Shown here piece after piece: positions 1 to 42,880 of a DNA stretch of 42,880 nt. Every line of letters starts with the position of its first letter. Positions within the stretch are counted from its first letter, which is position 1. The translations under genes and the position numbers were made by a program. The stretch comes from an uncultured Bacteroidales bacterium (lineage in GTDB: Bacteria; Bacteroidota; Bacteroidia; Bacteroidales; Bacteroidaceae). Location: assembly GCA_902798685.1 (NCBI GenBank), contig CADBXO010000029.1, forward strand, positions 1 through 42,880, read 5' to 3'. The notes beneath the pieces were generated by a model. It saw only the letters and a program-made list of their open reading frames with translations. It searched no databases and was not told the origin of the DNA.

Positions 1-11
1 GTATCGCGAAG

Positions 12-48
12 AATGATACAATTGGGGTCAGGCCCCAATTGTATCATT
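12..48. repeat. Perfect 16-bp inverted repeat, REP-like
   Basis: Arms at 12-27 and 33-48 (AATGATACAATTGGGG and its exact complement) flank the five-base loop TCAGG. The TGA stop of the neighbouring minus-strand LytTR gene (44-46) lies inside the right arm. There is no T-run on either side, so it is not a standard intrinsic terminator, although the RNA hairpin could protect the 3' end of the message. The GGGGTCAGGCCCC core recalls REP-type palindromes mobilised by Y1 transposases; that is resemblance only, and no transposase or second copy is in the window. Confidence 0.75.
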
Positions 49-898
49 GTGCAAGGGTGGAGAACTTGCCGGTTACCGTCTCGGAGTAGGTGGTGGAGAC
101 AGGAATGTGCGGAGCTGCTGCATAGGTGAGTTCCGCGAACAGACCGTCGGGTCCTTTCTGGATGGCTCTGATCTTGCGCAGGTTCACGTAGTAGGAGCGA
201 TGGCAGCGGACTATGTTGTTTGACTCGCAGATCTGCTCTATTGAGCGCATGGAACTGCGGAGCGGGAAACGCACCAGCTTGTCATTGTTCAGATAGCAGA
301 TGTTTACGTAATTGTCGGCCGCCTCGACGTAGAGTATGGCGTTGGCGGTTACAGCCAGTTTGAGTGACTTCTTGTCATCAAGGAAGGGCAGGGTGCTGTC
401 TTCACGGCCTATCTGTCCGGTGGCATATTTCTCAATCGTGACTGAGTTCTTGGCCAGACGGATATCGCGGTCCTTGATCTCGGCAATCAATGCCAGTATC
501 ACATACGGGAATACCAGGATGGAGAATGTTATGATAAACATCTTGGGCAGCAACTCGATGTAGGGCATGGTACGCTGGTCCATGAGCCATACAAAGAGGG
601 CGCAGAACATGGTTATGGCAAGCCCCTCCAAAAGTTCCCAGATTACGAATCCCGTATAATTAATATGGTGTTTGCTGCGTGTAAGAAGCATGGAGAGGCG
701 GCTTATGAGCACTACCACAATCTCTATTGATGCCATGATGGCCGATCTGAACGCCAGCTGGTCCTGGGTTACGTTCATGAAAGTGTCCAGATGGAACGGA
801 CGGGCTCCTATGAGGAAGAAGAAGGCGTACAGGGGTATGAGCAGGATATAGCTGGCCAACATGTTGCCTTTAAAGTATGAATCGGGAATTTTGTGCAT
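44..898 (-). CDS. Membrane-anchored LytTR-family transcriptional regulator
   Basis: The 284-residue protein has about four hydrophobic segments in its N-terminal half (roughly residues 14-34, 50-70, 82-106 and 115-142) and a LytTR DNA-binding domain in the C-terminal third (about 178-280). The latter shows the typical pattern ILYVEAADNYVNI, a run of basic residues, and VRCHRSYYVNL near the end. There is no receiver domain, so this is not a LytR/AlgR response regulator; it is likely a membrane-tethered regulator that senses an unknown signal. It is divergent from the small gene at 1128, and the shared upstream region carries repeated ACCCCT elements, one of which overlaps its own -7 box, which suggests autoregulation (inference). 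The ligand and targets cannot be read from the sequence. Confidence 0.85.
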   Translation of the reverse strand: MHKIPDSYFKGNMLASYILLIPLYAFFFLIGARPFHLDTFMNVTQDQLAFRSAIMASIEIVVVLISRLSMLLTRSKHHINYTGFVIWELLEGLAITMFCALFVWLMDQRTMPYIELLPKMFIITFSILVFPYVILALIAEIKDRDIRLAKNSVTIEKYATGQIGREDSTLPFLDDKKSLKLAVTANAILYVEAADNYVNICYLNNDKLVRFPLRSSMRSIEQICESNNIVRCHRSYYVNLRKIRAIQKGPDGLFAELTYAAAPHIPVSTTYSETVTGKFSTLAQ

Positions 899-926
899 AA
901 TTTCTGTGTATTATTGCGTTCCGATG

Positions 927-956
927 CAAATATAGGGGTAAAATTTCGTCCCGCAA
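927..956 (-). promoter_or_regulatory. Promoter of the LytTR gene
   Basis: On the minus strand a -33 TTG (956-954) is followed after 19 bases by TATATTTG (934-927), matching the Bacteroidetes sigma-ABfr consensus TTTG-N19-TAnnTTTG. The predicted start of transcription is about 920, giving a leader of some 20 bases. Confidence 0.7.
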
Positions 957-1045
957 TGCGAGGGGCGAAAATTATTATCCCAAAATTCCACCCCTGTATT
1001 TTGAATATAACCCCTCAATATCGCTTTTAGTCACTTGAAAGGGGT
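934..1045. promoter_or_regulatory. Repeated ACCCCT elements in a divergent control region
   Basis: ACCCCT occurs at 990-995 and 1010-1015 on the plus strand, exactly 20 bases apart (two helical turns), and on the minus strand at 939-934 and 1045-1040. The 934-939 copy overlaps the -7 box of the LytTR gene. Paired direct repeats about two turns apart are how LytTR proteins bind, so these are candidate sites for the neighbouring regulator. The motif itself is not a known LytTR consensus. Confidence 0.45.
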
Positions 1046-1060
1046 GTATATCCCTTTTAT

Positions 1061-1091
1061 TTTCACCCATCGAAGGGTTGATATATCTTTG
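1061..1091 (+). promoter_or_regulatory. Promoter of the small gene at 1128
   Basis: TATCTTTG (1084-1091) fits the -7 consensus TAnnTTTG. The -33 position, 19 bases upstream, reads TTTC (1061-1064), a weak match. A short inverted repeat ACCC...GGGT (1065-1078) sits between the two boxes. Confidence 0.55.
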
Positions 1092-1127
1092 TGGCGAAAA
1101 GAAAACCGAAATAAAAGCAATCAAGAT

Positions 1128-1523
1128 ATGACTACCATTTGTTCTTTCGACTGCAACCAGTCAGCTATCAAGTCTCTGATAGGAAACGAGAAGCCTGTTG
1201 CACCCGTTGAAGGTGTATGGATGAACGTTTCAGCGCGTGTATTTGAGGATCAGGTACGCAAGCTCGCGTACGGTCTTATGGTAAAGGATTTCCGCAGAGG
1301 TGATACCGTCGTATTTACCGGATGCTCTGATGAGATGAAGACCTTCATCAAGGCAGCCTGCAGTCTGTCACATCTCAATGCAGAGTTCTCGGCAGAGACT
1401 GACGGTGAGAAGATAATCCCTGCATCAGAACTTGAATACCTCATGTCAATAGGAGGCACATGGTCACGCAAGTACAAGGCCTCAGTTGACCGCACAATAG
1501 CAAGACTTATCCTGGGCTGCTAA
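1128..1523 (+). CDS. Small conserved-looking protein of unknown function
   Basis: 131 residues starting MTTICSFD. The ATG at 1128 is preferred over the in-frame ATG at 1035 because the -7 promoter box (1084-1091) lies downstream of the latter. No signal peptide or membrane segment is visible. The middle region (about residues 30-80, with RRGDTVVFTG followed by a helical stretch) loosely resembles the N-terminal part of acyl-adenylating enzymes, but the protein is far too short and has none of their ATP-binding motifs, so no function is assigned. It is divergent from the LytTR gene, shares its control region and is a plausible target of that regulator. It converges with the B12 operon across a 24-base gap with no clear terminator. 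Confidence 0.65.
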   Translation: MTTICSFDCNQSAIKSLIGNEKPVAPVEGVWMNVSARVFEDQVRKLAYGLMVKDFRRGDTVVFTGCSDEMKTFIKAACSLSHLNAEFSAETDGEKIIPASELEYLMSIGGTWSRKYKASVDRTIARLILGC

Positions 1524-1547
1524 GCGTCCCAAGTAAATAGAATTGGT

Positions 1548-2651
1548 TTATTCATCGAGCGGGTGGTAGAAATACCATCCGCTTCTTATTTCCGGGTGGA
1601 AGATCGAGATGAAATCTCCAAGCAGCAGTTCGGGATGGAAGGATGTCAGCTCAAAATAGGGAACCTTGTTGACATCGCAAACCCATATGTTACGCTCGCG
1701 GAAGGGCTTGAATGATGCGTAGGGCTTGTAATCGGACTCCAGGAGTTTGTATGTGAACTTGCCTTTGGCGCTGTTCTTGAGCAGCCATACATCGGCATCC
1801 TGTGCCCTTTCAAATACCGCCTCGAATGACAGGGGCACTGAACCGCTGTTGTCATTATCGGCGAATATATATTCGGCTCCGGCATCGGCTATCATACGGC
1901 CTATGGTGCTGGTACCTCCTGCAGCATACCAGGCGGAGCCGTTGCGGGTATCAAGCATTACCCTGGGTCGTGAAACGGTTTTGGATGCCATCTCCTTGAG
2001 GCTCAGATAATCATCGGACACTTTTGCGAACAGGGAATCGGCCTCAGGTGCCACTCCGTAAAGACGGCCGTAGAAACGTATCCATTCGGCACGTGCCAAG
2101 GGTGATGTCTCCATATAGTCAGCGCACTCAAGCAGTGGAATGCCAAGTTTCTCCAGCTGGCCGTAGCCGCTGTCCTCAAAGGGCGATACCATTATTGCGT
2201 CGGGCTTGAGTTCCATTATCTTCTCGACGGTGGGGTACATGCTGTTGCCGCAGTCGGCAATGGTGCCGTCTGCCAGACGTGCGCATACCAGACTGTCCGA
2301 TATGTACTCGGGCTCACACACTCCGGCAATGCAGTCCTCAGCGCCCAGTTCAACCATCAGGTGAGCCAGGCTGTTGGTCATAACAACGACACGCTTAAGG
2401 GGAATGTGAACGGTGTTGGTGTTGCGGGTGTAGTTATAATCTGTGCTCTCAACTGTACTGAAAGTGTACGAATGGAGCAGCGTCTTCTTTTTCCAAGGGT
2501 TGGCTATCTGTGCAGTGAATCCGTCGGGCGTTTCATCCACTACAATATGGCTGGCATACTCCATGATGCCGCCTTCGGCCTGGAAATGGTTGTCATTCCT
2601 GCATCCGCCCAACAGGACGGCAACAAACAGTATGGTGAGTGTCTTTTTCAT
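1548..2651 (-). CDS. BtuF-like corrinoid/metal-chelate substrate-binding lipoprotein
   Basis: A 367-residue protein with a lipoprotein signal (MKKTLTILFVAVLLGGC, lipid Cys17) and a type III periplasmic-binding fold: an N-terminal lobe starting near LKRVVVMTNS, the GVCEPEYI region, a KPDAIMVSPFEDSG segment and a C-terminal lobe ending ELLLGDFISIFHPE. This is the family of BtuF/FecB/FhuD. The residues after Cys17 (RNDN) are not strongly acidic, which suits retention on the periplasmic side. It is the last gene of the four-gene operon behind the cobalamin riboswitch and overlaps the gene before it by four bases, so cobalamin or another corrinoid is the likely ligand (inference from context). Confidence 0.82.
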   Translation of the reverse strand: MKKTLTILFVAVLLGGCRNDNHFQAEGGIMEYASHIVVDETPDGFTAQIANPWKKKTLLHSYTFSTVESTDYNYTRNTNTVHIPLKRVVVMTNSLAHLMVELGAEDCIAGVCEPEYISDSLVCARLADGTIADCGNSMYPTVEKIMELKPDAIMVSPFEDSGYGQLEKLGIPLLECADYMETSPLARAEWIRFYGRLYGVAPEADSLFAKVSDDYLSLKEMASKTVSRPRVMLDTRNGSAWYAAGGTSTIGRMIADAGAEYIFADNDNSGSVPLSFEAVFERAQDADVWLLKNSAKGKFTYKLLESDYKPYASFKPFRERNIWVCDVNKVPYFELTSFHPELLLGDFISIFHPEIRSGWYFYHPLDE

Positions 2652-4564
2652 TCTTTGGGGTTGAGGTTTGTTATCAGGGTGATCTCAGTTGACTGCTCAC
2701 CGGTAAGTGAGTTGCAGCCTATCACTCCGGTCTGGATCTTTATGAAGTCTATGCTCTCAAGACCGGCGGGAGTGCCGTCGTCATTTACGGCCCAGTCAAT
2801 GTCAAATGCGGAATTCAGGGGATCATTGGGCAGATTGTCCGCATATCCGTAACTGAAAGAGGCCATTTTGTATATCCCGTTCTCGTATGTCACGTTGTCC
2901 GGAAGCAGGGTAGCTGTAAATGTGATTTCATCATTACTGTACCACTGCGGGTAGTAGGGCTGGCTGTGGTATATGTTATGGATTATGCTGCCTGTCCTTG
3001 AGTCCGATGCGGTCCAAGGTGAGTCGCCGTCAGGAGTGGCGGGCTTGGTGTAAGTGATGGCGTAATCGGTAGTGGCTCTTCCTTCTTTACGTTCCGATCC
3101 GCATATCTCATACCAGACATCATCGGGCTGGCCATTCTGGTTGACATCGGCACTGACCCATACAACACCGGGTTCGGCGTTCCCTGTGTATGCGTTTCCA
3201 TCAATGCGGAAATCATTTCCTTCCAGATTGCGTACGGGTGCATTGAATCCGGCTGTAATGTAACCGCCGAATCCGCCTAACGTTACCATTCCGCCGTACT
3301 GCAGTGCGTCAAGGCACTTGGCGGTCATGGCGGCTGCATCATCACCCTGCTCATATTTGGGCAACTGGTTTACGAACTGTCCGGGTGCGGGCATGTACTC
3401 GAATACGCGGTTTATGTCACCCATTTTCTGAGGCGGGCCGGAATACTGCGTCGTCCTGACACTGATGTCACAGAACGATATTGTGTTTGGGTTGATGCCG
3501 ATGCCCTGCACGCGGTATAACAGGTGACCGTCGGGGCTGAAACAGAGCAGTGAGCCGGGGGTTACGTAATCGGCGGCGTCACATATGTAAACCTTGCGGG
3601 TGGTGTGCTCCACTTTGATGGAGTAGGGGCATTCAATGCGTGTTCCGTCGGTAATGAAATCGGAATCGATGACCTGTCCGGTTGCCAGATCCAGTACCTG
3701 TATTGTGCCTCCGGCGCCATAACCGTAGAACCAGGCCTTGCCGCCTGTCAGGTCCATGCTAAGGATGGGTATGTCATATGTATCGGCAACGATATCGGTT
3801 TCTGTATCAATGCGGTGCAGGCGGCTGTCATAATTCATGGTGCCGTAATCGAATATTCCTCTTGACACCACATAGACATCGGTTCCGTCGCTGTAGATGT
3901 TGCCGGGGTTGGCGCGTACCGGAATGCGTTTTATTTCAGTGAATGAGTTCAGATCTATGACCGATACGGTGCTGTCGGGGTTGTCGGGATCCAGACCGCC
4001 GGAGTTGGAGACGTACAGCTTGCCTTGTATACTGCATATCCCGTCGGGGTTACGGCCAACCTGGACGGTGGCATCGGCCGACATGGAAAGGGTGTCTATG
4101 CGGGTTACGGTTCCGTCAAAGCAGCAGACGTAGACATAACCGCCGGCTGCGGCGAGGCGTCTTGGCTGGGAGGCCTTGCCGTCGCGGTTCATGGGAATCT
4201 GGCGGATGGAACGGCAGGTAGCGGCATCGATAATCTCGATGATGCTGGATTCTGATACTGCCAGGTAGAGCTTGCTTCCATAAAGGAGCATGTCATTGGC
4301 CGTGTCACCTATGCGGCGTCCGTTCACCTTCTCGAATACATCATATGAGTTGCCGGTGGAGGTGTTCCATGAATCAGGAAGACCAGTGTTGAAGTCAATC
4401 CATGAAAGGGTGCTGTTATTCTGGTTGAACAGGCCCTCAGAGAGCACGAATATGCCGGTATGGTCAGCGTCGGCAATGACCTGTGAGGGTTCAAGCAGAA
4501 CAGGCTCGGGGTCACATGACAGGACTGCCAGGATAAGGGGCACTATTTTCAGGACTCTCTTCAT
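2648..4564 (-). CDS. BtuG-like YncE/DUF5074-type propeller surface lipoprotein with extra C-terminal domain
   Basis: 638 residues. Lipid Cys17 follows MKRVLKIVPLILAVLS, and the next residues (DPEP) are acidic, as in the lipoprotein export signal of Bacteroides surface proteins. Residues about 35-360 form YncE-like propeller repeats (GRNPDGICSIQGKLYVSNSG, DTVSVIDL-type blades). Residues about 375-638 form a second domain with an EF-hand-like DVNQNGQPDD segment. BtuG is known in Bacteroides as a very tight B12-binding surface lipoprotein that lids BtuB; this gene sits next to the receptor, overlapping it by four bases, and behind a cobalamin riboswitch. The C-terminal domain is additional to a plain BtuG; its role is unknown. 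Confidence 0.8.
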   Translation of the reverse strand: MKRVLKIVPLILAVLSCDPEPVLLEPSQVIADADHTGIFVLSEGLFNQNNSTLSWIDFNTGLPDSWNTSTGNSYDVFEKVNGRRIGDTANDMLLYGSKLYLAVSESSIIEIIDAATCRSIRQIPMNRDGKASQPRRLAAAGGYVYVCCFDGTVTRIDTLSMSADATVQVGRNPDGICSIQGKLYVSNSGGLDPDNPDSTVSVIDLNSFTEIKRIPVRANPGNIYSDGTDVYVVSRGIFDYGTMNYDSRLHRIDTETDIVADTYDIPILSMDLTGGKAWFYGYGAGGTIQVLDLATGQVIDSDFITDGTRIECPYSIKVEHTTRKVYICDAADYVTPGSLLCFSPDGHLLYRVQGIGINPNTISFCDISVRTTQYSGPPQKMGDINRVFEYMPAPGQFVNQLPKYEQGDDAAAMTAKCLDALQYGGMVTLGGFGGYITAGFNAPVRNLEGNDFRIDGNAYTGNAEPGVVWVSADVNQNGQPDDVWYEICGSERKEGRATTDYAITYTKPATPDGDSPWTASDSRTGSIIHNIYHSQPYYPQWYSNDEITFTATLLPDNVTYENGIYKMASFSYGYADNLPNDPLNSAFDIDWAVNDDGTPAGLESIDFIKIQTGVIGCNSLTGEQSTEITLITNLNPKE

Positions 4565-6558
4565 AGTTCAAAAGTAGCACTCAGACGGAACTGACGGCCG
4601 GGCATGGGGTAGTTTCGTACCAGTTCGTACCGGCTGTCGGTCAGGTTAATGCACTCGGCCTTCAAAGATAAGTCAAATGATTTGAAGGCAAACTCCCTCC
4701 ACAGCGAACATCCAAGTTCGTAATAGGGTGGCATATGGTATTCGGGGCCGTTGTAGGCGTTACAGAAATACTCACCGCTGTAAATCAGGTTACAACTGGC
4801 GTTTACATAGGGAGTTTCAACCCAGGTTACGGCCGATGCCGAATGCCTGGGGGTATAGGGCAGCTGGTGATTCCAGGTGGTACTCTGGCTGTCGGTCTTG
4901 TCCATTGAACGCTGGTAGGTGTAGGTTATCTGCAGGGCGGGGCGTACCAATCCCTGCAGAGTCTGGAGTTCAAGACCTGTTTCCAGTCCATGGGTAGTCA
5001 CAAGGCCTATGTTCTTCATCATCCAGACCGCGGTGTTCTTGCCGGGTACTGCCATGATGCGGTCCTTTACATCGCTGTTGTAGGCATCGGCATAAACAGA
5101 ATAGCGTATGCCTGAAACCTCATTTTCAATTACCATTCCGGCCGATGTCACTGATGCCTGCTCGGGACGGAGGTCGCGTCGGCCTATCTGCTCAAAATAG
5201 AGGTCGTTGAAGGTGGGCAGACGGTATGTTTTGCTGTATGAGGCCCTCAAGTGCAGTCCGGCGGCGGGCCAGACAAGCCAGTTGAGGCCTGCTGTAGGTG
5301 AATACCGTTCGAAATCCTCGGCTGCCTGGCGGATTTTGGTTGTCTCTGATGTGGTTAAATAGTTGACACGGGCGGTGAGGGTAAGCCTTTCTGACGCATA
5401 TTTCAATGCCATAGTGCTGTTGGCTATGCCTCTGAAAGGGCGTGCCTGCTGGGCTCCGTTGCCGTCAAGAGTTGATAAACGGACGTCTGATCCGCATGAA
5501 AAAGAGAGATAGTCGTTAATGTGACTGTAAAACAGTAATGAGAAATATCCTTCCTGCTCGATGTAGCGGTTATCGGTCTTGCCCTGTGTGTTACTGACCT
5601 TTGGGTCCAGGTAGCGGGTGTCGGTCAAACTGTATTTTAAGCCGAAACGGAGTATGCTGCCGGCGTTGGCTCTGATGGAAAGTGTGGATTGGACGAATCC
5701 GTTACGGTTCCATAAACGTTCACGTGCGGCATTCTCATTATAGAGTATGTTGGCGGGCAGGCCCTGTTCTGACTGGAACCAGTATGCTCTTGTGTCAAGG
5801 GTGTAATAACGGCCGATGTCGCTGAACAGGGCGCCCTCAAGGCGCAGACGCTGCACATCGGAGTTATCACGCCGCATCTCTTTTGAGCTTGATCCGTTGT
5901 CCTGCGTGTAGGGGTAGTTGCCGTTGGTCTTTAGCCACTCGCCCTGAAGGGATACCGTGTTGCGCTTTCCGGCCTTGAATGCGCTTTCGGCCTGGGCAGA
6001 GAGGGTATTGAAACTGCCGTATTTGAGTTGGGCGCTGCTCTTGGATTTGATCCCTTCAAGTTGAGGACGGCCTGTGTTTATGCTGATGACCGCGGCCTGT
6101 GCGGCAAGGGCTGCCGGCTGCAGGAGGTCATTGTCAGGTCCGCTTACCATGCGTACGGATTCAGCCTGCGAACTCGAGAACTTGCCCAGATCTATCTGTC
6201 CCGTCTGGTTATCGGTTATGATAACACCGTCATAAGCGACGGCGGTGTGTGATGCGCCCAGTCCTCTGACGGATACGGTTTTGAGTCCGCCTATTCCACC
6301 ATAGTCCTTGACTGTAGCGCCGCTGAAGTATTTGATTACGTCCGATACCTGCAGTGAGCCCGTAGCCTGCATGAGAGCGGCATCGGCCTTCTTGGAGGTG
6401 GTTACGGAATTGGGGTTTATGGTGCGGTCACTGGTTACGGTGACCTCCTGAATGGCTTCGGTTCGGGTAGTGTCAGAGAAAATCTGACCCTGCGCCTCAA
6501 CCGGGAGACACAGGGTGCAGATTACTGTTAAACAAGCTATTTTTAAATCAAAAGCCAT
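4561..6558 (-). CDS. btuB: BtuB-like TonB-dependent outer-membrane receptor for cobalamin
   Basis: 665 residues with an N-terminal signal (cleavage near VEAQGQ), a TonB-box-like EVTVTS stretch (about residues 37-43), a plug domain to about residue 160 (VSVRGLGASHTAVAYDG) and a C-terminal 22-strand-type barrel ending in TFEL. The length suits BtuB-type receptors better than the roughly 1000-residue SusC family. It starts ten bases after the DUF4465-like gene and overlaps the BtuG-like gene by four bases, all downstream of a cobalamin riboswitch. Assignment to cobalamin therefore rests on family plus context. The number of strands was not counted from the sequence. Confidence 0.87.
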   Translation of the reverse strand: MAFDLKIACLTVICTLCLPVEAQGQIFSDTTRTEAIQEVTVTSDRTINPNSVTTSKKADAALMQATGSLQVSDVIKYFSGATVKDYGGIGGLKTVSVRGLGASHTAVAYDGVIITDNQTGQIDLGKFSSSQAESVRMVSGPDNDLLQPAALAAQAAVISINTGRPQLEGIKSKSSAQLKYGSFNTLSAQAESAFKAGKRNTVSLQGEWLKTNGNYPYTQDNGSSSKEMRRDNSDVQRLRLEGALFSDIGRYYTLDTRAYWFQSEQGLPANILYNENAARERLWNRNGFVQSTLSIRANAGSILRFGLKYSLTDTRYLDPKVSNTQGKTDNRYIEQEGYFSLLFYSHINDYLSFSCGSDVRLSTLDGNGAQQARPFRGIANSTMALKYASERLTLTARVNYLTTSETTKIRQAAEDFERYSPTAGLNWLVWPAAGLHLRASYSKTYRLPTFNDLYFEQIGRRDLRPEQASVTSAGMVIENEVSGIRYSVYADAYNSDVKDRIMAVPGKNTAVWMMKNIGLVTTHGLETGLELQTLQGLVRPALQITYTYQRSMDKTDSQSTTWNHQLPYTPRHSASAVTWVETPYVNASCNLIYSGEYFCNAYNGPEYHMPPYYELGCSLWREFAFKSFDLSLKAECINLTDSRYELVRNYPMPGRQFRLSATFEL

Positions 6559-6568
6559 TCATTTATGA

Positions 6569-7327
6569 TTATTCTGTAACGGTCAGCTGATCGAGGCAGA
6601 AATACAGCGGAGTGTTTGCGCCCCACTGGCCTTCATCTGTTGTTGTGAGTGAGAATTGGATCTTGGTTACCTTGCCAAGTTTGGTCAGGTCAACCTGCTG
6701 CCATGTGTTGACAATGTCCAAGCCGTCAGCCAAAAGGAACTCAATGGTACCGGTCTCGTTCTTGCCGTTGAAACCCTTGATGGTGAGTGTGAACTTGTCC
6801 TGGGCTGTCCACTCCTTAACATATCCCATAGGTCCGGGGTTCTGATCCTTGATGGCCAGATAAGCGCTTACGCAGTTTGTGACATAGCACTCCTTTACGT
6901 TATATGCCTTACCGTCCTTGAATGAGATCTCTGCAGCAAGACCATAACTCAAACCTCCGGTGTATGATGTGAAATAGGCATTTGTCTTTACACCTTTCTT
7001 TGTGATGGCAGAAAGATTTGACGAACCTGCAGTTGTATCATTTGTGCAACTTGTATAGGTAAAGCCTTCACCCATGCCCCAACTGGCGAAAGAGTGAGTC
7101 AGAACAAACGGATCAATAGTAATATCCTGTCTGAAGTACGGATATTGGGGATCTCCGTACTGGTTTGACTTATCAGTTCCCAGATAAACAGAGTCGGTAC
7201 TTGATAGAGTCATAGAAAGTGTGAAAGACTTGGCTGTTTGTTCTTCTTCACCGTTCTCATTTTCGCAAGATACGAACACAAAGCCCATTGTGAGGGCCAT
7301 CAAAGCAAATGATAATACCTTTTTCAT
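6569..7327 (-). CDS. DUF4465-like surface lipoprotein, possible B12-binding protein (BtuH-like)
   Basis: 252 residues with lipid Cys21 (FVFVSC) followed by ENENGEEEQ, a strongly acidic stretch typical of surface-exported lipoproteins in this phylum. The rest is rich in beta strands, with segments such as FASWGMGEGFTYTS, and ends in a sugar-lectin-like edge (FCLDQLTVTE), resembling DUF4465 proteins. Surface B12-binding proteins called BtuH have been described in gut Bacteroidetes, and I recall them as DUF4465-type; that equivalence should be verified. It is the first gene after the cobalamin riboswitch, so it is likely the most B12-responsive gene here. Confidence 0.72.
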   Translation of the reverse strand: MKKVLSFALMALTMGFVFVSCENENGEEEQTAKSFTLSMTLSSTDSVYLGTDKSNQYGDPQYPYFRQDITIDPFVLTHSFASWGMGEGFTYTSCTNDTTAGSSNLSAITKKGVKTNAYFTSYTGGLSYGLAAEISFKDGKAYNVKECYVTNCVSAYLAIKDQNPGPMGYVKEWTAQDKFTLTIKGFNGKNETGTIEFLLADGLDIVNTWQQVDLTKLGKVTKIQFSLTTTDEGQWGANTPLYFCLDQLTVTE

Positions 7328-7380
7328 TGTTGTTATAGTTAGTTAGTTACTGAGTCCCGGCAGTTTATTAACACATATGT

Positions 7381-7558
7381 CGTCTTGCAGGTCTTCTGAC
7401 TTACCCCGGGCTGTCCGCCTTCCCACCCGGCAATGGGGCAGTGGCATTTGCGGTAATGGACAGTCCTGTTTTGAGGGCTTACAGCAGCGGGTCTGTTCAG
7501 GATTCTCACCTGATTCCCTTTTAATCCTTTACTCTGAATGGAGTATCGGAACAAGACG
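7381..7558 (-). ncRNA. Cobalamin (adenosylcobalamin-type) riboswitch
   Basis: Read on the minus strand, the region contains the diagnostic elements in order: an AAAGGGAATCAGGTG segment (about 7524-7508), GAATCCTGA, CCCGCTGCTGTA, the GCCACTG core motif, a GGGAAGGCGGACAGCCC segment, and the B12 box AGTCAGAAGACCTGC (about 7401-7387). The closing helix P1 pairs CGTCTTG (7558-7552) with CAAGACG (7387-7381). About 50 bases separate P1 from the ATG of the DUF4465-like gene, with no clear terminator, so control is probably at translation through loop pairing with the initiation region (inference). It governs the minus-strand operon 7327-1548. Confidence 0.93.
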
Positions 7559-7561
7559 TGA

Positions 7562-7569
7562 CAAAGATA
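7562..7569 (-). promoter_or_regulatory. -7 box of the riboswitch-led B12 operon
   Basis: TATCTTTG on the minus strand matches TAnnTTTG and places the transcription start near 7555, a few bases from the start of riboswitch helix P1. No convincing -33 box is seen. It sits about ten bases beyond the stop codon of the upstream ATPase gene, so the operon can be transcribed separately from it. Confidence 0.6.
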
Positions 7570-7579
7570 GTAATATATA

Positions 7580-8410
7580 TTAAATGATGTCCCCTGATGC
7601 CAACTTTTTGATTTTGGGGATGATGCAGAGTGAACCGTCCACATCGTGTATTTTGAATTCTATTCCCCTCTGGTTGAAGAAACTGTTAAGTGAACCGTCA
7701 GTTGCCAGTTGCTCGGGGGTTCCTATCATGACACCTTTCTCACGGTCCAGAAGCCAGATGGTATCGGATATCTGCAGGGCCAGTTCCAGGTCATGTGTGG
7801 AGAGGAATATGGTCTTGCCGGTGGTGCGTGACAGGTTATGCAACAGCTGCATTATCTCAACCTTGCTGGGGAAATCCAGGAAAGCGGTGGGCTCGTCAAG
7901 GAATATGACGGGAGTCTCCTGGGCAAGTGCTTTGGCAATCATAACCTTCTGACGCTCGCCGTCACTCAGGGTATGTATCATACGGCCCCGGAGAGGCTCA
8001 ATGCCCACCATCTCAATGGCGCGGTCCACGATCTCGCGGTCCTGTTTGTGGAGCGTTCCCCAAAACCCGGTGTACGGGCTTCGGCCCAGACCTATCAGGT
8101 CCTCGACGGTCATGTTCCTTAAGTCTGTCTTTTCAGTGAGCACCACGCCGATGGTCTTGGCCAGCTCGCGGTCAGAGTAGTCGCGCAGGTTTCGGCCCAT
8201 GATGGTTATGTCACCCTTGACGGGCGGCAGGAAGGCCGAGAGGGTACGCAGCAGGGTGGACTTGCCGGCGCCGTTGGGGCCCAGGAGGCAGGTAAGCTCG
8301 CCACCGTTTATCGTGGCGTTTATGTCATGGGCAACGACGGTGACGTTGTTCTTGCTACGGTATCCCGTGCTTAGCGACTCTATCTGAATGGTTGGCTGTT
8401 TCATATTCAT
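7580..8410 (-). CDS. ABC transporter ATP-binding protein, BtuD/FecE-like
   Basis: 276 residues. Walker A LLGPNGAGKSTLL (about residues 41-53), signature LSDGERQKV (about 149), Walker B VIFLDEPTAFLD and H-loop STHDL are all intact. This is the ATPase type that drives import of cobalamin, heme or ferric siderophores together with a BtuC/FecD permease and a BtuF-like binding protein. Context favours cobalamin, but no permease gene lies in the window, so its membrane partner must be encoded elsewhere. The start could be residue 1 or the second Met (MKQPTIQ), six bases later. It lies upstream of the riboswitch and has its own -7 box, so it does not seem to be under riboswitch control. Confidence 0.88.
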   Translation of the reverse strand: MNMKQPTIQIESLSTGYRSKNNVTVVAHDINATINGGELTCLLGPNGAGKSTLLRTLSAFLPPVKGDITIMGRNLRDYSDRELAKTIGVVLTEKTDLRNMTVEDLIGLGRSPYTGFWGTLHKQDREIVDRAIEMVGIEPLRGRMIHTLSDGERQKVMIAKALAQETPVIFLDEPTAFLDFPSKVEIMQLLHNLSRTTGKTIFLSTHDLELALQISDTIWLLDREKGVMIGTPEQLATDGSLNSFFNQRGIEFKIHDVDGSLCIIPKIKKLASGDII

Positions 8411-8419
8411 ATCGGGTTA

Positions 8420-8427
8420 CAAAAATA
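8420..8427 (-). promoter_or_regulatory. -7 box upstream of the BtuD-like gene
   Basis: TATTTTTG on the minus strand, ten bases before the start codon, fits TAnnTTTG. With a start about seven bases downstream the message would be nearly leaderless. A good -33 box was not found. Confidence 0.45.
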
Positions 8428-8461
8428 TCGGATTTTTCTTAACGGACTCCCCTCAAAGTAG

Positions 8462-8469
8462 TAATTTTG
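8462..8469 (+). promoter_or_regulatory. -7 box of the antiporter gene
   Basis: TAATTTTG matches TAnnTTTG, 20 bases before the ATG at 8490. It lies back to back with the -7 box of the BtuD-like gene, so the two genes diverge from a region of about 80 bases. It also shows that the upstream in-frame ATG at 8388 is not the real start. Confidence 0.55.
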
Positions 8470-8489
8470 TACTGATAAACAGTAGGGTT

Positions 8490-10735
8490 ATGGAGGAAGC
8501 GAATCTTGTAAAGGACCTTGCGCTGATACTGATTTCAGCCGGTGTTTTTACCATCATATCTAAGGCACTCAAGCAGCCGCTCATTCTGGGTTACATCGTG
8601 GCCGGTTTCCTGGTGGGACCGCACATGGGTCTTTTCCCCACTGTCACCAGCACGGCCGAGGTTAAGGAGTGGTCCGATATAGGCATCATCTTCCTGCTGT
8701 TCGCATTGGGACTGGAGTTCAGTTTCAAGAAACTGCTCAAGGTGGGTAGCAGTGCCCTGATAACCGCCATGACGCAGTGCGTGGGCATGTTCATACTGGG
8801 TTTCCTGGTGGGCGAGGCCATAGGCTGGAGCAACATGGAATCCATATTCCTGGGCGGTATGCTCTCCATGTCATCGACCACAATCATCATCAAGGCATAT
8901 GACGATCTGGGTTACAAGGACCGTCCGTTCGCCCCGCTGGTGTTCGGCGCGCTGGTGTTTGAGGACCTGATTGCCGTAGTGCTCATGGTGCTGCTTTCAA
9001 CCATGGCAGTGTCAAATAAATTCGCAGGCGGAGAGATGCTCATGGGCCTTGCAAAACTGGTATTCTTCCTGATACTGTGGTTCCTTGTGGGTATCTATAT
9101 GATTCCCACCATACTCAAGAAAGCCCATAAATACCTGAATGACGAGATACTGCTGCTGGTAAGTCTTGGCCTCTGTTTTGCCATGGTGTCACTGGCCAGT
9201 CTGGCCGGATTCTCCGAGGCCCTGGGCGCATTCGTGATGGGCTCAATATTGGCCGAAACTCTTGAGAGTGAGCATATCATGCATCTTACCAAGGGCATCA
9301 AGGACCTGTTCGGAGCCATATTCTTTGTATCGGTAGGTATGATGGTCGATCCGCACGTGATTGCGGAGCATTGGGGCACGATTCTTGTCCTGACCATTAC
9401 GGTAATGGTGGGAATACTGTTCTTCTCTACATCAGGTGCCGTTCTGGCAGGTCAGGGACTGGACAACGCGGTACACGCCGGTTTCAGCCTGGCGCAGTTG
9501 GGTGAGTTCTCGTTCATCATTGCAGGTCTGGGCGTATCGTTGGGCGTGATGCGTGATTTCATCTATCCGGTCATCATCACGGTATCGGTCATAACCACAT
9601 TCACCACACCTTATATGATAAAGGCGGGTACTCCGGCATACCAATACCTTATCAGGAAACTGCCCGAGCAGTTTGTGGCCAGGATAAACTCATTCTCAAG
9701 TCTGGAGCGTAACAATACGGCCGCCGCACAGAACGAGTGGAAACGTCTTATCAAGGAGGTGTCTCTGAGAGTGCTGCTTTACGGAGTGATTCTTATTGCT
9801 ATTGACCTGGGATCACATCTGTTCCTGGACAAGGTTATCATAAGCCGTCTGGACGGTTTCACACCGTTTGTACGCAACCTTATCAGCGTGGTGATCACGC
9901 TCGTGGTAATGTCTCCGTTCCTGGTGGGAATAGCCATATCGGGCGATGAGATAAACCGTTCATCAATCAAACTCATCAAAGCCCGTCAGGCCAACGTGTG
10001 GCCGGTAATATCACTGGCGCTTCTGCGTATCCTGATTGCCATGGGATTTGTGCTGAGCGTGATTTGGCTTTCTGGACATTCCTGCTCATACTGATATCGG
10101 GCGTGGCGTTCTTCTTCATCGGCCGCCGTTCAATAAGCAAGTTTACCATTGTCGAGGACCGATTCATGGCCAATCTGAACGAGAAGGAACAGCAGCAGCG
10201 CCGCATGGCACCCGTCACCTCAAAGGTATCGGACAAGATGTCGCGTTACAACGTCAAGACCGATATGCTTACCATTTCGCCCGATTCACTCTACGCGGGC
10301 AAGCAGCTGCGTGAGCTCCCGTTCCGACACAAGTCAGGTGTGAACATAGTCAAGATAGTACGTGGCAGCCGCACCATTATGATTCCTACAGGCACCGAGA
10401 TGGTTTTCCCGTATGACAAACTGCTGGCCGTAGGCACCAAGGAGCAGTTGGCTGAGTTCCGCAAGGATATGAATGAGAACGTCTTTGTCCAGGAGCCCGC
10501 GGCCGATGCACTTGCACCGCGTGAGTTCCAGTTGGATTCTATAACGCTCAAGGAGGATTCATGGCTTACCGGAAAGACACTGCTTGAGACCGATATGCGA
10601 TCATACGGCTGTATGGTGATAAGTGTGGTAAGCGACGGTCAAATAACAACCAACCCCAAACCGGACTACCGGTTCAGGGCTGGTGATATAGTCTGGCTTG
10701 CAGGCGAGAAATCGGCCTGCGAGTGGTGGGATTAA
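8490..10735 (+). pseudogene. KefB-type CPA2 cation/proton antiporter with RCK_C domains, frameshifted
   Basis: The first frame (8490-10094) encodes a CPA2 antiporter: about 12 membrane segments, with LGYIVAGFLVGPHMG near the N-terminus and the conserved GAFVMGSILAET stretch. It runs into a TGA at 10092 just after LSVIWLSGHSCSY. The -1 frame continues at once with a membrane segment (AFWTFLLILISG, from about 10070) and two TrkA_C/RCK_C domains (about 10260-10450 and 10530-10720) to the TAA at 10733. Restoring one base near 10060-10070 yields a 748-residue protein, the usual length in this phylum. No TrkA_N nucleotide-binding domain is present. Either the strain carries a one-base deletion that truncates the regulatory tail, or this is an assembly error. 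Confidence 0.85.
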
Positions 10736-10754
10736 AATCACTTCATTTTGATCC
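10729..10754. terminator. Shared hairpin spanning both stop codons of a convergent gene pair
   Basis: GGATTAAAAT (10729-10738) pairs with ATTTTGATCC (10745-10754) with one G-U pair around a six-base loop. The TAA of the antiporter (10733-10735) and the TGA of the permease (10740-10738) both lie in it. The stem is AT-rich and no T-run follows, so it may act as a weak bidirectional terminator or an RNA end-protecting hairpin. Confidence 0.5.
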
Positions 10755-12054
10755 AGGCACCCAAATCTTTCCAGGTGGGTTTCTTACCGTGCATGAATAC
10801 GCCGACGCGGAATATGCGTGCGGCAACCCAAGTCATCAGGAAGAATGATATGAAGAGTACCACGAGTGATACTACAACCTGCCACGTGGGAATGCCGAAA
10901 GGTATGCGGGCCATCATCACGATAGGTGATGTGAAGGGTATCATTGAGCACCAGAATACCAGGTCGGAGTTAGGATCGTTCATGACGCTCATCATAACCA
11001 TGATAGCCACAATTACAGGCATCATGATGATACCGTTGAACTGAGCGGCATCCTGAGGAGTGTCAACTGCTGAACCGATGGCTGCGTACATTGAAGCGTA
11101 GAACAGGAATCCGCCTACGATATAGAGCAGCAACTCAAGGAACAGACCTGCCAGATAGCCTACATTGGTGACCTTGGCCATCAATCCTGCAAACTCAGGA
11201 GCACCTGATGTGGCCATTGCTGCAGCTGTGGCAGCCTCCATGTCTGCAGTGCCGATTATAAGCGGCAATACGAATGCGCTTGTTGCGATAACCAGGACTG
11301 CCCAGAGAACAATCTGGAGAGCGGCAACTACGGCGATACCCAGGATCTTACCCATCATAAGCTCAAACGGGGTGCATGATGTAACCATCACGTCAAGCAC
11401 GCGGGTCTGTTTCTCGTCAATGACAGACTGAAGTACCTGCTGTCCGTAAACTATCAGGATGAAATAGAGCATCATACCCAGGATAAGCCCCATCAGCCAG
11501 GATGCTGTGGTGGATGTCTTCTCCATGTTGCTTTCGTCCTCCTGGTCATTGTTCTTGAGAGTCTGGAGTCCGTTTACGCGTACGTTGGCATCGGCCAGGA
11601 TCTGGTCCATGTTCTCCAGATTGTAACGCTTGAGACGCTCTGTGCGCAGGATTCCCTGAATCTGGCTCTGGATGCTCTCCTCAACGCTCATTGAAGATGC
11701 GTCATTCAGGATGAGCTGGAGGTTCTGGGGATTGTCAAGAATGTCGCTTCCGATAACCAAAATACCGTATTCTGACTTATACTGCATGCGGGCGGCGTTG
11801 AGTGTCACGCCTTCGTCAAGCAGATTGAAAGAGACTGTCTTGCCCGATGTCAGCTGCTTGCCCACAAACTGCTCGGGAGAGTTATCGATAACCACAACGT
11901 TCTTGGTGTCTGAGTTGCCCTTGAGCATCAGGACGCTGGGCAGAACCATCATGGCAATCATAAACAACGGTGTAAGAAGAGTACTTACGATGAATGATTT
12001 TTTGCGTACTCTCTCTGCAAACTCACGTTCTACTATAAGACCTATCTTGTTCAT
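10738..12054 (-). CDS. ABC transporter permease, NatB/ABC-2 type
   Basis: 438 residues with the ABC-2 exporter layout: a first membrane helix (about 22-42), a long external domain (about 45-180), then five or so helices from about 184 to the end (GLILGMMLYFILIVYGQQV, VVAALQIVLWAVLVIATSAF and others). The QSVIDEKQTRVLDVMVTSCTPFELMMGKILG segment is the hallmark of the NatB (sodium efflux-type) family; it is split here only by description. The gene starts 12 bases after the ATPase gene, and the pair would form one exporter. The substrate is unknown; NatAB exports sodium in Bacillus, but most relatives are uncharacterised. Confidence 0.87.
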   Translation of the reverse strand: MNKIGLIVEREFAERVRKKSFIVSTLLTPLFMIAMMVLPSVLMLKGNSDTKNVVVIDNSPEQFVGKQLTSGKTVSFNLLDEGVTLNAARMQYKSEYGILVIGSDILDNPQNLQLILNDASSMSVEESIQSQIQGILRTERLKRYNLENMDQILADANVRVNGLQTLKNNDQEDESNMEKTSTTASWLMGLILGMMLYFILIVYGQQVLQSVIDEKQTRVLDVMVTSCTPFELMMGKILGIAVVAALQIVLWAVLVIATSAFVLPLIIGTADMEAATAAAMATSGAPEFAGLMAKVTNVGYLAGLFLELLLYIVGGFLFYASMYAAIGSAVDTPQDAAQFNGIIMMPVIVAIMVMMSVMNDPNSDLVFWCSMIPFTSPIVMMARIPFGIPTWQVVVSLVVLFISFFLMTWVAARIFRVGVFMHGKKPTWKDLGAWIKMK

Positions 12055-12066
12055 AGTTGTAGCTGT

Positions 12067-12993
12067 TTAAAGTGTACCGTTGACGGCACGGATGAATATA
12101 TCGTTCATGCTGGGAATGATCTCCTGGAAAGAACGCAGTTGAACTTTGTCGTTGAGTGAGCCGATGACCGCACGTACATTGTCATCGGACGGGATGTGGA
12201 TCTTCTGCTGTGTGTATCCGCCAATGACTCCCTCGGACTGGCCGATGAGGTTGGCCTTGCCGGTGACTGCGGCGCAGAAATCCTCGTGAGTACCGCTGTA
12301 GAGTACCTGGAAGGTGTTACCTCCGGCTTTGCGGCGGATTTCCTCGACAGAACCTGACAGAATGTTGTTGGACTTGTTGATGAGTGTTATGTCATCGCAG
12401 ATCTCCTCGACTGACTCCATGTTATGGGTTGAGAAGATGACTGTGGCACCGCGGTCACGCAGACCCAGTATCTCCTGCTTGAGCAGATTGGCGTTGATGG
12501 GGTCGAAACCTGAGAACGGCTCGTCGAATATGAGCAGTTTGGGCTCATGTACGACTGTGGTTATGAACTGAACCTTCTGGGCCATACCTTTTGAGAGGTC
12601 CTCGACCTTCTTGTCCCACCAGTCAAGGAGTCCCAGACGGTCAAACCACTCGTGCAGTTTGCGAACGGCCTGCTGACGTCCCATGCCGCGCATGCGGGCA
12701 AAGAAGACAGCCTGCTCGCCTACTTTCATCTTCTTGTAGAGACCGCGCTCCTCGGGCATATAACCTATCTGGTATATGTCATCGGCTGTTATTTCATGGC
12801 CTTCGAACCAGACTTTACCACAGTCCGGAATAGTCATGTGATTGACCACACGGATGAGTGTGGTCTTGCCGGCTCCGTTGGGGCCGAGCAAACCGTAGAT
12901 GGAGCCACGCGGTACCTCCATCGATACATCATCAAGAGCCTTGTGTCCGGTGTATGTCTTGGACACATGCTCGATTTTCAGAATTGATTCCAT
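12067..12993 (-). CDS. ABC transporter ATP-binding protein, NatA-like
   Basis: About 308 residues from MESILKIEHV. The ATG at 12993 is chosen over the upstream one at 13068 because the extra residues are not family-like and would overlap the previous gene. Walker A GLLGPNGAGKTTLI, signature LSKGMAQKV, Walker B LLIFDEPFSGFD and H-loop STHNM are intact. The C-terminal third (about 220-308) is the DUF4162-like extension usual in NatA-type exporters. It precedes its permease by 12 bases and follows the SGNH esterase by 28 bases, at the distal end of the recJ operon. Confidence 0.88.
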   Translation of the reverse strand: MESILKIEHVSKTYTGHKALDDVSMEVPRGSIYGLLGPNGAGKTTLIRVVNHMTIPDCGKVWFEGHEITADDIYQIGYMPEERGLYKKMKVGEQAVFFARMRGMGRQQAVRKLHEWFDRLGLLDWWDKKVEDLSKGMAQKVQFITTVVHEPKLLIFDEPFSGFDPINANLLKQEILGLRDRGATVIFSTHNMESVEEICDDITLINKSNNILSGSVEEIRRKAGGNTFQVLYSGTHEDFCAAVTGKANLIGQSEGVIGGYTQQKIHIPSDDNVRAVIGSLNDKVQLRSFQEIIPSMNDIFIRAVNGTL

Positions 12994-13021
12994 GTTTATT
13001 GCAAATAAGGTTGTTTGGTTG

Positions 13022-13675
13022 TTATTTCTTTCTTTTGGCGAATACGTTCTTGAAGATGACCTCGGCAATCAGCTGCTGACCCTCCTCGTTGGGGTGGATG
13101 GTGTCAGGGAAGTACTGACGCTTGTTCTGCATCGGTGTGTTCAGGTCTACCAGAGGTAAGTTCTCCTCCTGGGCAACCTCCCTGATGTAAGGTATTACTC
13201 CGTTGTAGATGACGCTGTCATTGATGCTCCATGCATGTCCGTAAGCGGGAACAGGCAGGCAGAGCCAGATCTCGGGTTTGGAGGGGAGGGCGCGGAAGGA
13301 CTCGATAAGGGTCTTGAGGTCATTCTTGAAATGCTCCTGCTCCTTCCAGTTGTAAGGCTTGCTGTCATTGGTGCCCAGCTTGATGGTTACAATCTGGGGG
13401 TTGAACGCCAGGGCATCCTTATAGGCCTGCTCGTTCATGTAGGGCATATCGGTTCCCATCATTGTGGTGGAGCCGCTTACGCCGAAGTTGCGGACGTCAT
13501 ACTTCTCGCCCAGCATAGTGCTGAGGAGTCCGGGGTAGGCGTCATTCTCACGGTCTTTGATGCCGTGTCCGTATGTGATGCTGTCACCTACACAGGCCAC
13601 GCGGACAGGTTCTTTCTGGCAAGCTGAAAGTGTCAGTACGATGGCTGACATCAAAATCAATAAACTCTTTTTCAT
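13022..13675 (-). CDS. SGNH/GDSL-family esterase lipoprotein
   Basis: 217 residues with lipid Cys19 (LTLSAC). The SGNH catalytic blocks are in place: GDSITYG with nucleophile Ser32, the block II glycine in FGVSGST, GTND in block III, and DTIHP with Asp191 and His194. The fold is shared by sialate O-acetylesterases, acetylxylan esterases and lysophospholipase-like enzymes; the sequence alone does not fix the substrate. As a lipoprotein it acts outside the cytoplasm, probably in the periplasm. Its ATG overlaps the stop of the DAHP synthase gene by four bases, so it is translationally coupled to a gene of unrelated function. Confidence 0.87.
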   Translation of the reverse strand: MKKSLLILMSAIVLTLSACQKEPVRVACVGDSITYGHGIKDRENDAYPGLLSTMLGEKYDVRNFGVSGSTTMMGTDMPYMNEQAYKDALAFNPQIVTIKLGTNDSKPYNWKEQEHFKNDLKTLIESFRALPSKPEIWLCLPVPAYGHAWSINDSVIYNGVIPYIREVAQEENLPLVDLNTPMQNKRQYFPDTIHPNEEGQQLIAEVIFKNVFAKRKK

Positions 13676-14724
13676 ATCGTGTTCTTTTTGTTAATCTGAC
13701 AACGAATGCTCTCGGCATGTATGGTCTCAAAGAGCAGACGGATAAACTCCTCGTCAAGTCCCAGTTCCTTTCCTTTCTCCGTGAGTGCATCCGATATGGC
13801 TTTGTAGCGTTCGGGCTGCAGGATGGCAAGGTTGTGAAGGTTCTTGTATTCACCTATGCGGCCTGTAACATTGAAACGGTCGGCAAGGTCCTGAATCAGC
13901 TGCAGGTCGATGTCATCCAGCTGGCTGCGGTAGGGCTGCATGAACTTGCGGTCGGCAGCACCGGGCTCGCGGTGGAACACCAGCTTTGAGGTCATATTGC
14001 AGAACTCCTGCGGAGTGAGTTGCTGCTTCTGGTCGCTCAGGGCCTGGCTGGGGTCGGGGTGAACCTCGACGAACAGACCATCGGCCTTCATATCCAACGC
14101 CATCTGGGCCAGAAGGGGTACAAGGTCACTGCGACCGGCCATATGGCTGGGGTCACAGATAACCTGGATACCGGGTATGCGGCGGCGCAGTTCTATGGGT
14201 ATCTGCCACTCGGGTGAGTAGCGGTAAATCCTCTCGTAGTATGAACTGAATCCGCGGTGAATGGCGGCCAGACGTTTTACGCCTGCACCTGCCAGACGCT
14301 CGAATGCGCCTATCCAGAGTTCCAGCTCGGCGTTGATGGGGTTCTTTACGAGAACGGGGATGTCGGTGCCGCGAAGGGCATCGGCCACCTCCTGAACCGC
14401 GAAGGGGCTGGTGGTGGTACGGGCGCCTATCCACAGTATGTCGATACCGGCTTTGAGTGCGGCCTCCACATGACGGGCGTTGGCAACCTCGGTGGTTACG
14501 GCCATTCCTGTCTCGGCCTTTACCGTCTTGAGCCATTCCAGTGCAGGCTCACCGGCACCCTCGAAGTTGCCGGGACGGGTGCGCGGCTTCCACACTCCTG
14601 CGCGGAACGCCTTGACTCCTGCCTTGGCAAGGCTGCGGGCACACTCCAGAACCTGAGTCTCAGACTCGGCGCTGCAGGGGCCTGCTATCAGGGAGCAGTT
14701 TTCTATTTTCTCTATCTCAATCAT
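13672..14724 (-). CDS. Bifunctional DAHP synthase / chorismate mutase type II
   Basis: 350 residues. Residues about 1-245 are a KDO8P-synthase-like (type I-beta) DAHP synthase: AGPCSAES near the start, KPRTRPGNFEGAG, the KNPINAELELW segment and CDPSHMAGR. Residues about 258-350 are an AroQ-type all-helical chorismate mutase (YRSQLDDIDLQLIQDLADR, with ERYKAISDALTEKG). It would condense PEP with erythrose 4-phosphate at the start of the shikimate pathway and convert chorismate to prephenate; the mutase domain commonly confers feedback control in such fusions. It overlaps recQ and the esterase gene by four bases each. Confidence 0.92.
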   Translation of the reverse strand: MIEIEKIENCSLIAGPCSAESETQVLECARSLAKAGVKAFRAGVWKPRTRPGNFEGAGEPALEWLKTVKAETGMAVTTEVANARHVEAALKAGIDILWIGARTTTSPFAVQEVADALRGTDIPVLVKNPINAELELWIGAFERLAGAGVKRLAAIHRGFSSYYERIYRYSPEWQIPIELRRRIPGIQVICDPSHMAGRSDLVPLLAQMALDMKADGLFVEVHPDPSQALSDQKQQLTPQEFCNMTSKLVFHREPGAADRKFMQPYRSQLDDIDLQLIQDLADRFNVTGRIGEYKNLHNLAILQPERYKAISDALTEKGKELGLDEEFIRLLFETIHAESIRCQINKKNTI

Positions 14725-16613
14725 TTCTGTGCAAAGATCTTTCCGTCACGCATCATGATATGGCCTTCATTGACCATGTGATGCAGTACGATATCTATTT
14801 TATTCCTGTCATAGGGCAGGGTGTATACTTTCTGCGGGTTGTCGGGATTGGTGTGGAAGGTATCCAGCACGTCACCCATTATGGCATCGCGCTCGCCACG
14901 TGTCAGGTTCTCCTGAACCTTGTCCTGGCACAGGTCACAGCACATGCAGGGCTTTTTCTGATGCTCGCCGAAATACTTGAGCAGCATGGCGCTGCGGCAT
15001 CCGGTCTCACGTGTCACATACTCCATCATGGCGCCTATGCGCTCCTTGAACTCCTCCCGGCGCATGGCGTAGACCTCGGGGTCAAAACGCAACAGGGCGG
15101 TGTCTATGCGTTCACGGGTCCAGGTTACTACAGGCGTACGTCTTTCAGGGACGTAACGTACCACACCCTGGCTCTGAAGGTTCATGAGCGTTGTGTAGAG
15201 CTGCTCGCGCTCTATTCCGGCGCGTGAGCAGATAAGGTGCTCGTCAATGTATGCGTAATCGGTGAATATGCCGCTGTAGTTACGAAGTATGATGTTCATG
15301 ACCGTATCGGTCACCTTGTCCTGGTGCATACGGTACAGGTCATCGCGTCCCGCGGTAAAGAGCAGTCGGGCCGAATAGTCCATCTCATCCACGAACTCTA
15401 TGTAACCCATGCGGGTAAGTATGCGCAGGGCGCTGTCGGTGGGTATGACGGGCAGCGAATACTGCTTGCAGAACTCTCCCAGTGAGAATGAGTAGGTGCA
15501 GCCGCGGCCGTCACCTACAGCCATCTCGTAGTAGAATCCAAGTTTCTCATAGACGTCGCGTATGAACTCCTCCTTGGGGAAGTTGTCACTGATGCGCTTG
15601 CTTACGGTGCGTTTGTCGCCCGGTGAATGCAGCAGCACGGCGTATGAACGCTTTCCGTCACGTCCCGCGCGTCCGGCCTCCTGGAAATAGGCCTCGATGG
15701 AGCTGGGTATGTCCATATGGATTACGGTGCGTACATCGGGCTTGTCTATACCCATTCCGAAGGCGTTAGTTGCCACCACTACGCGGTAACGGTTATCGGT
15801 CCAGGCCTTCTGGCGCTCGTCCTTTACCACCTGGTCCAGTCCGGCGTGGTAGAATGTGGCGGGTATGCCGTTGGAATTAAGGAAATCGGCCACCTCCTTT
15901 GTGCCGGCGCGGTTGCGTACGTAGACTATGCTTGTGCCGGGCACGCGGTCCAGTATGTGTTTGAGCTCCAGGAGCTTGTTCTCAGTCTTGCGGACTACGT
16001 ATGAGAGGTTCTCGCGGAAGAAACTCATGCGTATGACGTTCTTCTCCCTGAATCCCAGCTTGTCCTGGATATCGTCAGTGACCTGTGGGGTGGCGGTGGC
16101 GGTAAGTGCCAGCACGGGGACATCGGGCAGCTCCTTGCGGATATCGGCGATGGTCAGGTATGAGGGGCGGAAATCATAACCCCACTGGGATATGCAGTGT
16201 GACTCATCGACCGTGAGCAGGCATATCTTGAGATGGCGCAGCTTGGTTCGGAACAGGTCCGATGAAAGGCGCTCGGGAGATACGTAGAGGAACTTGTAAC
16301 CGCCGAAAATGCAGTTCTCCATGACGGCTATTATCTCGTCGCGTTTCATTCCGGTGTGGATGGCGGCGGCCTTGATGCCGCGGTCGCGGAGATTGCGCAC
16401 CTGATCCTTCATCAGGGCTATGAGCGGTGTTATGACCAGACAGACTCCGTCCATAGTGAGGGCGGGAACCTGGAATGTGATACTCTTACCGCCTCCGGTA
16501 GGCATGAGCCCGAGAGTGTCACGGCCGCTGCCGATGCTCTCGATTATCTGCTCCTGTATGCCTCGGAAACTGTCGTAACCCCAGTATTGTTTGAGTATCT
16601 CCAGGTAGTTCAT
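14721..16613 (-). CDS. recQ: RecQ-family ATP-dependent DNA helicase
   Basis: 630 residues. Walker A MPTGGGKS (Lys43), the DESHCISQWG box (about residue 136) and the motif VI region EAGRAGRDG are intact, so the superfamily 2 helicase core is complete to about residue 345. A region of some 190 residues with winged-helix character follows. The four-cysteine zinc motif (CRSAMLLKYFGEH then CMCCDLC, Cys about 539-562) comes only after it, whereas in E. coli RecQ it directly follows the helicase core. No HRDC domain is evident. It starts nine bases after recJ, a natural pairing since RecQ and RecJ cooperate in end resection. Confidence 0.93.
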   Translation of the reverse strand: MNYLEILKQYWGYDSFRGIQEQIIESIGSGRDTLGLMPTGGGKSITFQVPALTMDGVCLVITPLIALMKDQVRNLRDRGIKAAAIHTGMKRDEIIAVMENCIFGGYKFLYVSPERLSSDLFRTKLRHLKICLLTVDESHCISQWGYDFRPSYLTIADIRKELPDVPVLALTATATPQVTDDIQDKLGFREKNVIRMSFFRENLSYVVRKTENKLLELKHILDRVPGTSIVYVRNRAGTKEVADFLNSNGIPATFYHAGLDQVVKDERQKAWTDNRYRVVVATNAFGMGIDKPDVRTVIHMDIPSSIEAYFQEAGRAGRDGKRSYAVLLHSPGDKRTVSKRISDNFPKEEFIRDVYEKLGFYYEMAVGDGRGCTYSFSLGEFCKQYSLPVIPTDSALRILTRMGYIEFVDEMDYSARLLFTAGRDDLYRMHQDKVTDTVMNIILRNYSGIFTDYAYIDEHLICSRAGIEREQLYTTLMNLQSQGVVRYVPERRTPVVTWTRERIDTALLRFDPEVYAMRREEFKERIGAMMEYVTRETGCRSAMLLKYFGEHQKKPCMCCDLCQDKVQENLTRGERDAIMGDVLDTFHTNPDNPQKVYTLPYDRNKIDIVLHHMVNEGHIMMRDGKIFAQK

Positions 16614-16622
16614 GGCCTCCTG

Positions 16623-18356
16623 TCAGGCTTTTTGTTCAGGCTGGTTGGGCTTTATGCTCTCAATCTGGAGCAGAACGTCCCCCTGCTTGAAGTTGTTTTC
16701 CTCAATGGTATAGCAGATATCAAACGACTTCTTGGTTTTGATATAGCTTACGTATGAACTCTGACCGAATGCTATGCCGTTGAGCGGATGGCCGCTCTTG
16801 CTGTCAATCAGTTCGAGTTTTATGTGCTCATGGCCGCGTCCCACCACCTTGCTGGTGCCGTAGTCATATACGTTGCGGGTGCGGAATATTGGCTTGCTGT
16901 TGTCGGGGCCGAAGGGCTGGAACTTCTTGAGGTCACGGAAGAACTTGGGTGTGATATCCTTGAAGTCCAGATCTGCGTTGATATCGATCGATGCCTCAAT
17001 CTGATCGGGCTCGATATGGGTCGATACATACTCCTCAAAGCGGCGCTTGAACTCCTCTACATTCTCAACCTTGAGTGAGAGTCCGGCGGCATAAGTGTGT
17101 CCGCCAAAGTTCTCCAGCAGGTCCTTGCAACTCTCGATGGCCTTGTAAACATCAAATCCCGATACTGAACGGGCCGATCCGGTTGCCAAATCACCGGTCT
17201 TGGTCAATACCACAGCCGGCTTGTAGAAGACCTCGGTCAGACGTGATGCCACGATACCTATCACACCGCGTTTCCACTCGGCGTTGTAGAGTACTATTGC
17301 ATGGCGGTTCTCGCCGTCCTCAAGGTTGGTGACGATGTTGTTGGCCTCCTCGGTCATCTCCTTGTCGTCCTTCTTGCGGTCATCATTCTCCTTGTCTATG
17401 TTCTCGGCCAGTTCAAGTGCACGGCTATAGTCCTTCTCGACCATAAGGTCAACGGCCTTCTTACCGCTGCTCATACGGCCGGCGGCATTCAGACGCGGTC
17501 CAATCTTGAAGACGATATCGTTGATGGTAAGGGTCTTGTCAGACAGCTTGCAGACCTGTATGATTGCCTTGAGTCCCGTGCATGGATTGCTGTTGAGCTG
17601 TTCCAGACCGTAGTGGGTGAGTACACGGTTCTCGCCCATGATGGGAACGATGTCCGATGCGGTGCTCACAGCCACCAGATCCAGGCTGGGCAGCAGTTCC
17701 TGGAAAGGAATGCCGTTGTCAAGGGCGTATGCCTGCATGAGCTTGAATCCCACGCCGCAGCCTGACAGATGCTTGAACGGATATTGTGAGTCAAAACGCT
17801 TTGCGTTAAGGATGGCTACGGCAGGGGGCAGCTCGTCATCAGGTACGTGGTGGTCACATACAATGAAGTCGATGCCCTTCTCCTTGGCATAGGCAATCTC
17901 CTGGATGGCCTTGATGCCGCAGTCAAGCACGATAACCAGTTTTACGCCTGTCTCATAGGCGTAATCCACACCCTGTACTGACACTCCGTAACCCTCATTG
18001 TAACGGTCGGGAATGTAGTAGTCCAGGTTGTCATAATCCCTTTTAAGGAAGTTGTAAACCAACGCTACGGCTGTGGTGCCGTCAACGTCATAATCACCGT
18101 AAACCAGAATGCGCTCGCCGCGCTCAATGGCGCTGTTGATACGGGCTACTGCCTTGTCCATGTCATCCATGAGCCAAGGGTCAAGCAGTTCGTTCAGTTG
18201 CGGGTTGAAAAATTTCTGTACTTCGGTTTTGTCTTTTATGCCTCTCTCTATCAGGAGTCGGCAGAGAACGGGACTGATCCCGACAGCCTTTGATAACTCA
18301 TTGGCTGCCTCTGTCATCTCCGGGGTGGGGGGCACATAGTTCCATCTGAAGTTCAT
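16623..18356 (-). CDS. recJ: Single-stranded-DNA-specific 5'-3' exonuclease RecJ
   Basis: 577 residues of the DHH phosphoesterase superfamily. The DHH domain carries GDYDVDGTTA (about residues 84-93), VIVLDCGI and the name-giving DHH triad in CDHHVPDDE; the DHHA1 domain has NFGGHTYAAGLSL (about 430), and a C-terminal OB-like domain follows (PFGPDNSKPIF to the end). The family uses Mn/Mg to degrade single strands 5' to 3' in recombination and mismatch repair. It is the first gene of a run of six minus-strand genes and is preceded by its own -7 box after the terminator of the peptidase gene. Confidence 0.95.
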   Translation of the reverse strand: MNFRWNYVPPTPEMTEAANELSKAVGISPVLCRLLIERGIKDKTEVQKFFNPQLNELLDPWLMDDMDKAVARINSAIERGERILVYGDYDVDGTTAVALVYNFLKRDYDNLDYYIPDRYNEGYGVSVQGVDYAYETGVKLVIVLDCGIKAIQEIAYAKEKGIDFIVCDHHVPDDELPPAVAILNAKRFDSQYPFKHLSGCGVGFKLMQAYALDNGIPFQELLPSLDLVAVSTASDIVPIMGENRVLTHYGLEQLNSNPCTGLKAIIQVCKLSDKTLTINDIVFKIGPRLNAAGRMSSGKKAVDLMVEKDYSRALELAENIDKENDDRKKDDKEMTEEANNIVTNLEDGENRHAIVLYNAEWKRGVIGIVASRLTEVFYKPAVVLTKTGDLATGSARSVSGFDVYKAIESCKDLLENFGGHTYAAGLSLKVENVEEFKRRFEEYVSTHIEPDQIEASIDINADLDFKDITPKFFRDLKKFQPFGPDNSKPIFRTRNVYDYGTSKVVGRGHEHIKLELIDSKSGHPLNGIAFGQSSYVSYIKTKKSFDICYTIEENNFKQGDVLLQIESIKPNQPEQKA

Positions 18357-18436
18357 TATTTATGTTATTTTTTATTTTATCCATAAGTTGAAGTTTAAAG
18401 TCCCTGTTAAGTATGAGACTAGTTTTTACCAAAATG

Positions 18437-18444
18437 CAAAGATA
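18437..18444 (-). promoter_or_regulatory. -7 box of the recJ operon
   Basis: TATCTTTG on the minus strand, 12 bases past the T-run of the peptidase terminator, matches TAnnTTTG. It gives a leader of about 70 bases to recJ. No clear -33 box is visible because the A/T-rich terminator tail occupies that place. Confidence 0.6.
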
Positions 18445-18455
18445 TAAAATAAAAT

Positions 18456-18489
18456 AAAAAAAGAGGCGTTGTGTGAACGTCTCTTTTTT
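18456..18489 (-). terminator. Intrinsic terminator of the C1 peptidase gene
   Basis: On the minus strand AAAAAAGAG-A-CGTT, loop CACAC, AACG-C-CTCTTTTTTT forms a hairpin with one mismatch, ending in a run of seven T. It lies 21 bases beyond the peptidase stop codon. The A-run on the other side would make it work in both directions. Confidence 0.85.
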
Positions 18490-18510
18490 CTGTCGGAAAT
18501 TTTCCCGGGA

Positions 18511-19647
18511 TTACTTGATGCCGAGCTTCTTCTTTATGTCCTTGGGCAGTGCGTCCTTGTGAACAAGAATGTTGATGGTTTTCAGAGCTACGTAAGCGTC
18601 GCTTGCGTACCAGATACCGTTGTTGCCGGCGGTGGTGTTCCATGAGTTCTTTACCATGAAGTACTCCTTGCCGTTCTTGTCCTTGGCTATGCCGAAAATC
18701 TGCATGCCGTGGTCATCGGTGGTCTCCCAGTTGTCATAACCCTCCTGGCGCATCTCCTGTGTGATCTCTTTCTCATCACCGGGCTCCTTGAGGTAATTCT
18801 TGTCCTTGTCCTCATCAACGGGAATTACGCACAGGGCGTTCTTGTCACGTGTGAATCCGGGTTCTGAGACATCGGCTCCCCATGCAAATGTGTAGCCGTT
18901 CCTGATGGCGTTGTGCATTACAGCCATGAACTCGTCAAGGGGCAGGTTGTATGAGAGTCCCCAGCGCCAGTTGTCCTGGATCTCAATTACGAACTGCTCG
19001 TAGAAGGGGTGATGTGTGACTGATGTGAGTGATACGTAATCATCCATGTTCAGACCCAGTGACTCAGCGTATGACTGGGGTGTGTACTCCTTTCCTTTGT
19101 AAGTAAATTTCTCGGGGCACTCGCCAACGTATGCGTCGTAGATTCCGGAGAAACCTTTCTGCCATACATCAGAGAGCTTCTTGATGTTGCTCTTGGCAAG
19201 CGCATCCACGTATGCCTTTGCAACAGCGGTAAGCTCTGAGTGGTTGATGCGGTCGCTCTTGTACATGATACCGGGCATTACCTCCTGGGGAACCATACCG
19301 TAGTTCTTCCAGCAGTAAACCACGTCGTAGAAACTGCCGCCCTGTGCGAACTCTATGTCACCGTGCAGACGTACGGCTGCCTTGGCGCGGTCCTCCATAG
19401 TCTTGTGGACTACGAACATCTCGGCCAGGTCATGCTCGCCCTTGCCCAGACGGAGCAGCTCGGACTCAAAGAAACCTATTGATGAGAATGACCAGCATGT
19501 GCCTGAGTTGGCCTGATCCTTGACTGATGTAATGGGGAGTGAATCAACGGTGATGAAACCGTAACCACTTGCTTCTTTCTTGTCGTCCTGGGCCGAAATG
19601 CCTGCGCATACGAGTGCCAGAGACGCAATAATGAATAATCTTTTCAT
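18511..19647 (-). CDS. Secreted C1-family cysteine peptidase, bleomycin hydrolase (PepC)-like
   Basis: 378 residues with a cleavable signal peptide (MKRLFIIASLALVCAGISAQ). The papain-fold catalytic residues are visible: Cys51 in NSGTCWSFSS, His313 in DDHGMQIFG and Asn334 in VKNSWN. The spacing and surrounding blocks match bleomycin hydrolase/aminopeptidase C, which is normally cytoplasmic and about 440-450 residues; this version is shorter and exported. It probably trims peptides in the periplasm (inference). It is a single-gene unit with a good promoter upstream and a strong terminator downstream. Confidence 0.9.
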   Translation of the reverse strand: MKRLFIIASLALVCAGISAQDDKKEASGYGFITVDSLPITSVKDQANSGTCWSFSSIGFFESELLRLGKGEHDLAEMFVVHKTMEDRAKAAVRLHGDIEFAQGGSFYDVVYCWKNYGMVPQEVMPGIMYKSDRINHSELTAVAKAYVDALAKSNIKKLSDVWQKGFSGIYDAYVGECPEKFTYKGKEYTPQSYAESLGLNMDDYVSLTSVTHHPFYEQFVIEIQDNWRWGLSYNLPLDEFMAVMHNAIRNGYTFAWGADVSEPGFTRDKNALCVIPVDEDKDKNYLKEPGDEKEITQEMRQEGYDNWETTDDHGMQIFGIAKDKNGKEYFMVKNSWNTTAGNNGIWYASDAYVALKTINILVHKDALPKDIKKKLGIK

Positions 19648-19679
19648 ACTTATAAATAGTTTTTTGATTTTCGTGACGC

Positions 19680-19710
19680 CAAATTTATTCTTTTTGCTCC
19701 ATTCATCAAA
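19680..19710 (-). promoter_or_regulatory. Promoter of the C1 peptidase gene
   Basis: On the minus strand TTTG (19710-19707), exactly 19 bases of spacer, then TAAATTTG (19687-19680): a full match to the Bacteroidetes housekeeping promoter. The start of transcription would be near 19673, about 25 bases before the ATG. Confidence 0.8.
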
Positions 19711-19758
19711 GTGGAAACGTTGAAAAACGTTATATTCGCGGCATAATTATAAAAGCTG

Positions 19759-20862
19759 ATGCTTTATACTTCATTCACAGACAAGAACATATTGGTAAGC
19801 ACGGCCAGATGGGCTGCCGATGCCTCTGCAGAGGTGGCGGAGTCTTTCTCAATGCTGTTGCTCACCGACCTGCTGATGCCGTTCGAGAAGGGGCTGGATG
19901 TGCTTTTTGAGAACATCCGCAAGGTGGTTGAAGAAAACGGTACTCCCGTGCTGATGCGTTTCTTTGTAAGTGATTCGGCCAACCAGACTGAATCCGTACG
20001 CAAACGGATGGTATTTGACTGCCCTGTTTCGATAATAGGACAGGCTCCGTTGAACGGAACCAAGATTGCGGCTCTGGTATGGTGCAGGGAGTCTGCCGCC
20101 ATCTGCCGTATCGGTGATAAGATGCACAAGGTTACCGAAAGAGGTATAGACGAGTACTGGTTCACCGGCGGTCTTTCCGGTGCCGACGGTTCATACAACC
20201 AGACGGTGGCTCTGTTGGATGAGCTGGGCGCAGGTCTTGAGTCTCAGGGTCTGACCCTTGAATCCAACTGCATGCGTACCTGGCTTTTTGTCCAGAACAT
20301 AGATGTAAACTACAAGGGTGTGGTCGATGGCCGTAACACTGTGTTTGACCGTCACGGACTTACCCCTGATACACACTTCATAGCCAGCACCGGCATTGAG
20401 GGACGCACTGAGAAATGTGCCAACAAGGTTATGCTTGATGCGGTGGCCGTATCGGGTCCCGGTGTTCTGGTGAAATATCTTCACGGTGAGAGCCATCTGA
20501 ACCGTACTTCGCAGTACGGCGTAAGGTTTGAGCGCGGAACGATGATTGAGTATCCGGACCGCAGGCATGTATACATTTCAGGTACTGCAAGTATCGACAA
20601 TAAAGGCAAGATTCTTTACGAAGGAGATATTGAGAGGCAGACCAACCGCATGATTGAGAACGTTCAGGTGCTGCTCTCCGAGGCCGGATGCGGCTTTGGT
20701 CAGGTGGGCTCAATGATTGTCTATCTGCGTGACATCGCCGACTATGCAGTAGTCAAGGATATATTCGACAAACGTTTCCCCGACACTCCCCGTGTTATAG
20801 TGCAGGCTCCCGTCTGCCGTCCGGGCTGGCTGGTGGAGATGGAGTGCATAGCAATATATTGA
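19759..20862 (+). CDS. Two-domain Rid (YjgF/YER057c/UK114)-fold protein
   Basis: 367 residues. The C-terminal 130 or so (from about 240, FERGTMIEY, HVYISGTASID, and VIVQAPVCRPGWLVEMECIAIY at the end) match the RidA fold, including an Arg in the PVCRPG region that corresponds to the RidA catalytic arginine. The N-terminal part (1-230) is less clear but has similar alternation and may be a second, diverged Rid-like domain, as in the chorismatases FkbO/Hyg5. RidA proteins hydrolyse reactive enamines and imines. The gene lies four bases upstream of an asparaginase gene and probably shares its message, which suggests a role in amino-acid breakdown (inference). Confidence 0.75.
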   Translation: MLYTSFTDKNILVSTARWAADASAEVAESFSMLLLTDLLMPFEKGLDVLFENIRKVVEENGTPVLMRFFVSDSANQTESVRKRMVFDCPVSIIGQAPLNGTKIAALVWCRESAAICRIGDKMHKVTERGIDEYWFTGGLSGADGSYNQTVALLDELGAGLESQGLTLESNCMRTWLFVQNIDVNYKGVVDGRNTVFDRHGLTPDTHFIASTGIEGRTEKCANKVMLDAVAVSGPGVLVKYLHGESHLNRTSQYGVRFERGTMIEYPDRRHVYISGTASIDNKGKILYEGDIERQTNRMIENVQVLLSEAGCGFGQVGSMIVYLRDIADYAVVKDIFDKRFPDTPRVIVQAPVCRPGWLVEMECIAIY

Positions 20863-20866
20863 GAAT

Positions 20867-21895
20867 ATGGGAGATAAAGGCTCGTCAGTACTGCTCATTT
20901 ACACAGGCGGCACCATCGGAATGAAAGAGGACAGTCGCGGTGCCCTTACCCCGTTTGATTTTGACGGGCTGATGGAGTTCGTACCGGAACTGGGCAAGTT
21001 CACCTGTCGTATCGACCATTATTCATTCTCGCCGCTTATTGACTCGTCGGACGTGGAGCCATCGCTTTGGGTGCGTCTGGCCGAAATCATCCGTGACCGC
21101 TATGATGATTATGACGGATTCGTGATCCTGCACGGAACCGATACCATGGCCTATTCGGCATCGGCCCTGAGTTTTATGCTTGAGAACCTGTCCAAGCCTG
21201 TCATCTTTACAGGAAGCCAGCTGCCTGTGGGACGTCCCCGTACCGACGGCAAGGAAAACCTGATTTCATCGGTGGAAATAGCGGTTGCCAAGAACCCCGA
21301 CGGCAGCGCAGTTGTCCCTGAAGTCTGCATATTCTTCAACTCCCAACTCCTGCGCGGAAACCGAAGCACCAAGGCCGATGCCACATCGTTCAATGCGTTC
21401 CGGTCGCCGAATTATCCGCCTCTGGCTACTGCCGGCATAGATATTCGCTACAACCGCAAGATGATTGCACCCGCCACGGGCAAGCCGTTCACCATACATA
21501 CCGGACTTGATACCCGGGTATCAATTCTTAAGGTGCATCCCGGAATCACGCCGCAAGTGGTCCGCAATATCCTGCTGGGTCCGGAGACCCGTGCTGTGAT
21601 AATTGAAACCTACGGATCAGGCAACGCCATTTCAAAAGAGTGGTTCATACAGATTGTTCGTGAGGCATCGGCCATGGGCAAGATTCTGCTCAACGTAACC
21701 CAGTGTCTGGCCGGTACGGTCAATATGGATCTCTATGCAACAGGCCGTGCACTTGCTAATGCCGGCGTTGTATCAGGCGGCGACATGACCACCGAAGCCG
21801 CATTGGCCAAACTCTTCTTCCTGATGGGTGCCACTCCCGACAACGCTCAGGTCAAGAGTCTGCTTGACAAGAATATCCGAGGCGGAATCAGCTGA
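20867..21895 (+). CDS. ansA: Type I L-asparaginase
   Basis: 342 residues without a signal peptide, so cytoplasmic like AnsA. Catalytic threonine blocks are in place: YTGGTIG (Thr16 region) near the N-terminus and LHGTDTMAYSASAL (about residue 88), with a later conserved ETYGSGN segment. It hydrolyses asparagine to aspartate and ammonia. Four bases separate it from the Rid-fold gene. No clear terminator follows; a promoter with a palindrome for the next gene begins about 50 bases downstream. Confidence 0.92.
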   Translation: MGDKGSSVLLIYTGGTIGMKEDSRGALTPFDFDGLMEFVPELGKFTCRIDHYSFSPLIDSSDVEPSLWVRLAEIIRDRYDDYDGFVILHGTDTMAYSASALSFMLENLSKPVIFTGSQLPVGRPRTDGKENLISSVEIAVAKNPDGSAVVPEVCIFFNSQLLRGNRSTKADATSFNAFRSPNYPPLATAGIDIRYNRKMIAPATGKPFTIHTGLDTRVSILKVHPGITPQVVRNILLGPETRAVIIETYGSGNAISKEWFIQIVREASAMGKILLNVTQCLAGTVNMDLYATGRALANAGVVSGGDMTTEAALAKLFFLMGATPDNAQVKSLLDKNIRGGIS

Positions 21896-21942
21896 TTTCG
21901 TACCGGGGTCTATTTCCTCCTGTCTCATTTTTAAACTAAACT

Positions 21943-21975
21943 GTTTGGTTTTACCAAACGGATTGTGTTTCTTTG
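21943..21975 (+). promoter_or_regulatory. Promoter with overlapping palindrome before the MG2-like gene
   Basis: The inverted repeat GTTTGGT-TTT-ACCAAAC (21943-21959) contains a possible -33 box TTTG (21944-21947). A near-consensus -7 box TTTCTTTG (21968-21975) follows after 20 bases. A palindrome over the -33 box suits a repressor or activator site. It could instead be a weak hairpin after the asparaginase gene, but it lacks a T-run. Confidence 0.5.
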
Positions 21976-22012
21976 TCAAAGAACCAATTAATTGAATTCC
22001 TTCTTTGTTGCA

Positions 22013-25000
22013 ATGAGACGCCTGATTGCTTTAACCCTAACCTTGTTAGCTATCATGCCCGCTGCTGTATTCGGGCAGAGTACTATCCGCGGAATTGTTA
22101 TTGACAGCCTTACACGGGAGCCGATGCCGCTGGCTACAGTCTACGTGAACGGCACCACGCAGGGAACTAGTACGGATATCGACGGCCGTTTTGAACTTAA
22201 GGACGTCTCGCTGCCGGCAACGGTTGTGTTTAGTTTTGTGGGGTACCGGACTCAGGCTCTGGACCTTAAGCGCAATCCCGGTGAACTTAAAGTCCAGCTT
22301 AAGACAAATGATGAACTACCTGAGGTGCTGGTGTCGGCTAAGACAAACAGTATTGACAAGGAGGCTCTGGAGTTTTTCTGCAAGATGTTCCTGGGTGATG
22401 ATAAATGGGGGCAGCGGGCCAAGATAAAGAATGAGAATGTGATAATGATTGATGACTCTTATGAGACATCGTCATATATAAGGCATGTGGATACGTGGAG
22501 AATGATAGGCATAGGGAATAGATATGATGAAACTGTAGTTGAGAAAAGGCGGATATTCACTGCCTGGGCGAACGAACCTCTGATAGTTGACCTGCCCTTG
22601 CTGGGGTATGAGGTGTATGTGGATCTGGTAAAATTTACAGTCATAGAGGATGGGGCTCATACTCAGAGTGATATGCTTGGCTTCTTTTACTACAAGCCGT
22701 ATGAGAACGTGAAGAAGATAAAGGCCGATGGTTTTGAGAAGAACCGGCAGAAGGCGTATTACGGATCGAGCCAGCATTTCCTCAGATCTTTGGCCGATGA
22801 CCGGCTGGCCGAGAACGGATATGTTCTGTCAATGCCCGATAGAGTGGTTAAGGGCAAAAGAACTATATCGACTTATAATCCGGTTGACATCGGGAAATAC
22901 TTATCGGACCTGGGACATAACCAGATGCAGATAAAAGGGTTGGGCGACAAGAAACTCCGGATAAGGTACTATCACATGAACGACGGCTCTCCCATGAACT
23001 TTAAGGAGAAGGGTAAGGGTATACGTCATTATTCGGAGTCCTGGATGTCTTTCCTGAAAGATACCTGCATATTTCTAAAGGAGGGAATCTTTGCGGACAA
23101 CAGCATACAACTTATGGGCGACCAGTCAAAGCGTATGGTGGGGTCTTATCTGCCCGATGATTACTTCCCGCCCGGTGATTCGGATAGAGTGAGGCGGTTC
23201 GAACAGGTGGATTATGCTGCCGAACTTATGAAGTTTGCCGATAACGTACAGCAGTTTAACAGTATGTTCCCGCAGGAGAAGGTCTACTTGGAGTTTGACA
23301 ACACTGCATACTTCCAGGGTGAGAATATCTGGTTCAAGGCATTCGTCACTCATGCTACTACGTTGGAGCGCGCACCCAGCGGTGTGCTGTATGTGGATTT
23401 CCTGGCTCCTACCGGGCAGTTGATTCTGCAGCAGAAACTAAAGATTGAGGCGGGACAGGCCGACGGCGCTATTGCCCTGCTTGATGCGGGTACGTTTCAG
23501 ACGCGTGAAAAATACGGGGTGCGTGCGTATCCCAGCGGATTCTATGAGATTAGAGCGTATACGCAGAATATGTTGGACTTTAGTCCTGAGGCCATATTCT
23601 CACGTGTAATCCCCATTTATACCCAGCCTAAGTATGTTGGCGAGTATGACCGCTCGCATGTGGAGAGCCATCAGGGCAATCCGCTAATGGATAAGATTCG
23701 CGGCGAATCATATGAAAAGTATAAGAAAGTCAATGTAACGTTCTATCCCGAGGGTGGGGATCTGGTAAAGGGTTTGCCGTGTAGGGTTGCGTTCAAGGCT
23801 ACGGGCAGTGACGGATTCGGCATAGAAGGAGCGCTGGCTGTTCCGGGTGTCAGGGATTCGGTCCGTACCGTTCATGACGGAATGGGTTCATTTATAATCA
23901 CTCCTAAAGGAAATGAGACCGCCGAGTTTATTGTTCCCTCAGGCATTGCAACCATAAATCTGCCTAAACCGTTAAAGAGCGGCTACTCCATGATGGTCGA
24001 TATGAAACCTGACTCACACATGCAGGTGAATATCTGGCGCACACCGGATCTGGTGGGCCAGGAGACGGCTCTGGCTGTAACGTGCCGCGGCGATGTGATT
24101 TACTTTGTGCAGATAAGGGATCTAGACAACTCGCAGTTGGAGATTGACTGCTCCGGTTGGCCGGTAGGTGTGTGCCGCGTGACTCTTTTTGATGATGAAG
24201 GCAGGGTACTCTCATCACGCAGCATTTTTAACGGCAGCGGTAATTTGCGTAGCCCATCGATTGCTCTCAATACCGACAGCATGTCGCGCCAATCTTGTGA
24301 AAAGGAGGTGATTGAACTCATGCTTACTGACCAGGAGGGAAATCCATTCCGTGACAGGTTCTGCCTATCGGTCCGTGATGCAACGGATTACGGTGGCGGC
24401 CTTACCGATAACCTGCAGACCAACCTGCTTTTGTCATCGGACCTTAGGGGTTACATTCATGATCCGGCATGGTATCTGGAGAGTGATGATGAGGAGCACC
24501 GTGAGGCACTCAACCTATTGACGCTTGTTCAGGGCTGGGAGCGATACGAGTGGCAGACTATGGCGGGATTGAAGGAGTTTGAGGAGAAGCATCGCGTGGA
24601 GGAAGGCCTCACTATGAACGGTTGGATACTGTCTTACGGTCGCCGTGATCCCGTATCGGACATTGGTGTCTATGCAAACGTGATGCCGGATGATGACAAG
24701 ACTTTGTTTGAGAGTTTTGATTATCAGACAGACTCTACGGGATATTTCGGGTTTAACTTGTCTGACTTTTACGGTAAGGGCAAATTCAACATCAACTTGA
24801 TGTCGACCAAGGATAACGGTGATTCAAAGTATGAGAAAAGCAAGCGAATCCGTTTTGAGCGGGCTGACCGTCCAGTGCCAAGACCATTTCTTAGGCAGGA
24901 GATGGTCTTGGACCACAATAATCACCGCCCATACGATTATAAGGTTGACTATACTGATTTTGACCTTACTCCGGCGCAGCGCAGCCGTCTGGGCCGTATG

Positions 25001-25828
25001 ATTGATGACGTTGATATTGAGGATGCCGGTCAGAAGCAACGGTTTGTTGATTTTGACACATTCACATCATTCGAGGCCGAAGAGGATTCCGAACTTGAAC
25101 TGGATCAGGGAGAGTTCACTACAAACCTTTTCGGATATTTCCTCGATAAGGGCATCAGATTAACTTTTGATATTGATAGAGAGGATAATGTGTGGGAGTA
25201 TCAGGACGGAACCGTATCGAGGGAGTTAAGGCCGTACTTTTATGTCCACAATATGCAGAGGTCATTGATGAATAAGCCGTTTGACATACCAATGGAAATT
25301 GATATGATTGACGTGAAGAGCGTCATCCTGTATGACAGGCCTATGTATCCCAGGGAATTTGCGGATATCATACCTCTGGATAAGGAGTATTACCAGATTC
25401 ATTTTGGTGCAGATCCTTCAAAAGCGCGTGTCTCTCCTTATAGCCGCCCCAAGGATTATGAAGGTTACTTTGACTTTTTTGTATGGTTATCCACTTGCAT
25501 GGATAAGTTTTATCTGGTGGATGTGCAGATAAAGGAGGGTAGGGAACTGCTGTTTTATGATGAGATCCGCAATCTTGGCCGCCGTACCACTACGGTCAAG
25601 GGCTTTACCCGCCCTGTGCAGTTCTACTCACCGGAGTATCCTGACGGTCCGATAGAGGGTAGTCCTGATTACCGTCGCACCCTTTACTGGAATCCCAACG
25701 TAATAACCGATGAAGACGGCCGCGCCCGCGTAGAGTTCTACAACAACAGCTTTAGCCGCAAGTTCACAATCAACGCCGCCGGTATCACCGCCTCAGGTGT
25801 ACCTTACATCCTTAATCAGAACTGGTAG
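22013..25828 (+). CDS. Large secreted protein with carboxypeptidase-regulatory-like and MG2-like domains
   Basis: 1271 residues from the ATG at 22013, which directly begins a signal peptide (MRRLIALTLTLLAIMPAAVFGQ); the upstream in-frame TTG at 21992 is less likely. Residues about 23-105 form a CarboxypepD_reg_2 beta-sandwich (IRGIVIDSLTREPMPLATVYV). A segment near residues 415-520 (YLEFDNTAYFQGENIWFKAF) is a macroglobulin MG2-like domain. The C-terminus (DEDGRARVEFYNNSFSRKF) is also macroglobulin-like. There is no TonB barrel or plug and no thioester motif. Such proteins are common in Bacteroidetes and likely sit in the periplasm or outer membrane; function unknown. It converges on the epimerase gene with a shared terminator. 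Confidence 0.78.
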   Translation: MRRLIALTLTLLAIMPAAVFGQSTIRGIVIDSLTREPMPLATVYVNGTTQGTSTDIDGRFELKDVSLPATVVFSFVGYRTQALDLKRNPGELKVQLKTNDELPEVLVSAKTNSIDKEALEFFCKMFLGDDKWGQRAKIKNENVIMIDDSYETSSYIRHVDTWRMIGIGNRYDETVVEKRRIFTAWANEPLIVDLPLLGYEVYVDLVKFTVIEDGAHTQSDMLGFFYYKPYENVKKIKADGFEKNRQKAYYGSSQHFLRSLADDRLAENGYVLSMPDRVVKGKRTISTYNPVDIGKYLSDLGHNQMQIKGLGDKKLRIRYYHMNDGSPMNFKEKGKGIRHYSESWMSFLKDTCIFLKEGIFADNSIQLMGDQSKRMVGSYLPDDYFPPGDSDRVRRFEQVDYAAELMKFADNVQQFNSMFPQEKVYLEFDNTAYFQGENIWFKAFVTHATTLERAPSGVLYVDFLAPTGQLILQQKLKIEAGQADGAIALLDAGTFQTREKYGVRAYPSGFYEIRAYTQNMLDFSPEAIFSRVIPIYTQPKYVGEYDRSHVESHQGNPLMDKIRGESYEKYKKVNVTFYPEGGDLVKGLPCRVAFKATGSDGFGIEGALAVPGVRDSVRTVHDGMGSFIITPKGNETAEFIVPSGIATINLPKPLKSGYSMMVDMKPDSHMQVNIWRTPDLVGQETALAVTCRGDVIYFVQIRDLDNSQLEIDCSGWPVGVCRVTLFDDEGRVLSSRSIFNGSGNLRSPSIALNTDSMSRQSCEKEVIELMLTDQEGNPFRDRFCLSVRDATDYGGGLTDNLQTNLLLSSDLRGYIHDPAWYLESDDEEHREALNLLTLVQGWERYEWQTMAGLKEFEEKHRVEEGLTMNGWILSYGRRDPVSDIGVYANVMPDDDKTLFESFDYQTDSTGYFGFNLSDFYGKGKFNINLMSTKDNGDSKYEKSKRIRFERADRPVPRPFLRQEMVLDHNNHRPYDYKVDYTDFDLTPAQRSRLGRMIDDVDIEDAGQKQRFVDFDTFTSFEAEEDSELELDQGEFTTNLFGYFLDKGIRLTFDIDREDNVWEYQDGTVSRELRPYFYVHNMQRSLMNKPFDIPMEIDMIDVKSVILYDRPMYPREFADIIPLDKEYYQIHFGADPSKARVSPYSRPKDYEGYFDFFVWLSTCMDKFYLVDVQIKEGRELLFYDEIRNLGRRTTTVKGFTRPVQFYSPEYPDGPIEGSPDYRRTLYWNPNVITDEDGRARVEFYNNSFSRKFTINAAGITASGVPYILNQNW

Positions 25829-25866
25829 CCACACAGATAGAACCGTCCCTTTTGTGTGGCTATTTT
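25826..25866. terminator. Bidirectional terminator whose arms carry both stop codons
   Basis: TAGCCACACA (25826-25835) and TGTGTGGCTA (25853-25862) form a perfect ten-base stem around a 17-base loop, followed by TTTT on the plus strand. The outer TAG of the left arm is the stop of the MG2-like gene, and the outer TAG of the other arm, read on the minus strand (25862-25860), is the stop of the epimerase gene. Confidence 0.75.
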
Positions 25867-26897
25867 AGCGGGTTCAAGTCCGATTTGAACCAGTCGATGA
25901 ATTTGCCTATGCCGTCGTGCAGGGTGGTTGTGGGCTTGTAGCCGCACTCGCGCTCGAGTTTGGAGGTATCGGCATAGGTCTTGAGCACATCGCCCTGCTG
26001 CATGGGCAGGAATATCTTGTTGGCCTCTATGCCCAGGGCGCTCTCTATCTCGTTGATGAAATCCATCAGCTGGACGGGCTGGGAGCAACCTATATTATAT
26101 ACCTTCCATGGAACGTTGTTGGGGCACTCATCGGCCTTGGGCTGATGGTCTATAACCTGGATGGTTCCCTCAACGATATCGTCGATATATGTGAAGTCGC
26201 GGCTCAGGTTGCCGTTGTTGAATACCTTGATGGGTTCACCCTTGCTGATGGCGGTTGCAAAGAGCATGGGGGCCATATCGGGACGGCCCCAGGGACCATA
26301 TACGGTAAAGAAACGGAGTCCTGTGGTGGGCAGACCGTACAGTTTGCTGTAGGAGTGGGCCATAAGCTCGTTGGCCTTCTTGGTTGCGGCGTACAGGCTT
26401 ACGGGATTGTCAACGCGGTCTTCCTCTGAGAAGGGGACCTTGTCATTCATTCCGTAGACCGATGATGACGATGCATATACCAGATACTTGACATCGTTGT
26501 TGCGGCAGCACTCCAGTACGTTCATGAATCCTACCAGGTTGCTGTCCAGATAGGCGTAGGGGTTGGTGATTGAATACCGTACCCCGGCCTGGGCAGCCAG
26601 GTTGACAACGACGTCGAATTTTTCCTGGGCAAAGAATTCTGTCATCTGTCCGCGGTCAGCCAGATCCATCTTTATAAAGCGGTAATTGGGAAACAGGGTG
26701 CTCTCGCGGATTGAACCGTCAATGTATCGGCCGCTATGGGAAATTATTCCGCATTGGGTAAGACGTCCCAGTTTGAGGCGCACATCGTAATAATCATTGA
26801 TATTGTCAAGTCCTACTACCTCATCACCGCGCTGTGCCAGCCGGTAAGCCAGTTTTGAGCCGATGAATCCGGCTGCTCCCGTTACAAGTATCTTCAT
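25860..26897 (-). CDS. NAD-dependent epimerase, UDP-glucuronate 4-epimerase-like
   Basis: 345 residues of the extended short-chain dehydrogenase family. The Rossmann motif GAAGFIG (residues 7-13), the NINDYYDVRLK segment after the second strand, the YASSSSVYG block and the catalytic YxxxK (SLYAATKKANE) are present. The combination of NINDYYD and RFFTVYGPWGRPDMA with FTYIDDIVEG is typical of UDP-glucuronate/UDP-galacturonate 4-epimerases used for capsule or other surface polysaccharides. No polysaccharide genes flank it, so it may serve several pathways. A closely related UDP-sugar epimerase activity cannot be excluded. Confidence 0.88.
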   Translation of the reverse strand: MKILVTGAAGFIGSKLAYRLAQRGDEVVGLDNINDYYDVRLKLGRLTQCGIISHSGRYIDGSIRESTLFPNYRFIKMDLADRGQMTEFFAQEKFDVVVNLAAQAGVRYSITNPYAYLDSNLVGFMNVLECCRNNDVKYLVYASSSSVYGMNDKVPFSEEDRVDNPVSLYAATKKANELMAHSYSKLYGLPTTGLRFFTVYGPWGRPDMAPMLFATAISKGEPIKVFNNGNLSRDFTYIDDIVEGTIQVIDHQPKADECPNNVPWKVYNIGCSQPVQLMDFINEIESALGIEANKIFLPMQQGDVLKTYADTSKLERECGYKPTTTLHDGIGKFIDWFKSDLNPLK

Positions 26898-26917
26898 ATC
26901 CTTTTCTAATATGGTTA

Positions 26918-26925
26918 CAAAAATA
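26918..26925 (-). promoter_or_regulatory. -7 box of the epimerase gene
   Basis: TATTTTTG on the minus strand, about 20 bases before the start codon, fits TAnnTTTG. No good -33 box was found at 19-20 bases. Confidence 0.45.
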
Positions 26926-26944
26926 CAACAAAAAAGCGGTTTTG

Positions 26945-27108
26945 CTGTCTTAATGACAAAATGAATGTAAGGAGCTTGTTGATATGCATATTTATGCCCA
27001 AAACGAGTGAATTACGGCTGTTTTTCTGACATTATGCATATCATTTTGAATTTTTTGCATTATTAACATGAAAAAATTTGCGTATTCTTTGTCTGTTTTG
27101 ATGACAAA
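26945..27108. repeat. Imperfect direct repeats in the epimerase-gdh intergenic region
   Basis: CTGTCTTAATGACAAA (26945-26960) recurs as CTGTTTTGATGACAAA (27093-27108), 14 of 16 bases identical, 148 bases apart. The second copy lies between the -33 and -7 boxes of the gdh promoter. Two TATGCATA palindromes (26983-26990 and 27033-27040) lie between them. This 274-base region holds no gene; the repeats are candidate regulator sites. Confidence 0.4.
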
Positions 27109-27119
27109 TGGTAACTTTG
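27088..27119 (+). promoter_or_regulatory. Promoter of the glutamate dehydrogenase gene
   Basis: TTTG (27088-27091), 20 bases of spacer, then TAACTTTG (27112-27119), a good match to the Bacteroidetes consensus. The leader to the ATG at 27172 is about 45 bases. Confidence 0.7.
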
Positions 27120-27135
27120 CAAACGCTTTTGGTAG

Positions 27136-28503
<1,368 letters not shown>

Positions 28504-28511
<8 letters not shown>

Positions 28512-28534
28512 TCCCTTACTAATATTTAATTTTG
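28504..28534 (+). promoter_or_regulatory. Promoter of the PEP/pyruvate-binding gene, inside the gdh terminator region
   Basis: TTG (28504-28506), 20 bases, then TAATTTTG (28527-28534) match the promoter consensus. The -33 box lies in the last codons of gdhA and the last G of the -7 box is the first base of the terminator stem. Transcription would start near 28541, within the hairpin, so the new message would carry only part of the stem. Confidence 0.55.
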
Positions 28535-28569
28535 GGCTGGCTTAACTGAAAGCCGGCCCAATTTTTTTT
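28534..28569 (+). terminator. Intrinsic terminator of glutamate dehydrogenase
   Basis: GGGCTGGCTT (28534-28543), loop AACTGA, AAGCCGGCCC (28550-28559), one G-U pair, then AA and eight T (28562-28569). A textbook terminator, ending only seven bases before the next start codon. Confidence 0.93.
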
Positions 28570-28576
28570 CTACAGG

Positions 28577-31528
28577 ATGGCAGAGAACGAACGTAATCAA
28601 ACGGTACTCATGGCCAGGAGGATCAAGAAGATACTTCTGGTATGCAACAATTATGACAGTTATTCACTCGAGGAGGACGGTCATATTGAGGCACAGATTG
28701 CACAGGACTATGCGGAACTCAACCTGAGTAACCCGCCTGACATTATCCGTGTTGAGACAACCGTCGAGGCATTGGAACTGGCCAGGACCGATAAATCGTT
28801 CGATCTGGTCATAACCATGTACAACGTGGGTGAGGTTGATGTGTTTGAATTCTCCAAGCGTATGAAGGAGATTGCTCCCGATACGCCCATAGTCCTGCTG
28901 GCCACATTCTCGCGCGAGATATTCAACCGCATGCAGGACCGTGCAAACAGCGCCATAGACTGGTTCTTCTGCTGGAACAACTCCACCGACCTGATGATAG
29001 CCATCATCAAGTTGCTTGAGGACCGCATGAATGCCGAACACGACATACTGGAGGAGGGCGTGCGTGCCATACTTCTGATAGAGGACTCGGTGCGCTACTA
29101 CTCCACCTATCTGCCGGTACTTTACAAACTGGTGCTGCAGCAGAACATAGAGTCTATCCGTGATACTCTGAACGAGAAACAGCAGACCCTGCGTAAGCGC
29201 TCCCGCCCCAAGATCCTGATGGCTACCTGTTATGATGATGCCGTCGAGTTGTACGAGCGTTACAAGCAGAACATACTGGGAGTGATATCGGACATTGGAT
29301 TCGTAATCCATAAGGACGATGCCCCCGAGACCGAGAAACTGGACGCCGGTATAGACCTGGTGAACCATATTCATGCAGATAACCCCACAATGCCTATCCT
29401 GATGCAGTCATCACAGGAGAGCATGCGCGAGGTTGCCGAGAACCTGGGTGTGGGCTTTGTGGTCAAGACATCCAAGACCCTTACACATGACCTGTCGGAG
29501 TACATAGGCCGTGAATTCGGATTCGGTGATTTTGTAGTGACTGATCCCACTACCGGTGAGGAACTGCTCCGTGCCAGTGACCTGTACGGATTTGAAAAGA
29601 TCATCAAGAACATATCGGACCGTGATTTCAGGCGTTTGTCCGATAAGAACTACATATCCCGCTGGCTGTTCGCACGCGGTCTGTTTGCCCTGGGTAAGCA
29701 GCTGCGTCCGCTCACCATCCACAATGATTCGGAACTGCCCGAGATTCGCCGCATCAACCTTGAGGTGATACATGATTTCCGTATCAACCAGGGAGTAGGT
29801 GTGGTGGCCAAGTTCGATCCCGCAACCTACAACGACACCATCCGTTTTGCCCGTCTGGGTAACGGATCGCTGGGAGGTAAGGCGCGTGGTCTGGCATTCC
29901 TGAACCATATCTTGGTCAAGTACGATATGTATGACAAGTATGAGGATGTGCGTATAACCGTGCCCCGCACCCTTGTCATAACCACCGAATATTTTGACCG
30001 TTTCATCATAGACAACGGACTTCAGTACGTCATCAACTCTGATATTTCCGATGAGGAGATACTGGCCGAGTTCGTGGCATCGACCCTGCCGCGTGACCTG
30101 ATTGACAACCTGAAGGTATTCATACACAATATCCGCAAGCCGCTTGCCGTACGTTCATCGTCAAAACTGGAGGATTCATACTACCAGCCGTTCGCCGGAG
30201 TCTACTCGACATACATGATTCCGCGTACCGACAACGAGGACCAGCAGCTGCGTCTGCTCTCCAAGGCCATCAAGAGCGTATACGCATCAATCTTCTTTGC
30301 ATCGTCGCGTAGTTACATAACCGCTACGGCCAATGTGATATCGGAGGAGAAGATGGCAATCATACTGCAGGAGATATGCGGCAGCAGCGACCAGGGTTAC
30401 TATTTCCCCACACTGTCAGGTGTGGCCCGTTCGGTCAACTTCTACCCAATAGGCCATGAGAAGGCCGAAGACGGTATCGTCAAGGTTGCGTTCGGTCTGG
30501 GTAAGGCTGTCGTGGACGGTGACCAGGTGCTGCGTTTCTCACCCAAGTACCCCAAGCACGTGCTGCAGACATCGACCGTGGAGCAGACCATGACCGAGAC
30601 CCAGAAGTCAATGTTCGCCCTGAACCTGAAACCCGAGAAGTTCACCACATCTATCGATGATGCAGTGAACCTGGAGCGCATAAGCATAGCGGACTGCGAG
30701 AAGTTCCGCAACCTGAAACACGTGGTTTCGACCTTTGATTTGGAGAACCAGCGAATGGTAGATTCGGCATATCCAACTGGTCCCCGATTCGTAACGTTCG
30801 CCCAGATGCTCAAGTACAAGACCTTCCCGCTGGCCGAGATAGTTGACGAACTGCTTGAGATAGCCCGCAAGGAGATGAAATGCGGCGTCGAGCTGGAGTT
30901 TGCGGCCGATATAGACCGCGGCGGAAACACCAACAAACTGCCCAAGTTCAATGTCCTTCAGATTCGTCCCATATCGGTCGACAGCCGCAATGTGGATGTT
31001 GACTGGGATGAGATAGACACTGACGGCGCGCTGATAAAGTCGGAGAGCGCACTAGGAACGGGCTGGATCAAGGGACTGACCGATGTGATATACCTCAAAC
31101 TTGATACATTCGATACCCAAAAGACCGTACAGATGGCTCGTGAACTGGCTGCCTTGAACAACCGCATGCGTGCCCAGGGACTCAACTATGTCCTTATCGG
31201 TTACGGCCGATGGGGTTCAAGCATACCGTCACTGGGCGTTCCCGTACAGTGGGGTGACATATCGGAGGCAAAGGTCATTGTGGAGTGCAGCCTGGAGAAT
31301 TTCCGTGTGGATCCCAGTCAGGGTACCCATTTCTTCCAGAACCTGACATCGTTCAATGCCGGTTACATCAACGTAGATCCGTACTCCGGCAGGGGTGATG
31401 TATTTGACTATGAGGCACTTGCGAACCTGCCTGTAATAGAGGAGACGGAATACCTGCGTCACGTAAAGTTTGACCGAGAACTTGAAATATGCATTGACGG
31501 CCGAAATAGTAAAGCTTTTGTAAAATAA
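28577..31528 (+). CDS. PEP/pyruvate-binding (PEP synthase N-domain) protein with two receiver-like domains
   Basis: 983 residues. Residues about 15-150 are a receiver-like domain that has lost its key residues: CNN replaces the acidic pocket and ITMYNVG replaces the phosphorylated Asp. Residues about 165-310 are a second receiver that keeps them: Glu169-Asp170 (ILLIEDS), Asp239 (VISDIGF), a Ser in MQSSQ and Lys297 (FVVKTS). Residues about 400-800 are a PPDK_N/PEP-synthase ATP-grasp module: GNGSLGGKARGL, RSSSKLEDSYYQPFAGVY and LQIRPIS. The phosphohistidine swivel and the PEP-binding barrel of true PEP synthase are missing. It is therefore probably not a complete gluconeogenic enzyme; a phosphorylation-controlled ATP-dependent phosphotransferase is a guess. 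It follows gdhA directly. Confidence 0.85.
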   Translation: MAENERNQTVLMARRIKKILLVCNNYDSYSLEEDGHIEAQIAQDYAELNLSNPPDIIRVETTVEALELARTDKSFDLVITMYNVGEVDVFEFSKRMKEIAPDTPIVLLATFSREIFNRMQDRANSAIDWFFCWNNSTDLMIAIIKLLEDRMNAEHDILEEGVRAILLIEDSVRYYSTYLPVLYKLVLQQNIESIRDTLNEKQQTLRKRSRPKILMATCYDDAVELYERYKQNILGVISDIGFVIHKDDAPETEKLDAGIDLVNHIHADNPTMPILMQSSQESMREVAENLGVGFVVKTSKTLTHDLSEYIGREFGFGDFVVTDPTTGEELLRASDLYGFEKIIKNISDRDFRRLSDKNYISRWLFARGLFALGKQLRPLTIHNDSELPEIRRINLEVIHDFRINQGVGVVAKFDPATYNDTIRFARLGNGSLGGKARGLAFLNHILVKYDMYDKYEDVRITVPRTLVITTEYFDRFIIDNGLQYVINSDISDEEILAEFVASTLPRDLIDNLKVFIHNIRKPLAVRSSSKLEDSYYQPFAGVYSTYMIPRTDNEDQQLRLLSKAIKSVYASIFFASSRSYITATANVISEEKMAIILQEICGSSDQGYYFPTLSGVARSVNFYPIGHEKAEDGIVKVAFGLGKAVVDGDQVLRFSPKYPKHVLQTSTVEQTMTETQKSMFALNLKPEKFTTSIDDAVNLERISIADCEKFRNLKHVVSTFDLENQRMVDSAYPTGPRFVTFAQMLKYKTFPLAEIVDELLEIARKEMKCGVELEFAADIDRGGNTNKLPKFNVLQIRPISVDSRNVDVDWDEIDTDGALIKSESALGTGWIKGLTDVIYLKLDTFDTQKTVQMARELAALNNRMRAQGLNYVLIGYGRWGSSIPSLGVPVQWGDISEAKVIVECSLENFRVDPSQGTHFFQNLTSFNAGYINVDPYSGRGDVFDYEALANLPVIEETEYLRHVKFDRELEICIDGRNSKAFVK

Positions 31529-31543
31529 ATTTGTAAAATTTTG

Positions 31544-31551
31544 TATATTTG
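31544..31551 (+). promoter_or_regulatory. -7 box of the giant surface-protein gene
   Basis: TATATTTG (31544-31551) fits TAnnTTTG, 65 bases before the ATG. The nearest TTTG upstream (31517-31520) is 23 bases away, longer than usual. A second -7-like box, TAAATTTG, lies at 31526-31533. Confidence 0.45.
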
Positions 31552-31616
31552 CGTCTCGTTAAGTCAATAGTCTAGAAAGGACAATAATGTATTCATAATA
31601 TTCCTACCAATCAATT

Positions 31617-34600
31617 ATGTTTAACTCTTTTGAGAGGGAGCACGGGAGTGCTCTCGCGGGTCGTGGTGTTTTCCAAAAGCACCTTCTGATTGTTATTTCT
31701 TTCCTGTTACTGGGAAGTCTCAGTGCCCAGGCTGACTGCTGGCACTTCAGGGGCAACGGTAATCACGCGGTGGTTAACCACCCGTCGTTTGACCGTCCTT
31801 ATCTGAGGTTTACCGCCATGTTCTTTGACAAGACGGCAAACAACAACGGTTATTTTGTCAAACAGAAACCGACCCAGAACGGCGCCATCCCCAGTAGCGC
31901 TGCCGATGGCCCGGCCATTTTCATCGACGGACAGTATGCATGTTCGCCTATCTATGAGTTTGGTTGGAACGGCGACGGTGACGGTGCATGGAGTGCCTGC
32001 GGCAATGATACATGGTGGGGAAACACCTACAAAGCCAAGATTAACGGCATAACCTACACCATCAAGTTCTACAACCCGTATCATGACGGTGACAGCAAAC
32101 GTATGTATGTGCACGTCCTGATATTCCCGGATGCCCTGCCTCATGGCAAGACCACTACCGTAAAGATTGCGGGTATGTGGAAGATGAACAGGGACCAGAA
32201 GACTCCTGTCGAGGAGGCATATACCTGGAATTTCAACGGTCTGGGAACTTTTGGCGTATCAAGCCCTACGGCAGTAACATATGACTTTGACCACATTTTG
32301 TTAAGCGGTAACCTGAAGGCCGGATATGGTACAAATACCGTCGGTTCTTTTGAGGGTGCCAATCTCAATAACATTGCATGGACAAAGCAACTGACCACAA
32401 CGGCTTCATTTAATTCCAGTCTCACCTCATTCACCCGTGAGAAAATGGAGTTTAAGGGCAGAACTGATTACTATAATGAGGTCAAGACTTATTTCGAGTA
32501 CGTAATTACACGTACGGGCTATACTCCTGCCGAATTGAATGCGCTGCCTGACAACCAGAGACTGAGCATGAAATATTACATGTGGTATGTCGTGTACGTA
32601 CCCGGTTACATGCGTGCCAAAGACCTTCAGGCATCAACGGCAAATATCTGGAACAGGGAGGTGAACCTTTCCTGGGGAACCGAGGGAAATGACGGTAACG
32701 GTACATGGAGCATATACCGTTATGAAAATTCCGACCTCAAGAACGGTGTACTTGTAGCAGAGAATATCAACAAGTCAACCCGTGCCTATACGGTAGTCAA
32801 TCCTGCCTATGACAAGGATTACTATTATGAGGTTTCATTCATACCTGTTAACGGTGAACGCCGTAACGAGTTGTCAACTCATGTGGCAAGCAATCTTAAG
32901 CGTGAATGGTCTTTCAGCAATTTCAAGGCTGACACAGACACTACGGGTTCCAAGATTATCCTGAAATGGAACCATAACCCCATCGGTAACGCCAGCAAGA
33001 AGAGTTATACACTTCATGTGCAGCGCTCCACAGACTATAAGGTGAGCGATCCCGGTAAGGCTACATGGGAGGATATCCATACCGTAACCATTACCAATGA
33101 CTCAACCAACATGGGTTCATATACCGATGCTTCGGGTCTTTCAGCAAACCATAACTATTTCTACCGTCTGGTAGTGAATGTGTTGGAAAAGGATATGACC
33201 AGCCAGGTGGTTAACAAGAAACTGGGTGGTTCCAAGATTCTCTCGTTCTCGGCAACCAGAGGATCATACAACAATATGGTCAAGGTAAAATGGACTGTAC
33301 AGCAGGTGGGTTCCGATGTGACCAACTTCATCATCCAGCGTCGTCCTCTGGGCAGCAACGATGAGTTTGCATGGGCCGATATCTACAGCACCAGCGGTAC
33401 CGCTTCGGGTTACAGTTATGATGATGTGACTGCGCTGCCCGGTACCTACAACGAGTACAAGGTGGTTGTATGGAGTCAGAACGGCAAGACCGTGTCATAT
33501 GATGATTCCGAAGTGGCCGACGGATTCAGTCTCTCTACAGGAACGCTGAGCGGTAACATCACATATGGAACAGGAACTGCAGTAGCAGGTGCCAAGGTGG
33601 TGCTCAAACGTCAGGATGACGATGGCGGCTTGTCATCGGGAATGCACTCCGTAAGGTTCTCAGGCAACGGTACCGGTTTCAAGTACGATTGCGACCAGGC
33701 TACGCTCAAGAATCTGTTGGAGAAGGATTTCTCTGTTCAGATGTACGTCAATCCTGATACTGTCATGGCCGGTAACAACCGAAGCATCCTGCTTGATGTA
33801 TCGTACTCCTTTACATTGGATCTGAGATATGATGATGCAAAGAAACTGTATCACCCGGCTGTATGGCTCCAGGGAGATACCTATTTTACAAATCTTGATG
33901 TAAAACCGGGTGAGTGGACACATCTGACCGTATCACATAAACAGGGAACTTATACAATCTTGTCAATTACAAGAGGAGACAGCATCTTATCGGATACGGT
34001 TAAGAGCGGCAATGAAATAGTGAAAACAGATGCTAAAGTCAACGTTACGTTGGCCGATGGCATATCCATTGCCAACAATTCAAGTTTCAGCCAGACCGAG
34101 TATTACAACGGTTACATTGATGAGTTCCGTCTGTTCACACGTGCACTTACGGATAAGGAGATTCTCAAGAACTATAACCATCCGCTTACAGGAAGCGAGA
34201 AAGGATTGGCCATCTATTATCCGTTTGACGAGGGCATGACCGTACAGAGTCTGGCATATGACCTGTCCAGGACCAACAATGTCAGCAACGGCCGTCATGG
34301 CTTGTCCAAGATTCCGGCAGCCAGCAGCAACTACATTCCCAATGAGGACCAGTTGAGCCTGATGGCATATACTGACAGTCTGGGATACTATGAGGTTCGC
34401 GGTATTCCTTATTCAGGAGAGGGTACAAGTTACAGCGTTATCCCCAAGATGGGAATACATGAGTTCTCACCTGTTTCCAAGTCCCGTTTTGTAAGTCAGG
34501 CTTCACTCATACACAACGGTGTTGACTTTGAGGACGTATCATCATTCCCTGTAAGCGGTAAGATATTCTATTCAGGTACCGATTATCCCGTTGAGGGTGC

Positions 34601-37600
34601 CAACCTCTACGTGGACGGAATGATCTGCGCCAGTGACGGCAAGATCATTGAGAGTGCCGAGGACGGAACGTTTACCATAAGCGTACCCATAGGAAACCAC
34701 TTCATTGAGGTGGCCAAGAGCGGTCACGTGTTTGCCAACGGCCGTTATCCTGCCGATCCTGAGGGGCGTGGCGTGAAGAAGAATTTCAACCAGGCCATAA
34801 GCGGACTTGAGTTCCGTGATACCACTCTTGTCAACTATACCGGACGTGTAGTAGGTGGTAACATTGAGGGTGAAAAACCCGTCGGATTCGGACAGAGCCA
34901 TAACAACATAGGTGTTACCAAACTTGTTCTCACACCTCTGAATGACCTCTACCGCCTGAATGTGGTTAAGCAGAAGAGGGGAGAGACATCATTCTCTTAT
35001 GAGACCAACAATGAGATTGTTGATGTAGCATCGGCATCAAATCAGATCAAGAGCAAGTCTTGGCGCGGTGCAGGAACAGCTGACTGTCGTAAGATAATCA
35101 TTCTTACAGACTCGCTTACCGGTGAGTTCTCTGCCATGCTGCCTCCTCTGCAGTATAAGGTATCGGCTCCTGTAGTGGTTGCCATAGACTCCGTTATAGG
35201 TGACCCCAAGGAGTCAGCTCTGGCAGACCTCTCCAAACCTCTGGTTACCTACAAGGATTCTGTTACCAATGAAGACGGAGGTTACGATTACTATGAGTAC
35301 AACACTCTGTACAAGAAGACCTGTCACAGCAAACCCATATTTACCGTTACCCAGTCAGATCACAATGACGGCTGTTTCGGTATAAAGGAGTATGAGGTTA
35401 AGGATGCTCAGGGCAGCATTGTCCTGAACAACTTCTATGATCCTTACGAACCTGACAAAGATAAGGTTTATACATATGGTGGCGCAATCTTCATTATGAA
35501 GGATACCTACAAGTTCAACATCTCCGGTAGGGAGGAGTACCGTAACTATGACGCCAACTTATATGCTCCGGAGGTATCTGTTGTTCCTCTTGCCGGAACC
35601 GTGGTATCCATAGACAACGCCCTCTCATCAGAGCAGGCTGTTTATATTGAAGGCAACAGCGCCGGTATGGAGGCCGGATCATTAAGCGAGCTCAAGAGCA
35701 ACCAACTTACTCTTGACAGTCTTGGCCTGGCTACATATGTATGGAAGGCCGGATATCCCAATATCGCCTCTCCGTATAAGCGTACCATATCCATATCATA
35801 TGACATAGAAAACAGGACCTACCGCTGGAATGACGGCGCACCTTTATACGGTATCGTGCTGGGTTCACTGCCTACGGGTAACAACTTTATCACCGCAGGT
35901 CCCGATGTGCTTGACATGGTGCTGCGTGATCCCCCCGGAACAAAGTCCAAGACCGAGTGGACATCGGGTACCGTCACCACTAAATCACAGTCAACAGGTG
36001 CGGTATGGAACAGTGAGAACAATATTGAGACCCAGACCAAGTTGGGACCGAAGGTTGAGACCGTTACAGGTATAGGCCTTGCCATCATCGAGGATATCGA
36101 GAGCAAGGTAGACCTTACCGTAGGTGCCAAGGTTACCGTTGAGGGTGAGGATGCATCATCATGGAGTCGTTCAATCACCGCTACCAGGACAATCAGCACA
36201 TCCGATGAGGCAGAGTATGTAGGTGCCCAGGGTGATGTATTCATAGGCAGTTCAACCAACATCATTTTCGGTATGGCACGCAACGTGGGATTCAAACGCG
36301 TGGGTAATACAAGTGATGTTGAACTGACCCTGACTGATATTCTGACAACCGGACTCTCATTCGGTACAGAGTTTGCATACACACAGAACTATATTGAGAA
36401 TGTGCTCATTCCCAACCTCAAGAAACTGCGTGACGGCATGCTCAAGACCGTGTCTGAGATTCCTGGCTATGTGAATGACGGCAAGCATCCGGTTTACATC
36501 ACTACCATGAGTCCCGATGATGCAGGATTCGGAGCCAGCAACAATGATAAGGATTTGTTCGGTGCAAACGCCACTCCCGGACCTTCAACAGATGGCCCGT
36601 CATACAAGATGGTAGTGCCCAACGGTTCCAAGGAGAACTATACTGACAGTGTGGAGTGGTGCAATACACAGATCCGCAACTGGGAGAAGCATCTGGCCAA
36701 CAACGAGATGCAGAAGGTTCGTGCCTTTAAGTTGGCCGAAGCCAAGAGCGACAGCGTTAAGGCCACAAACCTCTCATTTGACTCAGGTACCAGCATAACC
36801 AACACTAAGGAGACTGAGGATAAGACCGGATCAAAATACGAGAATACCGTATCGGCCGCTGCCATTATAGGCGCCACCACCGGCTTCGCCATCAATAGCG
36901 TGGGCGTTCAGTTTGATATCAAGACTGAGACCGGAGGCGGTGAGCACATTGAGCGCGAGGAAGAGGAGAGCCATACCGCAAGCTTCAGCTATACTCTGGC
37001 TGAGGAGGGTGATGACGATGCCCTTACGGTCGATGTCTATGAGTACGGCATGTTCGGTCCCATATTCCGCACCCGTGGCGGTCAGACCTGTGGCCCGTAC
37101 GAGGGTGAGGTGGTAACCAAATACTACGAGCCCGGAACAACCATCATGGAGGCTACCATGCAGATTGAGGTTCCTCAGATTGATGTTGACGTAAGGACCA
37201 TGACCGATGTACCGTCAGGCGGAACAGCCAACTACGTTCTCAGACTCTCAAATGCATCTCAGATTGATGAGGATGTCTATTACCGTCTGCTGGTCAACGA
37301 TGAGACCAACCCCAACGGTGCCAACCTGATGATTGACGGAAAGCCTATCACAGACAGCCGTATCATCAAGATTCCTGCCGGTACTACCGTTACTAAGGCA
37401 CTTCAGCTCAAGCAGACCAATCCCAGTATCCTCAAGTATGAGCATATTGAGATAGTCCTGGCATCACAGAGCCAGTATGATCCTACCAGCACATGGGATG
37501 TGATTGCTGACACTGTTGATGTATCGGCCTATTTCGTTCCCTCATCTTCACCGGTTGAGTTGGATCTGTCAAATACAGTCATGAATAACGAGACGGGCAG

Positions 37601-38627
37601 CAAGCTCAGGATCTCATTCTTTGGATTTGACCGCAACTATAACGGACTTAAGGCATTCCGCCTGCAGTATAAGAGAGAGGGCGGTCTGGATTGGACACGC
37701 ATCCATGAGTATGTGCTCAATACCAAGGATAAGGAGAGCGGCAACGAGATGCTGCCTTCATCCGGCACACAGGTCGGCTATACCTTCAATATGAGTTCAT
37801 TACCCGATGGTGATTACCTGTTCCGCGTGGTATCAGTAAGCACCAACGGTGATGAGGAGGTTTACAGATACAGTAATGAGATGGCTCTTGTCAAGGATAT
37901 GCAGAGCCCGCGTTCAATGGGTCAGCCTGAGCCCAGTGACGGTGTGCTTGACATAGGCGATGAGCTTAGCGTTACATTCAACGAGCCTATCCTTAAGGGC
38001 CGCATCACTGCCGAGTCCAACTTTATCGTAACCGGCGTGCTTAACGGCAGCAAGATTGAGCATGAGACTGCACTCAGCCTTAAGGGCGGTTCAAGTGCAA
38101 AGGCTCTGGCAAGCACTGAGGCTGGAATCAACCTGGCCAAGAAGGATTTTGCAATTGATGCATGGGTCAACATTACTTCTGCAGGTACACTCTTCAGCCA
38201 CGGTCAGGGCGCACAGAGACTGACTGCCGGTGTTGACGCTGCAGGTCATCTTATCGTGACAGTTGCAGACAGCGTATGCACATCTTTAAAGAGCATTCCT
38301 TTCAACAAGTGGATATACCTAACCATGAGTCTTACAAAGGATGGCGCACTGACTGCCGAGGCTGCCGTTGACGATGATTTCGTTCTTCTGTTCAGCGGCC
38401 TCAATACCATGGCTTATGAGGGTAACGGCCGTCTGAGCGTAGGATGCGGTGCCGATGCCGCCATTCATGAGTTGCTGCTCTGGGATGAGGCTCATGACAT
38501 GACTACAGCCCTGTTGAACCGCTCTGTAACCAAGAGTCCTTCAACCCGTCATCTGATAGGTTACTGGAAGATGAATGAGGGTGAGGGTACCTCTATACGT
38601 GACTACAGCCGCAACCGTCATATGTGA
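31617..38627 (+). CDS. Giant LamG/FN3 surface protein, N-terminal part (truncated by a 25-bp duplication)
   Basis: 2336 residues before an early TGA. A long N-region and hydrophobic core (LLIVISFLLLGSLSAQA) form the signal peptide. Then come an unknown beta-rich domain (about 45-330), three FN3-like domains (about 335-425, 430-535, 540-635), a CarboxypepD_reg-like fold (about 642-970) interrupted by a LamG-type lectin domain (about 672-880), a second regulatory-like domain (about 977-1045), a long region without recognised domains (about 1050-2130, with many charged and Ser/Thr-rich stretches), and a second LamG domain (about 2150-2320). The protein should be an exported adhesin- or matrix-like protein. 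The reading frame ends inside the second copy of a tandem repeat; without it the frame joins the next entry, 3199 residues in all. Confidence 0.85.
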   Translation: MFNSFEREHGSALAGRGVFQKHLLIVISFLLLGSLSAQADCWHFRGNGNHAVVNHPSFDRPYLRFTAMFFDKTANNNGYFVKQKPTQNGAIPSSAADGPAIFIDGQYACSPIYEFGWNGDGDGAWSACGNDTWWGNTYKAKINGITYTIKFYNPYHDGDSKRMYVHVLIFPDALPHGKTTTVKIAGMWKMNRDQKTPVEEAYTWNFNGLGTFGVSSPTAVTYDFDHILLSGNLKAGYGTNTVGSFEGANLNNIAWTKQLTTTASFNSSLTSFTREKMEFKGRTDYYNEVKTYFEYVITRTGYTPAELNALPDNQRLSMKYYMWYVVYVPGYMRAKDLQASTANIWNREVNLSWGTEGNDGNGTWSIYRYENSDLKNGVLVAENINKSTRAYTVVNPAYDKDYYYEVSFIPVNGERRNELSTHVASNLKREWSFSNFKADTDTTGSKIILKWNHNPIGNASKKSYTLHVQRSTDYKVSDPGKATWEDIHTVTITNDSTNMGSYTDASGLSANHNYFYRLVVNVLEKDMTSQVVNKKLGGSKILSFSATRGSYNNMVKVKWTVQQVGSDVTNFIIQRRPLGSNDEFAWADIYSTSGTASGYSYDDVTALPGTYNEYKVVVWSQNGKTVSYDDSEVADGFSLSTGTLSGNITYGTGTAVAGAKVVLKRQDDDGGLSSGMHSVRFSGNGTGFKYDCDQATLKNLLEKDFSVQMYVNPDTVMAGNNRSILLDVSYSFTLDLRYDDAKKLYHPAVWLQGDTYFTNLDVKPGEWTHLTVSHKQGTYTILSITRGDSILSDTVKSGNEIVKTDAKVNVTLADGISIANNSSFSQTEYYNGYIDEFRLFTRALTDKEILKNYNHPLTGSEKGLAIYYPFDEGMTVQSLAYDLSRTNNVSNGRHGLSKIPAASSNYIPNEDQLSLMAYTDSLGYYEVRGIPYSGEGTSYSVIPKMGIHEFSPVSKSRFVSQASLIHNGVDFEDVSSFPVSGKIFYSGTDYPVEGANLYVDGMICASDGKIIESAEDGTFTISVPIGNHFIEVAKSGHVFANGRYPADPEGRGVKKNFNQAISGLEFRDTTLVNYTGRVVGGNIEGEKPVGFGQSHNNIGVTKLVLTPLNDLYRLNVVKQKRGETSFSYETNNEIVDVASASNQIKSKSWRGAGTADCRKIIILTDSLTGEFSAMLPPLQYKVSAPVVVAIDSVIGDPKESALADLSKPLVTYKDSVTNEDGGYDYYEYNTLYKKTCHSKPIFTVTQSDHNDGCFGIKEYEVKDAQGSIVLNNFYDPYEPDKDKVYTYGGAIFIMKDTYKFNISGREEYRNYDANLYAPEVSVVPLAGTVVSIDNALSSEQAVYIEGNSAGMEAGSLSELKSNQLTLDSLGLATYVWKAGYPNIASPYKRTISISYDIENRTYRWNDGAPLYGIVLGSLPTGNNFITAGPDVLDMVLRDPPGTKSKTEWTSGTVTTKSQSTGAVWNSENNIETQTKLGPKVETVTGIGLAIIEDIESKVDLTVGAKVTVEGEDASSWSRSITATRTISTSDEAEYVGAQGDVFIGSSTNIIFGMARNVGFKRVGNTSDVELTLTDILTTGLSFGTEFAYTQNYIENVLIPNLKKLRDGMLKTVSEIPGYVNDGKHPVYITTMSPDDAGFGASNNDKDLFGANATPGPSTDGPSYKMVVPNGSKENYTDSVEWCNTQIRNWEKHLANNEMQKVRAFKLAEAKSDSVKATNLSFDSGTSITNTKETEDKTGSKYENTVSAAAIIGATTGFAINSVGVQFDIKTETGGGEHIEREEEESHTASFSYTLAEEGDDDALTVDVYEYGMFGPIFRTRGGQTCGPYEGEVVTKYYEPGTTIMEATMQIEVPQIDVDVRTMTDVPSGGTANYVLRLSNASQIDEDVYYRLLVNDETNPNGANLMIDGKPITDSRIIKIPAGTTVTKALQLKQTNPSILKYEHIEIVLASQSQYDPTSTWDVIADTVDVSAYFVPSSSPVELDLSNTVMNNETGSKLRISFFGFDRNYNGLKAFRLQYKREGGLDWTRIHEYVLNTKDKESGNEMLPSSGTQVGYTFNMSSLPDGDYLFRVVSVSTNGDEEVYRYSNEMALVKDMQSPRSMGQPEPSDGVLDIGDELSVTFNEPILKGRITAESNFIVTGVLNGSKIEHETALSLKGGSSAKALASTEAGINLAKKDFAIDAWVNITSAGTLFSHGQGAQRLTAGVDAAGHLIVTVADSVCTSLKSIPFNKWIYLTMSLTKDGALTAEAAVDDDFVLLFSGLNTMAYEGNGRLSVGCGADAAIHELLLWDEAHDMTTALLNRSVTKSPSTRHLIGYWKMNEGEGTSIRDYSRNRHM

Positions 38628-38648
38628 CTACAGCCGCAACCGTCATAT
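38599..38648 (+). repeat. Perfect 25-bp tandem duplication causing a frameshift
   Basis: The unit GTGACTACAGCCGCAACC plus GTCATAT occurs at 38599-38623 and again, without a mismatch, at 38624-38648. Twenty-five is not a multiple of three, so the second copy shifts the frame by one and creates the TGA at 38625-38627. Deleting one copy reads through as RDYSRNRHMTMTDEAWY. The following base (38649) also fits the period. Confidence 0.97.
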
Positions 38649-41241
38649 GACTATGACCGATGAGGCATGGTATATCAATAATGAGAACCTCTCAGTAAGC
38701 CTGGACGGTGACCATTTCATTGAGATGGGTGCTGCATCCCTGCCTGTCGTTGCATCCGGTGACTATGTAGTTGAGTTCTGGATGCGTGCCGCCAAGCAGA
38801 ATGGCGATGCTCAGCTGCTGCAGATGGGTGATGTAGCCTTCTGGCTCAATGCCGCCGGTGAACTGCAGTTCACGGCCAAGGGTGCTTATCTGCCCGCCGG
38901 TACCAGCCAGGATATGGCTGTATCGGGAGTTATCCTGAATGACAACACCTGGCATCATGTGGCACTGAGCGTGCTGCGTCAGGGTGCCGCCTCCGTATAC
39001 GTGGACGGTGTACGCCGCCTGACCGTAAGTGAGGCCAATGTCGGCAATATCGTAACCAATAGCATGATAGCAGGTGCCCGCCGCATCACCGTATCGGCCG
39101 AGAATGCTGAGTATGAATTTGATCGCGCTCTGGTAGGATTCATTGATGAGATCCGTATCTGGGCTGCAACTCTTAACAGCAACCTGATAGTAAGCAACCG
39201 CAAGGTTCGCTTTACCGGAACGGAGAGCGGTCTGGCTGCCTACTATCCGTTTGAGATTAAGGATCTTGACGGATTCAATCAGGTGGTTACTAAGGGTGAG
39301 GTCAAGGATCTGTGCGGCAATGGCGACAACGCAGTCATGAGAACAATACAGGGCGTCCTGTCCACTCCGTCATTCACCGATGATGCTCCCGCACTGCGTA
39401 CCAAACCCTCCGAGACCAACGTAAGTTTCAGTTATGTGGCATCGGACGAGAAGGTGATCATCAACATTGATGAGAAACCTGAACGCATTGAGGGATGCAC
39501 CTTGAACTTCACCGTACGCGACCTGCTTGACAAGAACGGCAACTACTCTGAGCCTGCAATCTGGAGCGCGTTCGTGAACCGCAACGAACTTATATGGCAG
39601 GACGAGGCTGTAAGCGTCGAGCAGCAGGTTAAGGGTTCGGCTCAGTTTGCCGCAACCATTGAGAACCTGGGCGGACAGCAGCAGATGTGGACAATTGACG
39701 GTCTGCCTTCATGGCTCACCGCAAGTGCTGACTACGGTGTTGTGAACCCGCGCAGCAAGAGCACGATTACCTTCACTGTAAGCCCCTCAACGCCTATCGG
39801 CAAGTATGAGGAGACCATTTACCTGAAGGGTAACAACGGCATTGAGACTGCACTCACCGTCAACGTTAAGGTTAAGGGCCAGACTCCTGACTGGAGCGTT
39901 AACCCCAGACAGTATGAGAACTCAATGAATATGATTGCCACTCTTGATATCCTGGGCATCCAGAGCGAGGATGAGGATGACATCGTGGCTGCATTCATAG
40001 GCGACGAATGCCGTGGCATTGCACATCCTGTATACAAGGAGCGTTATGACCAGTACTTTGTCACAATGGATATCTACGGAGGCAACGACGCAGGTAAGCC
40101 TGTTACATTCCGTGCCTTTGACGCATCGACAGGTACTCTCTATCCCGAGGTTCTGCCCAATAAGTCATTCAACTTCCAGTTGCTTGAACTGAACGGCACA
40201 TACAATGATCCCGTATTGCTGACCGCAGTTGACAAGATTGAGCAGCAGACCGTTCTCAAGGAGGGTTGGAACTGGATCTCATTCTATGTCAAGGCCGATG
40301 TCATGACGATTGCATCGTTGTTGTCATCGATTGCCGAGGATGTTGAGATCATCAAGAGCCAGAACGCTTATCTGTCATTCGAGAGCGGTTCATGGGGTGG
40401 TGACCTTACCGGCGCTCTGAGCAACGGACAGATGTATGCCGTCAAGATGAAGAAGGAGCGTACCCTGCGCATAGTAGGTGAGCGTCTTGAGGTTACAGGC
40501 AATCCTGTCAACCTGTACAAGGGATGGAACTGGATAGGCTATTACGGCCGTCAGATCTCATCATTGGATAACGCACTGGCCGATGTGAACGCACAGGACG
40601 GTGATATGATCAGGGCTCTGAGCGGTATCGCTTACTACGACTCTTACGAGTGGGTGGGCTCACTGCTTATGCTTGAACCCGGTCAGGGCTACAAGTTCAA
40701 GAACGTCTCTAATCAGGACCGCTCGTTCCGTTATCCGTCATCGGTCGTTAATCTGGCTCCGATGCGCCGTGCTGCTGAGCAGGCACCTGCCCATACAGGC
40801 GTATTCCAGCCGGTTGACTTCCGCAACTACTCGGGTAATGCCACAATGGCTGTAAGGGTTTACAAGGACGGAGTAGTCCTGCCCAACGCCGAGATTGGCG
40901 TATTCGCCGACGGCGAGTGCCGTGCAGCCGCATTCACCAGCGAAAACGGTAAGGCATATCTTACCATCCCCGGTGATGAGAACGTGAAACTGACCTTCAA
41001 GGTGGCCGTCGGTGCCGAAATCATCGATGTTCCCGATCAGATTGATTATGAGACCGACGGAATATACGGATCACCCAAGAAGCCTGTCATATTCCTGATT
41101 GGCGATACCCCGACACGCGTAGCCGGTGTTGATGCCGATGCCGACAACGGTCAGGCTTATGACCTGCAGGGCCGCAAGGTTAATGACGGAACTGAGAAGG
41201 GCATCCTCATAATCAACGGAAAGAAGAGACTTAACAGATAA
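38649..41241 (+). CDS. Giant LamG/FN3 surface protein, C-terminal part (out of frame with its N-terminal part)
   Basis: The open frame reaches back to 38575, but real coding homology starts right after the duplication (MTMTDEAWYINNEN). It holds a third LamG domain (about 38690-39260, with AGARRITVS and GFIDEIRIW), a bridging segment, a BACON-like domain (about 39595-39880, with the motif DGLPSWLTAS), two related segments with EGWNWISF and KGWNWIGY (near 40261 and 40519), and a C-terminal tail YDLQGRKV...GILIINGKK resembling T9SS sorting tails seen in Prevotella and relatives. With no signal peptide of its own, this fragment cannot be exported unless the frame is restored. A strong terminator follows. 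Confidence 0.83.
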
Positions 41242-41260
41242 AGGAGTCAAAGTGATTGTG

Positions 41261-41304
41261 AAATCCCCCGGTGTCAAAAAAAGTGACATCGGGGGATTTT
41301 TTTT
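41261..41304 (+). terminator. Intrinsic terminator after the giant gene
   Basis: AAATCCCCCGGTGTCA (from 41261) pairs with TGACATCGGGGGATTT around a short A-rich loop, with one G-U pair, and runs into eight T ending at 41304. It is strong in the plus direction; the A-run on the left gives partial function on the other strand. Confidence 0.93.
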
Positions 41305-41306
41305 GC

Positions 41307-41314
41307 TAAATTTG
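41307..41314 (+). promoter_or_regulatory. -7 box of the carbon-starvation transporter gene
   Basis: TAAATTTG matches TAnnTTTG, two bases beyond the T-run of the preceding terminator and 36 bases before the ATG at 41350. A -33 box is not clear because the terminator stem is in that place. Confidence 0.55.
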
Positions 41315-41349
41315 TGCGTTTTAGAATCCGAATTCAGTAACAAAACAAT

Positions 41350-42768
41350 ATGCTAACATTCGTGATAGCTTTGATAGTCCTGGTCCTGGGCTATGTGTTC
41401 TACGGAAAATTCATTGAGCGTCTTTTCGGGGCTGATCCCAACCGTGAAGTGCCGGCCAAGAGTATGGCCGACGGCGTTGACTATATTGCAATGCCTACAT
41501 GGAAAGCCTACATGATCCAGTTCCTTAACATCGCAGGTCTGGGTCCGATATTCGGTGCCATCATGGGTGCCAAGTTCGGTACCGGCGCCTATCTCTGGAT
41601 CGTATTCGGAACCATCTTTGCAGGTAGCGTTCATGACTATCTGTCCGGTATGATATCCATGCGTCACGGAGGCGAGAGTCTGCCGCAGCTTATCGGCCGA
41701 TATCTGGGCGGCAGCGTTCAGAAGGTGTTCATCATATTCTCTATGGTGCTTCTGGTGCTGGTAGGTGCGGTGTTCGTATCACAGCCGGCCGATATCCTGG
41801 CACGTCTTACTCCCGGAACACTGGGCGTGAACTGGTGGATAGGCATCATATTCATCTACTACCTGATTGCAACACTGTTCCCCATTGACAAGATTATCGG
41901 TAAGTTCTATCCCATATTCGGTGCAGCTTTGCTGTTTATGGCATTCGGTATCATGGTGGCTCTGTTCGTGAACCGTCCCGAGCTGCCTGAGATCTGGAAC
42001 GGATTCGGCACCAAATATGACAAGAACCCCATATTCCCCATGATGTTCATATCGATTGCCTGCGGTGCCATTAGCGGATTCCACGCTACACAGTCTCCCC
42101 TTATGGCCCGATGCATGACCAATGAGACCAAGGGACGTATCGTGTTCTACGGCGCTATGATTTCCGAGGGTATCGTGGCTCTTATCTGGGCTGCCGCCGC
42201 TACCGCATACTTCGGGGAGCACGGAACTGACCAGGGTGCCGCCGCCATCGTGCTTGAGATATCCAAGACCTGGCTGGGTAAGGTGGGCGGTCTGCTTGCA
42301 ATACTGGGTGTTGTGGTCGCTCCTATCTCATCGGGCGATACCGCTTTGCGTTCGGCCCGACTCATCATTGCCGATTTTTTCCATATCAAGCAGAAATCCA
42401 TCGGCAGCCGTCTGGCCATAAGCGTTCCTCTGTTCATCATCACCCTTGGCGCACTGCTCTACAGCCTGCGCGACAAGGAGGGATTCAATATCATCTGGCG
42501 TTACTTTGCATGGTCAAACCAGACCCTGGCAGTGTTCACCCTGTGGGCTGTAACGGTCTATCTGACCCAGCATAAGAAGAATGTCCTGGTAACCCTTATC
42601 CCGGCCATGTTCATGACCATCGTCACCGTGACCTACATCTTCATGGCTCCCGAGGGATTCCGTCTGGCTCCGTGGATTGCCTATATCATCGCAGGTGTGG
42701 TATCATTGGCATTCCTGATTATCTATCTGATTTGGAAACGTCGTTTTGACAAACAAAATAACTCATGA
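41350..42768 (+). CDS. cstA: CstA-family carbon starvation transporter
   Basis: 472 residues with about 12-13 hydrophobic segments. CstA blocks are visible: GKFIERLFGADPNREVPAKS near the N-terminus, the GLGPIFGAIMGAKFG segment (about residue 60), HDYLSGMISMRHGGESLP, SGFHATQSPLMARC and ISSGDTALRSARLI. The protein is shorter than E. coli CstA (about 700 residues) and matches the compact CstA of Bacteroidetes. Family members import peptides or pyruvate when carbon is short. The next gene starts with an ATGA overlap, so the two are probably co-transcribed. Confidence 0.92.
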   Translation: MLTFVIALIVLVLGYVFYGKFIERLFGADPNREVPAKSMADGVDYIAMPTWKAYMIQFLNIAGLGPIFGAIMGAKFGTGAYLWIVFGTIFAGSVHDYLSGMISMRHGGESLPQLIGRYLGGSVQKVFIIFSMVLLVLVGAVFVSQPADILARLTPGTLGVNWWIGIIFIYYLIATLFPIDKIIGKFYPIFGAALLFMAFGIMVALFVNRPELPEIWNGFGTKYDKNPIFPMMFISIACGAISGFHATQSPLMARCMTNETKGRIVFYGAMISEGIVALIWAAAATAYFGEHGTDQGAAAIVLEISKTWLGKVGGLLAILGVVVAPISSGDTALRSARLIIADFFHIKQKSIGSRLAISVPLFIITLGALLYSLRDKEGFNIIWRYFAWSNQTLAVFTLWAVTVYLTQHKKNVLVTLIPAMFMTIVTVTYIFMAPEGFRLAPWIAYIIAGVVSLAFLIIYLIWKRRFDKQNNS

Positions 42769-42880
42769 CAATGAAAGATCCGTTTGTTATAACCATCAGC
42801 CGCACGGTAGGCTCCGGCGGCAGAACCATCGGCCGTAAACTGGCTGAAAGACTTGGTGTCCGTTTCAGTGACAAGGAACT
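42765..42880 (+). CDS. Cytidylate kinase-like (AAA_26) protein, partial
   Basis: Only the first 38 codons are in the window. The start is either ATG 42765, overlapping the CstA stop as ATGA, or ATG 42771. The N-terminus MKDPFVITISRTVGSGGR followed by TIGRKLAERLG shows the P-loop-like GSGGR motif of the cytidylate-kinase-like family that is widespread in Bacteroidetes and Firmicutes. True substrate unknown. Confidence 0.75.
   Translation, partial: MTMKDPFVITISRTVGSGGRTIGRKLAERLGVRFSDKE

Follow-up and report, generated by a model that had tools for sequence, protein, structure and literature searches.

The gene for a large LamG protein is broken by a perfect 25 bp tandem duplication in the draft genome of an uncultured Bacteroidales bacterium. 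We consider the duplication to be a local assembly error of that draft, with a probability of about 0.9. Its presence in the assembled sequence is confirmed, but it is most likely not a biological feature; the organism itself most likely has an intact gene for a single protein of ~3200 residues. An assembly fold had been one of the options offered in an initial annotation of this DNA. It is the option that we favour, because the lesion is private to this assembly and because rpoC, dnaE, glyS, gdhA and vorB are broken in a similar way.

Source of the DNA

The window, by which we mean the whole stretch of DNA analysed (42,880 bases), is the complete contig C29, one of 42 that make up a draft genome of 2,262,615 bases. 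The completeness of this draft is 83.74% and its contamination is 2.45%. The nearest named records are MAGs. These are Bacteroidaceae bacterium RGIG6538, from sheep reticulum, and the uncultured Bacteroidales RUG12752, RUG12511 and RUG11961. The RUG names come from a series used for a catalogue of MAGs from cattle rumen (PMC6785717).

A perfect duplication breaks the reading frame

We scanned the window for exact tandem duplications with periods of 8 to 399. Accepted matches either spanned one period or more with no fewer than 12 bases, or reached 20 bases or more. The sole duplication found lies at positions 38599–38649. Here, the sequence matches itself at an offset of 25 over 26 bases; by our own estimate, the likelihood of so long a match arising by chance is negligible. 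The exact match bears out the annotated pair of adjacent, identical 25-base copies. As a length of 25 is not divisible by 3, the duplication breaks the frame. Thus, the upstream frame terminates at a TGA within the second copy and the downstream frame carries the remainder of the same protein (Table 1). The initial annotation had described just such a shift into a TGA, and had given a length of 3199 residues for the restored protein. This length agrees with the arithmetic of the two frames and with the intact orthologue, which has 3197 residues counted from its methionine.

Slippage at a local direct repeat was considered as a source of the second copy. By our reading of the sequence, the site has a single evident direct repeat, the 6 bp motif TGACTA, with a spacing of 23. 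Slippage was rejected, since this spacing would yield a 23 bp unit and the observed unit is 25 bp. The two ends of the duplication junction have only one base in common.

Relatives carry one copy and an unbroken gene

The initial annotation had called for a comparison with homologues, which we made. The C-terminal piece has some match in 22 of the 37 genomes of the genus, its own genome counted. The six closest loci are those of G006 and G032 (94% identity each), G026 (75%), G031 (73%), G030 (65%) and G025 (57%). In all six genomes, the gene is an open and unbroken frame of 3200–3245 aa. For four of them (G006, G032, G026 and G030) the site was aligned at the DNA level. All four have one copy, and the other 25 bases of the window appear as an insertion. 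We also counted near-full-length matches with at least 49% identity (n = 12), so leaving aside partial matches and those below 49%. The gene was unbroken in 10 of 10 such matches from other genomes and broken in both of those from the window's assembly. A remoter member of the family, L011 (G027:C25), is split by a frameshift.

The assembly contains other frame-breaking lesions

Nine further frame-breaking lesions, of 16 to ~170 bp, were found in the same assembly. Eight are deletions and one is a perfect duplication; two of the nine lie inside the window. In total, ten frame-breaking lesions fall within about a quarter of the draft genome. The lesions and the genes that they affect are listed in Table 1. 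Judged by this company, the 25 bp duplication looks like one of the assembly's set of errors. We class it with the other lesions because they have in common their size range, their frame-breaking effect and their privacy to the assembly.

Table 1. Features of the broken LamG protein gene and other lesions in the assembly. Positions are those of the window unless a contig or locus is named.
Feature	Location	Strand	Details
Tandem duplication, period 25, frame-breaking	38599..38649	+	Single copy in G006, G032, G026 and G030
N-terminal piece of large LamG protein, 2336 aa	31617..38627	+	96.7% identity to intact G006 orthologue
C-terminal piece of same protein, 888 aa in frame	38575..41241	+	Open frame and matches in relatives
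NADP-glutamate dehydrogenase (gdhA), frames of 270 and 229 aa	27172..28511	+	16 bp deletion near 27858
CPA2-type antiporter, frames of 568 and 245 aa	8388..10735	+	16 bp deletion near 10065; G026 frame 755 aa
vorB	Contig C15 (L043 12760–16227, together with glyS)		20 bp deletion and perfect 16 bp tandem duplication, ~300 bp apart at most
glyS (glycyl-tRNA synthetase)	Contig C15, adjoining vorB in L043		Split; 77 bp deletion
dnaE	Contig C19		52–53 bp deletion
xylB (xylulokinase)	Contig C1		~86 bp deletion
rpoC	Contig C27		70 bp deletion and in-frame 45 bp gap; split into 516 and 946 aa
LamG paralogue	Contig C5 (L022)		169–172 bp deletion in LamG region, relative to G031 and G030 paralogues

The xylB lesion is based on alignment to one G028 locus, and the short N-terminal piece of xylB is without a family match. 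A perfect 27 bp tandem duplication at L041 7276–7330 is in frame; it lies in a frame of 301 aa and leaves its gene unbroken.

Essential genes are among those broken

Each of rpoC, dnaE and glyS has a single locus in the window's assembly, and second copies were not found. We searched all six frames of the respective loci for the conserved segments NADFDGD (rpoC), GPGRGSAAG (dnaE) and ETSIGxD (glyS). All three were absent. In the relatives checked, the segments are kept (2 of 2, 3 of 3 and 2 of 2, respectively). NADFDGD is the location of the RNA polymerase catalytic metal site. The rpoC product is 1439–1450 aa long in five of the six relatives searched and partial in G031. Among the 36 other genomes of the genus, the dnaE frame is at least 1237 aa in 33 and the glyS frame at least 512 aa in 29; some of the remainder are cut by contig ends. 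Since a living cell could not carry them all, the lesions in rpoC, dnaE and glyS are most simply read as local assembly errors. This assembly is 84% complete, and the part that is missing might conceivably hold another copy of an essential gene.

Errors of this kind most likely arose when contig pieces were put together at the wrong spacing. A short overlap left uncollapsed at the join would give a perfect duplication, and a short stretch omitted at the join would give a deletion. Local assembly errors do occur in MAGs, and IDBA-UD is particularly suspected, in the passages of Chen et al. (2020; PMC7111523) that deal with them. The same passages describe duplicate sequence at unmerged overlapping ends, with Ns between the copies. 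The lesions here resemble those errors, which are short wrong stretches within contigs that break genes, and which include duplicates at unmerged overlaps. Conversely, the copies in the window have no Ns between them, and the defining test in those passages is read support, whereas ours is the comparison with relatives together with the other lesions. Spurious pseudogenes that stem from sequencing and assembly, as set out in part of a further study (PMC11017572), are likewise breaks of assembly rather than evolutionary origin. However, that study states that MAGs are outside its assessment.

Frequency of lesions and controls

Five frame-breaking indels of 16–25 bp were confirmed against G026. 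They lie at 38599, 27858 and 10065, with two more in vorB. The comparison of the window's assembly (G000) with G026 spanned 123,098 to 147,554 aligned bases. The lesion rate against G026 was about one per 25–30 kb, a figure biased upward because two of the stretches (the window gene and vorB) were chosen with a lesion already known. In the reverse direction, no lesion was confirmed in G026, and the two positions flagged were both at gene edges. The gdhA lesion was missed by the length rule in one G026 comparison and is plain in other alignments. Flags dropped on inspection, all of them at gene edges, were one in L113 (3607), two for G026 against G000 and two for G026 against G030.

We also took genes that were picked regardless of lesions. 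Of these, rpoC is broken, and ileS (1167 aa), an ileS-family match of 899 aa that is probably valS, and sprA (2421 aa) are unbroken. The rpoB gene is cut by a contig end and was left out of this tally. Core genes are split inside contigs of other MAGs of the genus as well: dnaE and glyS in G002, glyS in G004 and G028, sprA in G005 and ileS in G025.

A scan for frame switches by codon usage encountered too many natural gene overlaps and was used only for picking candidates. In G000, 19 of 109 pairs passed it, as did 6 of 105 in G026 and 5 of 38 in other relatives. Where relatives or families allowed a check, the candidates were compared with these, and the other kept ones were judged by eye. 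Kept candidates that stand outside the lesion count are those in L035 near 8445, at the apt/uvrC boundary of L033 and in L046 near 1150. The idea that lesions favour the most conserved DNA, as from a tangled assembly graph, was unsupported; the percentiles of flank identity were spread widely, between 1 and 99.

Alternative explanations for the duplication

Small tandem duplications are a known class of mutation, and one of them may have inactivated the gene recently in a single strain. The identical copies, and the single copy in relatives, fit such a private event equally well. We nevertheless regard it as unlikely. The assembly holds nine comparable lesions, several of them in genes that cannot be lost, the junction overlap is one base, and the TGACTA spacing would yield a unit of another length. 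Widespread loss of genes might instead be genuine, in a decaying genome rich in young pseudogenes, and the many broken genes with one or two lesions apiece are what such a genome would contain. However, loss of rpoC, dnaE and glyS is incompatible with a living cell. In addition, the window and G006 otherwise show an ordinary level of DNA identity (95.0% over 11,354 aligned columns) and sprA is unbroken. Hence, genome decay is an extremely improbable explanation.

The first option put forward in the initial annotation was that a surface antigen might be switched ON and OFF reversibly at this site. Gain or loss of one 25 bp copy would turn the protein off or on and, in principle, a two-copy direct repeat could revert. 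We found no support for this proposal and think that there is hardly any chance of it being correct. The two-copy state is absent among the four relatives aligned at the site. In the paralogue on contig C5 the break is a deletion, contrary to what a duplication switch predicts, and comparable lesions extend beyond surface genes, as in the case of the perfect 16 bp duplication in vorB. The closest real switch is that of the Streptococcus pneumoniae capsule, where reversible duplications inside ORFs were described by Waite et al. (2001, 2003), as summarised in the relevant passage of PMC4243769. The likeness is a tandem duplication within the ORF of a surface-structure gene. Unlike the pneumococcal duplications, which that passage presents as reversible, the repeat in the window is seen in one state only, and essential genes are similarly hit. 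A duplication that is real in part of the population, and that switches the giant LamG protein quite separately from the assembly errors around it, is scarcely credible.

With a local assembly error as the preferred reading, broken genes in this draft genome are not readable as biology, given that rpoC and dnaE are among the lesions. Before pseudogenes or phase variation are claimed on the strength of this assembly, or of other MAGs of the genus in which core genes are split, support from reads is required. A fast test for such claims is to look for similar breaks in essential genes.

The large LamG protein and its neighbourhood

In Pfam, the intact orthologue has three Laminin_G_3 stretches, and the pieces in the window have two and one. 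The three LamG domains of the initial annotation are thus right for the unbroken protein and are divided between the pieces in the window. Its FN3-like domains come down to a single fn3 match of 21.3 bits, under the Pfam cut-off of 25 bits. A carboxypeptidase-regulatory match in the unbroken orthologue is also under the cut-off. By our own reading, the unbroken orthologue apparently starts with a signal sequence, and the C-terminal tail resembles T9SS sorting tails. The annotated sorting-like tail holds in that sense; the curated T9SS C-terminal sorting domain gave no NCBIfam match to the C-terminal piece in the window at E 0.001. All 37 genomes of the genus have a match above the cut-off to SprA (TIGR04189), the sole T9SS component profiled. 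A homologue of the large LamG protein, with 45% identity, occurs in Prevotella communis. The protein looks like an ordinary big secreted protein of its group.

As we read the neighbourhood, the order glutamate dehydrogenase, 983 aa protein, LamG protein and CstA-like protein (27172–42768) recurs in G006, G026 and other relatives. The 983 aa protein, encoded between the glutamate dehydrogenase and LamG genes, has weak PEP-synthase-like matches.
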